Of a DNA stretch of 64,000 nt, positions 1 through 64,000 are shown in pieces. The position numbers and the translations under genes were made by a program. The stretch's first letter is position 1. Each line of letters starts with the position of its first letter. The notes beneath the pieces were generated by a model that saw only the letters and a program-made list of their open reading frames with translations, searched no databases and was not told the DNA's origin. Source of the DNA: Labrys sp. WJW (GTDB lineage: Bacteria > Pseudomonadota > Alphaproteobacteria > Rhizobiales > Labraceae); NCBI RefSeq assembly GCF_001676615.1, contig NZ_LYXZ01000001.1, positions 186,001-250,000 on the forward strand, given 5' to 3'.

Positions 1-1099
1 GCGTTCCGCCAGCCAGGGCATAGCGCTTATGCTCGGCCGGGCTCGCATACCACTTCATGAAATCCCAGGCCGCGTCCTTCTGGGTGCCATGGGCGTTGAG
101 GCACATGACCCAGCCGCCGACCGGCGGAACCGGCTTGCCCGCCTTGGACGGCATCAGGACGCTGCCGAACTTGCCGGCGATCTGGCTGGTCTTGGGATCG
201 TTGGCGATCTGGGCGCGCACCGACCAGTCGTTCATCATGGCGAGCTTGCCGCTGGCAAAGGCGCTCGCGCGCTCGTCCCAAGCGTAGCTCTCGACACCGG
301 GCGGGCCGAATTTCACCATGTCCTTGAAGAACTGCACGAGATCGAGAGACTCGGGCGAGTTGAGGGTCGGCGTCATGTCGGCATAGGGATCGGCGGCCCC
401 GATGACATTGCTCTTCCAGGGCGAGCCGCCGGCATTGAAGATCCACTCGAAATATTGCTGCCCGGCCGCCGCGCCACGCTGGTTGTTCATGGCGTAGCCA
501 TAGACGCCCGGGAAATCCGGGTTGTTAGTGAAGAACTTGGCCGCCTTCTGCAAGTCCTCGAAGGTCTTGGGCGGCTGCATCTTCGCCTTTTCGAACAGGT
601 CCGTGCGGTAATACATCAGCTCGTAGTAGATCGCGACGGGCAGGCAGTATTTCTTGTTGTCCCAGCTCGCCTGGCCGGCACCCGAGGCGGTGTAGTCGTC
701 CCAGGCGATCACCTTGGGATCTTCCTTGGCGATGCGGTCGTCGAGAGCATCGATGCAGCCTGCCTCGACGAACTCGCCGATCCAGATGCCGTCGATGAGC
801 AGCACGTCGTAGCTGCTGTCGTTCTGCGAACAGTTCAACAGCTCCTTGTCGTGCAGGGCGTCATAGCCGTTGCCGTCGACCTCCACCTTGGCGCCGGTGA
901 GCTTGGTGAAGTCGTCCTTGGTGGCCTTGATCGCCTCGATGAAGGGATCGCTGATGCTGATCAGCTTCAGCGTCTTGCCGGCCTGGTCGGCAAGCTTGCC
1001 TTTCCAGTCGATGTCCTGGGCATGAGCGGCCAGGCCGACCAGGCAGGCCAGCGCGGATGCCGTGCCGATCATGATCTGCTTGAATGCGGGGCGTTCCAT
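1..1099 (-). CDS. Sugar ABC transporter substrate-binding protein (partial, C-terminus off window)
   Basis: Reading the minus strand from an ATG at 1099 gives an open frame that runs off the left edge after 366 codons. The start has a GGAGG six bases upstream; an ATG at 1105 is in frame but abuts that Shine-Dalgarno, so 1099 is preferred. Residues 1-23 form a signal peptide ending in AHA-like residues. The mature part begins DIDWKGKLADQAGK and has the layout of family-1 (MalE/UgpB-type) binding proteins, including the hinge region GGWVMCLNAHGTQKDAAWDF. It would bind a sugar in the periplasm for an ABC importer whose permeases are expected beyond the window. It lies 85 bases downstream of the lacI-type gene on the same strand, next to sugar-catabolic genes, which suggests a co-regulated uptake operon. 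The ligand cannot be told. Confidence 0.88.
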   Translation of the reverse strand, partial: MERPAFKQIMIGTASALACLVGLAAHAQDIDWKGKLADQAGKTLKLISISDPFIEAIKATKDDFTKLTGAKVEVDGNGYDALHDKELLNCSQNDSSYDVLLIDGIWIGEFVEAGCIDALDDRIAKEDPKVIAWDDYTASGAGQASWDNKKYCLPVAIYYELMYYRTDLFEKAKMQPPKTFEDLQKAAKFFTNNPDFPGVYGYAMNNQRGAAAGQQYFEWIFNAGGSPWKSNVIGAADPYADMTPTLNSPESLDLVQFFKDMVKFGPPGVESYAWDERASAFASGKLAMMNDWSVRAQIANDPKTSQIAGKFGSVLMPSKAGKPVPPVGGWVMCLNAHGTQKDAAWDFMKWYASPAEHKRYALAGGT

Positions 1100-1184
1100 A
1101 TTCATCCTCCATTCCGGCCGTTCTTATGGGCGCGCCGGTGCCGGTGGCGGCGCGTCGTTTCAAGGTCCCGAAAATGCTGGCGGG

Positions 1185-2282
1185 TTAGGTCTTGGGCTGC
1201 CTGGCCGAGGATTTTCGTCGCGGCCTCGCCTTGGGCGGCTCTTCGCGGGTGGCGATGCGACGGATCGGCAGGCCAATTCTCTTGGTCGAGTTTCTCAGGA
1301 TGAGTTCGCAAGGCAGGCGGACATGCCGGGCAATTGCCGCCGGGTTGTCCATCCTGGCGCGTATGGTCGCCCATGCCTCCGCAGCGATCCGCTCCACATC
1401 CTGCCGCATGGCGGTGATGGGCGGCGCCGTCGCGCGCATCCAGGCATAGTCGTCGAAGCCGACCAGCGAGATGTCCTCGGGAATCCGGATATTGCGCTGG
1501 GCCATGTCGGCGAGAACGCCGAGCGTCCCGAAATTGGTGAGAGCGATGACGGCGGTGGGCCGCTCATGGGCCGCGAACCAGCGTTGCAGGCCCTCCGCGA
1601 CCGTTTCGAATGTCTGGCCGACCTCGACAATGGGCGGGGCGGGCAGGCCCGCTTCCTCGAAGACCTGCACAATGCCGGCGCAGCGTTCACGGATATTGGC
1701 GATGCGCGTGGTGGTCGCAACCACCAGGGCATTGCTGTGCCCATATTCCAGGAGATGCTCGGCAGCGCGTCGCCCGGCAGAAAAATTGTCGCTGCCGATG
1801 GTATCGCCCTCGAAGCCCTCGGTGATGCGGTCGACGACGACATAGGGCACGCCGACATCGTCGAGAAGCGTCCGGGTCGCGAAGCGATCGTCGTTCGGAA
1901 TGATCACGACGCCCGACGGCCGCCAGGACAGCAGGGCCGACAGGCGCGAGCGCTCGACCTCTTCATTCTCGTTCGAGCTCGCCACGATGATGTCGTAGCC
2001 TTCGTCCTGGACGCAACGTTCCAGGCTGGCGATCACGGCGCTGAAATAGGGATTGTCCAGACTTGGCACCAGGACGGTGACGACGCGCGCCTTCCCCGTC
2101 CTGAGTTGCGAGGCGACCCGGTCGACCTCATAGCCCAGCTCGCGTGCAATGGCCTGCACGCGCTCGGCGACCTCCGGGGTCGCCGCCCCCTGGCGGCCGT
2201 TGAGAACGTTCGACACCGTCGCCGGCGAAACGCCGGCCCGCGCCGCAACATTCCTGATGGAAATACGCTTAGGTTTGCGCAT
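1185..2282 (-). CDS. LacI-family transcriptional regulator
   Basis: This 365-residue protein has the N-terminal LacI helix-turn-helix and hinge (IRNVAARAGVSPATVSNVLN, about residues 9-28, then a hinge helix to about 60). A periplasmic-binding-protein-like effector domain follows, with the family hallmarks SNENEEVE and VVGFDD-like (SLVGFDDYAWM). A basic tail ends RPRRKSSARQPKT, slightly longer than usual. It is probably a sugar-responsive repressor of the adjacent sugar-uptake gene at 1-1099 and of itself, because three LacI-type operator matches lie 36-101 bases upstream of its start. The start at 2282 is the first ATG before the HTH; its ribosome binding site is weak. The effector sugar is not evident from sequence. 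Confidence 0.93.
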   Translation of the reverse strand: MRKPKRISIRNVAARAGVSPATVSNVLNGRQGAATPEVAERVQAIARELGYEVDRVASQLRTGKARVVTVLVPSLDNPYFSAVIASLERCVQDEGYDIIVASSNENEEVERSRLSALLSWRPSGVVIIPNDDRFATRTLLDDVGVPYVVVDRITEGFEGDTIGSDNFSAGRRAAEHLLEYGHSNALVVATTTRIANIRERCAGIVQVFEEAGLPAPPIVEVGQTFETVAEGLQRWFAAHERPTAVIALTNFGTLGVLADMAQRNIRIPEDISLVGFDDYAWMRATAPPITAMRQDVERIAAEAWATIRARMDNPAAIARHVRLPCELILRNSTKRIGLPIRRIATREEPPKARPRRKSSARQPKT

Positions 2283-2317
2283 GGCAGCCCAACGTTTCCG
2301 TTCCCTGTAATTCTTAC

Positions 2318-2383
2318 TTAAACGATTTAATAAAACGATTCACCAGCAAGCTTCGTTTGTCAACACCTTACTGAATCGTTTTA
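2318..2383. promoter_or_regulatory. Three LacI-type operator matches upstream of the lacI-family gene
   Basis: Three 12-base sites fit the pattern T-n-A-A-(A/T)-C-G-(A/T)-T-T-n-A with a central CG: TTAAACGATTTA (2318-2329), TAAAACGATTCA (2331-2342) and TGAATCGTTTTA (2372-2383). The second and third are exact reverse complements of each other, with centres 41 bases apart (about four helical turns). The first two centres are 13 bases apart. A central-CG palindrome is the usual operator form of LacI/GalR regulators. The location just upstream of the lacI-type start implies autoregulation, with possible looping between sites. The assignment of regulator to site is inference. Confidence 0.6.
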
Positions 2384-2434
2384 GTACACAGGCCCGATCG
2401 CAGGGTGGAAGGCAGCCGCGAGCGACTGCGTCCC

Positions 2435-2459
2435 GCGCCTCGGTGTCCTGCCGAGGCGC
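2435..2459. terminator. Hairpin between the SDR gene and the lacI promoter region
   Basis: GCGCCTCGG (2435-2443) and CCGAGGCGC (2451-2459) form a perfect 9-bp stem with a 7-base loop, about 75 bases after the stop of the minus-strand SDR gene. There is no T-tract on either strand, so it is at best a weak or Rho-assisted terminator, or simply an RNA-stabilising hairpin. Confidence 0.4.
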
Positions 2460-2531
2460 CGTGGGGGAGCGAAGAAAATCTCGACAAAGACCGGCCGGCG
2501 AGAAGGCTGAAGGCCCTTCCGCGGGCCGCCG

Positions 2532-3305
2532 TCACCAGCAGGTAAAGCCACCGTCCGCCACCACCGTGGTGCCGGTCATCAGGCTGGAGGCATCGCAGGC
2601 CAGGAAATGCACGACCGATGCGATCTCGTCCGGCTTGCCGAGACGATGCATCGGCGTGTCGCGCAGCCAGACGTCGATCATGCCGTCATTGTCGTGGCGA
2701 TACATGGTCATGGCGGTCTCGATATAGGTCGGCGCCACCGCGTTGACCCGCACGCCACGATCGGCCCATTCGGCTGCCAGCGACGAGGTCATCTGGTGTA
2801 CAGCGGCCTTGGCGGCATTGTAGTAGGTCTGCTTTTGCGGGCGGTTCGAGATCAGGCCGGACATCGAGCCGATATTCACGATGGCTCCTCGCCCCGCCTT
2901 GAGCATATGGCGGCCGAACGCGCGATTGCACCAGAAAACGCCATTGTAGTTGACGTCGTTCACATGCAGCCAGTGCTCGTCGGTCACGTCCTCGGCCGCC
3001 GTTCCCGAACGGGCGATGCCGGCATTGGCAACGAGGATGTCCACCCGGCCATGATCCCGCACGACGTCCTCCGCCAGCGCCTCGACCTCGGCCGGCTTGG
3101 TCACGTCGACCTGGCGCACATCGACCTCATAGCCCTTGCGCGCCAACTCGGCCTGCCCTTCGCCCGCGATCGACAGGTCGATGTCGGCAATGACGACTTT
3201 TGCGCCATTTTCCAACAGAGCTTCGGCACAGCTCAGGCCGATGCCGCGTCCACCGCCGGTGACGACGGCAACCCGGCCGTCAAGACGGAACTTGCGTGCA
3301 TACAT
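2532..3305 (-). CDS. Short-chain dehydrogenase/reductase (SDR), sugar-linked
   Basis: This is a 257-residue classical SDR. The dinucleotide motif TGGGRGIG is at 16-23 and NAG at 95-97. The catalytic residues Ser150, Tyr163 and Lys167 (YNAAK) are present, as is the C-terminal TGTTVVADGG strand usual for the family. The NAD preference is suggested by Asp42 at the end of beta-2 (VVIADID). It is a soluble oxidoreductase, probably acting on a sugar or sugar alcohol, given its place between the class II aldolase (41 bases upstream) and the LacI/ABC genes. Many rhizobial deoxysugar operons pair an SDR with a kinase and an aldolase. The exact substrate is not evident. Confidence 0.92.
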   Translation of the reverse strand: MYARKFRLDGRVAVVTGGGRGIGLSCAEALLENGAKVVIADIDLSIAGEGQAELARKGYEVDVRQVDVTKPAEVEALAEDVVRDHGRVDILVANAGIARSGTAAEDVTDEHWLHVNDVNYNGVFWCNRAFGRHMLKAGRGAIVNIGSMSGLISNRPQKQTYYNAAKAAVHQMTSSLAAEWADRGVRVNAVAPTYIETAMTMYRHDNDGMIDVWLRDTPMHRLGKPDEIASVVHFLACDASSLMTGTTVVADGGFTCW

Positions 3306-3346
3306 GAGATCCTCCCGTTTCCGGATAGTTCAGGCCGAAGCCAGTG

Positions 3347-4030
3347 TTATTCTGCAGCGCGATCGAGGAAGGGATGGCGCCCGGGCCGGGCGAACTTGGT
3401 GCGGCGGATATCGAGAAGCCTCTCGACCTGCTCGGCGTTGAATTCCTTGGCGCCGCCATAATGGGCCGCGAGGTAGACGACCTTGGCGTAGTAATCGAGC
3501 GCTTCCATCTTGAAATAGGCGCTGGTGAGGTCGTGCCCATAGGACAGCGCCCCATGGTTTTCCAACAGCAGCGCGTCATATCGGTCGAGATAGGGCGCGA
3601 TCGCGTCGGACAATTCGCTCGTCGAGGGCAGCGCGTAGGGCGTCAGCGGCACCTCGCCGAGGAACATGGTGGATTCGGGCATGATCTGCTGCGTGATCGG
3701 CTTGCCGCAGATGGCATGAACCGTGGCATAGAGGGGGTGGGCGTGCACGACCGCCCGGACATCGGGGCGATGATCGTAGACACATAGATGCATCTTGATC
3801 TCGGTCGAGGGACGAAAGCCCTTGTCCTCGACGAGGGCGCCCTGCCGGTCGATCCTGCAGATCATCTCCGGTGTCATGAAGCCCTTGGATACGCTGGTCG
3901 GCGTGCACAGCAAGGTGCCGTCATCCAGCAGAACCGAAAAATTGCCGTCATTGGCGGCGCCCATTTCGCGCGCATAGGCGCGCCGCCCGATTTCACAGAT
4001 ATATTCGCGCAATCGGAGATCGTCTTGCAT
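3347..4030 (-). CDS. Class II aldolase, L-fuculose-phosphate aldolase-like
   Basis: This 227-residue protein is of the class II aldolase/adducin family. It has the residues expected of zinc-dependent L-fuculose-1-phosphate aldolases: the phosphate-binding NDGNFS segment near 27-32, Glu77 in PSTEIKMH, His96 and His98 in the HAHP zinc motif, and His159 in ENHGAL. It would cleave a ketose 1-phosphate to dihydroxyacetone phosphate plus an aldehyde in the cytoplasm. The start is taken at ATG 4030, with GAGG eight bases upstream; a GTG nine bases earlier is also in frame. With the rhamnulokinase-like gene upstream in the same orientation, a deoxyhexose (rhamnose or fucose) pathway is likely. Substrate stereochemistry cannot be told from sequence alone. 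Confidence 0.88.
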   Translation of the reverse strand: MQDDLRLREYICEIGRRAYAREMGAANDGNFSVLLDDGTLLCTPTSVSKGFMTPEMICRIDRQGALVEDKGFRPSTEIKMHLCVYDHRPDVRAVVHAHPLYATVHAICGKPITQQIMPESTMFLGEVPLTPYALPSTSELSDAIAPYLDRYDALLLENHGALSYGHDLTSAYFKMEALDYYAKVVYLAAHYGGAKEFNAEQVERLLDIRRTKFARPGRHPFLDRAAE

Positions 4031-4067
4031 GCCGGGCACCTCGCTGGGGTCACCCGAGCTATCGCAA

Positions 4068-4097
4068 ATCCGGACATAAAGTCAACTATTCGGACTT
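4068..4097. promoter_or_regulatory. 20-bp-period direct repeat in front of the aldolase gene
   Basis: ATCCGGACAT (4068-4077) and ATTCGGACTT (4088-4097) form a direct repeat with an exact 20-base period, two helical turns, between the DeoR gene and the aldolase start. On the minus strand a TTGACT hexamer (4087-4082) followed 17 bases later by ATAGCT could be a promoter overlapping the repeat. DeoR-family repressors often bind tandem repeats, so this is a candidate operator. The link is inference. Confidence 0.4.
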
Positions 4098-4127
4098 TTA
4101 ATTTTTGTATATGCCCGATTATGCCCG

Positions 4128-4883
4128 CTACACGATGAGCTTTACCTTGTGCCTTTCGAACAGTTCACGCCATTCCGGCGATGGTTCCCGGTCCGTGACC
4201 ACGAAATCGATGGGTTCGAAGCCGCAGATGCTGATCAGGGCCGTCCTGTCGAATTTCTCACTGTCGACGAGAAGGCAAACCCGTTGCGCGCTGGCGATGA
4301 AGGCTCGCTTCACCTCCGCGTCGGCCATGTTCGCCTCCATGAGGCCGCCGGCCAGCGAGATGGCCTTGCAGCTGATCAGGGCGACATCCGCATTGAACTG
4401 GGCGATGGTCCGGCCGGCCAGCGGGCCGACGAAAGTCATCGAGCGGCGGCGCAATTCTCCGCCGACCGACATGATCGTACAGGCGGGCAGGCTGGGATCC
4501 GACAGCACGCGGACGGAATTGGTGATGAGCGTCAGATCCCGCCGGTTGCCGAGACCCTTCAAGGCTTCATAGGCCGTCGATGACGAATCCATCATCACCG
4601 CATCGCCGTCTTTGACCAGCGCCGATGCTTTCTGGGCGATCAGGCGCTTGGCCTCGATGTTGATGAGATGCCGTGTCCGGTAGGGCAGGTCTTCGGCTTC
4701 GCCCTGAAGCGCGACCGCGCCCCCATGCGTCCGGCTCAGAAGGCCCTCCTTCTCGAGCTTGTTGAGATCGCGCCTTATGGTCTCTTCGGTGACCCCCAAT
4801 TCCTGGCTGAGCTCGGCCACCACGACACTGCGGTCACGGGCGACAAGGTGGAGTATCCTGGTTTTTCGCTCAACCGCCAACAT
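4128..4883 (-). CDS. DeoR-family transcriptional regulator
   Basis: This 251-residue protein has the N-terminal DeoR winged helix (about residues 6-57, with ELGVTEETIRRDLNKLEKEG and the family signature RTHGGA). A DeoR-C sugar-phosphate sensor domain follows, with DSSSTAYEAL near 99 and the late SEKF/DRT segment typical of the fold. It is probably a repressor that senses a phosphorylated intermediate of the kinase/aldolase pathway. It sits 35 bases after the kinase gene and about 100 bases before the aldolase, all on the minus strand. In rhizobial rhamnose operons a DeoR-type protein (RhaR) plays this role; equivalence here is plausible but not shown. Confidence 0.93.
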   Translation of the reverse strand: MLAVERKTRILHLVARDRSVVVAELSQELGVTEETIRRDLNKLEKEGLLSRTHGGAVALQGEAEDLPYRTRHLINIEAKRLIAQKASALVKDGDAVMMDSSSTAYEALKGLGNRRDLTLITNSVRVLSDPSLPACTIMSVGGELRRRSMTFVGPLAGRTIAQFNADVALISCKAISLAGGLMEANMADAEVKRAFIASAQRVCLLVDSEKFDRTALISICGFEPIDFVVTDREPSPEWRELFERHKVKLIV

Positions 4884-4918
4884 GCATCACCGCATCACCT
4901 GCCAAATATCGGGCCATT

Positions 4919-6328
4919 TCAGACAAGATTGCGAATGTCTGAGGACTGTTCAACCAGGGCCCGCCCTTCTTCCAAGGATTTTATCTGGCCGAGGCCGAGG
5001 AGCTGGACCAGGGCATTGCCCCAGGAACTCGCCTCGATGGGGCCGATACGCACGGTCTTCCCTGCCTGGACGGCGATCCTGTCGCACAGAACCGCATCCC
5101 GGGCGCCGCCACCGCACAAGGTGAGGCTCGGCAGCGAGCGGCCCGTCAGCTGCTCGATCGTCCTGACCGCAGAACCGATCTCGGAGGCCAGGCCATTATA
5201 GACCGCCAGCGCCAGGCCCCCGAGATCATAGGGAGGAAAGGCGCCGTTGCGCGCGCAGGACCGGCGGATCGCCTCGATGATATCAGGAGGATTGAAGAAC
5301 AGCGGATCGGACGGGTCGATGGCCGGCGTGTCGTCCAGACGGGCCGCTTTCATCACCTGATCCGCGATCCCGGCAAACGTCACGGGCCGGCCGTCACGCT
5401 GCTGCCAGGCCGCCCGCAATTTCTGGACGAGATGCAGGCCATTCAGGCTCTTGATCATGAAGGTGCGGCCACCGAGGCCGCCCTCATTCCCGAATCCCGC
5501 GGCCCGCACGGCATCGTCGAGATCGGGCGCGCGCCGCTCCAGGCCGATCAGGGACCAGGATCCACAGATCACGAAGCCGCCGCCATCCGCAAGATCCAGC
5601 GCCGCCACCGCGCTGGCCGTGTCATGGGCCGCCACCGAGATCACCGGAACGGCGCCCAGCCCCAGCCTTCCCGCAAGGTCGCTGCGCAGCGTGCCATAGA
5701 CCTCGGCAGGGCGGATGATGGGCTGCAGCATCCGCCGCGGCAGGCCGAGCCTTTGGCAGAGCTCGGCGCTCCAATCCTCCGTGCGGGCGTCGACGAGCCC
5801 GGAGGTGCGGGCCAGGGTCAGTTCGGATCGCAGCTTGCCGGTCAGATGGTGGTTGACGACATCGGCCATCATCAAAAGGCCGCTGCTTCTCGCCAATGTC
5901 TCGGGGGCATGCCTCGACTGGTCGAAAAGCTGGCAGATCGTATTGACCGGCAGGTCCTGCGCGCCCGAGATCGCATAGAGCTCTTCGGGGGTGAGCGGCA
6001 AGGCGTCCCGCCCGCGCTGCGAGCGCGGATGGCGGTAGTGGCAGGGCTCTTCCACGATGCCACCGGCATGATCCAGCAGCGCGTAATCCAGGCCCCAGCT
6101 GTCCACGCCGATGGAATCGAGCGCCCCCACCTCGGCGCGGCACCGGCGCAGGCTCTCCTCCACCTCGTCGAACAGGCGCGGGAGGCACCAATGCGGGCCG
6201 TCGTCCCGCTCGACCGCATAGCCCTCGAAGCGGTGAATCTCATCGAGCCGCAAACGGCGGTTCTCAAACGTGGCCAGCATCGCGCGGCCGCTGCCGGCTC
6301 CGAGGTCGAGGACGAGACAGCGCGCCAT
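4919..6328 (-). CDS. rhaB: FGGY-family kinase, rhamnulokinase-like
   Basis: This is a 469-residue carbohydrate kinase of the FHY/FGGY type. The first phosphate loop is LDLGAGSGRAML (7-18), close to the LGASSGR form of rhamnulokinases. HDTASAV contains the likely catalytic base Asp236. NEGG (near 290), the C-terminal CGGGARDAVLCDRIA and GPIEAS also match RhaB order and wording. It would phosphorylate L-rhamnulose or a similar ketose at O-1 in the cytoplasm, feeding the class II aldolase downstream. The start chosen is ATG 6328, with GGAAGGAG five bases upstream; an ATG seven codons earlier is in frame but has no such site. The gene heads the minus-strand catabolic block. L-fuculose is an alternative substrate. 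Confidence 0.85.
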   Translation of the reverse strand: MARCLVLDLGAGSGRAMLATFENRRLRLDEIHRFEGYAVERDDGPHWCLPRLFDEVEESLRRCRAEVGALDSIGVDSWGLDYALLDHAGGIVEEPCHYRHPRSQRGRDALPLTPEELYAISGAQDLPVNTICQLFDQSRHAPETLARSSGLLMMADVVNHHLTGKLRSELTLARTSGLVDARTEDWSAELCQRLGLPRRMLQPIIRPAEVYGTLRSDLAGRLGLGAVPVISVAAHDTASAVAALDLADGGGFVICGSWSLIGLERRAPDLDDAVRAAGFGNEGGLGGRTFMIKSLNGLHLVQKLRAAWQQRDGRPVTFAGIADQVMKAARLDDTPAIDPSDPLFFNPPDIIEAIRRSCARNGAFPPYDLGGLALAVYNGLASEIGSAVRTIEQLTGRSLPSLTLCGGGARDAVLCDRIAVQAGKTVRIGPIEASSWGNALVQLLGLGQIKSLEEGRALVEQSSDIRNLV

Positions 6329-6355
6329 CGGCGCTCCTTCCTGTTTCATCTTCTT

Positions 6356-6373
6356 CGATAAACAACATTATCG
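6356..6373. promoter_or_regulatory. Inverted repeat upstream of the kinase gene
   Basis: CGATAA (6356-6361) and TTATCG (6368-6373) make a 6-bp inverted repeat with a 6-base spacer, 28 bases upstream of the kinase start. The 18-base site is a candidate operator for the DeoR or LacI regulator of the block. It does not match the central-CG LacI sites at 2318-2383 closely. Confidence 0.35.
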
Positions 6374-6537
6374 GGCATTCTTGCCGGATCGATTGTTTGA
6401 AAAAGTCTGAATTCAACCTTAAAGCACCCATACGCCTGATCGGCAATCCCAAAACTGCCGCACAGCATTCGTCCTCTGGAGCCACGACCCCCGAGTCGGC
6501 TCGGCACTACCCTCCCGCGGTACCGGGAGCCCAGCCG

Positions 6538-7014
6538 TCAAAATGGCAAGCGTGCATTGTCCTTGACCTGCTTCATGACGAAGAAGGTGCGGGTCTGCCT
6601 GACGCCCGGCAATGCGATCAGTTTTTGCCCATGCAGCTTGTTGAAATCCGCCATGTCGCGGACGCGGATTTTCAGCAGATAGTCGAAATCGCCCGCCACC
6701 AGGTTGCAATCCAGAACCTCCTTGAGCTTGAGCACCGCGCCCTCGAAGGCTGCAAAACTCTCGGGCGTCGAACGGTCGAGTACCACGCCGACCATCACGA
6801 GGGCATCGAGGCCGACGGAAGTGGGAGAGACCTCGGCACGAACACCGGTGATGAAACCTTCATCGAACAGGCGCTGCGTGCGCCTGTGGCAGGTGGCCGG
6901 GCTGACATTCACGCGCGCGGCGAGCTCGGCATTGCTCAGCCGACCATCGGCATGGAGGGCCCGCAAGATGTTGATGTCGATGCGATCGAGATCGGAGATG
7001 GAAGGTTCTTTCAT
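6538..7014 (-). CDS. acdR: Lrp/AsnC-family regulator of ACC deaminase (AcdR-like)
   Basis: This 158-residue Lrp/AsnC protein has an N-terminal AsnC winged helix (about 8-55: DRIDINILRALHADGRLSNA, then NVSPATCHRRTQRL) and a C-terminal RAM ligand/oligomerisation domain (GDFDYLLKIRVRD near 108-120). It is divergent from acdS with only 137 bases between the two starts. That arrangement is the classical rhizobial acdR-acdS pair, in which AcdR activates acdS, often in response to ACC and oxygen. The start has AGAAGG six bases upstream. The identification rests on family plus position. Confidence 0.9.
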   Translation of the reverse strand: MKEPSISDLDRIDINILRALHADGRLSNAELAARVNVSPATCHRRTQRLFDEGFITGVRAEVSPTSVGLDALVMVGVVLDRSTPESFAAFEGAVLKLKEVLDCNLVAGDFDYLLKIRVRDMADFNKLHGQKLIALPGVRQTRTFFVMKQVKDNARLPF

Positions 7015-7036
7015 TTAGATCCTTCTTGATGAAATA

Positions 7037-7059
7037 TGTCATACTCAAAAAGTAGATCA
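7037..7059. promoter_or_regulatory. Imperfect AT-centred dyad between acdR and acdS
   Basis: TGTCATACT (7037-7045) and AGTAGATCA (7051-7059) form an imperfect inverted repeat (6 of 9 positions) around an A-rich centre, which resembles the general shape of Lrp-box sites. It lies in the shared 137-base promoter region and close to the acdR start. It is a candidate AcdR-binding site, based on shape and position only. Confidence 0.35.
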
Positions 7060-7151
7060 TCTTGCATTCTTGTAAAAGATAGAGGCCAAATTCGAAAGCA
7101 CCCACCAGGGCTTTTCGACTAGGCTCCGTTCCGTCTCATGGAGCCCGTCCA

Positions 7152-8171
7152 ATGTCCCTTCTCGAAAAGTTCGAGCGTTATCCGCTCACCTTCGGCCCCA
7201 CCCCGATCGAGCACCTGCCGCGTCTCACCCAGGCCCTTGGCGGCAAGGTCCAGATCTATGCCAAGCGCGATGACTGCAACTCCGGCCTTGCCATGGGTGG
7301 CAACAAGCTCAGGAAGCTCGAATATATCGTGCCGGATGCCATCGCCTCGGGTGCCGACACGCTGGTGTCGATCGGCGGCGTTCAGTCCAACCACACCCGC
7401 ATGGTGGCTGCGACCGCCGCCAAGATCGGCATGAAATGCGTGGTCATCCAGGAGAAATGGGTGCCGCATTACGACGCCGTCTATGACCGGGTCGGCAACA
7501 TCCTGATGACCCGGCTGATGGGCGCGGATTCCCGGCTCGTCGACGATGGTTTCGATATCGGCATCCGCAAGAGCTGGCAGGATGCGATCCAGTCGGTCGA
7601 GGCGGCCGGCGGCAAGCCCTATCCGATTCCGGCCGGCGCGTCGGTGCACAAGTTCGGCGCCCTCGGCTATGTCGGCTTTGCCGAGGAGGTCGCCAAGCAG
7701 GAGGCGGAGCTTGGCTTCACCTTCGACTATGTCGTGGTCTGCGTCGTCACCGGCTCGACTCAGGGCGGCATGATCGTCGGTTTTGCCGCGCAGGGGCGCG
7801 CGGACCGCGTCATCGGCATCGATGCCTCGGGCACTCTCGAGCAAACCCGGGCACAGGTTCGCTCCATCGTCGACAATACCGCGGAACTGGTCGGCCTCGG
7901 CCGCGAGATCGGCGAGCACGAGATCGTCATCAACCCGGACTACGCCTACCCGGCCTATGGCGTGCCGTCGGACGAGACCAATGACGCGATCCGGCTCGCC
8001 GCGCGCACCGAGGCGATGATCACGGACCCGGTCTATGAGGGCAAGTCGATGCAGGGATTGATCGACCTGACGCGCAAGGGCTTCTTCCCCGAAGGCTCGC
8101 GCGTCCTCTACGCCCATCTCGGCGGTGCGCCCGCCTTGAACGGCTACAGCTATTACTATCGCGAAGGCTGA
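7152..8171 (+). CDS. acdS: 1-aminocyclopropane-1-carboxylate (ACC) deaminase
   Basis: This 339-residue PLP enzyme converts ACC, the plant ethylene precursor, to 2-oxobutyrate and ammonia in the cytoplasm. Lys52 in [10 protein letters not shown] is the PLP lysine, and Ser79 (GVQSNH) and Tyr295 are at the expected active-site positions. Glu296 (VYEGKS) and Leu323 (AHLGGA), each offset by one from the published reference numbering, distinguish true ACC deaminases from D-cysteine desulfhydrases. The start has GGAG eight bases upstream. It is divergent from the acdR-like gene and ends in a strong hairpin, so it is probably monocistronic. Its presence suggests association with plants. Confidence 0.97.
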
Positions 8172-8204
8172 CAGGGATCGTGCGTTCCCGCGCCTGTCGG
8201 GCAA

Positions 8205-8255
8205 GCAGGCGCCGAGGGGGCGGATCCGAAAAAGGTCCGCCCCCTCGGCGCCTGC
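8205..8255. terminator. Large perfect hairpin after acdS
   Basis: Bases 8205-8224 and 8236-8255 are perfect reverse complements, giving a 20-bp GC-rich stem with an 11-base loop containing an A-run. It starts 34 bases after the acdS stop. There is no T-tract on the plus strand, so it may act as a Rho-assisted terminator or 3' end stabiliser rather than a canonical intrinsic terminator. Confidence 0.7.
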
Positions 8256-8416
8256 AGCATTGGCGCTTGGCGGGCGACAGTAGCGGCCACGCTTGGCGCT
8301 AAGACACTGATGTACAGCCCCGGCGTGGACTGACGGGCTACGGGCGCACAGAGTTGCATTGCCGGTTCCCACCTATCGCTGTTAATCTGTGCGAAGGAAG
8401 GGATCAGAGATCAAGA

Positions 8417-9331
8417 ATGCTGCGGTCATTCGAGCAATTGCGCGATACGGCAAGGTCCGATCTGCTCATAGCCGCCGACGACGAGCATGCGGCCGTGGCA
8501 GGCAGCGGCAGCTATGCCATGCCCTGGCATTGGCACGATTGTCTGATGTTTATCCTGCCCAGCCAGGGAACTGTCGAACTCAAGCACGAAGGCCGCCGTG
8601 AGGGCAGCTGGCTGTCGCAGGACCGGTTTGCCGTGGTGCCCCCGAACCAGGCGCATGAAACGAGGGCGGCCATCGGCGCCCATCGTCACCTTGCCATCTA
8701 TGTGACGGGTGCCACGCTCATGCGGCTCGACCGGGAAGCCGGCTCGCTCAGCGAGTTTCACCGGCGCACGCGCACCACGATCCTGGTCCATCGCACCTCC
8801 ACCGTGAAGGCCTTGCAGGCGCTATCGCTTCGAAATGGCCAGAGTGCCTACGGCGATGGCAAGGTCCGGCAAGCTCTGACATCCGCCCTGCTCGTGCAAT
8901 GCATCGCCGAAGTCATGGCAGGGGAGATCGCGCCCGCTGCCTCGCGCTACGAACACGGCATGGCGCTGGTCGAGGATCTCAAGCACTATCTGGCGCTTCA
9001 TGCCGACGAGCAGGTTCCGCTCGACGCCCTGGCGGATCGCTTCGGCGTATCGAGGCGCCACGTCACGCGCCTGTTCCGGGAGGGCACCGGCTTCTCAGTG
9101 GGCGAGTTCCAATTGCGGATCCGTCTGCAGACGGCATGCGAACTCCTCACCGGAACCGACCTGCCGGTCGGCGAGATCGCCTTCCGGGTGGGTTTCGAGA
9201 GCGGAGCTGCGCTTGCCCATGCCATGCGGCGCGCGGAGGGCCGATCCCCTTCCGACATCCGCAACAGCGTGGCCCGCCCGATCAAAATCCAAGGCCCGTT
9301 CGGACGCGCGGAGCGAGACCCGCCGCGATAG
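8417..9331 (+). CDS. AraC-family transcriptional regulator
   Basis: The protein has 304 residues from ATG 8417; an upstream in-frame TTG at 8354 seems less likely. The N-terminal half is a cupin-like sensor with PWHWHDCLMFIL near 35-46 and PPNQAHETRA near 76-85. The C-terminal about 100 residues carry two AraC helix-turn-helices (DALADRFGVSRRHVTRLFRE, then PVGEIAFRVGFESGAALAHA). It probably activates the adjacent transporter operon: the PhzF-family gene begins 39 bases after its stop on the same strand. No ligand can be assigned. Confidence 0.9.
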   Translation: MLRSFEQLRDTARSDLLIAADDEHAAVAGSGSYAMPWHWHDCLMFILPSQGTVELKHEGRREGSWLSQDRFAVVPPNQAHETRAAIGAHRHLAIYVTGATLMRLDREAGSLSEFHRRTRTTILVHRTSTVKALQALSLRNGQSAYGDGKVRQALTSALLVQCIAEVMAGEIAPAASRYEHGMALVEDLKHYLALHADEQVPLDALADRFGVSRRHVTRLFREGTGFSVGEFQLRIRLQTACELLTGTDLPVGEIAFRVGFESGAALAHAMRRAEGRSPSDIRNSVARPIKIQGPFGRAERDPPR

Positions 9332-9370
9332 CCTGCACGCAGTGAATTCTGCGCGACAGGCAGGTTGGGA

Positions 9371-10258
9371 ATGGGTTCGGACGTTGAAATAGTCAGTGTG
9401 TTTGCGGCGGGTCCCAATGGAGGCAATCCGGCGCCGATCGTGATCGATGCCGCTGGAATGTCCGATGCGGACATGCAGCAGGTCGCACGTTCCTCCGGCT
9501 ATGAAAGCGGTTTCGTTCTTCCGCCGCCGCCCGCTTCGAATTGCGATTTCGAGCTTCGCTTCTGGGTGCCCAACCACGAAATGTCGATGTGCGGGCATGT
9601 GACCGTCGGCGCCTTGTGGCTGCTCGATCGGCTGGGACGGCTGCCGGGCGACGAGCTTGCCATCTGGACCAAGAGCGGCCGCGTTGCGGCGAGAATTCGG
9701 GAACGAACTGAACGCGGAGCGGCTGTCGAAATCTCGCAGCCGGTCGGCACGGTCGAAATGCTCGGCGATGGCGACACCACCCACATCCTCGATGTCCTGG
9801 GGGTGAAGGTCGGCGATCTTGCACCAAGACCGATCCAGAACGCATCAACCAGCCGGGTCAAGACCCTCGTTCCCGTGAAGAGCGTCGAGACCCTGAACGG
9901 GTTGAGCCCCGACTTCACCAGGATCGAGGCCCTATGCGACCGGATCGGCTCGACCGGCCTTTATCCCTATGCGGTACTCGATGGGGACGCGCAGATCGTC
10001 GAGGCACGCCAGTTCCCCAAGGCATCGGGTTATCCCGAGGACGCAGCCACCGGCATTGCCGCATCGGCCCTGTCCTTTGGCTTGCTCGCGAACGCCATGG
10101 TGGAAGCATCCGAGCGCCCGATAACCATCCGCCAGGGACGGGCAATGCGGCGCCCCTCGGAAATCCTGGTGCGTTTTCAACTCGAGCATGGGCGCCCTGC
10201 CGGCTGCTGGCTGGGAGGGGCCGTCCGCCTGGAAGAGCGTGAACGAGCCAGGTCCTGA
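9371..10258 (+). CDS. PhzF-family isomerase/epimerase-like protein
   Basis: This 295-residue protein is of the PhzF fold (diaminopimelate-epimerase-like). Hallmarks in order are FAAGPNGGNP at 11-20, the catalytic-type Glu45 (YESGFV), MCGHVT at 73-78, EDAATGIAAS at 223-232 (usually EDPVTGSA), and RQGRAMRRPS near the C-terminus. Family members isomerise or hydrolyse small amphipathic metabolites; most are of unknown substrate. The start is ATG 9371; a TTG six bases upstream is also possible. It leads a plus-strand group with an amino-acid ABC importer and a serine hydrolase, which suggests that it processes an imported amino-acid-like compound. Confidence 0.88.
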   Translation: MGSDVEIVSVFAAGPNGGNPAPIVIDAAGMSDADMQQVARSSGYESGFVLPPPPASNCDFELRFWVPNHEMSMCGHVTVGALWLLDRLGRLPGDELAIWTKSGRVAARIRERTERGAAVEISQPVGTVEMLGDGDTTHILDVLGVKVGDLAPRPIQNASTSRVKTLVPVKSVETLNGLSPDFTRIEALCDRIGSTGLYPYAVLDGDAQIVEARQFPKASGYPEDAATGIAASALSFGLLANAMVEASERPITIRQGRAMRRPSEILVRFQLEHGRPAGCWLGGAVRLEERERARS

Positions 10259-10324
10259 TCGGCAACAGGCCCGATCACCACAGGCAGCAGCGCCCTGATG
10301 CCTGCCATAACAAAGGGGAAAAAA

Positions 10325-11077
10325 ATGGATCGCAGACAGATTCTCCAACTCGGCCTTCTGGCGGTGCCCGCCACTATTCTCGCCGGCCAGGTCAGGGCCG
10401 ACGAAGCCGAACTCATCGTCGGCTCCAATGTCGGCAGCCCGCCCTTCGCATACAAGGATGGTGATCACTATTCCGGCTTCGACATGGAGATGTTCGCCGA
10501 GGTCGCCAAGGCCTTGAACCGCAAATGGCGCGTGCAGCCGATGGACTTCGGCGCCCTCATCCCTGCCCTGCAGACGGGCAACATCGATGCGATCGTCTCG
10601 CAGCTGTTCATCAAGCCCGAGCGGCAGAAAGTCATCGATTTCTCGGCCCCCTATTACCAGAGCGGACTGGTGGCCGTGACGAACGCCGGCAACACCACCA
10701 TCAACACGCCCAACGACCTGGCCGGCAAGACGATCGGCACCGAGACCGGGACCATCGCGGTCGACTACATCAAGGATCACATCAAGGGCGCGACGCTCGA
10801 CCAGTTGCCGAGCATCAACAACGCCTTGCTGGCGCTTCTGGCCGGGCGCACCGACGCCGTAATCTATGATACGCCGGCCCTGATGTACTACGCCAACAAT
10901 ACGGGCAAGGGTAAAGTCCGGGTCATACGCCCGACCCTCGAAGGCCGTGATGTCGGTATCGGCTTCAGGAAGGGCAGCCCGCTCGTCATGCCAGCGAATG
11001 CGGCACTGGCGGCGATGAAGGCCGACGGGCGCCTCAAGGCCATTCGCGAAAAATGGTTTGGGCCGGACCCCGCATGA
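10325..11077 (+). CDS. Polar amino-acid ABC transporter substrate-binding protein (family 3)
   Basis: This 250-residue protein starts at ATG 10325, with AAGGGG six bases upstream. The signal peptide covers about 1-25 (RRQILQLGLLAVPATILAG then QVRA). The mature chain has the family-3 pattern: VGSNVGSPPFAYKDG, GFDMEMFAEVAKAL, DAIVSQLFIKPERQKVIDFS, and a late LAGRTDAVIYDTPALMYY lobe-2 segment. It would bind an amino acid or related compound in the periplasm and deliver it to the permease/ATPase encoded downstream. The ligand is not predictable. The arginine side-chain clamp common to alpha-amino-acid binders may be absent, since the expected TxxR is replaced by LFIKPERQ. Confidence 0.93.
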   Translation: MDRRQILQLGLLAVPATILAGQVRADEAELIVGSNVGSPPFAYKDGDHYSGFDMEMFAEVAKALNRKWRVQPMDFGALIPALQTGNIDAIVSQLFIKPERQKVIDFSAPYYQSGLVAVTNAGNTTINTPNDLAGKTIGTETGTIAVDYIKDHIKGATLDQLPSINNALLALLAGRTDAVIYDTPALMYYANNTGKGKVRVIRPTLEGRDVGIGFRKGSPLVMPANAALAAMKADGRLKAIREKWFGPDPA

Positions 11078-11171
11078 ACCCGGCAGCACCCCATCGAGAG
11101 CTGTGGCGTAATCGCAACCGAGGCTCTCATAGCCGATTTTTCGCGTGGCGAACGTTCGACTGGACCCCCGG

Positions 11172-11828
11172 ATGACTTTTGATTGGACAGCCACCCTCGA
11201 GGCTCTGCCAGACCTTCTGCAGGGCCTCGAGGTAACCATGCTGATTGCTTTCGCCGGCCTGGCCGGCGGCGTGATTGTCGGGGCTTGCACCGGCGCCCTG
11301 CTCGCCTATGGGGGCTGGCTGGCACAGGCCCCGGCGCAGGTCTATGTCGCGCTGATCCGCGGCACGCCGATCACCGTGCAGGTGATGTTCATCTATTTCG
11401 CACTCCCCATCCTCATCGATGTCCGCATCAGCGCCACCAGTGCGGGGATCCTCACCTTGATCATCAATTCCGGTGCCTACAATGCCGAGATCGTTCGTGG
11501 TGCCCTCGAAAGCGTTCCAACAGGCCTCCGCGAAGCCGGCCTCGCCATGGGGTTGAGTTTTCGCAAGGTGCTCATCTATGTCATCGCTCCCCTAGCGGTC
11601 AGGCGCGCTCTTCCCGCCATGGGCAATCAGCTCGTCTCGGTGGTCAAGGACACCTCGATATTTCTCGTCATCGGCGTCGGAGAATTAACGAGGCGCGGAC
11701 AGGAGATCATGTCCGGCAATTTCCGCGCGGTGGAGATCTGGACGGCAGTGGCCGTGATCTATCTGATCGTCATCAGCATTCTCGCCGTCAGCCTGCGGTT
11801 CGTCGAACGGGCGGCACGCTTGCCATGA
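11172..11828 (+). CDS. Polar amino-acid ABC transporter permease
   Basis: This 218-residue inner-membrane permease is of the HisM/GlnP type, with about five hydrophobic spans and the EAA loop ALESVPTGLREAGLAMGLS near 121-139. The conserved LIRGTPITVQ (near 62-71) and KDTSIFLVIGVGEL (near 164-177) are present. The start is set at ATG 11172; a GTG at 11145 would add nine residues and neither has a strong ribosome site. The stop overlaps the ATPase start by four bases (ATGA), so the two are translationally coupled. It is shorter than some homologues but complete. Confidence 0.9.
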   Translation: MTFDWTATLEALPDLLQGLEVTMLIAFAGLAGGVIVGACTGALLAYGGWLAQAPAQVYVALIRGTPITVQVMFIYFALPILIDVRISATSAGILTLIINSGAYNAEIVRGALESVPTGLREAGLAMGLSFRKVLIYVIAPLAVRRALPAMGNQLVSVVKDTSIFLVIGVGELTRRGQEIMSGNFRAVEIWTAVAVIYLIVISILAVSLRFVERAARLP

Positions 11829-12553
11829 GCATGATCGAATTCTCCAAGGTCTCCAAGCAGTTCGGCAGCCATCGCGTTCTGAAATCGATCGATCTTGCCA
11901 TCGATCCCGGCGAGGTTGCCGTCGTGATCGGCCCATCCGGGTCCGGCAAGTCGACCATGCTCCGCTGCATCAACGTGCTGGAAAAGGTGAGCGAAGGCAC
12001 CCTCCTGGTCGATGGCATCAGCGTCCTGGGCACGTCACGCGATGTGCGGCGCATCCGGCTCGAGGCCGGCATGGTCTTCCAGCAGTTCAACCTGTTCCCG
12101 CATCTCACCGCCCTTCAGAACGTGATGTTCGGCCCGATTCGGGCGCGCGGCAGGGGCAAGGCGGAGGCGCGCGAGATAGCCGCCGCCCTGTTGCAGAAGG
12201 TGGGCCTCGGCGAGCGTATGGACCACTACCCCTCGCAGCTTTCCGGCGGCCAGCAGCAGCGTGTCGCCATCGCCCGCTCCCTGGCCGTCGGGCCCAAGCT
12301 GATGCTCTTCGACGAACCCACATCCGCGCTCGATCCCGAGCTGCGCCAGGAGGTTCTGAAGGTCATGCAGACATTGGCGCTCGAAGGCATGACCATGGTC
12401 GTGGTGACCCATGAAATGGCATTTGCCAAGCGTGTGGGGTCACGTCTGCTCTTCATGGATGACGGCCAACTCGTCCATGACGGCAAGCCGGCGGACCTGC
12501 TGACGAATCCGCCAAGCGAGCGCTTTGCCGACTTCCTCAAGCATATCGACTGA
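11825..12553 (+). CDS. Polar amino-acid ABC transporter ATP-binding protein
   Basis: This 242-residue ATPase is of the GlnQ/HisP type: Walker A GPSGSGKST at 36-44, the Q-loop FQQFNLFPHLT near 85-95, signature LSGGQQQR at 139-146, Walker B LMLFDEP at 159-165, and the switch His in VTHEM. It powers the importer formed with the permease and the binding protein upstream. It overlaps the permease by four bases and the following hydrolase by one (TGATG), which shows a tightly coupled operon. Confidence 0.96.
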   Translation: MSMIEFSKVSKQFGSHRVLKSIDLAIDPGEVAVVIGPSGSGKSTMLRCINVLEKVSEGTLLVDGISVLGTSRDVRRIRLEAGMVFQQFNLFPHLTALQNVMFGPIRARGRGKAEAREIAAALLQKVGLGERMDHYPSQLSGGQQQRVAIARSLAVGPKLMLFDEPTSALDPELRQEVLKVMQTLALEGMTMVVVTHEMAFAKRVGSRLLFMDDGQLVHDGKPADLLTNPPSERFADFLKHID

Positions 12554-13755
12554 TGGAGTATCCCGTGACGACAAAACCATCGGCGTTCGAGGCGGCATGG
12601 GGCTTCGCCAGGGACGCGGTCCGGCTCGGCAATTGGCGCGCAGCTCCCTGGAACGTCTGGGCGTTTCGCCATGTCTGCGAACTCATTCCGACAGCTCGGA
12701 TCGCAGCCACGCCCGGCCTGGCGGAAGAGCCGGTCGTCGATGCGAGCGATCTGCTCGGCGAGACGGTGAGGCTCGAAGGGCGGCGTGTCACGGTAGCCGA
12801 ACTCCTGGGCAAGACCTTTGCCGACGCCATGGTCGTTATGAAGTCCGGCCGCATCATTGCCGACTTCCACGCCCCGAATTTTACGCTGGAGAGCCGGCAT
12901 ATCCTGTTCTCGACCAGCAAATCCGTCACCTCGATCATCGCGGGGATCCTGCGCGACGATGGACGGCTCGATTTCGACGAGCTGGTGCCACATTATGTAC
13001 CCGCCCTCAAAGCTTCGGCTTATGGCGATGCGCGCGTCAGGGACGTCCTCGACATGAGGGTGAGCCTGGATTTCGAGGAGGTCTATCATGACCCGCGCGG
13101 TCCTTATGCCCGCTATCGCCGCGCCGGCCTGCTGGATCCGCCGGCGCCCGCCGACAAGATTGAAACGGTGGTTGAATTCATTGCCGGATTGAAGAAGGGC
13201 AAGGCTCCCCACGGCGGCCCCTATCACTATGCCTCGCCCAATTCCGACGTCCTGGGACTGATCATCCAGGGCGCCTCGGGGCAACGCTTTTCGGACCTCG
13301 CGTCAGAGCGCCTGTTCCGTCCGCTCGGAGCCCGACAGGATGCCTATGTGACGGTCGACAGGGCCGGTACGCCGCGCACCGGCGGCGGCATCAACATGAC
13401 GCCGCGCGACCTGGCCCGCATCGGCGAGATGATGCGGCAGGGTGGCATGGCCAATGGACGCCGGATCGTCTCGCAGGAATGGGTCAACGACACCACTACC
13501 GGCGGTTCCTCCAGAGCCTGGGCCGAAGGCACATCCTCGGCATGGCTGCCACAGGGACGCTATCGCAACAAATGGTACCAGACCGGCACCGGCAACGGCG
13601 CGTTCTTCGCACTGGGCATTCACGGCCAATGGCTCTATGTCGACCCGCATGCCGAAATGGTCATCGCCAAGGTCTCGTCCCAACCCGAGGCCGTGGTCGA
13701 TGACGCCAAGGATCTCAATCTTGCGCTGTTCGACGCCATTGCGAAGATCATCTGA
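12553..13755 (+). CDS. Serine hydrolase, class C beta-lactamase / 6-aminohexanoate-dimer hydrolase-like
   Basis: This 400-residue protein has the penicillin-recognising serine hydrolase fold. Ser120-Thr-Ser-Lys123 (FSTSKSVTS) is the SxxK motif, Tyr226-Ala-Ser (YHYASPN) is the second motif, and a GTGNGAF segment near 360 occupies the position of the KTG strand. Overall wording resembles NylB-type amide hydrolases and esterases rather than true beta-lactamases. There is no obvious signal peptide, so it probably acts in the cytoplasm. Because its start overlaps the transporter ATPase, it probably hydrolyses an amide, ester or lactam brought in by that importer. Resistance to beta-lactams is not implied. 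Confidence 0.85.
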   Translation: MEYPVTTKPSAFEAAWGFARDAVRLGNWRAAPWNVWAFRHVCELIPTARIAATPGLAEEPVVDASDLLGETVRLEGRRVTVAELLGKTFADAMVVMKSGRIIADFHAPNFTLESRHILFSTSKSVTSIIAGILRDDGRLDFDELVPHYVPALKASAYGDARVRDVLDMRVSLDFEEVYHDPRGPYARYRRAGLLDPPAPADKIETVVEFIAGLKKGKAPHGGPYHYASPNSDVLGLIIQGASGQRFSDLASERLFRPLGARQDAYVTVDRAGTPRTGGGINMTPRDLARIGEMMRQGGMANGRRIVSQEWVNDTTTGGSSRAWAEGTSSAWLPQGRYRNKWYQTGTGNGAFFALGIHGQWLYVDPHAEMVIAKVSSQPEAVVDDAKDLNLALFDAIAKII

Positions 13756-13785
13756 GAGCCCGGCGGATGCAGGATCCGACCGGAC

Positions 13786-16173
13786 CTACGGCAAGCTGTA
13801 GGCGATCAGATAATCCCCCATCGTGGTGCCGAACGAGCCATGGCCGCCGGCCATGGTGACGACATATTGCTTGCCGCCGATCTCGTAGCTCATCGGTGTC
13901 GATTGCCCGCCGGCCGGCAGGCGGTCCTCCCAGAGCTGGTTGCCGGTGGTCACGTCATAGGCACGGATATAATTGTCCATCGTATAGGTCATGAAGGCGA
14001 CGCCGCCGCCCGTGACGATGGGGCCGCCGAGCCCGGGCATGCCGATCTTCAAGGGCAACGGAATCGGCGAGACATCGCGGATGGTGCCGTTGCGATGCAT
14101 CCAGACGATCTTGTTCGTCTTAAGGTCGATACCGGCAATGAAGCCCCAGGACGGCTGCTTGCAGGGAAAGCCGACCGGCGACAGCAACGGATTGATCGTC
14201 ACGCCGAAGGGCACCCCGAACTGAGGCTGTACGCCCTGCTCCGTCCCCGAGGGCAGGCTGGCATCCGGCGTCGCCGGGTTGTTGGGGCCGCGCGGGATCA
14301 GCTTGGACACGAAGGGCAGGTAGATCGGGTTGGCGATCGCGACCTGGCGTACCGGATCGACGGCGATGCCGCCCCATTCGAAGGTGCCCAGATTGCCAGG
14401 GAAGACCAGCGTTCCCTGCAGCGAAGGCGGCGTGAAGGTCCCTTCATAGCGCAGGCGCTTGAAGATGATCCGGCAGGCGAGCTGATCGAACATGGTCGCG
14501 CCCCACATGTCCGCATCGGTCAGCTTCTTTTCAGGCCGGAAGGTGAGCTCGGAGAAAGGCTGCGTGGGCGAGACCCGGTCGCCCGGGGCGGCGCCCTGCG
14601 GTACCGGCTTTTCGGGGGCGGGTACGATCGGCTTGCCGTCCCGCCTGTCGAGCACGAAGATGTTGCCGGTCTTGGTCGGCGCATAGAGGGCGGGCACCAC
14701 GCTGCCGTCGGGCCTGGCGAGGTCGACGAGGCTGGGCTGGGCCGGCACGTCCATGTCCCAGAGGTCGTGATGGACGGTCTGGTAGGACCAGGCGAGCTTG
14801 CCGGTATCGGCGTTGAGGGCGACGATGGAGGAGGCGTAGCGCTCGCTCGCTGGCGTGCGGTTGCCGCCCCAGATGTCGGGCGTCTCCACGCCGGTCGGGA
14901 TATAAACCAGGTTCAGCTTGGGGTCGTAGGACGAGACGATCCAGGAATTGGGCGAGGCGTCGACGAATTTATGGGTCGCCGACGGCATCTGGTTGGGATC
15001 GTCATTGCCGGCGTCGAAGGCCCAGACCAGCTTGCCGGTATGCACGTCGAAGCCGCGGAACACGCCTGAAGGCACGGTGGCCGAATAATTGTCGATCACC
15101 GAGCCGGTGACCATCACGATCTTGTCGGTCACCACCGGCGGGGAGGTCACGTAATAGAAGCCGCGCTGGGTGACCCCCATGCCTTCCATCAGGTCGATCG
15201 AGCCGTCCTTGCCGAATTGCGCGCAAGGCGTGCCCGTCTGGGCGTCGACCGCGAACAGCCTTCCATCATTGGTCGGCAGGAAGATGCGCGTCGGACATTC
15301 CGCCGGCGGTGCATTGCCGTCGGAGGTACGAGCGTCCGCCTTGGTCTCCAGATAGGAGACCCCGCGGCAGGTCATGTGCTGGTAGGTCTTGTCATAGGCA
15401 ATCTTGGGATCGAACTTCCATTTCTGCTTGCCCGTGGTCGCGTCGAGCGCGAACAGGATCTGGTGGGGCGAGCAGAGATAGAGCGTATCCTTGATCTTGA
15501 TCGGCGTGACCTGGTTGGTCAGCTCGCCCGGATCGTTCGGACCCTTGAGATCGCCGGTCCGAAAGGTCCAGGCCACTTTCAGCTGGGAAACGTTCTGCGG
15601 CGTGATCTGGGCAAGCGGCGAATAACGGTTGCCGAATTGGGTGCGGCCATAGGCCGGCCAGTCGCCATCGGGCAGGTTTGCCGCATCGGCCGCGACGGGG
15701 GCGGGCGAAGCGGCCGGCGGCAGGTTGCCGGCAAAGCTCTGCGGATCCTGCGTGAGCGAATAGCCGAGGACACCGGCGCAGGCCAGAAGCGCGACGACGA
15801 GCGGGGCTCGGGCTGCGAAGCTCAATTCGCCCGTCACGGACGAACGCAAGGGACGGATGACGAAGGGCAGCAGCAGCCACAGGCCAAGTGGTGCGAGGAT
15901 GTCGCCCCGCGGTGCCAGCAGCCAGAAATCGAAGCCGGATTCCCACACCGCCCAGACCAGCGTGCCGAGCAGGAGCGCGGCATAGACCACAAGGGCGGAG
16001 GAACGTCGCCTGGCGAGCAGGAACGCCGTCACCAGCATCAAGAGGCCGGCGACGACATAGTAGGGAGAGCCGCCCAGGAGCAGCAGCCAAATTCCCCCGC
16101 CGCCGAGGGCCAGACCGATTATCGCAAAGATAATCCAAGTAATGGTAAGCATAAGGCCACGACTCTGGTGCAT
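13786..16173 (-). CDS. gcd: Membrane-bound PQQ-dependent glucose dehydrogenase
   Basis: This 795-residue quinoprotein matches the usual 790-800 length of membrane glucose dehydrogenases. The N-terminal about 140 residues hold five hydrophobic spans that would pass electrons to ubiquinone. The periplasmic remainder is the eight-bladed PQQ propeller, beginning WPAYGRTQFGNRYSPLAQI, with HHDLWDMDVPAQP (Asp470) and YAPTKTGNIFVLDRRDG (Lys501), the regions that hold PQQ and calcium. It oxidises glucose to gluconolactone in the periplasm, acidifying the medium and commonly supporting phosphate solubilisation. The start at 16173 is preferred over ATG 16152. It is convergent with the serine hydrolase gene (30 bases apart). 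No pqq biosynthesis genes are in the window. Confidence 0.96.
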   Translation of the reverse strand: MHQSRGLMLTITWIIFAIIGLALGGGGIWLLLLGGSPYYVVAGLLMLVTAFLLARRRSSALVVYAALLLGTLVWAVWESGFDFWLLAPRGDILAPLGLWLLLPFVIRPLRSSVTGELSFAARAPLVVALLACAGVLGYSLTQDPQSFAGNLPPAASPAPVAADAANLPDGDWPAYGRTQFGNRYSPLAQITPQNVSQLKVAWTFRTGDLKGPNDPGELTNQVTPIKIKDTLYLCSPHQILFALDATTGKQKWKFDPKIAYDKTYQHMTCRGVSYLETKADARTSDGNAPPAECPTRIFLPTNDGRLFAVDAQTGTPCAQFGKDGSIDLMEGMGVTQRGFYYVTSPPVVTDKIVMVTGSVIDNYSATVPSGVFRGFDVHTGKLVWAFDAGNDDPNQMPSATHKFVDASPNSWIVSSYDPKLNLVYIPTGVETPDIWGGNRTPASERYASSIVALNADTGKLAWSYQTVHHDLWDMDVPAQPSLVDLARPDGSVVPALYAPTKTGNIFVLDRRDGKPIVPAPEKPVPQGAAPGDRVSPTQPFSELTFRPEKKLTDADMWGATMFDQLACRIIFKRLRYEGTFTPPSLQGTLVFPGNLGTFEWGGIAVDPVRQVAIANPIYLPFVSKLIPRGPNNPATPDASLPSGTEQGVQPQFGVPFGVTINPLLSPVGFPCKQPSWGFIAGIDLKTNKIVWMHRNGTIRDVSPIPLPLKIGMPGLGGPIVTGGGVAFMTYTMDNYIRAYDVTTGNQLWEDRLPAGGQSTPMSYEIGGKQYVVTMAGGHGSFGTTMGDYLIAYSLP

Positions 16174-16360
16174 TGAGCCATCCAGTTCAGCGAAAGATGT
16201 CGTATCCCCTTGCGAAAGGACTAGCAGGCCTGGACGGGGGAGGCAACAGCCCGCGGCGGGGGTATTTCACCTTGCCCGCTCAGGTTGGCAAAAAGCTACC
16301 GCAGCCCGCAATTTGAATGAGTGGAGCGATGGCACCGCGCCACGCATCCATGGCTGCGAC

Positions 16361-17605
16361 CTAGCTTTTCGGCGGCGCTGCGATCGGCAGCAACAGCTCC
16401 TGCCAGGCGTGCAGGCTGGAACGCCGGTCAAGCCCACTCTCGATCAGAGCGCGCGCATTGAGCCCTTTCTCCGCCAGGAGGTCAGGCCGGCCGCGCCATT
16501 GGCGGACGGTCGCCGCGAAGCCCGCGCTGTCGCCGGGAACGACGACGGCACCACAATCATACCGGCGGATCAGGCTCGATATTTCACCATCCGGGGCCAT
16601 GACCGCAATCATCGGTTTGCCTGCCGCGGCGATACCGTAGAATTTGCTCGGCACGATCAAACCTTCCAGGCGCGGATTGAGCGACAGCCAGTGAATATCC
16701 GGCACCGTCAGGGATTGCGGCAATGTGCCGGCATCCTGATAGGGCTGGAAGTGAAACATCGCTTCCAGCCCCTGCTCGGCGGCGGTTCGCTTGAGGTAAG
16801 GGGTCAAATGGCCGTTCCCGATGAGCAGGAAAGCGATCCCGGGCTCGTCTCGAAGCAGGCGGGCGGCACCGATGAGCGTGTCGATCTCATGCGCCCGGCC
16901 GAGATTGCCCGAATAGCCGATCACAAACTTGTCCTGCAGCCCCCAGTCACGGCGCAACCGGCTGGGCTCCGGGCCGACCGGCACAATGCAGCGGTCATCG
17001 CACCAGTTGGAAATCGCGGTGACCCGGCCGGCCGGCACCCCAAGCCCGACGATCTTCGCCTTCATCCTCTCGCCCACCGCCACATTCATGACGGCATGGC
17101 GAAGGCTGGCGTTCCGTAGCCTGCGCAGGATGCTTCCGAGGAAGCCCTTGCCGGCCTTTACGCCGAGCTCTGCGGCAACTTCCGGATAGACATCCTGCAG
17201 CCAGTTGACCTGCCTGAGACGCCGCGCCAGGACGACCGGCAACAGCGAGACGCCCAGCAGCGGCGGATCGGTCTTGACCACGACGATATCGCCGGCCCGC
17301 GCGCGCCGCCAGACCTCGAAGGCCAGGGCCGCGTGAACGGCGAGCGCAACGCCGGCGCGCCGGAAGAGCGATGGGCCCGGCTCCGTCACGGGACCGACGC
17401 GGTGGATCGCAACGCCGGGCAGGATCGCCTCGGGGTCCAGCCTGCGGGTGGGTTCGTCATAACGGCCAGCACCGGTGATGGCGACGACCTCCCAGCCCTG
17501 CCCGGCCAGGAAGGCGGCCAGATCCGACGCGATCTGGCTGGTCGCGGACGTATCGGGATGGAAGTAGCGATTGACCAGGAGGACGCGGCGCTGTTTCGAA
17601 GCCAT
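16361..17605 (-). CDS. Glycosyltransferase, GT4 family (WcaI-like)
   Basis: This 414-residue GT-B enzyme has an N-terminal VNRYFHPDTSATSQIASDLA (11-30), the opening typical of the WcaI/colanic-acid and related EPS transferases. The C-terminal donor domain has GYSGNLGRAHEIDTLIGAA, LLIGNG and LEGLIVPSKFYGIAAAGKP. It would transfer a sugar to the growing lipid-linked repeat unit at the cytoplasmic membrane face. It is 21 bases downstream of the sugar-1-phosphate transferase on the same strand, so it may add an early sugar. Donor and linkage are not evident. Confidence 0.9.
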   Translation of the reverse strand: MASKQRRVLLVNRYFHPDTSATSQIASDLAAFLAGQGWEVVAITGAGRYDEPTRRLDPEAILPGVAIHRVGPVTEPGPSLFRRAGVALAVHAALAFEVWRRARAGDIVVVKTDPPLLGVSLLPVVLARRLRQVNWLQDVYPEVAAELGVKAGKGFLGSILRRLRNASLRHAVMNVAVGERMKAKIVGLGVPAGRVTAISNWCDDRCIVPVGPEPSRLRRDWGLQDKFVIGYSGNLGRAHEIDTLIGAARLLRDEPGIAFLLIGNGHLTPYLKRTAAEQGLEAMFHFQPYQDAGTLPQSLTVPDIHWLSLNPRLEGLIVPSKFYGIAAAGKPMIAVMAPDGEISSLIRRYDCGAVVVPGDSAGFAATVRQWRGRPDLLAEKGLNARALIESGLDRRSSLHAWQELLLPIAAPPKS

Positions 17606-17626
17606 GCGGGATCGCTGCCGTTCCGA

Positions 17627-19150
17627 TCAACGTCGATAGGTCGGGGGAGAGTGCTGTTCCGCCAAACCCCGTGCCAGGGGCTTTCTGCCCCTGCGCGCGG
17701 CCATGGCGCGGCTGAGCGCGGCGCTCCCTCTCCGTTCGCCACCGAACAGGAAGATCACGGTCATGACGGCGATCTTGAGGTCCAAAGCGAGGGAAGCATT
17801 GTCGATGTAATATTCATCGAGGGCGTCCTTCTCTTCGCGGGTCACGAGATTGCCGCCATTGACCTGGGCCCAGCCGCTGATGCCGGGCCGCACAGCGAGG
17901 CGCAGCCCGGGATTGGCGGGCTGGTCCGCCGGCAGAAGCGGCCTCGGGCCGATCAAGGACATCTCGCCCGTCAGCACATTCAGCAATTGCGGGATCTCGT
18001 CGAACCGCATCTTCCGGATGAAGCGCCCAATCGGCGACAGGCGCTCGGGCCCGGGAACCACATGCCCCTTGGCATCGTAGGGAGCGTGATAGGTCCGGAA
18101 CTTGTAGATGAAAAAATGCCGACCTCCCCGCCCTACCCGCTGCTGCCAGAAATGCAGGGGGCGCCCCACGTCGAAGAGCACCAGCATGGCGACCAGCAGC
18201 CAGACGGGCGCCAGCAGCACCATGAGGCCAATCGAGGCCACGATGTCGATGACGCGCTTCACGCCGAAATAGCGCCGCAACACGGCTGCGGGATGCTGCT
18301 GCTCATCCCTCACCGCAATCGTGGGCAAGGCCGGTATCCCTGCAGGGCCCTTGGGCATGAGCTCCAGCGCCTGCGCGACGCTCTTGAGCGCGATGCCTCG
18401 GCGATGACACTCTTCCGTGACGAACCGGAGGCTGGCCGTCTCCAGCTGGCCAGGTTCCATGGACAGCCACACCGCGTCAATCGTCACGCCATGCAGGGCA
18501 TATTCGTCGACGATGCGCCCGAGATCGCCCACGCGCCCGGCCACGCGCACGCCGTTGAGCGACCGTCCCGTCGCCGCTGGCCCCTCGTCGAGGACGGACA
18601 TGATCTGCGTGGTGACTGGCGCTTGGCTCTCGATGAGCTTGATCACGAGCCAGGCGAACTGGTCCGTGCCGATCAGGATGACCTTGCGAAGATCGGTGAT
18701 GTTGCGCTTGGCGCTGACCCTGGCGCGCTCGTGGGAAACCAGCCTCGAGAAGACCCGCCCGCCCACCAGGCCCGCGCCCAGGACAAGCGAATAGAGGATC
18801 GGGGTCGAGCGCGGTATGCCGTCGAGCCGCGTGAGCATGAAAAGCACCAAACCGCTGGCGCTGATGGTCAATGCAATCACCGCGCCGATCGCATAGAGAT
18901 CGGGGACCGAAAACGTGTTCTGGATGGCATCTCCGGCACGACAGATGAGCAGGGCCGGAATTGCAAATGCGATCGTAACGAAAACGAAAAGATAGGGACC
19001 CGGAAGGTCGAATGGCATATTCGGCCAGGCGAGGAGCTCAATATCCCGCAACGCCAGCGTCAATATCGGTGCAGCAATCACCCACAATACGTCGAAAAGC
19101 GACAGACGTAATTTACGCGGACTATATGACGTCGGGATTCGGGACCGCAT
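17627..19150 (-). CDS. Polyprenyl-phosphate hexose-1-phosphate transferase (initiating EPS glycosyltransferase)
   Basis: The protein has 507 residues. The N-terminal part has about four membrane spans plus a CoA-binding-like soluble domain (LRKVILIGTDQFAWLVIKLI near 155-174). The C-terminal catalytic domain has KRVIDIVASIGLM, FWQQRVGRGGRHFFIYKFRT, RKMRFDEIPQLLNVLTGEMS, LIGPRPLLPAD and RPGISGWAQVNGGN, the ordered motifs of the WbaP/WcaJ/GumD family. It would move hexose-1-phosphate from a UDP-sugar to undecaprenyl phosphate, starting the EPS repeat unit. The GT4 gene follows after 21 bases. A basic Arg/Lys-rich tail after the catalytic domain is longer than usual. Confidence 0.95.
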   Translation of the reverse strand: MRSRIPTSYSPRKLRLSLFDVLWVIAAPILTLALRDIELLAWPNMPFDLPGPYLFVFVTIAFAIPALLICRAGDAIQNTFSVPDLYAIGAVIALTISASGLVLFMLTRLDGIPRSTPILYSLVLGAGLVGGRVFSRLVSHERARVSAKRNITDLRKVILIGTDQFAWLVIKLIESQAPVTTQIMSVLDEGPAATGRSLNGVRVAGRVGDLGRIVDEYALHGVTIDAVWLSMEPGQLETASLRFVTEECHRRGIALKSVAQALELMPKGPAGIPALPTIAVRDEQQHPAAVLRRYFGVKRVIDIVASIGLMVLLAPVWLLVAMLVLFDVGRPLHFWQQRVGRGGRHFFIYKFRTYHAPYDAKGHVVPGPERLSPIGRFIRKMRFDEIPQLLNVLTGEMSLIGPRPLLPADQPANPGLRLAVRPGISGWAQVNGGNLVTREEKDALDEYYIDNASLALDLKIAVMTVIFLFGGERRGSAALSRAMAARRGRKPLARGLAEQHSPPTYRR

Positions 19151-19308
19151 TCAACGCTCCTTACAGGCCCAGAATAAATATGACTGTAGCAACGTCAAGC
19201 TGCCAACCCGTAAACAGGGTTGCCAGTTCCGAGGCGATCCGAACGAGCCATTGCAATCCCTGGATTGCGGCCGCCGAATGTGTTGCCGGGCAATCGGAAA
19301 GCCTTTCC

Positions 19309-20058
19309 TCATGGCGTGGCGCTCAAAAAGCGCCGGCCTGCCTCTTCCAGCACGACTGCGGTGAGGCGGGAGGTTGCAAAGGCCCCCGTGTCGACATTGA
19401 TCCGATTGGCGTGCATTTCCGGCTCGGAGACGGGCGAATGGCCGTGCACTACGATCTTGCCGAAGCTGCCTTCGAAGTTCAGGAATTCGTCCCGGATCCA
19501 TAGAAGGTCTTCGTCTGCCTGACGGTCCAGGCCAACACGCGGCTTCACCCCGGCGTGGCAGAAGAAATAGTCGCCGCAACCATGGTTCAGGGGCAATTCT
19601 TCCAGGAATCGCCGATGGGCGGCAGGCAGCTTTGCGGCGAATTGCTCGCGGGCCTGGCGATAGCCACGCCCGCGCAAGGCCTCGCTGACATCGACCCCGT
19701 AGGAATGCAGCGTTTCCAGGCCGCCCAACCCGCGCCAGCGATCGAGAACCGAGGGATCATCGAGAAAGGACAGCAGCAGATCCTCGTGGTTGCCACGCAA
19801 GGCTTTGATGGCAACGCCAAACCGGCGGGAGGACAAATGCTCGATCACGCCGGCAGAGTCAGGACCCCTGTCGACATAGTCCCCCAGAAAAACCACCAGA
19901 GGTTCGGTGATACCGCCGCCGAGGTCGACCAGGATCCGCTGTTCCATCCGCAGCAGCAGGTCCCGGCGGCCATGAATGTCACCAACGGCATAAATTCTCG
20001 TTCCAGGCGGGACAGTCGACACGCCTTCTCCCTTTGGCAACGCCACCATCGATGCCAT
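19309..20058 (-). CDS. PPP-type serine/threonine phosphatase / metallophosphoesterase
   Basis: This 249-residue calcineurin-like phosphoesterase has the PPP motifs in order: VGDIHGR (25-31), LGDYVDRGPDS (58-68), LRGNHE (89-94), and CHAGV (near 172) and HGHS (near 206) as the later metal-binding histidines. It is soluble and uses two metals. Such genes recur beside EPS loci and could dephosphorylate proteins. The tyrosine kinase at 25204 is a conceivable partner, though PPP enzymes favour Ser/Thr. It is divergent from the export lipoprotein, with a 198-base shared upstream region that has no strong promoter I can point to. Confidence 0.92.
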   Translation of the reverse strand: MASMVALPKGEGVSTVPPGTRIYAVGDIHGRRDLLLRMEQRILVDLGGGITEPLVVFLGDYVDRGPDSAGVIEHLSSRRFGVAIKALRGNHEDLLLSFLDDPSVLDRWRGLGGLETLHSYGVDVSEALRGRGYRQAREQFAAKLPAAHRRFLEELPLNHGCGDYFFCHAGVKPRVGLDRQADEDLLWIRDEFLNFEGSFGKIVVHGHSPVSEPEMHANRINVDTGAFATSRLTAVVLEEAGRRFLSATP

Positions 20059-20256
20059 GAACTATAATCAAATGGCGCGAAGATTACGCTCGATGCTTGA
20101 GCTATCAACACCCTTCTTCATCACGCGAGTGAATTTGTTCATTAAGCAAACGAAATAAAGCACGAGGCGAACAGGAGAAATTATTGGACAAAAAAACGCA
20201 CTTACGCCTATCGTTACGTTGTCTCTAGATCCGATCTCAGGCGCGAGGGGTTGTGG

Positions 20257-20856
20257 GTGTCGCGTATGGGTATTCAAGCGAGGCCGTTTTCGGCCCTCAT
20301 TCTGGTTTTCTGCCTGTTGCTCGCGTCCTGTGCAAACGACACGGTCGGCGTTGCCTCGAAAGCCGACCAGGAAGCCCTCATCCAGAAAGCAGCGGTCGCA
20401 GCCCCGAACATTCAGGCCGGCGACAAGATCAGGGTCACAGTTTTCGGGGAAGACCGACTCACCGGAGAATACCAGGTCGATCCGGCCGGCTTCGTCTCCC
20501 TGCCGCTCGCAGGCACCGTGAAGGCGGCGGGCCTGAGCAAGCAGCAGATGGAAAAGACGCTCGCCTCCAAATTCAGCGGCGAATATCTGCGTGATCCCAA
20601 GGTCACCGTAGACCTCGCCAGCTTCAGGCCTTTCTATATCCTTGGAGAGGTCAACAAGCCCGGGGAATATGACTACAAGAGCGGCTTGAATATCGTAAGC
20701 GCCCTGGCCGTGGCTGGCGGCACGACCTACAGGGCCAGTACCTCCAATATCGATATCCAGCATGTCGGCGAAACCGGGTTCAAGAAATACCCGATTTCAT
20801 CGAACATTCCCGTTCTGCCGGGCGATCTTATCCGCGTCCCCATGCGTTACTTCTAG
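20257..20856 (+). CDS. Polysaccharide export outer-membrane lipoprotein (Wza/GumB-like)
   Basis: This protein of about 199 residues has a lipoprotein signal ending in the lipobox LASC, with Cys25 as the expected lipidated residue. A polysaccharide-export domain (NIQAGDKIRVTVFGEDRLTG, then VDPAGFVSLPLAGTV) and a single SLBB domain (FYILGEVNKPGEYDYKSG) follow. It would form the periplasmic and outer-membrane part of the EPS channel. The start is set at GTG 20257 because GAGGGG lies six bases upstream; ATG 20266 would remove three residues. It is shorter than E. coli Wza, as is usual for rhizobial and xanthomonad forms lacking the C-terminal helix. The beta-barrel gene 29 bases downstream may supply the outer-membrane pore. 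Confidence 0.93.
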   Translation: MSRMGIQARPFSALILVFCLLLASCANDTVGVASKADQEALIQKAAVAAPNIQAGDKIRVTVFGEDRLTGEYQVDPAGFVSLPLAGTVKAAGLSKQQMEKTLASKFSGEYLRDPKVTVDLASFRPFYILGEVNKPGEYDYKSGLNIVSALAVAGGTTYRASTSNIDIQHVGETGFKKYPISSNIPVLPGDLIRVPMRYF

Positions 20857-20885
20857 CCGCTTGAACCTGACAACCAGGGGTATTG

Positions 20886-22244
20886 ATGCCGCGTACAACG
20901 TCACTGGTTTTCCTGGTATCGGTGACGACGCTCATCCCGGGCTTCGGCCTGCAGCCCGCATGGGCGCTTGACGCCACGCCAAGCCAGGCAACGACCGAGA
21001 CCCTGGGCATCACCGCCAATCCCAGCTTCGTCGAGGGGCTGCCCTTCGGCGGCTGGCTGGTCTATCCATCCCTGTTCCTCGGCGCTGTCTATAACGACAA
21101 TATCGACGGCCAGGACCGACACCGCCAATCGTCCCTAGGGTTGCAGATCCAACCGCGCCTGGATGCGGCATGGGAAGATGGCATTCATCGCCTCGCCCTC
21201 TATGCCAATGGTGATTTCCAGCTCTACCCGTCGCATCAGGACAGCAGCCGTATCACCGCCAAGGTCGGAGCGGCCTGGACCTATTCGCCCTTGCCGGACC
21301 TCACCATCCGGCTGCACGGCGATTTCAGCCGCGCCAACGGCATGTTCAGCCCGGGGTTCTGGTCATCGCCCTACCAGACCTGGCAGCGGCCGGGCGCCGT
21401 GCTCACCGATTCCTCGGTTTTCACCAACACCTATGAGGCCGGTATCGCGGTCGAAAAGAAGGTGACCGATCAAACCTCCATCCGCCTGTCCGGCGGCGTC
21501 ATCTATGCCAGCTTCGATCGCCCCGACGACAGGGCTGCGGCAAAGAGCGGCTTCCCCACCCCGTTAAATGGCACGGACTATTATGTGGCGCTTCGCGCCA
21601 CCACCATGCTGACCCCGCAGATCTACGCCTTCATCGAAGGGGGCGCCGATTTCCATCGGTATGACAGGAACGTCAAGGGCGATTCCGTCTACCATGTGAC
21701 GGCTGGCCTCGGCTCGGAGCTGATCCGGCTTGTCCGCGGCGAAATCTATGTGGGTTACCAGGCCCGCGACGGATCGCGCCGCATTTCCGGCTCGACGAAC
21801 CAGCCGGCATTCGGCGGGCGAATTTCATACTATCCCACGCAATACATCACCATTGCCGCTTCGGTCGATCAGTCGCTCTCCTTCTCGCAGACCCCCGTCC
21901 TCCTTCCCTCGGGCAATGGTGGCGTCACGCAGGCCATGCAATCGGCTTCCGGCCGGACATTCCAGTCCCGGATCCAGGTCGACTACGCCCTGTCCCAGCT
22001 CTGGTCTGCCTATGTCCAGGGCGGCTATGGCCAGACACGCTACAACGCCATCTCCAATCTCACCCAAACACAGGTCTGGTCGGCCGGCGCGGGGCTTCGC
22101 TATGATCTGTGGCGCAATATGGCGCTCACCCTTGAATACCAGTTCAACCGCTCCAACTCGAAATACAGGCAAGCAGCGCTTTTCAATTCCACCAGCTCGT
22201 TCAACCAGAACGTCGTTTCAGTCGGATTGACTTATCATTACTAG
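20886..22244 (+). CDS. Outer-membrane beta-barrel protein of an EPS locus
   Basis: This 452-residue secreted protein has a signal peptide ending near AWA (about residue 29). The rest is rich in alternating aromatic and polar strands such as RLALYANGDFQLYPSHQD and GEIYVGYQARDGSRRI, and it ends in an aromatic residue (SVGLTYHY), as outer-membrane barrels do. The profile fits the putative beta-barrel porin type often encoded beside wza/gumB genes (BBP2-like). It probably lines or assists the outer-membrane route for the polymer. AGGGG precedes ATG 20886. Function is inferred from fold and neighbours. Confidence 0.85.
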   Translation: MPRTTSLVFLVSVTTLIPGFGLQPAWALDATPSQATTETLGITANPSFVEGLPFGGWLVYPSLFLGAVYNDNIDGQDRHRQSSLGLQIQPRLDAAWEDGIHRLALYANGDFQLYPSHQDSSRITAKVGAAWTYSPLPDLTIRLHGDFSRANGMFSPGFWSSPYQTWQRPGAVLTDSSVFTNTYEAGIAVEKKVTDQTSIRLSGGVIYASFDRPDDRAAAKSGFPTPLNGTDYYVALRATTMLTPQIYAFIEGGADFHRYDRNVKGDSVYHVTAGLGSELIRLVRGEIYVGYQARDGSRRISGSTNQPAFGGRISYYPTQYITIAASVDQSLSFSQTPVLLPSGNGGVTQAMQSASGRTFQSRIQVDYALSQLWSAYVQGGYGQTRYNAISNLTQTQVWSAGAGLRYDLWRNMALTLEYQFNRSNSKYRQAALFNSTSSFNQNVVSVGLTYHY

Positions 22245-22257
22245 GGAGCCCTCAACC

Positions 22258-22935
22258 ATGCTGGCGAGGCTCACGCTGCCAATTCTGACCTGCTTGTGGC
22301 TCGTCACGGCTGCCCAGGCACAATCGACCCCGGCGCCGGCCTGCGTTTCCGAAACGGATCCGCTTGGCTGCGAACAGGCGCAGGAAAACCTGAAGCCGGA
22401 GATGCTCGGGCTGCTTTCAGCCAATCCCCATGGCGGGCAGCTCCTGGAGGGAATCGCCTATCGAATGGCCGTCGCCCAGCCTGAACAGGCGTTCGCGCTG
22501 ATCGCCTTGGCCAACCGCTCCAATCCCGAGCAAATGGCGGCCATCGCCCGCGGCCTGTTGCATGCCTTCGACGAATTGGCGCAATCCAGTCCGCAGTGCC
22601 GCGCCGGATGCATGGACCGGCTGCAGAAGATCATGACGCTGCGTCGTCTCAAGCCGATGGCCACCCGTTCCGCACGCCAAGAAAAGTGCCTCCCGGGAAA
22701 GGTCGGCGTCAAACCCTATCCGCTGACCTGCGGCACGCCCGTCAGGGCCGCGATGCAATGCGCCAACCAGACGCTCACCTCCCTGCTGACAGCCCTTGCC
22801 CGCCAGCAATTCGCAGCACTCGCCACAGCCTCGGGCAGCCCGAATGGTTGTTTTGCGCCCGTCTATCAAAGCCCCCACAACGCCGCGGGCTGGACCTCCT
22901 CGGTCCCCACCGGCCTGCCGATAAGTCGAAATTGA
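22258..22935 (+). CDS. Hypothetical secreted Cys-rich protein
   Basis: I do not recognise this 225-residue protein. It has a clear signal peptide (LARLTLPILTCLWLVTAAQA, cleaved near 22) and about ten cysteines in the mature chain (ACVSET, LGCEQA, QCRAGCMD, KCLPGK, LTCGT, MQCANQ, NGCFAP), consistent with periplasmic disulfides. GGGAG lies about nine bases upstream of the ATG. It sits 13 bases after the beta-barrel gene, so it belongs to the same export operon and may be a periplasmic accessory. Confidence 0.7.
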   Translation: MLARLTLPILTCLWLVTAAQAQSTPAPACVSETDPLGCEQAQENLKPEMLGLLSANPHGGQLLEGIAYRMAVAQPEQAFALIALANRSNPEQMAAIARGLLHAFDELAQSSPQCRAGCMDRLQKIMTLRRLKPMATRSARQEKCLPGKVGVKPYPLTCGTPVRAAMQCANQTLTSLLTALARQQFAALATASGSPNGCFAPVYQSPHNAAGWTSSVPTGLPISRN

Positions 22936-23062
22936 TGGTTGCCAGATTCGGTCATTTCCGCGAGCCTGGGCTCATGTTGTTCAGTAGCGATGCGTTTGCA
23001 AAATCGGGAAGCGTCATCGAAGGGGCGCAGCCCTGGAACAGCCCCCTGTACCGGTTGCAATC

Positions 23063-23599
23063 ATGAGCATTGCCCTATCCTGCCTGCTTCAGGCCAATGC
23101 AAACGGGCAGCGCTGGTATGTCGTGCAGACACGCGCCCGCTCGGAGGAGACTGCGCGCTTCAATCTGGAAGCGCAGGGCTTCGAGGTCTTCCTGCCGCGC
23201 ACGCAGCGTACCGTCCTGCATGCGCGCAAGCGCCGGATCGCCCTCCACGCCCTCTTTCCCGGCTATCTGTTCGTGCGCCTCGATCTGGAACGCGAACGTT
23301 GGCGCTCGATCAACGGCACCATCGGCGTGGTGCAGGTGGTGATGGGCTCCAACCTGCCCCTCCCGGTGCCCGATGGCGTGGTCGAGAGCATCCTGACCTA
23401 TGTCGATGCCGAAGGCATTGCGCGGCTCGACCGCGATCTTGCACAGGGACAGACGGTTCGCGTGAAGCTGGGGCCGTTTACCGAAAGCATCGGCCCGCTG
23501 ATGCGCCTCGATCCCAATGAACGCGCCCGCGTGCTGCTGGAGATCATGGGGCGGGCCGTGGAGATCAATCTGCCCCGGCGAGCGCTGGAGGCAGTTTGA
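23063..23599 (+). CDS. NusG-family transcription antiterminator (RfaH/UpxY-like paralogue)
   Basis: This 178-residue protein has an NGN domain (RWYVVQTRARSEETARFNL at about 17-35, LFPGYLFVRLD near 64-74, SINGTIGVVQVV near 82-93) and a C-terminal KOW domain (GQTVRVKLGPF, then a beta-rich tail). Housekeeping NusG is not expected inside an EPS cluster, and LFPGYLFVRLD plus the GVVQVV wording fit the specialised RfaH/LoaP/UpxY group that lets RNA polymerase read through long polysaccharide operons. The ribosome site is weak. Directly downstream are two hairpins and an ops-like element, a natural target for such a factor. Confidence 0.9.
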   Translation: MSIALSCLLQANANGQRWYVVQTRARSEETARFNLEAQGFEVFLPRTQRTVLHARKRRIALHALFPGYLFVRLDLERERWRSINGTIGVVQVVMGSNLPLPVPDGVVESILTYVDAEGIARLDRDLAQGQTVRVKLGPFTESIGPLMRLDPNERARVLLEIMGRAVEINLPRRALEAV

Positions 23600-23603
23600 T
23601 ACC

Positions 23604-23661
23604 GGCCGGCTTATGCCGGCCACCCGATGTCGGACAGAGGGTGAGACACACCGTTTCACCC
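23604..23661 (+). promoter_or_regulatory. Two-hairpin leader between the NusG-like gene and the polymerase gene
   Basis: GGCCGGC (23604-23610) and GCCGGCC (23615-23621) form a 7-bp GC stem around a TTAT loop, starting four bases after the nusG-like stop. A second hairpin pairs 23639-23647 with 23653-23661 (9 bp including one G-T wobble, 5-base loop). Neither has a T-tract. They could pause polymerase or act as Rho-dependent stop points upstream of the ops-like site. Confidence 0.5.
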
Positions 23662-23665
23662 TAAC

Positions 23666-23676
23666 GGCGGTAGCAT
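23666..23676 (+). promoter_or_regulatory. ops-like element (GGCGGTAGCAT)
   Basis: The sequence GGCGGTAGCAT agrees with the core of the ops pause element recognised by RfaH in enterobacteria (GGCGGTAG followed by a pyrimidine, any base and T). It lies on the coding strand, 67 bases after the NusG-like gene and 39 bases before the preferred start of the polymerase gene. An 8-base core can occur by chance in GC-rich DNA (one antisense copy occurs at 6031), so position is the main support. Confidence 0.45.
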
Positions 23677-23714
23677 GGCAAAAATGGACGACGTTGCGAT
23701 CGAGGCAGGCGGAA

Positions 23715-25151
23715 TTGGCGAGCGGCACGCTTGCGGATGAGCACCTGACGTCTCGTGCTGGGACGACGACTGGCGGTGTCGAGAGGCTTTTCCTGGCGGC
23801 TCTCATCCTCGGCCTTGCCTGGGCTCCGGCCTGGCTCGGCAGCAACCGGGCGATGGCTTGGGGGGTGAACGGCATCCTGTTCCCGGGACTGGTCATCGCC
23901 TACGAACTCACCCGAATCGTCCTGGGTCGGCCCCATGCGGTCGCTGCACGGCACCTCTTGGTACCCATGGGTCTTTTCACTGGCGTAGCCGGCTGGATCC
24001 TCCTGCAGATTTCCCCGGGGATGCCGCCTTCGCTGGCTCATCCCATCTGGCCTCTGGCTGCGCAGGCGCTCGGCGAACCCGTCATCGGCACGATCAGCGT
24101 CGATCCCGGCGCGAGCGCGCTCGGGCTCCTTCGCCTGGTCACCGACGCCAGCGTGTTCTGGCTGGCGCTCCAGCTTTGCCGTTCGGCGCCCCGGGCGCAT
24201 CTGCTGCTCTATGCGGTCATGGCCATCATTGCCGTCTACGCGGCGCTGGGGCTCTACCTTGCGGTCTTCGAGGCTTCGAGGATCCCGTATCTGGACGGCC
24301 CCGCACCCGGCCAGGTGCGATCGACCTTCATCAACCGCAACAGCCTGGCCGCCTATGCCGGCATCGGCGTCATCATCGCCTTGACCCTGTGGCTCAGGGC
24401 GCTGAAGTCCGGAGCAGCCTCGGCGACCGGCCCCGATCCCCGTCAGCGCGGCCATTTCATCCGCCTGATCGCACAGCTCCATTGGGCCGAGATCGGCGCA
24501 GGATTGCTGGCGCTCGCCGCCCTCATGGCGAGCGGTTCACGTGGGGGTGTCATTGCCACGGCGGCAGGCCTCGTCTGCGTGCTGGTCCTGTCGTTCCCAC
24601 GGTCGGACGGATCCATCCTCCAGCGGATTTCCGTGCTCCTCCTGCCCCTGCTGGCTTTGGGCGGCGCCATCGTCTTCATGGGGGACATCGTCTTCGGGCG
24701 TATCGCCACCTCCGGCCTGACCGATACGAGCCGGGCGGCGGTCAACGACATCATGATCCGTTCCCTGCACGATGCCCCCCTGTCGGGTTTTGGCTATGGC
24801 ACCTTTACCGATATTTTTCCCGTCTATCGCGATCAATCCATTTCGACGACTGGCGTATGGGACAAGGCGCACAACACCTATCTCGAGGTTTTACAAGGGC
24901 TTGGCCTCATATTTGGAACCATGTTGATAGGCTTGGTGGCCTGGCTTGTCGGACTTTGCATGGTCGGCGCCTTTCGCCGGCGCCGGCATCGGGCTCCGCT
25001 GGTCTGCGCCATCGGCTCCGGTGCTCTCTTGGGCGTGCATGCGCTCGTCGACTTCAGCCTGCAGATCCAGGCGATCTCGCTGACCTTCATGGCCGTGCTC
25101 GGCGCCGGCGTGTCCCAATGGGCCAGTTCCAGCGTAAACCTGGCGGATTAG
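23715..25151 (+). CDS. Wzy/O-antigen-ligase-family polysaccharide polymerase
   Basis: This integral membrane protein has about 478 residues, a dozen hydrophobic spans and the Wzy_C/O-antigen ligase signature. Its large periplasmic loop is followed by LSGFGYGTFTDIFPVYRDQS and the conserved WDKAHNTYLEVLQGLGLIFG. It would polymerise lipid-linked repeat units at the periplasmic face. The start is uncertain: TTG 23715 has GAGG and AGG nine and five bases upstream, while ATG 23613 lies inside a hairpin loop and lacks a ribosome site. The gene is 52 bases before the Wzz/BY-kinase gene, its expected partner for chain length. Confidence 0.88.
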   Translation: MASGTLADEHLTSRAGTTTGGVERLFLAALILGLAWAPAWLGSNRAMAWGVNGILFPGLVIAYELTRIVLGRPHAVAARHLLVPMGLFTGVAGWILLQISPGMPPSLAHPIWPLAAQALGEPVIGTISVDPGASALGLLRLVTDASVFWLALQLCRSAPRAHLLLYAVMAIIAVYAALGLYLAVFEASRIPYLDGPAPGQVRSTFINRNSLAAYAGIGVIIALTLWLRALKSGAASATGPDPRQRGHFIRLIAQLHWAEIGAGLLALAALMASGSRGGVIATAAGLVCVLVLSFPRSDGSILQRISVLLLPLLALGGAIVFMGDIVFGRIATSGLTDTSRAAVNDIMIRSLHDAPLSGFGYGTFTDIFPVYRDQSISTTGVWDKAHNTYLEVLQGLGLIFGTMLIGLVAWLVGLCMVGAFRRRRHRAPLVCAIGSGALLGVHALVDFSLQIQAISLTFMAVLGAGVSQWASSSVNLAD

Positions 25152-25203
25152 AAACTGTCATGAACTGCAGATGGATCCCTGATCACGATCGGAGCTGCGC
25201 CAG

Positions 25204-27417
25204 ATGTTGAACCGTCTCGACACGAGGGTGCGCGGATTGGACGACGGCGAAGCCCAGGGCGGCGGCTTCGATATCCGCGATACCGTCAACTTCGTCTGGC
25301 GCCAATGGGCCTTCATTCTGGCCTGGACCATCCTGGCTGCGCTGTTGGGGGCCATCTATATCGCCAGGCAAACGCCTCTCTACACCGCCACCACCCAATT
25401 GCTGCTGGACCCCCGCAAGGAAAAGGCCGCGGGCCCGGACTCCATATATACCGACACTGCCCTCGACCTGTCCGTGGTCGAGAGCGAGATCGCCGTGATG
25501 CGCTCCACCGTCCTGCTCAAGCGCGTGGTGCTCAAAGAGGGCCTGCTCGGCGGTGGCGACACCCCCGCCCAACCCTCCCAGGACAGTGCCGGCTCCTCCC
25601 CATCGGCATCTCCGGCTTCTGCCGGCGGATCCGATGACGCGATGTCGCCGGCCATGGTCGCCGCCGTCGAGGGCCTCAAGAATGCGGTGGTGATTTCACG
25701 CGCCGGCCAGGCCTATGTGATCAACGTATCCTACACGTCCGACAGCCCGGCCAAGGCCATGCAACTGGCCAATGCGATTGCCGATGCCTATGTCGTCGAC
25801 AAGCTCGACGCCCGCTTCGAGGCAGCCAAGCGCGCCTCGAACTGGCTGAACGACCGGCTGGTGGAACTGCGCCAGCAATTGCGCCTCTCCGAGGAAGCGG
25901 TAGCCAAGTTCCGGGCCGACAACAATCTCGCGCAGGCCGTCCCCGGCGCCACGCTCAACCAGGAGCAGCTCACGCAATTGAACGGCCGGCTGGTGGCGGC
26001 GCGAGCCGACACGGCCGAGAGGAAGTCACATCTGGATCTGCTGACCAAGATCCAGGCCGAGCGCGGCAAGCTCGATGCCCTGCCCGAGGCGGCCAGTTCC
26101 GGCGTGCTGGCCGATCTTCGGCGGCAGGAAAACGACCTGTCCCGCCAGGAGGCGGACCTCCTGGCGCGCTATACCGGCGCCCATCCCCAGGTCGTCAACG
26201 TCAGGGCCCAATTGTCGGATGTCCGCCGCAGCATCGCCAACACACTGCGCCAGATCGCCAGCGATGTCAGGAGTAACTACAATCTCGCCTTGGCCCGTCA
26301 GGACGCGGCCGAGCAGGCCTTGAAGGAGGCCTCCGGCCAATCCGACCTCGACGCCTCCAAGACGATCACCCTGCGCGAGCTCGAGCGGACCGCTGCCGTC
26401 AACAAGAGCCTGTTCGAGGATTTCCTGCAGCGCGCGCGCCTGACGCAGGAACAGTCGACCTTCGAGGCGCGCGATGCCCGGATCATCACCCCCGCCGTGG
26501 CGCCCGGCATTCCTTCTTCCCCCAAACGTACCCAGATCATCCTGACCTCGCTCATTCTCGGGTTGATCGCTGGAATCGGCGCGGCCTATCTCAAGGAGGC
26601 GCTGAACGCCGGCTTCACCACGCCGCGCGAGATCGAGACATTGCTCGAAATGCCGCTGCTCGCCTCGATCTCCCGCTTCTCGCCACGCACCAAGGACGAA
26701 AACGGCCGTCTCCTCAGCTTGCCCGAATACCCTCTGCGGATGCCGCTGGCGCGCAGTTCGGAGGCGATACGCTCGCTGCGCAGCGCCGTGCAGATGAGCG
26801 ATGTCGACCATCCCCCCAAGGTGGTGCAGGTGACATCCACTCTGCCGGGCGAAGGCAAGACGACGATCGCTTTGATGATGGCGACCTCGGCGGCCCAGTC
26901 CGGCCAGAACGTGCTCTTCATCGATTGTGACCTGCGCCATCCCTCGGCTTCCTCGCAATTGAGGAAGGAGAAGGCGCCCGGCCTGATCGAATGCCTGCTG
27001 GGTGAAATCGAGCTCGAACAGGCGCTCTTCTACAGCGACAAGTTTCGGATCTGGGCTCTCGCCGCGGGCGGCGAGAGCAAGAACCAGCCCGACCTCCTCG
27101 CCTCCGAGCGCATGAAGGCGCTGATGGCAAAGGTGCGCAGCCGGTTCGACGTGGTGATCGTGGATACACCGCCCATGGGGCCGGTGATCGACCCTGTGAT
27201 CGTGTCCAATCTGGTCGACAAGGTGATCTACATCGTGCGCTGGGCTGCGACGGCCCGCGAGATGGTGCAGCAATCGCTGCGCCAGATCGCCGGCCAGAAG
27301 AAGGTGGCCGGCATCGTGTTCAATCACATCATGGACGACAAGGCCAAGAAATATGGCCGCTTTGCCTATGGTTACTATTATGGCAGCCGCTACTACCGGA
27401 AATATTACGAAAAATGA
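25204..27417 (+). CDS. Wzz-type chain-length regulator fused to BY-type tyrosine autokinase (ExoP/GumC/Wzc-like)
   Basis: The protein has 737 residues. The N-terminal Wzz domain has membrane spans near 38-54 and about 440-460, bracketing a long coiled-coil periplasmic region. The cytoplasmic kinase has Walker A TLPGEGKTT (Lys552), Walker A' LFIDCDLRHP (571-580) and Walker B VVIVDTPP (650-657). The last 21 residues contain nine tyrosines, the autophosphorylation cluster. It would control polymer length and couple polymerisation to the Wza-like channel. A Ser/Pro/Ala-rich insert near 120-145 is unusual. The stop overlaps the next start by four bases. Confidence 0.96.
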   Translation: MLNRLDTRVRGLDDGEAQGGGFDIRDTVNFVWRQWAFILAWTILAALLGAIYIARQTPLYTATTQLLLDPRKEKAAGPDSIYTDTALDLSVVESEIAVMRSTVLLKRVVLKEGLLGGGDTPAQPSQDSAGSSPSASPASAGGSDDAMSPAMVAAVEGLKNAVVISRAGQAYVINVSYTSDSPAKAMQLANAIADAYVVDKLDARFEAAKRASNWLNDRLVELRQQLRLSEEAVAKFRADNNLAQAVPGATLNQEQLTQLNGRLVAARADTAERKSHLDLLTKIQAERGKLDALPEAASSGVLADLRRQENDLSRQEADLLARYTGAHPQVVNVRAQLSDVRRSIANTLRQIASDVRSNYNLALARQDAAEQALKEASGQSDLDASKTITLRELERTAAVNKSLFEDFLQRARLTQEQSTFEARDARIITPAVAPGIPSSPKRTQIILTSLILGLIAGIGAAYLKEALNAGFTTPREIETLLEMPLLASISRFSPRTKDENGRLLSLPEYPLRMPLARSSEAIRSLRSAVQMSDVDHPPKVVQVTSTLPGEGKTTIALMMATSAAQSGQNVLFIDCDLRHPSASSQLRKEKAPGLIECLLGEIELEQALFYSDKFRIWALAAGGESKNQPDLLASERMKALMAKVRSRFDVVIVDTPPMGPVIDPVIVSNLVDKVIYIVRWAATAREMVQQSLRQIAGQKKVAGIVFNHIMDDKAKKYGRFAYGYYYGSRYYRKYYEK

Positions 27418-28067
27418 GCGCTCGGGTTGCGCGGATAGGCACGGCGGTCCTCTGCATGGCCGTGGCTGGCTTTGCGGTCTGGCGCTCGGTTCCGGTCCTC
27501 GGCTTTGCGCTCGCCGAGCGCCAGGCAGGCGAAAGTGGCGACATAGCCTCTCTCAGAACCTTTGCGACGACACTGGAAACCGGCGCCCTGGCCGAAGCTG
27601 CCATGCAGTCCGCCATCACCCAGGCCCAGCCCACCAGAACGATCGAGGGCACCGTCCGCCTGCTGAGGCGCCAACCTTTGTCGAGCAGCGCCTGGCTCGA
27701 TCTGGCCGTGGCCCGGCTTGCCGGCGGCAAGAGCATGGCCGAGGTCGCGCAGGCCCTGCGCCTGTCGGCGTTGACCGGGCCGAATGAATCGGTCCTGATG
27801 GCGAGCCGCGCCCTCGTCGCCCTGCCGCTATGGACCGCCCTGCCCGACGACCTCCACCGCCGCACCGCGCAGGATATCGCCGGCGGCTGGGAACGCCTGG
27901 AGGCTTCCGACAAGCTCGTCATGCGCCTGACCCTGTCGAATGCCCCCGCCACCCGCACCGAGCTCACAGCGCTGCTACACCAGGTAGACGGCATGAACCC
28001 GGCAAGGCTCGAGGATCTCGGCCTCGCCCCGGCTGCTCCGACCCAGCCTGGGGAAACGGTCCCATGA
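27414..28067 (+). CDS. Hypothetical protein with N-terminal membrane anchor, EPS locus
   Basis: I do not recognise this 217-residue protein. Residues about 8-30 form one hydrophobic helix, and the rest is Ala/Leu-rich helical sequence resembling TPR-like hairpins (WLDLAVARLAGGKSMAEVAQAL, for example). The tail is Pro-rich (APAAPTQPGETVP). Its start overlaps the kinase stop (ATGA), so it is co-translated with the Wzz/BY-kinase and probably sits in the inner membrane as an accessory of the polymerase-export machine. Confidence 0.7.
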   Translation: MSARVARIGTAVLCMAVAGFAVWRSVPVLGFALAERQAGESGDIASLRTFATTLETGALAEAAMQSAITQAQPTRTIEGTVRLLRRQPLSSSAWLDLAVARLAGGKSMAEVAQALRLSALTGPNESVLMASRALVALPLWTALPDDLHRRTAQDIAGGWERLEASDKLVMRLTLSNAPATRTELTALLHQVDGMNPARLEDLGLAPAAPTQPGETVP

Positions 28068-28107
28068 TACAGCCTGGCCGAAACACCAGCCCATGGCTGC
28101 CTGCCTG

Positions 28108-29922
28108 ATGTGCGGCGTCGCCGGCATCTTCGCCTATCATTATGCGGCCAACGCCATCAGCCGCCCGGAACTGAGCGCGATGAGCCGTCACATGGCCCGG
28201 CGCGGGCCCGACGCCAATGGCGAATGGTTCGATCCGGCCGGACGCCTGGGCCTGGCGCATCGGCGCCTCGCCATCATCGATCTCGCGGACCGCGCCTTGC
28301 AGCCGATGGCGAGCGCCGATGGCCGCCATGTCATCGTCTTCAATGGCGAGATCTACAATCACCTCGCCTTGCGTGAGACCTTGCAAAAGGAAGGTGCCGA
28401 ATTCAGGACCCTATCCGACACCGAGGTGCTGCTGCATCTCTACGCCCGCTGCGGCGACGCGATGGTCATGCGGCTGCGCGGCATGTTCGCCTTCGCCATC
28501 TACGATACGCTCGCCCATACCCTGTTTCTGGCGCGCGATCCCTATGGCATCAAGCCGCTCTATTACAGCGATGACGGCTGGGTGTTCCGCTTCGCCAGCC
28601 AGGTCAAGACCTTGATTGCCGGGGGCGGCGTCTCCCGCGACCGGGATCCGGCCGGTGATGTGGGCTTCTATTTGCTCGGCAGCGTGCCCGAACCCTTTAC
28701 CTGCTTCCGCGAGGTTCGGGCCCTGCCGGCGGGCTCGACGATGCTGGTCGATCGTGCCGGCGCACGGGTGCCGCGCAGCTATCACCGGGTGGCGTCCGTC
28801 TATGGCGCTGCGGAGCATGATCCGGGAGAAGGACGCGGCAAGCCCGCAGCCTTTGCCGACATTGCCCTGGACTCGGTGCGGCATCATCTGGCCGGTGATG
28901 TCGAGGTCGGTGCCTTTCTTTCCGCCGGCGTCGATTCCGCTGCCCTCGTCGGCCTCATGCGCGACGCCGGTGCCCGGCAGATCAAAACGATCACCATCGG
29001 ATTTGAGGAATTCGCCGACACGCCGGCGGACGAGACATCCCCAGCCGCGGACATCGCCCGCCTCTATGGCACCCGCCACGTCACGCGCATGATCACCAGA
29101 AGCGAGTTCGAGGCCGATCTGCCGCTTTTCTTCGAAGCCATGGACCAGCCGAGCATCGATGGTCTCAACACCTGGTTTGCTGCCAAGACGGCCGGCGAGC
29201 TCGGCCTCAAGGCAGTGCTGTCAGGGCTCGGCGGCGACGAGCTTCTGGGCGGCTACCCTTCCTTCCGGGACATTCCCCGCTGGGTGAGGAGCTTGCAGGT
29301 GCCTTCGCGCATCCCGCTGCTCGGCAAGAGCCTGCGCAAGCTCGGCAAGCCGCTCGTCGAGCGGCTGCGCCTTCATCCCAAGCTCGCCGGCCTGCCCGAA
29401 TATGGTGGATCCTATGCAGGCGCCTACCTGCTCAAGCGCGGGCTCTATTTGCCCTGGGAATTAAGCGAGGTCCTCGATCGCGACACTGTCGAGGCAGGCC
29501 TGCGCCGCCTCGGACCCTTGAAGCTGATCGGGGCCCAGCTGCACGGGCGGTCGAAGGAGCCCTTCGCGCGCGTCGCAACGCTGGAATCGAGCCTTTATCT
29601 GCGCAACCAATTGCTTCGCGACGCCGATTGGGCCGGCATGGCGCATTCCGTCGAAATCAGGACCCCCCTGGTCGACAGCGAGGTGCTCGAGCGTTCGGCC
29701 CGGCTCGACCTGCGGGGCATCGCCGGCAAGGCAGCGCTTGCCCGGGCTCCGACGCAGCCTTTGCCGCAGGCCGTGCTCGACCGGCCCAAGACCGGTTTCG
29801 CCCTGCCGATCGCCGAGTGGCTGCAGGCATCCCCCCTCGGTCCAGCGCCGGCTCGGCGCAAGCCGCTCCGGCACGGCTGGGCGCGCGACTGGAGCCGCCT
29901 TGTCCATCGCCAGTTCGCATGA
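28108..29922 (+). CDS. Asparagine synthase-family amidotransferase of the EPS locus
   Basis: This 604-residue protein has an N-terminal class II glutaminase domain whose catalytic Cys2 (MCGVAGIF) fixes the start at 28108 rather than 28093. RRGPDANG and FNGEIYNH follow. The C-terminal ATP-pyrophosphatase domain has the loop SAGVDS (272-277), where housekeeping enzymes have SGGxDS. LSGLGGDELLGGYP and the late LDRPKTGFALPIAEWL are conserved. Such proteins are regular members of EPS loci, including exosortase-type ones, and may amidate sugar acids or a protein rather than make asparagine. It heads the long coupled glycosyltransferase run. Confidence 0.92.
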   Translation: MCGVAGIFAYHYAANAISRPELSAMSRHMARRGPDANGEWFDPAGRLGLAHRRLAIIDLADRALQPMASADGRHVIVFNGEIYNHLALRETLQKEGAEFRTLSDTEVLLHLYARCGDAMVMRLRGMFAFAIYDTLAHTLFLARDPYGIKPLYYSDDGWVFRFASQVKTLIAGGGVSRDRDPAGDVGFYLLGSVPEPFTCFREVRALPAGSTMLVDRAGARVPRSYHRVASVYGAAEHDPGEGRGKPAAFADIALDSVRHHLAGDVEVGAFLSAGVDSAALVGLMRDAGARQIKTITIGFEEFADTPADETSPAADIARLYGTRHVTRMITRSEFEADLPLFFEAMDQPSIDGLNTWFAAKTAGELGLKAVLSGLGGDELLGGYPSFRDIPRWVRSLQVPSRIPLLGKSLRKLGKPLVERLRLHPKLAGLPEYGGSYAGAYLLKRGLYLPWELSEVLDRDTVEAGLRRLGPLKLIGAQLHGRSKEPFARVATLESSLYLRNQLLRDADWAGMAHSVEIRTPLVDSEVLERSARLDLRGIAGKAALARAPTQPLPQAVLDRPKTGFALPIAEWLQASPLGPAPARRKPLRHGWARDWSRLVHRQFA

Positions 29923-29923
29923 C

Positions 29924-31006
29924 ATGGCTTCGCGGCCGCTGAAGATACTGGCCTTGTTGACCGATGGCTGGGGCATGGCCGGCGGCATTGCCCGCTACAA
30001 CCAGGATTTTCTCACCGCTTTGGCCGCAAGCCCCGCAGTGGGGAATATCGTCATGCTGCCGCGATCAGCGGGGGATGCCGCGGGCCTGCCCGCCGGGGTC
30101 GTTCAGCTTGCATCCCGGGCAGGCCGGGTGGCCTATAGCCTGGCTGCCTTCAAGCAAGTACGTTCACAGTGCTACGACCTGATCTTCTGCGGCCACCTCT
30201 TCATGGCTCCGCTTGCGGCCGCGCTTTCCAGGTTGGCTCGAATACCGCTCTGGCTGCAGTTGCACGGCATCGAGAGCTGGGCCAGGCCGAACCTCGCCAT
30301 CCGCCGGGCCGTGCGGCAGGCCGACTTGATCACCGCCGTCAGCCGGGCCACCCGAAGCCGTGCCTTGGAATGGTGCGACATCGAGCCGGAGCGCCTGCGC
30401 GTTCTGCCGAATACGGTCGATGGGCGCTTTTCGCCGGGCGCACCGCCTGCCGAGCTCGCCGCTCGCCTGGGCACGCGGGGACGCAGGGTGATCCTCACCG
30501 TGGGCCGCCTGTCCTCGCAGGAACGCTACAAGGGCCATGACCGCGTCATTGAGGCCCTGCCCCAGATCAGGAGCCGCCATCCCGACATACTCTACCTCAT
30601 CACCGGCGACGGGGATGACCGCGACCGCCTCGCCCGGATCGGGCAGCGGCTGGGGGTATCGGAGCTGATGCGTTTCACCGGGCCGGTTTCCCAGGCACAA
30701 CTGCCGGATATCTATCGCCTGGCCGACGTCTTCGCCATGCCCAGCACCGGAGAGGGGTTCGGCATCGTCTTCCTGGAGGCGGCCGCCACGGGGCTGCCGA
30801 TCGTCGCGGCCAGGAGGGATGGCAGCACCGATGCCCTGGCGGACGGAGAACTCGGCACCCTTGTCGACCCCGACGCCCCGCAGGCTCTCGCCGAAGCAAT
30901 CACTGCCTGTCTCGATAGAAATCGGCCCGAACCGGAGCAGCCCAGCCGCTTTGCCTTCTCCCAATTCGCCGCACAGGTCGACCATCTTGTATCAAGCCGA
31001 TTCTGA
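29924..31006 (+). CDS. Glycosyltransferase, GT4 family
   Basis: This 360-residue GT-B enzyme starts one base after the amidotransferase stop. The N-terminus LLTDGWGMAGGIARYNQDFL (11-30) has the usual glycine-rich acceptor loop. The donor domain has ILTVGRLSSQERYKGHDRVIEAL and the E-x7-E motif in PSTGEGFGIVFLEAAATGLP. It is cytoplasmic or membrane-associated and adds one sugar to the EPS unit. Donor and linkage are unknown. A similar organisation is seen in mannosyl- and glucosyltransferases. Confidence 0.92.
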   Translation: MASRPLKILALLTDGWGMAGGIARYNQDFLTALAASPAVGNIVMLPRSAGDAAGLPAGVVQLASRAGRVAYSLAAFKQVRSQCYDLIFCGHLFMAPLAAALSRLARIPLWLQLHGIESWARPNLAIRRAVRQADLITAVSRATRSRALEWCDIEPERLRVLPNTVDGRFSPGAPPAELAARLGTRGRRVILTVGRLSSQERYKGHDRVIEALPQIRSRHPDILYLITGDGDDRDRLARIGQRLGVSELMRFTGPVSQAQLPDIYRLADVFAMPSTGEGFGIVFLEAAATGLPIVAARRDGSTDALADGELGTLVDPDAPQALAEAITACLDRNRPEPEQPSRFAFSQFAAQVDHLVSSRF

Positions 31007-31859
31007 TCCAATCAGGGGCAACCGGCCTCCGCCGGAGCCAACGCCGACGGTCACGATCATCGGTCCGGACCGGCTGTGGAGCTTTGCCGACCTCTACGAG
31101 ATCTGGCGCTATCGTGACCTCGCCTGGGTGCTGACGGAGCGCGATATCAAAGTCCGCTACAAGCAGACCGTGCTGGGTTTCGCCTGGGCGATCATCCAGC
31201 CCGTTTTGCTGATGCTGATCTTTTCGGTGCTGTTCGGGCATCTCGCCAAGATCCCCACCGATGGCTCGCCCTATCCGATCTTCGTCTATGCCGGCCTTCT
31301 GCCCTGGGTTTTCTTCTCCAACGCCCTGGCCGCGGCAGCCGGATCGCTGATCGGCTCCGTCAACCTGATCAGCAAGGTCTATTTTCCCCGCCTGATCATC
31401 CCGCTCGCTTCCACGGGGGCTGGCCTGGTCGACTTCCTGGTCACCACAGCCATATTGCTGGTGATGATGCTGGTCTACGGCGTCGGCTGGAGCATCAACC
31501 TTCTCGCGGCCCCTCTCCTGATGGCCGGAGTCATTCTCTGCGCGCTGGGCATCGGCATCGGGCTTTCGGCTCTCACGGCAACCTATCGTGATTTCCGCTT
31601 TGTCGTGCCCTTCCTGCTGCAGTTCTGGATGTTCGCCACCCCGGTCGTCTATCCGGCCAGCCTGGTGCCCGAACCCTGGCGCTGGCTCTTGTTCCTCAAC
31701 CCCATGGCCGGGCTGGTGGAAGGTTTTCGCTCTGCGTTTCTCGGGCATCCTTTCGATTGGCTGTCGATCAGCCTCTCGCTGCTCCTGTCGCTCGGGCTCT
31801 TCGTCCTCGGCGTGTGGTATTTTGAACGGGTGGAGAGGCGCTTTGCGGATATCCTCTGA
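30987..31859 (+). CDS. wzm: ABC-2 type polysaccharide exporter permease (Wzm-like)
   Basis: This protein of about 290 residues has six membrane spans. Before the first span lies the conserved amphipathic segment LYEIWRYRDLAWVLTERDIK followed by RYKQTVLGFAWAIIQPV, typical of Wzm/TagG/KpsM-related permeases. The only in-frame start upstream of this segment near the junction is TTG 30987, with AGGT eight bases upstream, giving a 20-base overlap with the preceding gene. With the ATPase encoded 24 bases downstream it would export a lipid-linked glycan across the inner membrane. Confidence 0.93.
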   Translation: MYQADSDPIRGNRPPPEPTPTVTIIGPDRLWSFADLYEIWRYRDLAWVLTERDIKVRYKQTVLGFAWAIIQPVLLMLIFSVLFGHLAKIPTDGSPYPIFVYAGLLPWVFFSNALAAAAGSLIGSVNLISKVYFPRLIIPLASTGAGLVDFLVTTAILLVMMLVYGVGWSINLLAAPLLMAGVILCALGIGIGLSALTATYRDFRFVVPFLLQFWMFATPVVYPASLVPEPWRWLLFLNPMAGLVEGFRSAFLGHPFDWLSISLSLLLSLGLFVLGVWYFERVERRFADIL

Positions 31860-31883
31860 GGCCGAACGAAGAGCTCGCTCACG

Positions 31884-33110
31884 ATGAGTGCGCCGAGCAT
31901 CCGGGCCCTCGGGGTCAGCAAGGAATATGTCAGGGGCGGCCATAACCCCTCCCTGCGTACCTTTCGGGAGGCACTGGTCGGGACCGTCACCGGGCGTTTT
32001 CGCCCCTCGGCAAGGCCGGCCCTCAAGGATGACCGCTTCCTCGCTTTGTCCGACGTCTCATTCGACGTCCATCCCGGCGAAGTGATGGGGATCATCGGAC
32101 GGAACGGGGCCGGAAAATCCACGCTCCTCAAGATCCTCTCGCGCATCACAGCGCCGACGACGGGCCGTATCGAAGTAAGAGGCCGGATTGCCAGCCTCCT
32201 GGAGGTTGGCACCGGCTTTCATCCCGAGCTGACGGGGCGGGAGAATATCCGGCTGAACGGTGCCATCATCGGCATGACGAGCAGCGAGGTCGCCCGCAAG
32301 TTCGATCGAATCGTCGCTTTTTCGGAGGTGGAGAAATTCATCGATACACCGATCAAACACTATTCGAGCGGGATGTATACCCGCCTGGCCTTCGCCGTCG
32401 CCGCCCATCTCGAGCCGGAAATCCTGATCGTGGACGAGGTCCTTGCCGTCGGCGATGCGGAATTCCAGAAGAAATGCCTGGGCAAAATGAACGAGATCGC
32501 CGGCCAGGGCCGGACGGTCCTGCTCGTCAGCCACAATCTCAGCGCGATCGGCGCCCTGTGCCAAAATGCCATCCTGCTGGACGGCGGACGCATTCTCCAT
32601 CACGGCGCCGCCGCGGACACCATCGCGCATTATTCCGGTCTTTTCCGGGGCGATGATGGTGTCGTGGTCGAGGACAAGCCCCCCTCGGGGCCGCATATTG
32701 CCAGCGCAACCTTGGCCACCAACCAGATCCTCTTCGGCGAGAAGCTTGCCGTGACCTGCATGATCCAGTCCCCGAATCGACGGCGTGTAGCGATCGAGGT
32801 CGAGATCCACGACGGGCTGGGCCGCAAGCTGATCTATTCATCGACGGCCCCCATGCACGGCCAGGAATTCGACATTTACCCCGGCGCCAACCGCTTGATG
32901 CTGGAGATTGGCGCCCTTCCGCTGGCACGGGGAAGCTATGAGCTTCACCTGTGGCTGTCCAAACCCTGGGTCGAGGAGTTTCATCGCCTGTCCCAACCCA
33001 TCTGCTTCGATGTCGTGCAGTCCGATCCGGGGCGTGTGGGCTTCGATTTTCAGCAATCCTATGAACGCGGATGCGTGGCCGTGCCGATCACCTTTGAAAG
33101 GCAGGAATGA
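31884..33110 (+). CDS. wzt: ABC exporter ATPase with glycan-binding C-terminal domain (Wzt-like)
   Basis: The protein has 408 residues. The ATPase domain has Walker A GRNGAGKST (72-80), the TagH/KpsT-type signature HYSSGM (159-164) in place of LSGGQ, Walker B LIVDE (181-185) and the switch His217. The extra about 150 residues (from about 245) form the beta-sandwich Wzt C-terminal domain that, in studied systems, recognises the non-reducing end of the finished glycan. This implies export of a capped polymer. The FkbM methyltransferase gene that follows overlaps by four bases and could add a terminal methyl group, the usual type of cap. Confidence 0.94.
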   Translation: MSAPSIRALGVSKEYVRGGHNPSLRTFREALVGTVTGRFRPSARPALKDDRFLALSDVSFDVHPGEVMGIIGRNGAGKSTLLKILSRITAPTTGRIEVRGRIASLLEVGTGFHPELTGRENIRLNGAIIGMTSSEVARKFDRIVAFSEVEKFIDTPIKHYSSGMYTRLAFAVAAHLEPEILIVDEVLAVGDAEFQKKCLGKMNEIAGQGRTVLLVSHNLSAIGALCQNAILLDGGRILHHGAAADTIAHYSGLFRGDDGVVVEDKPPSGPHIASATLATNQILFGEKLAVTCMIQSPNRRRVAIEVEIHDGLGRKLIYSSTAPMHGQEFDIYPGANRLMLEIGALPLARGSYELHLWLSKPWVEEFHRLSQPICFDVVQSDPGRVGFDFQQSYERGCVAVPITFERQE

Positions 33111-33943
33111 CCACGGCCCCCTCGATGCCGCCGCACGCCCGGATTCTACGCTGCTACTGGCACATGCCGGACCATCCGATGAAACTGCGGCTTTACGACT
33201 GGCTGCGCGCCAGCCGGCCCTTCCGCCATGTCACGGCCCGCTTTGCCTTCGGGACGTTCAAGCTGGATCTCGTCGACTATGTGCAGCATGCCATGTTCCT
33301 GCACGGCTCCTACGAACCAAAGAGCCTCGCCCTGTTTCAATCCCTGATCGGGAGCGGTGAAACGGTGATCGACCTCGGCGCCAATGTCGGCCAATACACT
33401 GTTGCAGCCGCACGCATGGTGGGACCGGCCGGACGTGTCATCGCCATCGAGCCCCATCCGGGCGTTTGTGCCCGGCTCCTCGACAATATCCGGCTGAGCA
33501 AGGTCCACGATCGCGTCCTGCCGGTCACCTCCCCGCTTGCCGGCACGACCGGCTTCATCGAATTCGGCCTTCCGGAAGCCGGAGCGCTTGGCACCATGCG
33601 GCCGAGGAGACCGGATGAAACGCGGCGCCTCCTCACCATGGGCGTCAGAATCCGAGAACTCGCCGAACGGTTGGAGATCGATGCCATTGCCGTGATGAAG
33701 ATCGATATCGAGGGCCAAGACCTCTCCGTCATCGACGACATGTTCCGCAGTTCCATCCTTCGGCCGCGGCATATCCTGTTCGAGTATCTTCCCTCCCGCT
33801 TCGACTACGCGATCGCGGCCCCCCATCTGGCAGGGTATTTTGCAGACTTCGGATACGAACTGCTGACGATCGACGGCATTGCCTATACGCCCGAGCAGGA
33901 CGTGCCGGAGGAGAACCTTTGGGCGCGGCGGATATCGGCTTGA
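33107..33943 (+). CDS. FkbM-family SAM-dependent methyltransferase
   Basis: This 278-residue protein has the FkbM fold: the SAM motif VIDLGANVGQYT (87-98), IAIEPHPGV (acidic loop near 113-121) and KIDIEGQDLSVIDD. FkbM enzymes O-methylate sugars or polyketides. Coupled by ATGA to the Wzt-like ATPase, it is a good candidate for modifying the polymer terminus or a repeat-unit sugar. The next gene starts inside its 3' end. Confidence 0.9.
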   Translation: MTTAPSMPPHARILRCYWHMPDHPMKLRLYDWLRASRPFRHVTARFAFGTFKLDLVDYVQHAMFLHGSYEPKSLALFQSLIGSGETVIDLGANVGQYTVAAARMVGPAGRVIAIEPHPGVCARLLDNIRLSKVHDRVLPVTSPLAGTTGFIEFGLPEAGALGTMRPRRPDETRRLLTMGVRIRELAERLEIDAIAVMKIDIEGQDLSVIDDMFRSSILRPRHILFEYLPSRFDYAIAAPHLAGYFADFGYELLTIDGIAYTPEQDVPEENLWARRISA

Positions 33944-34836
33944 AGCGAATGCCCCGGCTGGCGCTCGTCTCCGTGGTGGTGCCGACCTTCCGCCGTGTCG
34001 AGCGGCTGCCCACCCTGCTCGCAAGACTGTCTGTGATCGACCAGGCCTGCGATCTCGATGTAATCATCATCGACCAGACGCCGGGAGCCGACCTTTCGAC
34101 GCTGCAGGGCTTTTCGGAGCACTTCGCTTGCCTGCGGTTCATCAGCCTCGCTCAGGCCAATGTCTCCAGGGCTCGGAATATCGGCGCGAAAGCAGCGTCC
34201 TGCGACATCCTGCTGTTCCTCGATGACGACATGGAACTTGAAAGATCCTACATTCCGCGTGTGCTCTCGCTGATGCGCGAGATGCCCCTGGATGTATTTG
34301 GCGCGGTTTGGCCCGGTCAGGGCGTGATAGGACGGGCGGACGGCAGGCCGTTGACCGGGCGTGGCGATGACCCTTTGGTTTTCCTGCCCACCTGCGCACT
34401 GGCCATGCACAGGCGTGATTTCCTGGCGACGGGCGGGTTCGACGAGCGGCTCGATCGTAATTTCGAGGACGCCGAATTCTCCCATCGCCTCAAGCGACAG
34501 GGGCTGCGTCTCGTCCGTCATCCTGATTTGCAGGCTCAACACCACGACCGGCAGGAAAACGGTACCTGGTATTCCCGTTCGCTGATGGAAGCGGCCGCGC
34601 GCCTGATGCGGCAGACGGCGTATTTCCGCCGCAAGACCGGGCGCGGCTGGCCGGATGTACTCCTCGCCTTGCTGCGCGTGATCGCCAGCGAGACGCGCCG
34701 GCCCGGCCATCTGCGTGGCGGCTCGCAACTCTCAAGGGCGGCGGCCCTGGGCGTGTCGCTTCCCGCGGCGCTGATCTACGCAGCGCGCTCCCCTCTCCTC
34801 GCCCATGCGCCATCCTCCAGCGGAAGAGCGGGCTGA
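33919..34836 (+). CDS. Glycosyltransferase, GT2 family
   Basis: This 305-residue GT-A enzyme has SVVVPTFRRVERL near 18-30, NVSRARNIGAKAAS, the metal-binding LFLDDDME, and GGFDERLDRNFEDAEFSHRL in the catalytic region. TTG 33919 is chosen because a strong GGAGGAG lies five bases upstream; ATG 33949 is the alternative. It overlaps the FkbM gene by 25 bases. The C-terminal helices could associate with the membrane. Donor is unknown. Confidence 0.9.
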   Translation: MGAADIGLKRMPRLALVSVVVPTFRRVERLPTLLARLSVIDQACDLDVIIIDQTPGADLSTLQGFSEHFACLRFISLAQANVSRARNIGAKAASCDILLFLDDDMELERSYIPRVLSLMREMPLDVFGAVWPGQGVIGRADGRPLTGRGDDPLVFLPTCALAMHRRDFLATGGFDERLDRNFEDAEFSHRLKRQGLRLVRHPDLQAQHHDRQENGTWYSRSLMEAAARLMRQTAYFRRKTGRGWPDVLLALLRVIASETRRPGHLRGGSQLSRAAALGVSLPAALIYAARSPLLAHAPSSSGRAG

Positions 34837-34837
34837 C

Positions 34838-35770
34838 ATGCCGCCCCCGCCAGGCGTTGCCGTCGTCATCCCCTGCTACAATGCCGGCCGCACCTTGGCG
34901 CAGACGCTCGAAAGCGCCATCGACCAGCCCGGCCTCGCCGAACTCGTCGTCGTCGACGACGGCTCGAGCGACGGCTCGGCCGAGATCGCCCGGCGCTATC
35001 TGCCTGCCGATCGCGTCATCGAGGGTCCCAATCGCGGCGTCTCGGCGGCGCGCAATCGTGGCATCGCCGAAACCTCCTCCGAATGGCTGCTGTTCCTCGA
35101 TGCAGACGATCTGCTCACGCCCGGCACCATCGAACGGCGCCTTGCCGTCGCCGAGGAGGCCGATGTGGTCGCCTGCGACTATCAGGACTTGAGCACGGAC
35201 GAGCAAGACACTGCCACCCTCTCGCAGGCCCGCGGCATCGACTGGCCGGCGCTGCGCCAGGACGCGGAAAGAGCGATCGCCAGCCATGTCTGGATCACCA
35301 CGGGCGCCCTGCTCTATCGCCGCCGACTGGTCGAGGCGATCGGTGGCTTTCGCCCCGATCTGCCGGTGATCCAGGACGCCCGCTTTATGTTCGATGCGGC
35401 CTTTCACGGAGCACGTTTCGTGCCCAGCGCCCATATTGGCGCCCGTTACCGGATCACGGCACAGAGCCTGTCGCGGCGTCAGCCGGTGCAGTTCTGGCGC
35501 GACGTACTCCGCAATGGGCGGCAGATCGAGGCGCTGTGGCGCGAGCGCGGCACCCTCACTTCGGACCGCATCGACACACTGTGCGACCTCTACGACAATG
35601 CCGGGCGTGGCCTGCTGCGCTGCCGGGACCAGGGCTTTTTCGAAGCGAGCGCCGCAGGCCGTACGCTCGGCCTTCGCCAATCGCGGCATACGCGTATCGC
35701 AACGCCGCTCGCCCGCCTGCTGGGGCTGCGCGCCGCGCATGGCCTGCTGTCGATGATGGGGCGGCCATGA
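34838..35770 (+). CDS. Glycosyltransferase, GT2 family
   Basis: This 310-residue protein has a GT-A core: VAVVIPCYNAGRTLAQTL near 7-24, VVVDDGSSDGSAEIARRY, NRGVSAARNRGIAE, and LLFLDADDLL as the DxD motif. The start at ATG 34838 is one base after the preceding stop; ATG 34805 would overlap it. It is likely to add one residue of the EPS unit. It is coupled to the next gene by ATGA. Confidence 0.92.
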   Translation: MPPPPGVAVVIPCYNAGRTLAQTLESAIDQPGLAELVVVDDGSSDGSAEIARRYLPADRVIEGPNRGVSAARNRGIAETSSEWLLFLDADDLLTPGTIERRLAVAEEADVVACDYQDLSTDEQDTATLSQARGIDWPALRQDAERAIASHVWITTGALLYRRRLVEAIGGFRPDLPVIQDARFMFDAAFHGARFVPSAHIGARYRITAQSLSRRQPVQFWRDVLRNGRQIEALWRERGTLTSDRIDTLCDLYDNAGRGLLRCRDQGFFEASAAGRTLGLRQSRHTRIATPLARLLGLRAAHGLLSMMGRP

Positions 35771-37143
35771 GCGAGAAGCCAGCCGATGTCGTCATGGCGA
35801 CCGCCTGGTATCCGCCCTATGATCTCGGCGGCACCGAAGTCTATCTGGAAGGGCTGGTGCAGGAACTCTCGCACAAAGGCCTGACATGTGCCGTGCTCGC
35901 GCCGCGAGCGCCGGGCGCGCCGGACCGCTACGAGCATCGCGGCACGACGGTGTGGACCTATCCGGTCGAGTTGCCCGAGGCGAGACAGCCGGGACCAGGC
36001 ACGCGCAGGCATGGCCAGTTCGATCGTTTCGAAGCCCTGCTGAGGCAGAACCCGCGCGCCATCTATCACCAGCATTCCTGGACGACCGGATGCGGTCTCG
36101 ACCACCTGCGCGCCGCCCGCGCACAGGGGCTGAGAACCGTTCTGACCTTTCACGTCGCCGGAACCGTGTGCCTGCGCGGTACCTTGCTGCGCTTTGGAGA
36201 GGCGCCTTGCGATGGCCTCGTCGAGGAGATCCGCTGCGGCGCCTGCTGGGCCGAGAGCCGCGGCGCCCCCCGCGTTGCTGCCTGGGCGGTCGGCCGGCTG
36301 CCCCGCGCCCTCGCCGCCAGGGCCCTGCAAGGCCATACGCGCTTGGCCACCGCACTGTCGGCAAGGGCGCTCGCCATCGGGAAGGAACGGGACCTCAGCG
36401 AGGCCTTCGCGCTCAGCGACCGCCTTGTCGCCGTCTGCCAGTGGCTCGCCGACACATTGGCGCGCAACGGCGCAGCGCCCGACAGGCTCGCGCTCAGCCA
36501 CCATGGCCTCGCCGCCTCCTATCTGGCGGAGGTCCAGCAGGCGTCAGCTCGAAAGAGATCCGAGGGTACCGGGCTGCGGCTCCTCTATCTCGGGCGATGG
36601 GACAGGGCCAAGGGCATTCATGTCGCGGTCGCCGCTCTCCGCAGCCTGCCGGCGGAAACGCCCGTCGAACTCGCCATCCACGCCATCGGCGCCGCTGAGG
36701 ACGATGGCTATGAGGCCGAAGTGCGGGCCCTGGCCGCGGGCGATCCGCGCATCCGGTTCCACCCGCCCCGGCCTCATGCGGAGATCGCCGATACCCTGGC
36801 CGCGCACGATGTTCTTGTCGTGCCTTCGCTCTGGCTGGAAACCGGTCCGCTGGTCGCGCTGGAAGCGCAGGCAGCCGGCCTCTACGTGCTGGGATCGGAT
36901 CTCGGCGGCATCGCCGAACTCCTGGCGGGGACGGATGCCGGCGAATTGCTCCGGCCGGGCGCCGTGCCGGACTGGGCCAAGGCAATCGAGCGGCTCGTCG
37001 CTCGCAAATCCCAGGGCCCCCTGCCGAAATTCCAGGGCCATCTGCGCAGCCAGGCCGATGTCGCAGACGACATGATCCACCTCTACCGATCGCTGCCGCC
37101 CGCCCTCACCCCGGAAGACCGGCTCATACGGCTCGCGCCATGA
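35767..37143 (+). CDS. Glycosyltransferase, GT4 family
   Basis: This 458-residue GT-B protein has TAWYPPYDLGGTEVYLEGLV near 12-31 and a donor domain with LLYLGRWDRAKGIHVAVAAL and PSLWLETGPLVALEAQAAGL (E-x7-E). An unusual middle segment of about 60 residues with paired cysteines (GTVCLRGTLL, APCDGLVEEIRCGACWAE, about 138-167) could hold a metal or disulfide, and similar Cys-containing loops exist in some GT4 enzymes of EPS loci. It is linked by ATGA overlaps on both sides. Confidence 0.9.
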   Translation: MSEKPADVVMATAWYPPYDLGGTEVYLEGLVQELSHKGLTCAVLAPRAPGAPDRYEHRGTTVWTYPVELPEARQPGPGTRRHGQFDRFEALLRQNPRAIYHQHSWTTGCGLDHLRAARAQGLRTVLTFHVAGTVCLRGTLLRFGEAPCDGLVEEIRCGACWAESRGAPRVAAWAVGRLPRALAARALQGHTRLATALSARALAIGKERDLSEAFALSDRLVAVCQWLADTLARNGAAPDRLALSHHGLAASYLAEVQQASARKRSEGTGLRLLYLGRWDRAKGIHVAVAALRSLPAETPVELAIHAIGAAEDDGYEAEVRALAAGDPRIRFHPPRPHAEIADTLAAHDVLVVPSLWLETGPLVALEAQAAGLYVLGSDLGGIAELLAGTDAGELLRPGAVPDWAKAIERLVARKSQGPLPKFQGHLRSQADVADDMIHLYRSLPPALTPEDRLIRLAP

Positions 37144-38180
37144 GGATAGCCCTGACCTGCGATCCCGAGCTGCCGGTGCCGCCGCAATTCTATGGTGGCA
37201 TCGAACGCGTGGTCGACATGCTGGCGCGCCGCTTGGTGGCACGCGGCCATGAATTGACCCTGTTCGCGCATCCTTCCTCGCAATGCCCGGTGCCGAAACG
37301 CGCCTGGCCCGGCGCGAGCAGTCTTTCGCGTTTCGATACGCTCAGGAATGCCGGCGAACTGGCAAGGGCGATCGCCGGCCAGCGTTTCGACATCATCCAC
37401 AGCTTCTCCCGATTGGCCTATCTGGCACCGCTCCTGCCGCTCACGATCCCCAAGCTGATGACCTACCAGCGCGAGATCAGCCCGCGCACCACCGGGCTGG
37501 CGCAGCGCCTATCGCGGGGCACGCTGCAATTCTCGGCCATCAGCGAGCATATGCTGCGCCATGTCAGGCATATCGGCACCTGGCACATCGTTCCCAATGG
37601 CGTGCCGAGCGAGACCTACAGTTTCCGCAGGCAGGTCCCGGACGACGCGCCACTGGTGTTCCTGGGGCGCGTGGAGGAAATCAAGGGACCGCATCTGGCC
37701 ATCGCGGCGGCGCGGTTGGCCGGCCGGCGGCTGGTCATCGCCGGCAATCTGGCCGGGGAACATCGGGCCTGGTTCGAGACCCATGTCGCTCCGCATCTGC
37801 GCGACGGCGATATCGACTATGTCGGGCCAGTCGACGACCGGCAAAAGGACGAGCTGCTCGGCGGTGCGGCCGCACTGCTGATGCCGATCCTGTGGGAAGA
37901 GCCGTTCGGCATCGTGATGGCCGAGGCGATGGCATGCGGCACGCCGGTCATCGGCTTCAGGCGCGGCGCCGTTCCCGAAGTGGTCGAGCATGGCCGCACC
38001 GGCTATGTCGTCGACACCGTCGAGGCGATGGCGGCGGCCATCGCCAAGCTCGATATGATCGAGCGAGCCGCGTGCCGGCAGCGGGTCGAGACACTCTATA
38101 GTGAGGATGCGGTCACCGACCGCTATCTTGAGATCTACGAGGCCATGATCGCAGGGCGGGCTCCGAGGGCTCCTGCATGA
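37140..38180 (+). CDS. Glycosyltransferase, GT4 family
   Basis: This 346-residue GT-B enzyme begins RIALTCDPELPVPPQFYGGI and contains LVFLGRVEEIKGPHLAIAAA and MPILWEEPFGIVMAEAMACG, the nucleotide-sugar-binding E-x7-E region. It resembles the short GT4 enzymes that move glucose or mannose. It has four-base overlaps with both neighbours. Specificity is unknown. Confidence 0.93.
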   Translation: MRIALTCDPELPVPPQFYGGIERVVDMLARRLVARGHELTLFAHPSSQCPVPKRAWPGASSLSRFDTLRNAGELARAIAGQRFDIIHSFSRLAYLAPLLPLTIPKLMTYQREISPRTTGLAQRLSRGTLQFSAISEHMLRHVRHIGTWHIVPNGVPSETYSFRRQVPDDAPLVFLGRVEEIKGPHLAIAAARLAGRRLVIAGNLAGEHRAWFETHVAPHLRDGDIDYVGPVDDRQKDELLGGAAALLMPILWEEPFGIVMAEAMACGTPVIGFRRGAVPEVVEHGRTGYVVDTVEAMAAAIAKLDMIERAACRQRVETLYSEDAVTDRYLEIYEAMIAGRAPRAPA

Positions 38181-39466
38181 AATCGGTGCTGAGCTATCCC
38201 GGCACCATGCCGCACGCCCAGCAAATCGCCCTGGCGTTGCATGAACAGGGCTGCCTGAAGACCTTCGTGACCTCTTTCCATTACTCTGCGCAAGGTTGGG
38301 GCGATCGTCTGCTGCGCGCCCTGCCATCAAGCCAGGCGGCGGCGCTGAGGGAGCAATTGCTGCGCCGTTCGATCGAGACGGTTCCGCACAGCCTCGTGCA
38401 GGCCTATCCGGCCTGGGAGATCCTGCGCAGCATCGCGGCCAAGGGCGGCGCCGGGCCGGTGACCGTCGACCGGCTCTGGGACCTGATGAGCCACCGCTTC
38501 GACGCCGCCGTCGCCAGCCGCCACGTGCCCGGCGCCGACGCCATCCATGCCTTCGAATATACGGCGCTGGCGAGCTTCCAGCGTGCCGCACAGGAAGGAG
38601 CGGCGCGCATCCTGCATTTGCCCTCCCTGAGCAGCCGGCAATTCGAGAGCATCCGCCGGCGCGAACTGGCACGCTGGAAGCAGCTCGACGATGCCAATGC
38701 CGCCTATTTCTCGGAACGCTTTACCCGAAGGCAGGCACGGCGCGACGATGAGATCGGCCTCGCCGATCTCATCGTCGCCAATTCCGCCCTCACCGCCCGC
38801 TCCCATATCGCCGGCGGCGCGGATCCGGCCAAGATCCTCATCGTTCCCCTCGGCGCTCCCCCGGTACCCGATCGGGCCCGGCCCCCGCGCGGCAACGAGA
38901 CGGGCGCTTTGAAGGTTGTTTATGCCGGCAACGTCACGCTGGGCAAGGGCGTGCCCTATCTGCTCGAAGCCTGGCGCCGATTGCCGGCCACTGATCATGC
39001 CAGGCTGGATATCTATGGCCGGATCGGGCTGCCTGCCGACCTTCTTGCCCCAGCGGATGACACCATTCGCTTTCATGGAGCCAGGCCGCGCGCCGAACTG
39101 TTCCAGGCCTTCGAACAGGCCGATATCCTGGTGTTTCCAAGCCTTGCCGATGGTTTCGGCATGGTCGTCGCCGAGGCGATGGCCCAGGGCCTGCCGGTGA
39201 TCGTCACGGACATGGCGGGGGCTGCCGATCTCGTCACGCCCGAGAACGGGCTCGTCATTCCCTCCGCCGATGCAGAGGCTTTGACACAGGCCCTTGCCTG
39301 GTGCCTCGACAACCGCCCGCGCCTGCAGGCCATGCGCGAGGGCGCCCTCGAGACGGCCCGCCATCATCAATGGCCGGCCTATCGTGCCGCCCTGGCCGAC
39401 GGGCTCAGGCAGCATCTGGATGATTCCGGTCGGGGTTCTCACGCGCTGCAGATGGAGCGGACATGA
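38177..39466 (+). CDS. Glycosyltransferase, GT4 family
   Basis: This 429-residue GT-B protein opens SVLSYPGTMPHAQQIALALH. It has a mid-chain helical block (residues about 40-190) with HAFEYTALASFQRAAQ and LPSLSSRQFE. The C-terminal donor domain has VVYAGNVTLGKGVPYLLEAW, FHGARPRAELFQAFEQADIL and LADGFGMVVAEAMAQGLPVI. It is soluble, adding one sugar at the cytoplasmic face. It has four-base overlaps with both neighbours. Confidence 0.92.
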   Translation: MKSVLSYPGTMPHAQQIALALHEQGCLKTFVTSFHYSAQGWGDRLLRALPSSQAAALREQLLRRSIETVPHSLVQAYPAWEILRSIAAKGGAGPVTVDRLWDLMSHRFDAAVASRHVPGADAIHAFEYTALASFQRAAQEGAARILHLPSLSSRQFESIRRRELARWKQLDDANAAYFSERFTRRQARRDDEIGLADLIVANSALTARSHIAGGADPAKILIVPLGAPPVPDRARPPRGNETGALKVVYAGNVTLGKGVPYLLEAWRRLPATDHARLDIYGRIGLPADLLAPADDTIRFHGARPRAELFQAFEQADILVFPSLADGFGMVVAEAMAQGLPVIVTDMAGAADLVTPENGLVIPSADAEALTQALAWCLDNRPRLQAMREGALETARHHQWPAYRAALADGLRQHLDDSGRGSHALQMERT

Positions 39467-40725
39467 CGTCCCCCCGCCCGGGATCGCATATCTGCATCCT
39501 CACCCCGGGCCAGCTCGGATCCAATCCGCGCGTGGTCAAGGAGGCCCATGCCCTGCACGAGGCGGGCTTTACCGTCACCGTGGTCGCCACCCGCATGCTG
39601 GAGGGCGTGGAACCGCGCGACGAATCCATCCTGAGAGGAGCGCCGTTCCGGATCGAGCGCCTCGACCTGCGCTCGCGGACGGGCTGGCGCCTGCGCCGGC
39701 TCGGCCAGGAGCTCGCGGGGGCGGTGCACGCGGCGAGCGGCAGGCGCCTTTTCAACTCCCGGGCGTTCAGCGTATTCACGCCTCCTTTGATGGCCGCAGC
39801 CAGCCGCATCGCAGCGGATCTCTACATCGCCCATTATCCGCCGGCCCTACCGGCCGCCCGGGCCGCGGCCCAACGCTTCGGGGCAGGCTATGCCTACGAC
39901 GCCGAGGACTTCCATCTCGGCGAATGGCGCGACGGCCCGGCAGCCGAGGCGAACCGCTCGCATCTGCGCGCCATCGAGGCGGCCGCCTTGCCAGGGTGCC
40001 GCTATATCACCGCCGCCTCACCCGAGATTGCGCAAGCCTATGCGCAAGCCTATGCGGTGCCCCTCCCGCACATCGTGCTGAACAGCTTTCCGCTGTCCGA
40101 GGCTCCGGATCGTCGAACTGCCAGGGGCATGGCGGACCCGGGCCCCTCGCTTTACTGGTTCTCGCAGGTGATCGGCCCGGATCGCGGCCTCGAATGCGCA
40201 ATCAGGGCGATTGCGAGGGCCGCTTCAAGACCGCACCTCTATCTGCGCGGCCATGTGGACGCACCATATGCAGGTCAGTTGCGGAGCCTTGCGCAACGGG
40301 AGGGCGTGCCGGAACACCTGCATTTCCTGCCCTCCGCGCTGCCCGGCGAGCTCGTCCGGCTGGCCGCCAGCCATGATCTCGGCCTGTGCGCCGAACCCGG
40401 GCACACCGCCAACAATGCGTTCGCCCTCTCCAACAAGCTGTTCACCTATCTCATGGCCGGGCTCCCCGCGGTTCTCTCCGATACGCCGGCCCAAAAGGCA
40501 TTCGCTGGCTTGCATCCGCTAGCCACCGCACTCTTCACTGCCGGCGATGCAGTGAGCCTGGCCGCGAGCCTCGACGGCCTGCTGCAGAATCCGGCGCGCC
40601 TGGCGCAAGCGCGTGCGAACGCTTTCGATCTCGCGCAGAAAACCTATAATTGGGACCGGGAAAGCGCGATCGTGGTCGGTCTGGCGCGCCAAGCCCTGGA
40701 CGGTTCGTCGCGGAGGCGGGCATGA
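39463..40725 (+). CDS. Glycosyltransferase-like protein, GT4 type
   Basis: This 420-residue GT-B-like protein has ICILTPGQLGSNPRVVKEAH near 10-29, IAHYPPALPAARAAAQRF and YDAEDFHLGEW (near 143-153). The donor half has YWFSQVIGPDRGLECAIRAI and ALSNKLFTYLMAGLPAVLSD. The usual E-x7-E is not obvious: the donor-loop acid is replaced by the NKLFTYLMAGLP form found in a subset of GT4-like EPS proteins. It has four-base overlaps with both neighbours. Confidence 0.85.
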   Translation: MTSPRPGSHICILTPGQLGSNPRVVKEAHALHEAGFTVTVVATRMLEGVEPRDESILRGAPFRIERLDLRSRTGWRLRRLGQELAGAVHAASGRRLFNSRAFSVFTPPLMAAASRIAADLYIAHYPPALPAARAAAQRFGAGYAYDAEDFHLGEWRDGPAAEANRSHLRAIEAAALPGCRYITAASPEIAQAYAQAYAVPLPHIVLNSFPLSEAPDRRTARGMADPGPSLYWFSQVIGPDRGLECAIRAIARAASRPHLYLRGHVDAPYAGQLRSLAQREGVPEHLHFLPSALPGELVRLAASHDLGLCAEPGHTANNAFALSNKLFTYLMAGLPAVLSDTPAQKAFAGLHPLATALFTAGDAVSLAASLDGLLQNPARLAQARANAFDLAQKTYNWDRESAIVVGLARQALDGSSRRRA

Positions 40726-42005
40726 CCGTCTCGCGCACCGTCCTCATCGTCTCCCCTTATTTTCCGCCGTCCAATCTGGCCTGCGTGCATCGGGCCCGGC
40801 ACCTGGCCAATCACCTGCCGGCGGCGGGCTGGACCCCTGTCGTCCTCTGCGTGGACGACCGCTTCTACGAGCAGGAACCCGATCTCCTGCTCGGCAGCCT
40901 GGTCTCGCCGGACCTGGAGATCGTCAAGGTTCCCGCCCTGCAGGCCCGCATGACGCGCCGTTTCGGTGTCGGGGATCTCAGCCTGCGGGCCTGGTCGGCT
41001 CTTTCCAGCCGCGCGGCCGACCTGCTCTCGGCCAGGCGGATCGACGCCGTGCTGATCACGGGATCACCCTTCTACCCCATGCTGATGTCGCGCTGGATCG
41101 AGCCGAAATTCGGCGTGCCCGTGGTGCTCGATTTCCAGGACCCCTGGGTTTCGGCCTGGGGCGCGGACCAAAAACGGTTGAGCAAGGCCGGGCTCTCCCA
41201 CCAGCTCGCGCTTCGCCTCGAAGGGCCCGCCTTGCGCAAGGCCCGCTTCGTGACATCGGTCTCCGAACGCCAGAATCAGGAACTGGCGGCGCGCCATTCC
41301 TGGCTCGACGCGTCACGCATGGCGGCACTGCCCATCGGCGGGGATTCCGGCGATCTCGACCTCCTCCGGGCCATGCCGGGCATCCGCCAGAACCGGCTCG
41401 ATCCAGCGATGATCAATCTGAGCTATGTCGGCACCGCCTTGCCGCGATCGCGGAGACTTTTCCGCGCCCTTCTCAAGGGTCTTGCCGAAGTAAGAGGACG
41501 CCAGCCGGCTCTTGCCGCGCGCCTGCGCCTGCATTTCATAGGCACCAGCAACCAGGCCGATGGCGGTGATACGTTCTCCATCCTTCCGCTTGCCGAGGCG
41601 GAAGGGGTCGCCGATCTCATCGTCGAGACCCCGCAGCGCCTCGCCTATGCCGAAGCACTCCAACTGATGGCCGGGTCGCACGGCCTCCTTCTAGTCGGCT
41701 CGGAGGAGGCTCATTACACCGCGTCCAAGATCTATCCCGCCTTGCTGACGAAGCGCCCCTATTTGTCACTGTTTCACCACCTGTCCAGCGCCCATGCCCT
41801 TCTCGCGGCCGCCGGCGGGGGCATCAATCTCTCCTTCCCCGATGCTAACGGCCTGGCCGGCCTGTCGCCGGAGATCGCCGCCGGATTGGAGCGCCTGGCT
41901 CTCGACCCCGCCGGCCTCGGGCAGGCCCGGCAGGATTGCCTGGAACCCTTCTCGGCTAGGGTGATTGCCGGCCGCTATGGCGCCATTTTCGACGGGCTGC
42001 GCTGA
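40722..42005 (+). CDS. Glycosyltransferase-like protein (GT-B fold)
   Basis: This 427-residue protein opens VLIVSPYFPPSNLACVHRAR (7-26), a typical acceptor-domain start, then has LITGSPFYPMLMSRWI and VVLDFQDPWVSAWG. The donor domain is divergent (INLSYVGTALPRSRRLFRAL, LLLVGSEEAHYTASKIYPAL), with KIYPALLTKRPYLSLF taking the place of the E-x7-E region. It is probably an EPS glycosyltransferase. It overlaps the preceding gene by four bases; the next begins after two. Confidence 0.82.
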   Translation: MTVSRTVLIVSPYFPPSNLACVHRARHLANHLPAAGWTPVVLCVDDRFYEQEPDLLLGSLVSPDLEIVKVPALQARMTRRFGVGDLSLRAWSALSSRAADLLSARRIDAVLITGSPFYPMLMSRWIEPKFGVPVVLDFQDPWVSAWGADQKRLSKAGLSHQLALRLEGPALRKARFVTSVSERQNQELAARHSWLDASRMAALPIGGDSGDLDLLRAMPGIRQNRLDPAMINLSYVGTALPRSRRLFRALLKGLAEVRGRQPALAARLRLHFIGTSNQADGGDTFSILPLAEAEGVADLIVETPQRLAYAEALQLMAGSHGLLLVGSEEAHYTASKIYPALLTKRPYLSLFHHLSSAHALLAAAGGGINLSFPDANGLAGLSPEIAAGLERLALDPAGLGQARQDCLEPFSARVIAGRYGAIFDGLR

Positions 42006-42007
42006 CC

Positions 42008-43198
42008 ATGCGCCTGGCTGTTCTTACGTCCCATCCCATCCAGTACCAGGCCCCGATCTTCCGGGAGCTCGCCAGGCGCATGGATCTGGAGGTCTTCTTC
42101 GCCCACCGCCCCACGCCCCGGCAGCAGGCCGATGCCGGCTTCGGGGTTGCATTCGACTGGGATATCGACCTCCTCGCCGGCTATCCCAACCGCTTCCTCG
42201 CCAACAAGGCCAGGAACCCGGGCGTGGACCACTTCTTCGGCTGCGATACGCCGGCCATTGCCCAGGCATTGCAGGAGGGCGGCTTCGATGCCCTGCTCGT
42301 CTGCGGTTGGGCGCTGAAATCCTATCTCCAGGGCATTGCCGCCGCCCGGCGCCTCAACATGCCCGTCCTGGTAAGGGGGGACAGCCATCTGCTGACACCA
42401 CGTCGGCGGCTGAAGGCCTGGGCCAAGCAGGCGGCCTATCCCCGCCTGCTGCGCTTCTTCGATGCGGCGCTCTATGTCGGTCAGAACTCGCTGGCCTATT
42501 ACCGCCATTATGGCTATCCGGCCGAGCGGTTGCACTTCTCACCCCATTGCGTCGACACGGACTGGTTTGCCGCACGGGCGACGCCGCAGGCCCGCCAGGC
42601 CCTGCGCGCCGACCTCACAATTGCCGAGGGTAGCCGGGCCATCGCATTCGCGGGCAAGCTGGTCGAACGCAAGCGGCCCCTCGACCTCATCGAGGCCGCC
42701 GCCTTCTGCCGCGCCGAAGGGCGCGAGATCGAGGTGATGATTGCCGGCGATGGCCCGATGCGCGAGGCGGTTCTGGCACAGGCCGCGCAACTCGGGGTGC
42801 GGCTGCATTTCCTCGGCTTTCGCAACCAGAGCGAAATACCGGCCGTCTATGCGGCCTGCGACGGCCTGGCGCTGCCCTCCTCCGGGCAGGAAACCTGGGG
42901 CCTGGTGGCCAATGAGGCCCAGGCCTGCGGGCGACCCGTCGTCGTATCGGACCAGTGCGGCTGCGCGCCCGACCTCGCCGCCGACCGCGACACCGGACGC
43001 ATCTTCGAAACCGGCAATGTCGGGGCACTCGCCTCGGCTCTCGCCGACCTGCCGACCGGCGCTGCTGCACAGAAGGCCCTTGCGTCGCTGGTGCGCCGCT
43101 ACAGCGTGGGTGCCGCCGCCGAGGGCATCGAGGCGGCCCTGTCTTCCTGCCTCGAGAGAGCCTCCTTCCATCACCGGACATCGGAGGTCCCGACCTGA
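42008..43198 (+). CDS. Glycosyltransferase, GT4 family
   Basis: This 396-residue GT-B enzyme opens RLAVLTSHPIQYQAPIFREL (2-21), a motif shared by a recognisable EPS GT4 subgroup. It has LVCGWALKSYLQGIAAAR, the donor-domain FAGKLVERKRPLDLIEAAAF, and SSGQETWGLVANEAQACGRP for the E-x7-E motif. It is soluble. Its stop overlaps the start of the next gene by one base (TGATG). Confidence 0.92.
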   Translation: MRLAVLTSHPIQYQAPIFRELARRMDLEVFFAHRPTPRQQADAGFGVAFDWDIDLLAGYPNRFLANKARNPGVDHFFGCDTPAIAQALQEGGFDALLVCGWALKSYLQGIAAARRLNMPVLVRGDSHLLTPRRRLKAWAKQAAYPRLLRFFDAALYVGQNSLAYYRHYGYPAERLHFSPHCVDTDWFAARATPQARQALRADLTIAEGSRAIAFAGKLVERKRPLDLIEAAAFCRAEGREIEVMIAGDGPMREAVLAQAAQLGVRLHFLGFRNQSEIPAVYAACDGLALPSSGQETWGLVANEAQACGRPVVVSDQCGCAPDLAADRDTGRIFETGNVGALASALADLPTGAAAQKALASLVRRYSVGAAAEGIEAALSSCLERASFHHRTSEVPT

Positions 43199-44634
43199 TG
43201 CCGATGTCGGCCACTTCCCCGCGCTCGTCAGCGCCGCTGCCTGGCGCCGTGATCGTCGGCGCAGTGCTGCTCGCCATCCTGAACCTGCCGGGCGAGAACG
43301 CCCTGCTCACCACTTTCAGCCTGGTCGTCCTCGTGGCCGGCGTCGCCCTGCTATGGCGGCCGGGCGAGCCGCCGATCGGGCTTTTCATCTTCGCCTATCA
43401 ATGGCTGCAGGCGTCGATATCGGCCTTCCATGCCAATTGGCTCGGCATCGATGTCAGCGCCTATACGATCTATGGCGGGGACAACAAGTCGGCGATCCTG
43501 CTGACCCTGGCCGGCCTGCTCTTCCTGGCGCTGGGCATGCGGCTCGGCAGCGGCCCGCCCGACAGGGCTGCGAGCCGGCAAGCACGGGAAGCCGTGCTGG
43601 CCCGGCCCCTCGCCACGTGGTTCTTCCTCTATGTCGCGGCTTCGATCGTCGCGGTCGGTGCCCTCCAGGCTGCCGCGCTCAGTCCCGGGCTTGCGCAGCC
43701 GCTCCTGGCCCTGGCCGGGTTGAAATGGGCGTTCTTCATGATGTTCGCCTATGCATCCTTCGTGCGAAACCAGCTGGGCAACCCCTTGTTTTCCTGTTCC
43801 TTTCTTGCCGAATTGGCCATGAGCACGGGCGGGTATTTCTCCGATTTCAAGACGGTGATGTTCTTCACCCTCTTTGCCACGGCCATGGCCGGAACGCGCC
43901 TGCGCGGCCTTCACATCGCGGGCGGAGCGATCCTGGTCTGCCTGATCGTCGTCAGCGGGATCCTGTGGACGGCCATCAAGGAGGATTATCGCAATGCCGC
44001 CTCCGGCGGCTCGGCCTCGCAGGCCGTCACGCTCGACCTCGGCGACCGGCTGGGCACCATAGCCCAGCTCCTCGGCAGGCTCGACGGCGCCTCGATGTCG
44101 GAGGCGACCGGGAAGATGCTTCACCGCATCTCCTATGTCGAGTTGTTCGCAGTAGTTCTCGCCCGCGTGCCGCAGACCATTCCCCATGAAAAGGGCGCGC
44201 TCCTCCTGGATGCGGCGAGCCGCCCCTTCATGCCGCGCATCCTGTTTGCCGAGAAGAGCCAGGTCGACGACACCCGCCGCACCAACTATTACACCGGCGG
44301 CCTGTCGGGCACCTATCGCGGCACCTCGATCAGCCTGGGCTACATGGCCGAGCTCTATATCGATTTCGGTCCCTTGCTGATGATGGCCGTCATCCTGCTC
44401 TTCGGCTGGCTCTATGGCCGCATCTACCGCTGGCTGGTGCATTCTCCGCGAGCCGGACCGCTGCTGGGCTTCACCTCGGCCTGCGCCATCCTGGCCCAGG
44501 CCGCTTTGCTGGAAGTCAGCCTGGCGAAACTGGTCGGCGGCGTGATGGTGTCGGTCCTCCTCACCGCCCTGTTCATCCGGCTGGTGGCGCCACGCATGCG
44601 CTCCTGGCTGGAGGCCAGGCCGGCAGGACGCTGA
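43198..44634 (+). CDS. Polymerase-like multi-spanning membrane protein of the EPS locus
   Basis: This 478-residue protein has about ten to twelve hydrophobic spans and one long soluble loop near 280-390 (residues such as TNYYTGGLSGTYRGTSISLG). The pattern of spans, the loop and the region YMAELYIDFGPLLMMAVILL resemble O-antigen/oligosaccharide-repeat polymerases rather than Wzx flippases or acyltransferases. This would be a second polymerase in the locus. The start overlaps the GT4 stop by one base. Function is inferred only from topology and neighbourhood. Confidence 0.75.
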   Translation: MPMSATSPRSSAPLPGAVIVGAVLLAILNLPGENALLTTFSLVVLVAGVALLWRPGEPPIGLFIFAYQWLQASISAFHANWLGIDVSAYTIYGGDNKSAILLTLAGLLFLALGMRLGSGPPDRAASRQAREAVLARPLATWFFLYVAASIVAVGALQAAALSPGLAQPLLALAGLKWAFFMMFAYASFVRNQLGNPLFSCSFLAELAMSTGGYFSDFKTVMFFTLFATAMAGTRLRGLHIAGGAILVCLIVVSGILWTAIKEDYRNAASGGSASQAVTLDLGDRLGTIAQLLGRLDGASMSEATGKMLHRISYVELFAVVLARVPQTIPHEKGALLLDAASRPFMPRILFAEKSQVDDTRRTNYYTGGLSGTYRGTSISLGYMAELYIDFGPLLMMAVILLFGWLYGRIYRWLVHSPRAGPLLGFTSACAILAQAALLEVSLAKLVGGVMVSVLLTALFIRLVAPRMRSWLEARPAGR

Positions 44635-44657
44635 CAAGACGGATCCGACGCGGCGCC

Positions 44658-45605
44658 ATGCCCCCCTGCGTTCTCCTGACGGCCTTGCGGGAAAACCCCG
44701 CTCTCTCGAAAGCCCGCAGGCTGACGGTGCTGCATCCGCCGTCGGCCTTCCGGATCGCCGCCGGCGACGAGGTCCCCGACATCGTGTTGCACCTCGACAG
44801 CGGCTATGTCGGCCTCGCCGACCTGCCGCAATTGCGGCGCCAGATCAGGGCCCATCCTGCGGCCAGGCACTTCCTGTTCTCGGAATCCGACTGGCCCTAC
44901 GCCGTGCTGCCAGGAGCCTATCCATCCCTCACCAGGGCCCTGCCCTGGGCGCGGAGCTGGAGCTATCTGCCCGACCCCGACCACTCCGTACCGGCTGCCC
45001 CCTTGCCGCCGAAGGAGCAGGCCTGTCTCTTCTCCTTTCTGGGCCGGACCGGCACCCACCCGATCCGAGAGCGTCTCCTGGCCCTCGACAGCCCGGATAC
45101 GCCGTGCCTCGATCTCGCAGCGGCGCCGGACCGCTTTACGGATTTCGATTACGACAGGACTTATCGCGAACTGCTGCTCGGCTCGCAATTCGTCCTTTGC
45201 CCGCGTGGCTTCGGCGCCGCCAGCATCCGCCTTTTCGAGGCGATGGCCCTCGGCCGCGCACCGGTGATCATCGCCGATGCCTGGCTGCCGCCTCCCGATA
45301 TTGCCTGGCGGGACTTCAGCCTGTTCGTCGCCGAAAAGGACGTCATGCGCATACCTCACATCCTGAACGAGGCTCGCGGGGAGGCCGCTTCCATGGGCGA
45401 ACGCGCGCGCCGGGTCTTCGCGGCGCATTTCGCACCGGACGTCTTCTTCGACCGCCTGCTCGCCATGCTGGTCACTCTCCCCCACCAAACGGGCAGCGCC
45501 GCGATGGCCGGGCGCGCCTGGAGGGCACTGAGCTGGCGCGAGGGCTATTCGCTGGCGCATCGGGTCAAGACCCGGTTCCACACCGCGGCGGGGACGAGGT
45601 CTTGA
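44658..45605 (+). CDS. Exostosin-like glycosyltransferase (GT47 type)
   Basis: This 315-residue protein has the hallmark of the exostosin domain, SQFVLCPRGFGAASIRLFEA followed by MALGRAPVIIADAWLPP (about 177-214), preceded by KEQACLFSFLGRTGTHPIRE. GT47-like enzymes in bacteria are a minority group and transfer, for example, glucuronic acid, xylose or galactose. The UDP-glucuronate decarboxylase-like gene at 52365 could supply UDP-xylose. The gene starts 23 bases after the polymerase-like gene, and its stop overlaps a TTG start (TTGA). Confidence 0.85.
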   Translation: MPPCVLLTALRENPALSKARRLTVLHPPSAFRIAAGDEVPDIVLHLDSGYVGLADLPQLRRQIRAHPAARHFLFSESDWPYAVLPGAYPSLTRALPWARSWSYLPDPDHSVPAAPLPPKEQACLFSFLGRTGTHPIRERLLALDSPDTPCLDLAAAPDRFTDFDYDRTYRELLLGSQFVLCPRGFGAASIRLFEAMALGRAPVIIADAWLPPPDIAWRDFSLFVAEKDVMRIPHILNEARGEAASMGERARRVFAAHFAPDVFFDRLLAMLVTLPHQTGSAAMAGRAWRALSWREGYSLAHRVKTRFHTAAGTRS

Positions 45606-46792
45606 CCCTGCGCTGTCTCCATGTGGTGCCGACCTATCTGCCGGCACTACGCTATGGCGGGCCTATCCATGCCGTGCACGGCCTGTGCCGCGCCTTGGCA
45701 GGCCGGGGCTGCGACGTGCAGGTCTACACCACCAATGTCGACGGCGAGGGCGTCCTGCCCGTTCCGACCGACAGGCCAGTGCAGCTCGACGGGGTGAATG
45801 TCCACTACTTTCCGGCCGGGCTGGGACGGCGCCTCTACCGCTCGCCCGCCATGGGACGCACGCTGGCGCAGAACATCGCATCCTTCGATGTCGTGCATCT
45901 GCATTCGGTGTTCCTGTGGCCGACCACCGCCGCGGCCAGGCTCGCGCGACGCCACGCCATTCCCTATCTGCTCGCCCCGCGGGGAATGCTGGTCGGCCCC
46001 CTGATCCGGCGCAAGAGCCGGCTGCTGAAATCGACCTGGATCCAGGCCTTCGACCGGGCCAACCTCGCCGGCGCCGCCGCCCTGCATGTGACCAGCCGAT
46101 CCGAACGCCTCGAAATCGAGAAGCTGGGGCTGCCGGCCCGGGCATTCGCCCTGGTGCCCAACGGCATCGACATGCCGCCCATCGGTGCCGGCCTCCCCCC
46201 AAGGGATCATGCCCGGCCCTATATCCTGTTTTTGGGGCGGATCAGCTGGAAGAAGGGCATCGAACGCCTGATCGATGCCATGCAATTCGTTGGCGATGCC
46301 GATCTCGTCATCGCCGGCAATGATGACGAGGGTGAAACCGCCCGGCTGACGGCACGCGCGGCAGCATTGGGGCTCGATGCCCGTATCCGCTTCGTCGGTC
46401 CCGTGCACGGCGAGGAGAAATGGTCCCTGCTGCGCAACTGCGCCGCCTTCGCGCTGGCCTCCCATTCGGAGAATTTCGGCAACGCCGTCCTGGAGGCGAT
46501 GGCCTGCGCCCGCCCCGTCATCGTCACCCCCGAAGTGGGGCTGGCCGATGTGGTCGCCGACGCCGGCTGCGGCCTCGTGGTCGAAGGCTCTGCTCCGGCG
46601 CTCGGCGCGGCGCTTTCCTCGCTGCTGGCAGACCCGGATCTGGCCGCACGGCTGGGACAGGTCGGCGAAAAGACGGCACGCGAGCAATTCTCCTGGCCGG
46701 GCATTGCAAGGGCCATGCTCGATGTCTACCAGGAGGCCATCCTCGCTCAGGCGGGACAAGCCGCTCTCGCCGGAAGCCCCTTGCATGTCTGA
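45602..46792 (+). CDS. Glycosyltransferase, GT4 family
   Basis: This 396-residue GT-B enzyme opens CLHVVPTYLPALRYGGPIHA (5-24), has HSVFLWPTTAAARLARRH and LAPRGMLVGPLIRRKS, and a donor domain with LFLGRISWKKGIERLIDAM and SHSENFGNAVLEAMACARPV. The start is TTG 45602, overlapping the exostosin stop; there is no in-frame ATG ahead of the conserved opening. It overlaps the next gene by eight bases. Confidence 0.92.
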   Translation: MTLRCLHVVPTYLPALRYGGPIHAVHGLCRALAGRGCDVQVYTTNVDGEGVLPVPTDRPVQLDGVNVHYFPAGLGRRLYRSPAMGRTLAQNIASFDVVHLHSVFLWPTTAAARLARRHAIPYLLAPRGMLVGPLIRRKSRLLKSTWIQAFDRANLAGAAALHVTSRSERLEIEKLGLPARAFALVPNGIDMPPIGAGLPPRDHARPYILFLGRISWKKGIERLIDAMQFVGDADLVIAGNDDEGETARLTARAAALGLDARIRFVGPVHGEEKWSLLRNCAAFALASHSENFGNAVLEAMACARPVIVTPEVGLADVVADAGCGLVVEGSAPALGAALSSLLADPDLAARLGQVGEKTAREQFSWPGIARAMLDVYQEAILAQAGQAALAGSPLHV

Positions 46793-47558
46793 ATTGATCG
46801 CGCCGCAGACGACCGTCCTGGTCCTGAGTTTCAACGAGGCTCCCAACCTGGCGCGCTGCCTCGACCGGCTCGGCTGGGCACCGCGCATCCTGCTGATGGA
46901 CAGCGGCAGCACGGATGAGACCCTCGAAATCGCCGGCCGATATGCCAATGTCGATGTGGTGCACCGCCCCTTCGACAGTTTCGCCGGGCAGTGCAATTTC
47001 GGCCTTGGCCTCATCGACACCCCCTGGGTGCTCTCGCTCGATGCCGACTATGAATTGAGCCAGGATCTCGTTGACGAAATCCAGTCCCTCCGCGAAAGAA
47101 CCGCGCAGGGCTATTCGGCGGCGTTCGTCTATCGCATCCACGGCAGGCCCCTGCGCGGGACGCTCTATCCGCCCCGCACCGTGCTCTATCGCCGGCAGGC
47201 GGCGCGCTACCGCGACGAGGGCCATGGCCATCGCGTGAGGGTGGCGGGCGAGGTCGGCACCCTGGCCGCCCCCCTCTATCACGACGACCGCAAGCCCCTT
47301 CTCAGATGGGTCGATTCCCAGAAGCACTATGCGCAGATCGAGGCGGACCACCTACTCTCGACCCCGAAGGAGGCGCTGAGCCGGGTCGACCGCCTCAGGC
47401 TGAAGGCATGGCCGGCACCGCTGCTGGTGTTCTTCTACACCTTGTTCCGGAAAGGTGCCTTCCTCGATGGTTGGGCGGGCTGGTACTACACTCTGCAACG
47501 CGTGATCGCCGAATGCCTGATTGCCTTGGCGCTGATCGATCGGCGCCTGGCAAAATGA
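46785..47558 (+). CDS. Glycosyltransferase, GT2 family (WaaE/KdtX-like)
   Basis: This 257-residue GT-A enzyme has TTVLVLSFNEAPNLARCLDR near 9-28, LLMDSGSTDET, FAGQCNFGLGLI and LSLDADYELSQDLVDEI, matching the WaaE-like subgroup of GT2, whose members add glucose to LPS core or to EPS. The C-terminus has a hydrophobic helix (FFYTLFRKGAFLDGWAGWYY) that could dock on the membrane. The start at ATG 46785 overlaps the preceding stop by eight bases. Confidence 0.9.
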   Translation: MSELIAPQTTVLVLSFNEAPNLARCLDRLGWAPRILLMDSGSTDETLEIAGRYANVDVVHRPFDSFAGQCNFGLGLIDTPWVLSLDADYELSQDLVDEIQSLRERTAQGYSAAFVYRIHGRPLRGTLYPPRTVLYRRQAARYRDEGHGHRVRVAGEVGTLAAPLYHDDRKPLLRWVDSQKHYAQIEADHLLSTPKEALSRVDRLRLKAWPAPLLVFFYTLFRKGAFLDGWAGWYYTLQRVIAECLIALALIDRRLAK

Positions 47559-47574
47559 CGAGAAGGGTTCCGGC

Positions 47575-49383
47575 TTGATCATCCTCGGCCTCAATGCCTA
47601 CCACGCCGATGCCGCGGCCTGCCTTCTCAGAGACGGGCAGATCGTCGCCGCCGCCGAGGAGGAGCGCTTTCGCCGCATCAAGCATTGGGCAGGGTTTCCC
47701 AGCCAGGCCATCGCCTATTGCCTGCAGGAGGCCGGTGTCGGGCTTGGGGTTGTCGACCATGTCGCCGTCAACAGCGACCCGAAGGTGCATCGCCTCGAGC
47801 GCCTGGCCCATCTGGCGCGTCACAGGCCCGATCTCGCCCTCGTGCTCGACCGCTTCAGGAACAGGCGCAAGCGCCTCTCCGTCGCCGATGAGCTGGCCGT
47901 GGCCTTTCCCGGACAGCGTTTCAAGGGCTCGGTGCATCGGGTCGAGCATCACCTCGCCCATCTGGCATCGGCCTTCTTCGCCTCCCCTTTCGAGGAGGCA
48001 GCCGTCCTGTCACTCGACGGCTTCGGCGATTTCTCCTCCACGGCGTGGGGCAGCGGGCATGGCAATGCGATCGCCATCGAAAAACGGGTACTGTTTCCCC
48101 ATTCCATCGGCCTGTTCTACCAGGCGCTCACCCAATATCTCGGCTTTCCGCACTATGGCGACGAATACAAGGTCATGGGCCTGGCGCCCTATGGCAGGCC
48201 CACCTTCCTCGACAGGCTGCGGCGCGTCGTCAGGCTTGAAGCGGCGGGAACTTTCGCTCTCGATCTTCGCTATTTCCGGCACCATCGCGAGAAGATCGCC
48301 TTCGACTGGCAGGGCGGGGCCCCGGTCTTCGCCCCGCTTTACTCGGACGCCTTGGAAGGCCTGCTCGGCCCGGCGAGGGCGCCGAACGAAGCACTGACCG
48401 AACGCCATCACGACATCGCATCCTCGGTCCAGGCCCTCTATGAGGAGGTCCTGGACCACATCCTGCAGGCCGTCTGGGACAAATATCGCCTGCCGAACCT
48501 CGCTTTGGCCGGCGGCTGCGCCCTCAATTCGGTGGCCAATGGCAAGATCCGGCAAACCACCGCCTTCCGGCATCTTTATGTGCAGCCCGCAGCCGGCGAC
48601 GCCGGCGGTGCTCTCGGCGCCGCCCTGGCTCTGTGGCACCAAACCGGGGGCAGGCGCACAGCCGCGATGGACCATGCCTATTGGGGACCGGCCTATGCCC
48701 CCGATGACATCGATCAGCTCTTGGCGGCTGAAACCGCCAATCTCGCCGCCATGGGCTGTGACATCCGGCATTTTGGCGATGATGGCGAGCTTTGCCGGGA
48801 GACGGCCTCAGCCATCGCGGCCGGCCATGTCGTCGGCTGGTTCGACGGGCGCATGGAATGGGGACCGCGCGCGCTCGGCAGCCGCTCCATCCTGTGCGAC
48901 CCCCGCCGGGCCGACATCAAGCAGCTTCTCAACCACAAGATAAAGCGCCGCGAGTCGTTCCGGCCGTTCGCGCCGTCCATTCTCACCGAGCATGCCGCTG
49001 ATTGGTTCGAGGGCATCGACGAGGTGCCGTTCATGACCGAGGTCCTCCCGGTCCGGCGCGACAAGCGCGCGCTCGTGCCGGCAATCACTCATGTGGATGG
49101 CACGGGCCGGCCGCAAACCGTGCAACACCATGCCAACCCGGCCTATCACACGCTGATTTCCGCCTTCTTCGCGCAGACCGGCGTTCCCATGGTGCTCAAC
49201 ACCTCCTTCAACGAGAACGAGCCTATCGTCTGCACCCCGCGCGAGGCGCTCGACTGCTTCCTGCGCACGCGCATGGACATTCTGGTGCTCGGGCATGTGA
49301 TAATCCGGCGCCGACAGGACGTCGCGCCTGCCGCCATGCCCGACAGCCGGCACGCCGCCGATAAGCATGTCGCCGGTTCCTGA
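47575..49383 (+). CDS. Carbamoyltransferase, NodU/CmcH family
   Basis: This 602-residue protein starts at TTG 47575 with AAGGG seven bases upstream. It has the two-part NodU architecture. The N-terminal Kae1-like domain has GLNAYHADAAACLL, AAAEEERFRRIKHW, VEHHLAHLASAF (metal-binding histidines) and LSLDGFGDFSS, then GDEYKVMGLAPYG. The C-terminal domain has GWFDGRMEWGPRALGSRSIL and VLNTSFNENEPIVCTPREAL. It would carbamoylate a sugar hydroxyl using carbamoyl phosphate and ATP, decorating the EPS much as NodU does Nod factor. The exosortase gene starts inside its 3' end (17-base overlap). Confidence 0.95.
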   Translation: MIILGLNAYHADAAACLLRDGQIVAAAEEERFRRIKHWAGFPSQAIAYCLQEAGVGLGVVDHVAVNSDPKVHRLERLAHLARHRPDLALVLDRFRNRRKRLSVADELAVAFPGQRFKGSVHRVEHHLAHLASAFFASPFEEAAVLSLDGFGDFSSTAWGSGHGNAIAIEKRVLFPHSIGLFYQALTQYLGFPHYGDEYKVMGLAPYGRPTFLDRLRRVVRLEAAGTFALDLRYFRHHREKIAFDWQGGAPVFAPLYSDALEGLLGPARAPNEALTERHHDIASSVQALYEEVLDHILQAVWDKYRLPNLALAGGCALNSVANGKIRQTTAFRHLYVQPAAGDAGGALGAALALWHQTGGRRTAAMDHAYWGPAYAPDDIDQLLAAETANLAAMGCDIRHFGDDGELCRETASAIAAGHVVGWFDGRMEWGPRALGSRSILCDPRRADIKQLLNHKIKRRESFRPFAPSILTEHAADWFEGIDEVPFMTEVLPVRRDKRALVPAITHVDGTGRPQTVQHHANPAYHTLISAFFAQTGVPMVLNTSFNENEPIVCTPREALDCFLRTRMDILVLGHVIIRRRQDVAPAAMPDSRHAADKHVAGS

Positions 49384-50215
49384 AGCCAAAGCGCCCTCGC
49401 GTACCGTCTCCTGCCAAGCCGTCTATGGGTGGTGCCTCGTCCTCGTCTGCCTGGAATGGCTATATTATCGGCTGGCCCAGCAGCCTTTGCGGCAGATCGG
49501 CGACCTGCCCAATGTGATCTCGGTCCTGGAAGTGATCGAGATCGCGATGATCGTCCGCCTGATCGGCCGCGAGCAGCGCGATACCCCTTTCCGGGCCGGT
49601 GAGGCCGCCTTCGCCCTCGCAGCGATGGCCACCTGTGTGCTCGTGCTGCGCCAAATACCACTCGCCGCCGCGCTGGCGCTCGCCATCCTTGCGGCGTGGC
49701 GTCTGCGAAAGCGCCCTTCCTGCCGCGCCTCGGCCCTCGCGTTGCTGGCTTTCATCGCCCAATTCGTGCTTCTGGGCTGGCCTTTCCTCGTCCTTCACAA
49801 TGTCGTCGGCCTGCTCGATGCCACGGTGGTGCGAACCGCGCTCCAGATGGCGGGACAGGGGGTGTCGGGCTATGGCACCTATATCCTCCGCCCCGCCGAC
49901 AATATCGGTTTCGACGTGATGTGGGGCTGCGCCACCTCGACCACTTTGATCCAGAACCTGACGGCCTATGCCATCATCGCCATCGGCTTCGGGGGACCGC
50001 TCCGTCGTTCCGACCGCAAGGCATTTCTACTGATCATTGGCACCACCTTCGCCTTGAACTGGCTGCGGCTGGTACTGATCTGCGCCTCGAAGGAAGGATA
50101 TCTGGTCTGGCATGAAGGCACGGGCGCGAGCTTCCTGGCAGCGTTCTATGCCGTGTTGATCCTCGCCCTTTCCTATTACCGGGCCAGGCCCGCGCAAATG
50201 CAACGCTCCGCATGA
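49367..50215 (+). CDS. Divergent exosortase/archaeosortase-family transpeptidase
   Basis: This 282-residue membrane protein has about seven or eight spans and ends in the exosortase catalytic pattern: Cys188 in DVMWGCATSTTLIQ, Arg234 in ALNWLRLVLI, and His249 in VWHEGTGASF. These three residues, spaced as in known exosortases, are thought to cleave C-terminal sorting signals and join proteins to another molecule at the outer face of the inner membrane. EpsI-type sequence is not fused to it. It is the penultimate gene of the coupled EPS operon; its stop overlaps the next start by four bases. The nearest candidate substrate is the CTERM-type protein at 51605-52252. The subtype could not be assigned. 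Confidence 0.8.
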   Translation: MSPVPEAKAPSRTVSCQAVYGWCLVLVCLEWLYYRLAQQPLRQIGDLPNVISVLEVIEIAMIVRLIGREQRDTPFRAGEAAFALAAMATCVLVLRQIPLAAALALAILAAWRLRKRPSCRASALALLAFIAQFVLLGWPFLVLHNVVGLLDATVVRTALQMAGQGVSGYGTYILRPADNIGFDVMWGCATSTTLIQNLTAYAIIAIGFGGPLRRSDRKAFLLIIGTTFALNWLRLVLICASKEGYLVWHEGTGASFLAAFYAVLILALSYYRARPAQMQRSA

Positions 50216-50697
50216 CCCGCCTGTTCCATCTCCTGGCTGCCGCGCTCGTGGCGTGTTCCCTCGCCCTGGCCATCCGTCAGGCTCGCCTTCCCCCCCAAAC
50301 TGCCCCGGAAGCCCAGATCGCGTCGGCTTTCGCGAAGGCCGGCTTTGCGCTCTCGGCCCAACGCAAGACCGCGCTCGGGCCCGAACTCTCCTTCACGCGG
50401 CCCGATTGCGCCATGCCGACAAGAGCAGTGCTGACGGAAACCATCCACCGTGACGCCACCCCACTCCTCGCCGACATGTCGAGCGCCGATGAAGAGCTGA
50501 TCACCGTCTATGGCGGTACCGCCGTGCCCAGCCTGCATTTGCGAGATCTCGCCTGGCCGTGGTTGCGGCGAAAGCTCGGCGTCATGCTCGGCCTTTCCCG
50601 CTCGAGCCCCTGGGACTCAATCGGCCTCGCCGTCTTCTCGCCCCGCCAGTGCAGGAACAACGGCCTCGACTGGTCAGCTCTGCTCACCAATCCCTGA
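50212..50697 (+). CDS. Small membrane-anchored protein coupled to the exosortase
   Basis: This 161-residue protein has an N-terminal signal-anchor (FHLLAAALVACSLALAIRQA, about 5-24) and a soluble periplasmic remainder with TRPDCAMPTRAVL, ELITVYGGTAVPSLHLRDLA and FSPRQCRNNGLDWS. I do not recognise the family. Its position directly after the exosortase, with ATGA overlap, matches that of EpsI-type partners, but the sequence shows no clear EpsI signature. Two cysteines (in PDCAM and RQCRN) could form a disulfide. Confidence 0.75.
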   Translation: MTRLFHLLAAALVACSLALAIRQARLPPQTAPEAQIASAFAKAGFALSAQRKTALGPELSFTRPDCAMPTRAVLTETIHRDATPLLADMSSADEELITVYGGTAVPSLHLRDLAWPWLRRKLGVMLGLSRSSPWDSIGLAVFSPRQCRNNGLDWSALLTNP

Positions 50698-50704
50698 GCA
50701 GCAC

Positions 50705-51550
50705 TCAGGTCCAATTGAAATTGTGGGCCGCGTTGCGCGTGTCCTCTTCATAGCGGTCCTCCCACACCCGCGTGAGGAAGATCACCAAGGCGAATTCCGA
50801 CATGAACAGGACGAGCGCCATGAACGCCCAGACGATCGGCGCTGCGACCAACCGCAACCCATCGATGTGCGGATAGTGGCTGAGGGCCAGATTGGCCCCT
50901 TCCATCACGAAGCCGATCTGCAGGCCGATGCCGACAATGATCACCAGGATGGATATCGGTTCGCGCCATGCCGTCCGCAGCGAAGTCAGGATCGGTCGGC
51001 GTTCGTCCAGGGACGCGGCAGGTCCCACCAGCGCCAGGCCGGCCGTCGCCAGGAAGCCGAGCGCATAGGACAGCAGGACGGCTCCACGCACGAACTGCTC
51101 ATGCGGCACCGGCGAAACCGGCAAGGGCGGATGCTTGAGTAGGCCGATGACGGCCCAGCACGACAACACGTAGAAACCCATGCGCCGTGCCCGCGCGCCA
51201 GTGGGTATGACGGGGCGCCATTCGCCATGGATGAGCCCCCGATGTAGGCGCAGTGCAATGCGGGCAAGCAGATAGGTCGTCAGCGCATGAAAGGCGACGA
51301 GCAGGCCGATCTGAACCAGCCCCGAAGGCCACGACAGCAGCAAGGACAGTGGTGGCACCACCTCCTGGATGGCGAAGATCAACCAGGCTGCCAAGAACAG
51401 ACCTGGCTGGCGTATGATCGTCACGCATGCCTGCCGCCAGCTTTCGGCAAAAATATTGTAGGGCCGCGACGACGCAAAGAACCCGGCGATACCGATAGCC
51501 ACCAGGATCACGAAAATGACCAGTGAAACCTCGATGGGCAAAGAAGGCAT
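50705..51550 (-). CDS. Uncharacterised multi-spanning membrane protein
   Basis: This 281-residue inner-membrane protein has about six hydrophobic segments (for example around 7-26, 50-70, 80-98, 128-140, 155-175 and 200-255) and no motif I recognise. It ends EDRYEEDTRNAAHNFNWT. It is on the minus strand, 54 bases downstream of the CTERM-type gene and only seven bases from the convergent exosortase partner gene. Co-transcription with the CTERM-type gene is likely and would link it to the same system. Confidence 0.75.
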   Translation of the reverse strand: MPSLPIEVSLVIFVILVAIGIAGFFASSRPYNIFAESWRQACVTIIRQPGLFLAAWLIFAIQEVVPPLSLLLSWPSGLVQIGLLVAFHALTTYLLARIALRLHRGLIHGEWRPVIPTGARARRMGFYVLSCWAVIGLLKHPPLPVSPVPHEQFVRGAVLLSYALGFLATAGLALVGPAASLDERRPILTSLRTAWREPISILVIIVGIGLQIGFVMEGANLALSHYPHIDGLRLVAAPIVWAFMALVLFMSEFALVIFLTRVWEDRYEEDTRNAAHNFNWT

Positions 51551-51604
51551 GTGGATTTGCCCTAACGCATGATGGCGAAATGGATGGCGATCACCAAGCT
51601 AAGA

Positions 51605-52252
51605 TTATGAACCGCTAGTCGATAACAGGCCTCGGAGCCATCTCACCCCATCCCGCATTTGCCGGCGCCCCAGCACTAGGGCCAGAAGAGCCACCACCAG
51701 ATAGGAAATCGTACTCATCCCCGGCACCGGCCCGGGAATTTGCACGAGGGATACGTCATCCACGCGCAACGGAGCTGTTAGCAAGCCTGGCAAGTTCGTG
51801 AAGATTAGATTTGTCAGGCCTGCAGGCAAGTTGACCGTAAGCGTATAAAGATTGTAGCCACCCAGGCCAATAATCGTAATGCCATAGGTCAAATTATAAG
51901 TGCTTCCACCTATCTGCACGCTAAAATTTAAAGTTCCAAGAGAAAGAGAAATCTGTGGCGCGAGATAGAAGCTCAACTGATAGGTACCGGCGGTAGGAAT
52001 ATTGATGGATTGCGAAATCGTGCCGCCGCCTGTGGCAATCGTGCCATAAAAACTCCCGCTGTGCGCCGGAGGATTGAGAAGTATTGTGCCTTCTTGTGTT
52101 CGCCCTGACCCTCCAGCATAAGTCCATCCGGTCGTCGTTTCAAAGCCACCATTGGTGATGATCTGGGCGCGGGCCTGGGCAAGCAGAATTGGCGAAACGA
52201 TGAGGACGAATGCCAAAAGCAATGGCCCGCATACCTTGAGCAGAAATTTCAT
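51605..52252 (-). CDS. Secreted protein with PEP-CTERM-like C-terminal sorting signal
   Basis: This 215-residue protein starts at ATG 52252, with GGGAGAG just upstream. The signal peptide covers about 1-29 (ending AQARAQ). The mature part begins ITNGGFETTTGWTY and ends in VDDVSLVQ, the jelly-roll pattern common in PEP-CTERM proteins. The tail has three parts: IPGPVPG (172-178), a hydrophobic span (about 183-195), then RRQMR (196-200) plus 15 more residues. This is the layout of exosortase substrates, with PGPVPG instead of PEP and a longer tail after the arginines. Its base composition looks lower in GC than the neighbours, suggesting separate acquisition. Confidence 0.8.
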   Translation of the reverse strand: MKFLLKVCGPLLLAFVLIVSPILLAQARAQIITNGGFETTTGWTYAGGSGRTQEGTILLNPPAHSGSFYGTIATGGGTISQSINIPTAGTYQLSFYLAPQISLSLGTLNFSVQIGGSTYNLTYGITIIGLGGYNLYTLTVNLPAGLTNLIFTNLPGLLTAPLRVDDVSLVQIPGPVPGMSTISYLVVALLALVLGRRQMRDGVRWLRGLLSTSGS

Positions 52253-52364
52253 GCCACTCTCCCGGCGCCCGTCCCACGTCAGGTTAGATCGACAATTTAG
52301 ACCATGCCCGGCCAATCAACAATCACACTGAAATTCCAGCCACCCAGATAATGGCCTCAGGAAT

Positions 52365-53342
52365 TCATTGGGCCGGACTGAGGCTGCGCAACACCCTGTG
52401 TTCGTCCGATCTCAGCAGGTCCTCGAAATAGGCAATCGTCCTGGCGAGGCCATCACGAAGGCTCACCGACGGGGCCCAGCCCAGAAGCTCGCGCGCCTTG
52501 GAAATATCGGGCTGGCGCTGGCGCGGGTCGTCCATCGGCAAGGCTCGGAATCGGAGCCGGGACGAGGAGCCCGTCAGCTCGATGATGAGTTCGGCGAGGT
52601 GCCGGACGGTCATCTCCACCGGATTGCCGATATTGACCGGTCCGTGAATATCGGCCGGCGTCGCCATCATGCGAACAAGCGCTTCGATCAGGTCATCGAC
52701 ATAGCAGAAGGATCGCGTCTGTCCGCCATCGCCATAGATGGTGATGTCCTGGTTGCACAGGGCCTGGACGATGAAGTTGGACACCACCCGCCCGTCATCG
52801 GGCTGCATGCGCGGACCGTAGGTATTGAAAATTCGTACGACTTTGGCCGGCACGTCATATTGTCGAATATAGTCGAAGAACAAGGTTTCGGCGCAGCGCT
52901 TACCCTCGTCATAGCAGGAACGCGCCCCGATTGGATTGACGTTCCCCCAGTAATCCTCCACCTGGGGATGGATGTGCGGGTCGCCATAGATCTCGGAGGT
53001 GGAGGCCTGCAGGACCTTGATTTTCAGGCGCCGCGCCAGATCGAGCACATTGATCGCACCCAGCACGTTCGTCTTGGTCGTCTGGACCGGATCGAACTGA
53101 TAGTGCCTCGGCGAGGCCGGGCAGGCCAGATTGTAGATCTCGCCGGTTTCGACATGAAGGGGCGTCGTAATGTCGTGATCAAGCAGCTTGAAAGAAGCGC
53201 TGCCGACAAGTTGGTCCACGTTGCGGCGAGATCCGGTAAAGAAGTTATCGACGCATAGTACTTCTTTATTTTCCTTCAGCAGACGCTCGCACAGATGCGA
53301 ACCGAGAAATCCGGCGCCACCCGTCACCAAGACGCTGCTCAA
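52365..53342 (-). CDS. UDP-glucuronate decarboxylase-like NAD-dependent epimerase/dehydratase (UDP-xylose synthase type)
   Basis: This 325-residue extended SDR has the NAD loop [10 protein letters not shown] (8-17), STSEIYGDP near 114-122, and the catalytic Tyr144-x3-Lys148 in [11 protein letters not shown], the wording characteristic of UDP-xylose synthases. [19 protein letters not shown] and [17 protein letters not shown] follow. It would convert UDP-glucuronate to UDP-xylose in the cytoplasm, supplying the EPS glycosyltransferases. It is 112 bases upstream of the CTERM-type gene on the same strand. UDP-glucose epimerase activity is less likely. Confidence 0.92.
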
Positions 53343-53612
53343 AGCCGCATTCCTGTTCGTCTCGCCAGCGCGATGCCGTTATTCAAGACCTTCATGACCA
53401 AGAAACCTATCGATTTTTGGGGAGTCGTCAAATCACGTGGGAAACCGTGCACCACCGCCTGTCGGTGCGCCTCTTCTCCCATGCCTCATGAACATTCCCT
53501 GCCATGGCTGGAACAGGGCTGCCATGCCGGGCAAAATGACTTAATAAGCCTTCGTCGATCATCCCCGCCCGCCCAGCGGTCAAGGCGGGCGAGCTTGGAG
53601 TGCAGCACGGCA

Positions 53613-54398
53613 ATGGGCCTTCTTCGCGCACAAATCTCCAGGCTGGTGAAACGGGTGCTGGCCCGGCACGGGCTGCTCCTGATCAGGGCCGGCGCCAAAT
53701 TCGGCCATGATCCCTGGGCCGACATTCGGCATCTTGCCGAGGATTGGCGCTATCCCATTGCCACCGTCTTCGATGTCGGTGCCAATGATGGCGAGACGGC
53801 CGCCCTGGCCTTGCGCAAATTCCCCGGCGCGAGAATCGTCGGCTTCGAGCCGCACCCGGATACATTCGCGATCCTGATGCAGCGGCTCGGCGGGGAGCAG
53901 CGGTTTACCGGCGTCAATACCGCCCTGGACACGCAGATCGGCACCGTCGACATGTTCGAATACCCCTCTTCCAAGATCAACAGCCTCAGCGATCGTGCGC
54001 AATATGCGCTGCGCTACCCGCAGGACGCCACGCGGATCAGCGTGCGGTCGACGACCCTCGACGCCTATTGTCAGCAAAACGGCTTCGAGGCGGTCGACAT
54101 TCTCAAGCTCGACACCGAGGGTTTCGACCACATGGTTCTCGAGGGCAGTAGCGCCATGCTGGAACGGCGGGCCATCAAATTCATCTATGTGGAGTTCAAC
54201 GATTTGCAGCCCAAGGAGAATGCCGTGGGCGGCGACCTGATCTCCATCGATACGCTGCTGCGACCGCATGGCTATCGCTTCGTTGCTTCCTATAACGACT
54301 ATATCGTCGCCGAAGGCGAGATGTTCTGTGTCTCCAACGCGCTTTTCGCTCTTCCTCCGGCCGCAGCCACGCTTCCGTCAAAATCGGAGGGATTCTAA
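53613..54398 (+). CDS. FkbM-family SAM-dependent methyltransferase
   Basis: This 261-residue protein has the FkbM motifs TVFDVGANDGETA (near 50-62), IVGFEPHPDTFAIL, RSTTLDAYC and ILKLDTEGFDHMVLEG. It would O-methylate a sugar of the EPS or another glycan. The start is ATG 53613, with GGAG 11 bases upstream. It is divergent from the decarboxylase-like gene across about 270 bases that hold no other obvious gene, and it is followed by a strong hairpin. Confidence 0.9.
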   Translation: MGLLRAQISRLVKRVLARHGLLLIRAGAKFGHDPWADIRHLAEDWRYPIATVFDVGANDGETAALALRKFPGARIVGFEPHPDTFAILMQRLGGEQRFTGVNTALDTQIGTVDMFEYPSSKINSLSDRAQYALRYPQDATRISVRSTTLDAYCQQNGFEAVDILKLDTEGFDHMVLEGSSAMLERRAIKFIYVEFNDLQPKENAVGGDLISIDTLLRPHGYRFVASYNDYIVAEGEMFCVSNALFALPPAAATLPSKSEGF

Positions 54399-55210
54399 CT
54401 CCTCCCGCGGGAAACCACCTTGAAGGATGGTGTTTTGAGGATGGCTAAAGGGTGATGGGCATGAGAGCTTCAGGAACACACTCGGCCCGTATCACCGATA
54501 CGGGCCGAGAAATGTCTTCTGCTGAAATCAACCAGAAGAGTGAAATAATACCTTATTCAACCTTTATAATAACGATAGGTGATTAAAATATGGACCGAAA
54601 GAAAAGTTAATACAGAAATGATATAGATATATTTTGCAGCAGGGAGAATGGCGTTAACGATCTGATCGCTCATATTGCCTCACAGATAGGTTTTCGCTCC
54701 AACGAAAAAACAGATTCCTGCAATTCAAAAGAGCGATAATGAAATAATCTTGCAATTCAGATTGTGAACATCCGCATCGATAGATTGAAGAAAAGCGCAA
54801 TCCTGTCCTTATCTTCGAACATCATCGACCGAACGCCACACTCCTTATCGCCGTTGTTTTGATAATAGCCGGCACCTGCCTCACAAGTTTGTCGGGAAGC
54901 AGGTTGTTTTGTAAGAAAGTGTCACGGGCCCTGGTTGAAACCAGAGCGGGTACGGGCCCCGGGCTTGCGCCTGTTTCAGGGAACGAGCACCGTCTGAAAC
55001 GAAGTGCGGTCCGGGCCATGTCAGACGGTGAAAGCAATGGCGCTGCCGTCGGCAGATCCAGCCCTGCCAAACGTCCCTGCGGGCGCTCTCAACGGTATCC
55101 AAATGTCACAGGGGGCGCTGGTACACGCTTTTCGACAAATCTTCGCCGTGGCGGCGAAGTCCCGCGACAAAGGATGCTTACGGTCGCACCCTGCAACTGG
55201 AGGCAAGGCC
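54399..55210. other. Poorly coding 0.8-kb intergenic stretch, AT-rich in part
   Basis: This stretch holds one strong hairpin near its start. From about 54,510 to 54,860 it becomes AT-rich with no convincing gene, and it includes a short direct repeat TGCAATTCA. A GC-rich part with a small palindrome follows at 54931-54944 (CTGGTT, GA, AACCAG). I see no tRNA, integrase or recognisable pseudogene in it. Confidence 0.5.
54481..54509. terminator. Perfect 13-bp hairpin after the FkbM gene
   Basis: CTCGGCCCGTATC (54481-54493) and GATACGGGCCGAG (54497-54509) pair perfectly with a three-base loop, 82 bases after the methyltransferase stop. There is no long T-run after it, though the DNA beyond is AT-rich. 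It probably marks the end of the plus-strand transcript. Confidence 0.65.
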
Positions 55211-55531
55211 ATGACATCCTTTGCTGATTTTTCGACGCGATCGAAAATCGTCGACGACGAAGTGCCTTTCGTCGGCGACCCGGCCTATGAGACGCTGGAT
55301 GGCCCGGCGGCCATCGCCTATCGCCGCGCCGGCGGCGTGTTTTTCGATATCCTCGTCATCGCTTCGATTCCGGCGATCATCGCCTTGAACCTGCTGGTCT
55401 CGCCAGCCCCTCATGCCAAAGACACGACAGGTTTCACGTCGGTCGCCACAGCTGCCGTTTCGTCGCCGCCGCACCGAATAAGTCTGCCATCGACTGAAGC
55501 GGCCAAGGCTCCCTGCGCCCTTGCGATTTGA
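55211..55531 (+). CDS. Small predicted membrane protein, hypothetical
   Basis: This 106-residue reading frame starts at ATG 55211 with GGAGG about eight bases upstream. It has one hydrophobic span (GGVFFDILVIASIPAIIALN, about 42-61) after an acidic N-terminal part (KIVDDEVPFVGDPAYETLDG) and a Ser/Thr/Ala-rich tail. No family is recognised. The ribosome site, the span and a terminator overlapping its stop support a real gene; coding remains to be shown. Confidence 0.5.
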   Translation: MTSFADFSTRSKIVDDEVPFVGDPAYETLDGPAAIAYRRAGGVFFDILVIASIPAIIALNLLVSPAPHAKDTTGFTSVATAAVSSPPHRISLPSTEAAKAPCALAI

Positions 55532-55558
55532 AGGAACTTCGTCAAATCGCAAGGGCGC
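55515..55558. terminator. 17-bp perfect hairpin overlapping the stop of the small membrane protein
   Basis: Bases 55515-55531 and 55542-55558 are exact reverse complements with a 10-base loop. The left arm includes the TGA stop of the 106-residue frame. It lies between this gene and the convergent histidine kinase and could terminate transcription from both sides, although it lacks T-tracts. Confidence 0.65.
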
Positions 55559-55679
55559 CTTGACGGCCCGCAAGACAGGCCTATCCGATTGGACGAAAGG
55601 GCTGGCAACGCCATTCATGCCTTGAGCCCCCGCAGGGGTGCCATGACAGGCGGCAGCGGCGTCGGCTACGGCCTTGCCG

Positions 55680-57128
55680 TCACGCCGGAGCCCGGGCAGT
55701 CCGGCTGGTGACGAGCGGCAGGCCGATCACTGCCCGCAACCCCTTGGCCTGATTGAAGAGCCGGATGTCGCCGCCATGATGGCGGGCAATGGCCCGGGCG
55801 ATCGAGAGACCAAGACCGACCCCACCTGTCTCGCGGTTGCGCGAATGCTCGAGACGGAAGAAGGGAGCGAACACCTGGTCGCCGACATTCTCCGGAATGC
55901 CCGGTCCATCGTCCTCGATGACGATGTCGATGCTCTCGGCCGTGCGCGAGAGCGTGACCCGGGCACGCTCGCCATAGCGCACGGCGTTTTCGACCAGATT
56001 ACGGACGGCACGGCGCAACGCATCGGGACGGCAACGATAGCTGATTTTCGGGCCGTCGAGGAAGGCGACGTTCTGGCCGATATCGACCAGATCATCGCAC
56101 AGGCTCTCCACCAGCGCTGAAAGATCGACCGTGCGGGTGGTCTCGGCCGTTGCCTGCTCGCGCGCGAAAGCCAGCGCCGATTCCGTCATGGTCTGGATCT
56201 CGGCAATGGTCTTGAGCATCTTGTCCTGGATCTCCTGGTCCGAAACGAACTCGGCCCGCAGGCGCAGGGAGGTCAGCGGCGTGCGCAGATCGTGCCCGAT
56301 GGCCGCGAGCATGCGGGTGCGGTCTTCGACGAAGCGCTGCAGCCGGGCCTGCATGCGATTGAAGGCTTCGGCGGTTTGCCGGATGTCGTCGGGCCCGGAC
56401 TCCGGCAAGGGTGGCACGGCCTCGCCTCGCCCGAGCAGTTCGGCCGCGGTTGCCAGGCGGCGCATCGGCCGAGCTATGCTGCGTGCCACCCATATGGCGA
56501 TGACCGACAGCACCAGGGCGGTGATGCCGAGCGAGAGGGTCGATTGCGATGTCCAGAAGGCGTTGTGATAATTCTTGGCATAGGCGGCATTGAGCCACAT
56601 GCCCCGGTCGAGCTGGACAGCCAGACCCATGCCGATCGCGGTATTCAGATATTGAAACTTCGCGGGACGGGCGAGCAGCCAGGACTGGGGTGCGATCTCC
56701 ACCCAGCGGGCAGGCTCGCTGGCGAAGGCGGCGCCGGTTGGTATTTCCGGAACGGCCGCCATCGCCGGGCCGCCGGTCGGCTTGGGATGGACGGGCACCT
56801 TGCCGGGCGGCAGTGGCTGGTGAAGGCGCATCCAGGCGTCCTTGGCCCAGGCCGTCGCATCGACCGGCTCCCGGTCAGATAGCCAGAAGCGCGAATAAAT
56901 CGTGCCGCTGACGGCGAGAATGTCGTCATGAACCGCATCCGGCGTCGCGTTCAGCGACAGAGCGAGCGAAGCCGCACGGCTGAAGAACTCTCCCTTGGCC
57001 GCCGCCCGCATGGCCTGGCCGCGCTCGTCCCAGGAAACGCAAAAACCTATGCCCTGCGATACCGCTAGGGCCAGCAGCATGAATGTGATGATCTGCGCAG
57101 CCAGGCTGCGCCGCCACAAGGCCATCAT
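55680..57128 (-). CDS. Two-component sensor histidine kinase (EnvZ/RstB-like class)
   Basis: This 482-residue kinase has a first span near 11-31, a periplasmic sensor of about 165 residues, a second span near 197-215, a HAMP domain (RPMRRLATAAELLGRG onward), the phosphoacceptor His279 in AAIGHDLRTPLTSL, and an ATPase domain with NLVENAVRYG, EDDGPGIP and GVGLGLSIARAIARHHGG. It senses an unknown periplasmic signal and phosphorylates the regulator encoded just upstream, which overlaps by four bases (ATGA). The start ATG 57128 is fixed by this overlap. Confidence 0.94.
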   Translation of the reverse strand: MMALWRRSLAAQIITFMLLALAVSQGIGFCVSWDERGQAMRAAAKGEFFSRAASLALSLNATPDAVHDDILAVSGTIYSRFWLSDREPVDATAWAKDAWMRLHQPLPPGKVPVHPKPTGGPAMAAVPEIPTGAAFASEPARWVEIAPQSWLLARPAKFQYLNTAIGMGLAVQLDRGMWLNAAYAKNYHNAFWTSQSTLSLGITALVLSVIAIWVARSIARPMRRLATAAELLGRGEAVPPLPESGPDDIRQTAEAFNRMQARLQRFVEDRTRMLAAIGHDLRTPLTSLRLRAEFVSDQEIQDKMLKTIAEIQTMTESALAFAREQATAETTRTVDLSALVESLCDDLVDIGQNVAFLDGPKISYRCRPDALRRAVRNLVENAVRYGERARVTLSRTAESIDIVIEDDGPGIPENVGDQVFAPFFRLEHSRNRETGGVGLGLSIARAIARHHGGDIRLFNQAKGLRAVIGLPLVTSRTARAPA

Positions 57129-57844
57129 GCCTGTTCGACCTCCGCGGTGAAACTGTAGCCGCCGCCCCAATGGGTCTTGATGAGCATGGGATTTTTCGGG
57201 TCGAACTCGATCTTCTTGCGCAGACGGCTGACCTGGTTGTCGATGCTGCGGTCGAAGGTGTCGGCGGCGCGGCCGACCGTGAGGTCGAGCAATTGATCGC
57301 GGCTCAGCACCAGGCCGGCATGGTCGAGGAAGGCCGTCAGCAGCCGGAACTCGGCCGTGCTGAGGGGGATGGCCACACCGTCCGAGCCGGCAAGCTCGCG
57401 GCGCCCGACATTGAGCTGCCAGCGATCGAAGCGCAGCGTCTTGGCCTTCACCGCACCGCGCTGCGGCGGCAGGCTGTTGACCCGTCGCAGCACCGCCTTG
57501 ATCCGTGCCAGCAATTCGCGCGGATTGAACGGCTTGGTGAGATAGTCGTCCGCCCCCATTTCGAGGCCGATGATCCTGTCGGTGTCATCGACCATGGCGG
57601 TGAGGAAAATGATCGGCACCACGGTGGTGCTGCGCAGGTGACGGCAGACGCTCAAGCCGTCCTCCCCCGGCATCATCACGTCGAGGATGATGAGGTCGGG
57701 CGCATTGCGCTCCAGCAGGCGCCGCAGGGCCGCCGCGCTTTCGGCCACGCTGACGCGATAGCCATGCTGGGTGAGATATTTGCCGACGAGGTCACGAATG
57801 TCGCGGTGGTCGTCGACCACCGCGATATGGGGCACCGATTCCAT
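57125..57844 (-). CDS. OmpR-family response regulator
   Basis: This 239-residue protein has a receiver domain with acidic pair VVDDHRD, phosphoacceptor Asp in LIILDVMMPGEDG (near 56) and Lys in YLTKPF. The C-terminal winged-helix OmpR domain has SIDNQVSRLRKKIE and THWGGGYSF. ATG 57844 has GGAG eight bases upstream; a GTG three codons earlier is less likely. It may control the RND pump genes that lie 253 bases upstream on the same strand, and itself through a repeat at 57982-57995. Confidence 0.95.
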   Translation of the reverse strand: MESVPHIAVVDDHRDIRDLVGKYLTQHGYRVSVAESAAALRRLLERNAPDLIILDVMMPGEDGLSVCRHLRSTTVVPIIFLTAMVDDTDRIIGLEMGADDYLTKPFNPRELLARIKAVLRRVNSLPPQRGAVKAKTLRFDRWQLNVGRRELAGSDGVAIPLSTAEFRLLTAFLDHAGLVLSRDQLLDLTVGRAADTFDRSIDNQVSRLRKKIEFDPKNPMLIKTHWGGGYSFTAEVEQA

Positions 57845-57981
57845 GCATGACACTCCGACCTAGGGCGAGTTCGAGGAAGCAGGCTCCTCGCGCCGCACCC
57901 ATCGCCATCCGTTCCACGCTCCATTGTAATGGCGTCGTCGCGGGCTGGGTAGACCGGCCGTCCCGTCAAATCGCCCTGAAC

Positions 57982-57995
57982 TGTATCCAATTGTA
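57982..57995 (-). promoter_or_regulatory. TACA-N6-TACA direct repeat upstream of the response regulator
   Basis: On the minus strand TACA, six bases, TACA forms part of a 10-base tandem repeat (GATACAATTG then GATACAGTTC), 138 bases upstream of the regulator start. OmpR-family regulators bind tandem half-sites one turn apart, and RstA-type boxes have this TACA-N6-TACA shape. It is a candidate autoregulatory site. Confidence 0.45.
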
Positions 57996-58097
57996 TCGGG
58001 CCGATATCGCGCCATAGCTTGCGACACTTTTCCTGCTGACTGACGAAACTGCCCGGATCCTGTCGCCCGCGCGACCATCCGGACCTGGAACGAGGCT

Positions 58098-61000
58098 TTA
58101 GGAAACCTCGATCGCGGCCGTGACGGGTTTTCGACGGGCTCCACTTTCGAGCATCCGGCACAGCACATAGAAAACCGGCGTGCAGACGAGGCCGAAGGCG
58201 GTTACGCCGATCATGCCGAAGAAGACGGCCGTGCCCAGCGACTGCCGCATCTCGGCACCGGCTCCGCTGGCCAGGAACAATGGCAGGACGCCGAGAATGA
58301 AGGCGAGCGAGGTCATCAGGATCGGTCGCAGGCGGATTCGGGCGCCCTGCACCACCGCCTCGACGCGGCCAAGCCCCTCGGCTTCGGCCTGGCGGGCGAA
58401 TTCGACGATGAGGATGGCATTCTTGGCCGCCAGCCCGATCAGGATGACGAAGCCGATCTGGGCCAGGATGTTCACGTCCATCGCGAAGATGAGCAGGCCG
58501 CTCACCGCCGACAGCAGGCATACGGGCACGATCAGCAGGACGGCGAGCGGTAATGTCCAGCTCTCATACTGGGCTGCCAGCAGGAGAAAGACGAAGACGA
58601 CGGAGGCACCGAAGACCAGAAGGCCGGTATTGCCGGCAAGCCGCTCCTGGAGGGCCACCTCGGTCCATTCGAAGCCGAAGCCTTCGGGCAGGTTGTCGCG
58701 CGCGATCTGCTCCATGCGATCGAGAACGGCACCGGTCGAGGTTCCCGCCGCCGCAGCCCCCTGGATCTCGGCCGCCGGATACTGGTTGAAGCGAGGAATG
58801 CGATAGGGGCCGGACTTCTCCTGGAAGGTCGCTACCGCACTCAGCGGCACCATGGCGCCGCCATCGCCGCGCATCTTGAAATTGCCGATCGAGGCAAGAT
58901 CCGTGCGGTAGCGCCCATCGGCCTGGGCCCGCACCTGAAAGGTTCGCCCGAGCAGGTTGAAGTCGTTGACATAGGCCGAACCCAGATAGACTTCGAGAGC
59001 TTCGAAGACGCTTGCGGCGGGCACCCCCAGCATCTGCGCCTTGATGCGATCGACATCGGCATAGACCCGCGGGGTGGCCGTGTTGAACGGCGAGAAGGCA
59101 TTGGCAATCCCAGGCGCCTGCGTAGCAGCGGCCAGGACCTGCTGGGCCGCCGCCTCCAACGCCTGGGGCGACTGGCCGTTGCGGTCCTGGACCATCAGCT
59201 TGAAGCCGCCTGCATTGCCCATGCCGCGCACGGAGGGCGGCTTGATCGGTATGATCCGTGCTTCGTAGAGATCGGCGAAACGCGCTTGCAGCGAGGCGAT
59301 GATCCGATCGGTTGTCAGCCCCTGGCGCTCGCGTTCCGCATAGGGCTTCAGGATGGTGAAGGCGATGCCGCTGCTGGAGGCGTTGGTGAAAGTGGCGCCG
59401 TCCAGGCCGGCGATGGCCACGACATTCGCCACCCCCTCCGTGGCAAGCAGCCGTCGCGAGACCTCCTTCATCACCGCATCGGTCCGGCTGAGGGCCGAGC
59501 CTGGCGGCAGTTGCACGGCATTGATGATATAGCCCTGGTCCATCACCGGGATGAAGCCGGTGGGTGCACGGGCGAATTGCCAGCCGGAGAAACCGACCAG
59601 GCCGGCATAGGCGACGAGGACGAGAACGCTGACACGCAGGAGCCGCCGGGTCATGCTGCCATAGGCGATGGAGAGACGGTCGAAGCCCCGGTTGAAGAGA
59701 CCGAAGGAGCCGTGGAGCAGGCGCATCGGCAGGAAGCGGCGCTGCGACGGCCCCTCCGCTGTATGCGGCTTCAGCAGGAGCGCACACAGCGCCGGACTTA
59801 GCGTCAGCGAAACGAAGGCGGAAATGGCGGTGGCCGCCGCGACGACGACGGCGAATTGCCGGAAGAATTGCCCGGAAATGCCCGACATCATGGCGGCGGG
59901 CACGAAGACGGCGCACAGGACCAGAGTGATGGCGATCAGCGCGCCGCCGATTTCGTCCATGGAGCGATGCGCGGCCTCTCGCGCCGAATGGCCGGCGGCC
60001 AGATGGCGCTCGACATTCTCGACGACGACGATGGCGTCATCGACCACGATGCCGATCGCGAGCACCAGGCCCAGCAGGGAGATATTGTTGAGGGAGTAGC
60101 CGAGAGCGGCCATCACCGCAAAGCTGCCGACCAGCGATATCGGGATCGCCAGGATGGGAATGATGGCGGCACGCCAGGTCTGCAGGAACAAAAGCACCAC
60201 CAGCACGACCAGGCCGATGGCCTCGAAGATCGTCTTGTAGACTTCGCGCACGGATTCCGCGACGAATTCGGTGGGATTGAAGGGAATGGCATAGCTCAGG
60301 CCGCCCGGCATCTCCGCACCGAGACGCTGCATGGCCGCGGTCACGCGCGCGGCCGTCTCGATGGCGTTGGATCCCGGCTGCTGGAATATCTGGATCGGCT
60401 GGGCCGGCTGCCCGTTGAGATAGGCCGTGCCGCGAAAGCTCTGCGCCGTCAGCTCGACGCGGGCGACGTCCCGGATACGGATGACGCGTCCCTCGGCATC
60501 GGTGCGCACGACGACGTTTTCGAACTGCTCCTTGTCGGTCAATCGCCCGAGCGTTTCGACATTCAGCTCGAAAGCCCCCTGGCGCGGCACCGGCGAGAGG
60601 TTCATCACCCCTGCCGAGACCTGGACGTTCTGTGCCCGCAGGGCCGCCACCACCTCGCCCGCCGCAAGATTATGCGCCGAGACCTTGTCGGGATCGAGCC
60701 AGACGACCATGGCGTAATCGCGCGACGCGGCGAGACGGACATCGCCGACACCATCCAGGCGCAGCAAGGCATCGCGGATACGCAGCGTGGCATAATTGGC
60801 CATGTAGAGGGGATCGCGCGAGCCGTCCGGGGAGAAAAGCTGCACGACCATCAAAAGGTCAGGCGAGGTCTTGCGCACGGTGACACCGAGGCGGCGGACC
60901 TCCTCCGGCAGACGGGGCTCGGCCACCGCCACGCGGTTCTGCACCAGCACCTGGGCCTCGTTCAGGTCGGTACCGAGCTGGAAGGTCACGGTGAGGGTCA

Positions 61001-61268
61001 GCTGCCCGTCGCCGGTTGCCTGCGAGGACATGTAGAGCATGTTCTCGACACCGTTGATCTCCTGCTCGAGCGGCACGGCGACCGTATCGCCCACCGTCTC
61101 GGCCGAAGCGCCGGGATATTGCGCCTGGACCACGACTGTCGGCGGGGCAATCTCGGGATATTGCGCCAGAGGCAGGGTGAAATAGGCGGCCACGCCGATG
61201 ATCACGACGAGGACGGACATGACCGTCGCCAGGATCGGGCGGTCGATCGAAAGATGAGCGATGCGCAT
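58098..61268 (-). CDS. RND efflux pump, HAE1 (AcrB/MexB-like) inner-membrane transporter
   Basis: This 1056-residue protein is full length for the family, with twelve expected spans and two large periplasmic loops. The N-terminal RPILATVMSVLVVI, the TM4 proton-relay Asp pair in GIVVDDAIVVVENVERHL, the pore-domain NGVENMLYMSSQ, and a late NAILIVEFARQAEAEG segment are all present. It would expel hydrophobic compounds with an adaptor (encoded three bases upstream) and an outer-membrane channel that is not in the window. Substrates are unknown. Confidence 0.96.
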   Translation of the reverse strand: MRIAHLSIDRPILATVMSVLVVIIGVAAYFTLPLAQYPEIAPPTVVVQAQYPGASAETVGDTVAVPLEQEINGVENMLYMSSQATGDGQLTLTVTFQLGTDLNEAQVLVQNRVAVAEPRLPEEVRRLGVTVRKTSPDLLMVVQLFSPDGSRDPLYMANYATLRIRDALLRLDGVGDVRLAASRDYAMVVWLDPDKVSAHNLAAGEVVAALRAQNVQVSAGVMNLSPVPRQGAFELNVETLGRLTDKEQFENVVVRTDAEGRVIRIRDVARVELTAQSFRGTAYLNGQPAQPIQIFQQPGSNAIETAARVTAAMQRLGAEMPGGLSYAIPFNPTEFVAESVREVYKTIFEAIGLVVLVVLLFLQTWRAAIIPILAIPISLVGSFAVMAALGYSLNNISLLGLVLAIGIVVDDAIVVVENVERHLAAGHSAREAAHRSMDEIGGALIAITLVLCAVFVPAAMMSGISGQFFRQFAVVVAAATAISAFVSLTLSPALCALLLKPHTAEGPSQRRFLPMRLLHGSFGLFNRGFDRLSIAYGSMTRRLLRVSVLVLVAYAGLVGFSGWQFARAPTGFIPVMDQGYIINAVQLPPGSALSRTDAVMKEVSRRLLATEGVANVVAIAGLDGATFTNASSSGIAFTILKPYAERERQGLTTDRIIASLQARFADLYEARIIPIKPPSVRGMGNAGGFKLMVQDRNGQSPQALEAAAQQVLAAATQAPGIANAFSPFNTATPRVYADVDRIKAQMLGVPAASVFEALEVYLGSAYVNDFNLLGRTFQVRAQADGRYRTDLASIGNFKMRGDGGAMVPLSAVATFQEKSGPYRIPRFNQYPAAEIQGAAAAGTSTGAVLDRMEQIARDNLPEGFGFEWTEVALQERLAGNTGLLVFGASVVFVFLLLAAQYESWTLPLAVLLIVPVCLLSAVSGLLIFAMDVNILAQIGFVILIGLAAKNAILIVEFARQAEAEGLGRVEAVVQGARIRLRPILMTSLAFILGVLPLFLASGAGAEMRQSLGTAVFFGMIGVTAFGLVCTPVFYVLCRMLESGARRKPVTAAIEVS

Positions 61269-61271
61269 CGT

Positions 61272-62453
61272 CTACTCCGCGAGGCCGGCCGTCCGGGTGG
61301 CGATGCTGCCCGGCTGGGGCGCGACCTTCTGGCCGGGCCGGGCCCGTAGCAGGCCGTTGACGACGATACGGTCGTCCGGGCCGAGGCCGCTGGTCACCAC
61401 CCTCAACCCATCCGGTCGACTCGGACCCAGTCCGACCGTGGCGGCCTGCAGGGCGTTGTCCGGCCCCAGCTTCAGCACGATGCGGCTCGCCTGGTCGGTG
61501 AGGATGGCGGTCTCGGGGATCAGCAGCGCCGGATAGTCGCCGGAGGCGGCCATGCGGACCCGGCCGAACTGGCCTGGTGTAATGGCAAGGCCCGGATTGG
61601 CGAGCGTGGCACGGGCGCGGATGGTGCCGGCGCCCGGCTCCAGTCGATTGTCGACGAAGCTGAGGACACCGTCATTGGACCAGGCCGTCTCGCCATCCGG
61701 CCGGGCCTGGACGGCAACGCCCTTGTCGCGCATCGACGGCATGGCTCCCGCCTTCATGGCGCGCTCATGGCGCAGGAAATCCCGTTCGCTCATGTCGAAG
61801 ACGAAGTCGACCGGATCGAGCGCCACGATGGTGGTGAGAACCGTGCCGCTGTCGGAGACGAGGCTGCCGACATCCAGCCGGCGATTGGAGACCCGTCCGG
61901 CAATCGGGGCTCGGATGGTTGCAAATTCCAGATCCAGTTCAGCCCGGCGCAGGGTGGCCTGCGCCGTCTCGATCGCAGCATCGGCCGCCGCCTTTTGCTG
62001 CAGGCGCTGATCGAGCGTGGAACGCGAGACGGCCGCCGTGCCGGCGAGCTGGCGGGCCCGCTCCAGTTCCTGACCGGCCAGATCTGCCTGTGCCCCCGCG
62101 CTCTTGAGCTGGGCCTTGGCCATGTCGAGCGAGGCCTGATAGGTACGCCGGTCGATGACGAAGAGCACACGGCCTTTTTCGACCAGTTGTCCGTCCTCGA
62201 AATTGATGGCGTCGAGATAGCCCGGCACCCGCGCCCTGATCTCGACCATGGCGCTGGCCTGGAAGCGGCCTGCGAATTCCTGCGTATCGACGACGCGCAT
62301 CTGCAGGGGCTGGGATACGACGACCGAGGGTGCGGGACGGGCGGGTGCCTGCGTCACGGCTGCCCGTGCCTGATAGAGGTTCCATCCGGCAGCGCTCATG
62401 CCAACCAGCATTGCCAGGCCAGCCAACCCTGTGATTGCCTTTGCATTCTTCAA
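61272..62453 (-). CDS. RND efflux periplasmic adaptor (membrane-fusion protein)
   Basis: This 393-residue adaptor has an N-terminal membrane helix (AITGLAGLAMLVGMSAAGWN), a lipoyl/barrel-sandwich half (RARVPGYLDAINFEDGQLVE), an alpha-hairpin (QADLAGQELERARQLAGTAA onward), and the second lipoyl half with IRAPIAGRVSNRRLDVGSLV, then a beta-barrel. The start is set at TTG 62453, which has GGAG seven bases upstream and gives the usual family length; an upstream frame extends further but without adaptor features. The pump gene follows after three bases. Confidence 0.93.
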   Translation of the reverse strand: MKNAKAITGLAGLAMLVGMSAAGWNLYQARAAVTQAPARPAPSVVVSQPLQMRVVDTQEFAGRFQASAMVEIRARVPGYLDAINFEDGQLVEKGRVLFVIDRRTYQASLDMAKAQLKSAGAQADLAGQELERARQLAGTAAVSRSTLDQRLQQKAAADAAIETAQATLRRAELDLEFATIRAPIAGRVSNRRLDVGSLVSDSGTVLTTIVALDPVDFVFDMSERDFLRHERAMKAGAMPSMRDKGVAVQARPDGETAWSNDGVLSFVDNRLEPGAGTIRARATLANPGLAITPGQFGRVRMAASGDYPALLIPETAILTDQASRIVLKLGPDNALQAATVGLGPSRPDGLRVVTSGLGPDDRIVVNGLLRARPGQKVAPQPGSIATRTAGLAE

Positions 62454-63324
62454 TTCGGTGCTCCGCGCCTTGCATCTGCCGGCGTTCCGCCTGCGGAACA
62501 CCATCGCCGCGGGCCAGATTGATCGAAGCCTGTCCTGAAAGTATGCCGGCCGGGGGCAGAGATTGTCGAAGGATGTGCCGGGTTTGCTGCGCCGCACAAT
62601 TTGCGACAAACTCGAGGCCTTTTGTCCCGGCGGGGTCCTATCGCGTTCTTCAAGCCAAGGCAGCTAGCACCCGAAGGTTGTCTGGACCCGGCAAACCGGA
62701 AGCATGCGCCTTACCCAGATCTTTCTGCAAAGCATCTTATCTCCTCAAAGTCATAGTAAATTTATAAATACATCTTTCATATAAAATTGAAACTATAAGT
62801 TTATTGAGTAATATATAAACAAAATTGTATCTACATTGACTTCAATTTCACGGGAAAATATCTTTCTTTTTCACGCGAAAGAGCTCATAAAACGCCCTCA
62901 GGGCATGTCTCGCCAGAGACGTACGTAAGAGACTATGGATCGTGATATCAGGAAGAAATTTTATCGCTGCGGCATCTTGTAAAAATCCAATCGTCATCTA
63001 AGGTTGCCCGTATCTACACTAGGTTTGATTTCACCAAACGAGCTTAACCGCAGTGTTTTGCAAAGCTTGAGAGTTTCGGATCGAAGGGATGGCGTCGACG
63101 CCCGGAAATTCGGGCTGACAGTTCTCCGTCGACATGATTTCGATCGAGCCGGCGGCCATCCATTGCTTGGATCATATGGTACATGCCCTTTGGGGACTAG
63201 AGCTGCGGGCAGGTATGTAGTGTAGATTGAAAAGGCGACGTATCGTGCTGCAGGGAAGTCCTGGGTTTCGTTGCTTATTCAGATTTGATGTGTGTCTTGT
63301 TTCTTTTCGGGATTGCACGGCATC
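62454..63324. other. 0.87-kb intergenic region with an AT-rich core
   Basis: The region separates the divergent adaptor gene and the solute-binding-protein gene and should hold both promoters. From about 62,740 to 62,880 it is strongly AT-rich. A 73-codon frame at 63004-63225 has no ribosome site or recognisable feature and is not called. No RNA gene or repeat family was recognised. Confidence 0.5.
62484..62499. promoter_or_regulatory. Inverted repeat in front of the RND adaptor
   Basis: GTTCCGC (62484-62490) and GCGGAAC (62493-62499) form a perfect 7-bp inverted repeat with a two-base centre, 30 bases upstream of the adaptor start. It could be an operator or a 5' UTR hairpin. Confidence 0.35.
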
Positions 63325-64000
63325 ATGATCAGCAGGCGCCTTCTTTTTCTGGCAGCACCTGTCCTTGCCATCTCGCCGGTTTCGGCAGCAACGCAGCCCG
63401 AGCAGTCCGACGAGCTTCCCGCGACGGCGCTATTGGTGGGCGACATCCAGGACATTCTGGCGCGCAAGGCCCTGGTCGTCGCCATGCCGGCGTTCCAATC
63501 CTTGCCGTTCTTCGGAGGGAGCCAAGACACGCCGCAGGGTATCGATGCCGATACCAGCCAGCAGCTTGCCGACGCCCTTGGGGTGAAGCTGGTGCTCGAC
63601 CGCAGCTCCCCCACTTTCGATGGCGCAGTCGCGCTGATCGAGCAGGGCCGAGCCGACATCGTCGTCGCCAAGCTGAGCCGTACCCTCGGTCGGGCACGAA
63701 ACATCAGTTATTCGCGTCCCTATGCCCAGCTGAGCCATGCCCTGATCATCAATCGGGTTCGTTTCGCGATCCTCGCCAATGGAAGGCAGCCGGAAGACGT
63801 CGTGCGCTCTTTCGATGGCGAATTGGGCGTGATCGCCGGATCCTCGTTCGAATATTACGCGCGAAACAATTTCACCAAGGCGAAGGTGCGGACTTTCCTG
63901 GCCTGGCAGGAACTGGTCGTAGCGGTGCGGGAGGGCCACGTAGACGCGGCCTATCGCGACGATCTGGAAATCAAGCGCCTGCTGCACGAGGACCCGTCGC
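63325..64000 (+). CDS. Family-3 extracellular solute-binding protein (partial, C-terminus off window)
   Basis: From ATG 63325 the frame stays open for 225 codons to the right edge. The signal peptide covers about 1-22 (RRLLFLAAPVLAISPVSAA). The mature part has the family-3 layout: ALVVAMPAFQSLPFFGG, GIDADTSQQLADALGVKL, LIEQGRADIVVAKLSRTLGR, SYSRPYAQLS and DGELGVIAGSSFEYYARNNF. It probably binds an amino acid or similar solute in the periplasm. Other genes of its transporter would lie outside the window. Confidence 0.88.
   Translation, partial: MISRRLLFLAAPVLAISPVSAATQPEQSDELPATALLVGDIQDILARKALVVAMPAFQSLPFFGGSQDTPQGIDADTSQQLADALGVKLVLDRSSPTFDGAVALIEQGRADIVVAKLSRTLGRARNISYSRPYAQLSHALIINRVRFAILANGRQPEDVVRSFDGELGVIAGSSFEYYARNNFTKAKVRTFLAWQELVVAVREGHVDAAYRDDLEIKRLLHEDPS

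Follow-up and report, generated by a model that had tools for sequence, protein, structure and literature searches.

The question raised by this locus is whether a membrane enzyme and a secreted protein encoded close to it form a protein-sorting pair and, if so, to which class of sorting system they belong. The window, the whole 64,000-nucleotide stretch of the Labrys sp. WJW genome analysed here, had been read in a first-pass annotation as carrying a dedicated exosortase–target pair inside an exopolysaccharide (EPS) locus. The setting is as described: the enzyme gene is surrounded by glycosyltransferase and EPS genes, and the Labrys locus is an EPS cluster with a sugar transferase, Wza/Wzc-like proteins, Wzm/Wzt, several glycosyltransferases, a carbamoyltransferase and a polymerase. 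The genes that concern us are as follows.

43198–44634, + strand: polymerase-like protein, weak NCBIfam match to the exosortase Y (XrtY)-associated Wzy
45602–46792, + strand: glycosyltransferase, weak NCBIfam match to the exosortase Y-associated glycosyltransferase
47575–49383, + strand: NodU-like carbamoyltransferase, its 3' end overlapping the start of the exosortase gene
49367–50215, + strand: candidate exosortase-superfamily integral membrane cysteine protease/transpeptidase of an unnamed subtype, 282 aa, assigned from TIGR04178 and invariant residues
50212–50697, + strand: small exosortase-associated protein, 161 aa, with an N-terminal membrane segment and conserved C66 and C147
50705–51550, − strand: 281-aa membrane protein of unknown function, its gene separating that of the target from those of the enzyme and accessory
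51605–52252, − strand: candidate sorting target, a secreted beta-sandwich protein with a C-terminal sorting signal, 215 aa

The carbamoyltransferase may possibly carbamoylate the polysaccharide, and the two XrtY-associated-like matches hint at a wider kinship among exosortase-carrying EPS loci. The membrane protein 50705–51550 is present at the orthologous locus of Labrys sp. KNU-23; no counterpart was seen in other exosortase loci.

By simple hydropathy, the product of 49367–50215 spans the membrane about six times (5–7 in relatives), and Cys188, Arg234 and His249 stand exactly where they had been numbered, in the contexts GFDVMWGC, FALNWLR and VWHEGTG, respectively. These three residue types are conserved in the exosortase/archaeosortase superfamily (PMC4343526). 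Taken as a single sequence, the Labrys enzyme gives marginal evidence: TIGR04178 (exo_archaeo; cut-off 23) scored 20.7 bits (E 3.8e-4) using hmmscan and 25.1 bits, above the cut-off, in a whole-genome scan, which found this to be the only exosortase-like gene in the WJW genome. No match was obtained from Pfam, from a PDB sequence search or from a PDB fold search, and no named exosortase subtype model (XrtA–XrtX, CrtA–C or ArtA–F) matched at E ≤ 10. The predicted structure, which is of low confidence (pLDDT 54), shows the helices expected of such an enzyme, with a short beta element immediately preceding Cys188. Orthologues with 85% identity are found in Labrys sp. KNU-23 and L. okinawensis. 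Comparison with the wider family settled membership of the exosortase superfamily: TIGR04178 matches 22 of 25 family members at E ≤ 0.1 (best 3.6e-7), and an alignment of the 25 sequences, with identities to the Labrys enzyme down to 14%, has only four invariant columns, which in the window correspond to the following codons.

49928–49930, + strand: Cys188, predicted nucleophile
50057–50059, + strand: Asn231, of an N-x-x-R motif
50066–50068, + strand: Arg234, predicted catalytic residue
50111–50113, + strand: His249, predicted catalytic residue

On these comparisons, the product of 49367–50215 belongs to the exosortase superfamily, in an unnamed subtype.

The candidate target 51605–52252 has a signal-like hydrophobic segment at its N-terminus, and its gene lies 1.39 kb from that of the enzyme, within the 1.5 kb stated earlier. 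The protein ends in ...VDDVSLVQ-IPGPVPG-MSTISYLVVALLALVLG-RRQMRDGVRWLRGLLSTSGS, in which three parts can be distinguished.

51719–51739, − strand: signature motif IPGPVPG, residues 172–178
51668–51718, − strand: C-terminal hydrophobic segment MSTISYLVVALLALVLG, residues 179–195
51653–51667, − strand: basic cluster RRQMR, residues 196–200, followed by a 15-residue tail

The jelly-roll-like body that had been proposed is modestly supported: a low-confidence model (pLDDT 53) matches CBM35/CBM6 beta-sandwiches, the DUF642 profile matches weakly and the choice-of-anchor C model (TIGR04362) scores 24.9 bits (E 2e-5), below its cut-off of 120, suggesting a distant relation only. A DUF642 link for the bodies of other tail proteins was rejected, as it had no Pfam support. 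The tail of the window protein matched no CTERM model, including that for PEP-CTERM (TIGR02595).

Five Labrys genomes were compared; the enzyme is present in three of them, and the tail is found in the same three and is absent from the other two. In two of these genomes a second tail protein, which the first-pass annotation had not mentioned, is encoded away from the enzyme (G000:C2:51929 and G001:C2:318333), with 73% identity to the window target over the whole protein. All five Labrys targets share PGP[VI]PG, invariant except at the V/I position, and a post-arginine tail of about 15–20 residues; the longer post-arginine tail noted earlier thus holds for Labrys but does not extend across the wider family. 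A DNA search of the 7.6 Mb WJW genome for IPGPxPG gave two genuine CTERM tails only, and the tail profile described below likewise finds two targets and nothing further genome-wide. A loose IPGPxPG match on C22 of the same genome was discarded because it has no CTERM frame, and a weak tail match at G001:C2:58842 was discarded as chance because of an internal stop. With the triad and Asn231 as the sole invariant set and only two genuine CTERM tails in the WJW genome, the pattern is more than chance.

The start of the gene 50212–50697, also absent from the earlier description, overlaps the exosortase stop codon (ATGA). A counterpart with paired cysteines lies directly downstream of the exosortase, in an overlapping or abutting gene, at all 23 loci examined (that at L092 was read by eye from a fused frame). 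The window protein and four relatives have no NCBIfam match at E ≤ 10, EpsI (TIGR02914) included, and the window protein belongs to no Pfam family; the accessory is therefore not recognisably EpsI. Both enzyme and accessory are annotated as hypothetical proteins in Rhizobium sp. WL3, the single annotated case encountered, where they lie within a polysaccharide locus.

We then turn to the tails of relatives. The neighbourhoods of related enzymes were searched for small proteins that combine a signal peptide with a C-terminal span and a basic end. The PxP tails found were VPGPLEGVGLP (twice, locus L058), APGPDFGLG (L060), APAPLLA (L057), SPAPELS (L041), VPGPIAGAGLP (L086), APGPVAGVGLP (L090), APGPDVDIGL (L097), APFPIAALGLP (L083), VPAPLAGAAGP (L096) and those of four tandem TPGPVLG-type proteins (L098). 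The usual tail outside Labrys is [VA]PGP[IV]AGAGLP followed by a span and arginine, from which the Labrys version, PGP[VI]PG, diverges in having no GLP. The PGPVPG-type motif recognised earlier is real, and is the form taken in Labrys by a more widespread family of PGP tails. PxP-filtered tail ORFs numbered 15 within 3 kb of an enzyme (149 kb) versus two farther away (261 kb); both of the latter are spurious, and two of the former also look spurious (L088 5657–8164 and L094 11559–12092). Against the PEP-, VPLPA-, VPEID- and other CTERM models the tails of relatives fall below the cut-offs, except for marginal LPXTG scores, which are taxonomically implausible.

Assignment to a subtype depends on both the enzymes and the tails. 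CrtA, CrtB, CrtC, XrtN, ArtD and other models are each matched by scattered single members of the family (1e-4 to 1e-7), and these weak matches, together with the strict NCBIfam thresholds, could be taken to mean that the enzyme is a divergent representative of a subtype already named, such as XrtD, XrtR, XrtX or a cyanoexosortase. We consider this unlikely: apart from the generic model, no model matches more than four of the 25 members, the tails reach no CTERM cut-off other than the marginal LPXTG one, and the two-cysteine accessory matches neither EpsI nor any other family. The earlier failure to find a named subtype therefore extends to the family, and none of the subtype models, CTERM models and literature searched describes a PGP-type tail or its pairing with such an enzyme. 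An enzyme tree (unrooted and built without named reference exosortases) groups the sequences by tail type, into a PGPxxGxGLP clade, a PxPLL clade, a PAGP/AGP pair and a Labrys branch that includes a metagenomic relative and has the tail PGP[VI]PG. Judged by sequence, the family is a new exosortase subtype within a superfamily that was itself already known; it is spread sporadically through the Alphaproteobacteria, with Labrys as a divergent branch that has its own PGP[VI]PG tail.

Profile searches found the enzyme in 20 of 397 Hyphomicrobiales genomes, the 20 spanning 16 genera that include Labrys, with further relatives in other Alphaproteobacteria; six candidates per genome were scored in this order-wide scan, so the 'negative' genomes may conceal a few enzymes. 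A tail profile was built from 14 tails found near related enzymes and run on the same 397 genomes; as its seed was picked by the PxP pattern, PxP invariance within it is partly by construction. At E ≤ 1e-3 there were 30 tail matches covering the motif, all of them in 13 of the 20 enzyme-positive genomes and none in the other 377 (Fisher p 1e-19, with many positive genomes having supplied tails to the profile). Among positive genomes that supplied no tail the count is 5/12 versus 0/377 (p 1.1e-8), and when Labrys is left out it is 3/10 versus 0/377 (p 1.3e-5). The non-training matches, those in G945 among them, fall on proteins that have a signal peptide, differ in their bodies and terminate in, for example, VPGPVAGAGLPLVAAAAGYLAWRRRR or APGPIAGAGLPVVLSLLGFLAFRRR; most are unlinked to the enzyme, being on other contigs or at positions away from it. 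Several bodies have 'DDV/DNV' just before the tail, as in the window protein (VDDVSLVQ-IPGPVPG). In related genomes the tail matches, often unlinked, number as many as six; the enzyme–target pairing proposed in the first-pass annotation stands, whereas a one-to-one relationship does not, with two targets here and more in relatives. Seven of the 20 enzyme-positive genomes have no match to the tail profile, and some of these probably carry another tail type, for example GGPLPLLG at L087.

These data bear on whether the tail is a sorting signal at all. A membrane span followed by basic residues ends many secreted proteins, and the post-arginine tail in Labrys is unusually long, so the 51605 protein might be an ordinary single-pass, C-terminally anchored membrane protein that is never cut, with the exosortase nearby by coincidence. 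Such an anchor would hardly be present or absent together with the enzyme, unlinked targets included, be borne by unrelated bodies in other enzyme-positive genomes and follow the enzyme clade in its type, and we regard this explanation as very unlikely. That 49367 is an exosortase for substrates with other tails, the 51605 protein being processed otherwise or not at all, would fit the distant loci L040, L084, L085, L092 and L094, which have no recognisable adjacent tail protein, but is highly improbable given the one exosortase-like gene in the WJW genome, the two targets that are its only profile tails and the specific co-occurrence of enzyme and tail.

The locus thus very probably encodes an exosortase-type protein-sorting system composed of enzyme, target and accessory. 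Neither outcome named in the first-pass annotation as counting against it, an enzyme with no exosortase match above background or a triad and tail that vary between homologous loci, was observed. Superfamily membership, conservation of the triad, tail architecture, enzyme–tail co-occurrence and accessory linkage are read from the sequences; cleavage and its site, the acceptor, surface attachment and the role of the accessory are what we infer, the cutting-and-transfer model being taken by analogy from the published exosortase model (PMC1569441; triad, PMC4343526). The signal peptide of the target 51605–52252 would direct its export, and the C-terminal span would retain it in the inner membrane with the PGP motif on the periplasmic side. 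The 49367–50215 enzyme would probably cut the tail at or near this motif, using Cys188 with Arg234 and His249, and the new C-terminus would pass to an acceptor, the likeliest being a nucleophile linked to lipid or polysaccharide; the carbohydrate-binding-like body would then be left at the cell surface or within the exopolysaccharide. A CBM35/CBM6-like body, even from a low-confidence model, fits a protein in or on polysaccharide. The overlapping two-cysteine protein 50212–50697 would serve as an obligate accessory in a position comparable to that of EpsI. A tentative idea, which we put forward with considerable doubt, is that it maintains Cys188 in the reduced state or carries the target, in thioester linkage, to the final acceptor; if it does join the chemistry, the subtype would be an obligate two-protein transpeptidase and not a single enzyme.

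The closest comparison is with the PEP-CTERM/EpsH (XrtA) system, in which EpsI is encoded directly next to EpsH (PMC1569441). Both have a multi-span Cys/Arg/His enzyme, a tripartite signal of motif, span and basic residues, a frequent EPS neighbourhood and a small accessory directly downstream. The Labrys family differs in that its motif is P-G-P rather than P-E-P, it does not match the XrtA/EpsH model and it often has few targets, and its accessory, unlike EpsI, has the conserved cysteine pair and does not match the EpsI model. Archaeosortase A/PGF-CTERM (PMC4343526) also has a C-terminal processing signal and is a distant homologue by the generic TIGR04178, but is archaeal, uses a PGF motif and couples processing to lipid attachment of the S-layer protein. 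The GlyGly-CTERM/rhombosortase and MYXO-CTERM/myxosortase systems (PMC3237569, PMC11980579) share the tripartite signal, the many-to-one pairing and the tendency of single targets to adjoin the protease gene; their protease families are unrelated and their motifs are different. XrtD/VPLPA, XrtN, XrtR, XrtX and CrtA/B/C belong to the same superfamily and receive the weak matches from single members, but none covers the family and the target motifs, where known, are others.

In the Hyphomicrobiales, a plant- and soil-associated order, these data would define an exosortase subtype that has a sorting signal and an accessory of its own, and PGP-type tails should allow the surface proteins of carriers in this order to be listed directly from sequence. 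Labrys and other genomes that combine a single enzyme with one or two targets offer minimal systems for exosortase biology, in which the long-standing questions of where the signal is cut and to what the target is attached become testable.

Outside Labrys, EPS homologues flank about nine of 25 loci, and EPS linkage was therefore rejected as a defining trait; it is common in the wider family, not general. Two protein matches from the class scan (G377 and G455) were rejected, as only the N-terminal half aligns and does so inside other transporters. A tblastn search of plasmids with the Labrys enzyme found none, and the same search with a GLP-type relative found three rhizobial plasmids. Family members occur on megaplasmids of nodule isolates, Rhizobium gallicum plasmid pRgalIE4872d (L147) and a Microvirga ossetica plasmid (L146), in stretches for which no gene annotation is listed. 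Three genomes have two family exosortases each: L086/L088 (G945), L089/L095 (G881) and L041/L058 (G453). At L041 (8395–12320) the exosortase is flanked by phosphopantetheinyl-transferase-like and FemAB/GNAT-like ORFs, named by reading the sequence, with a 68-aa PAP-tail ORF just beside the enzyme. At L098 (9207–10125) four consecutive tiny secreted proteins (about 54–106 aa) with TPGP/APxP..AGPWG tails adjoin a family exosortase.
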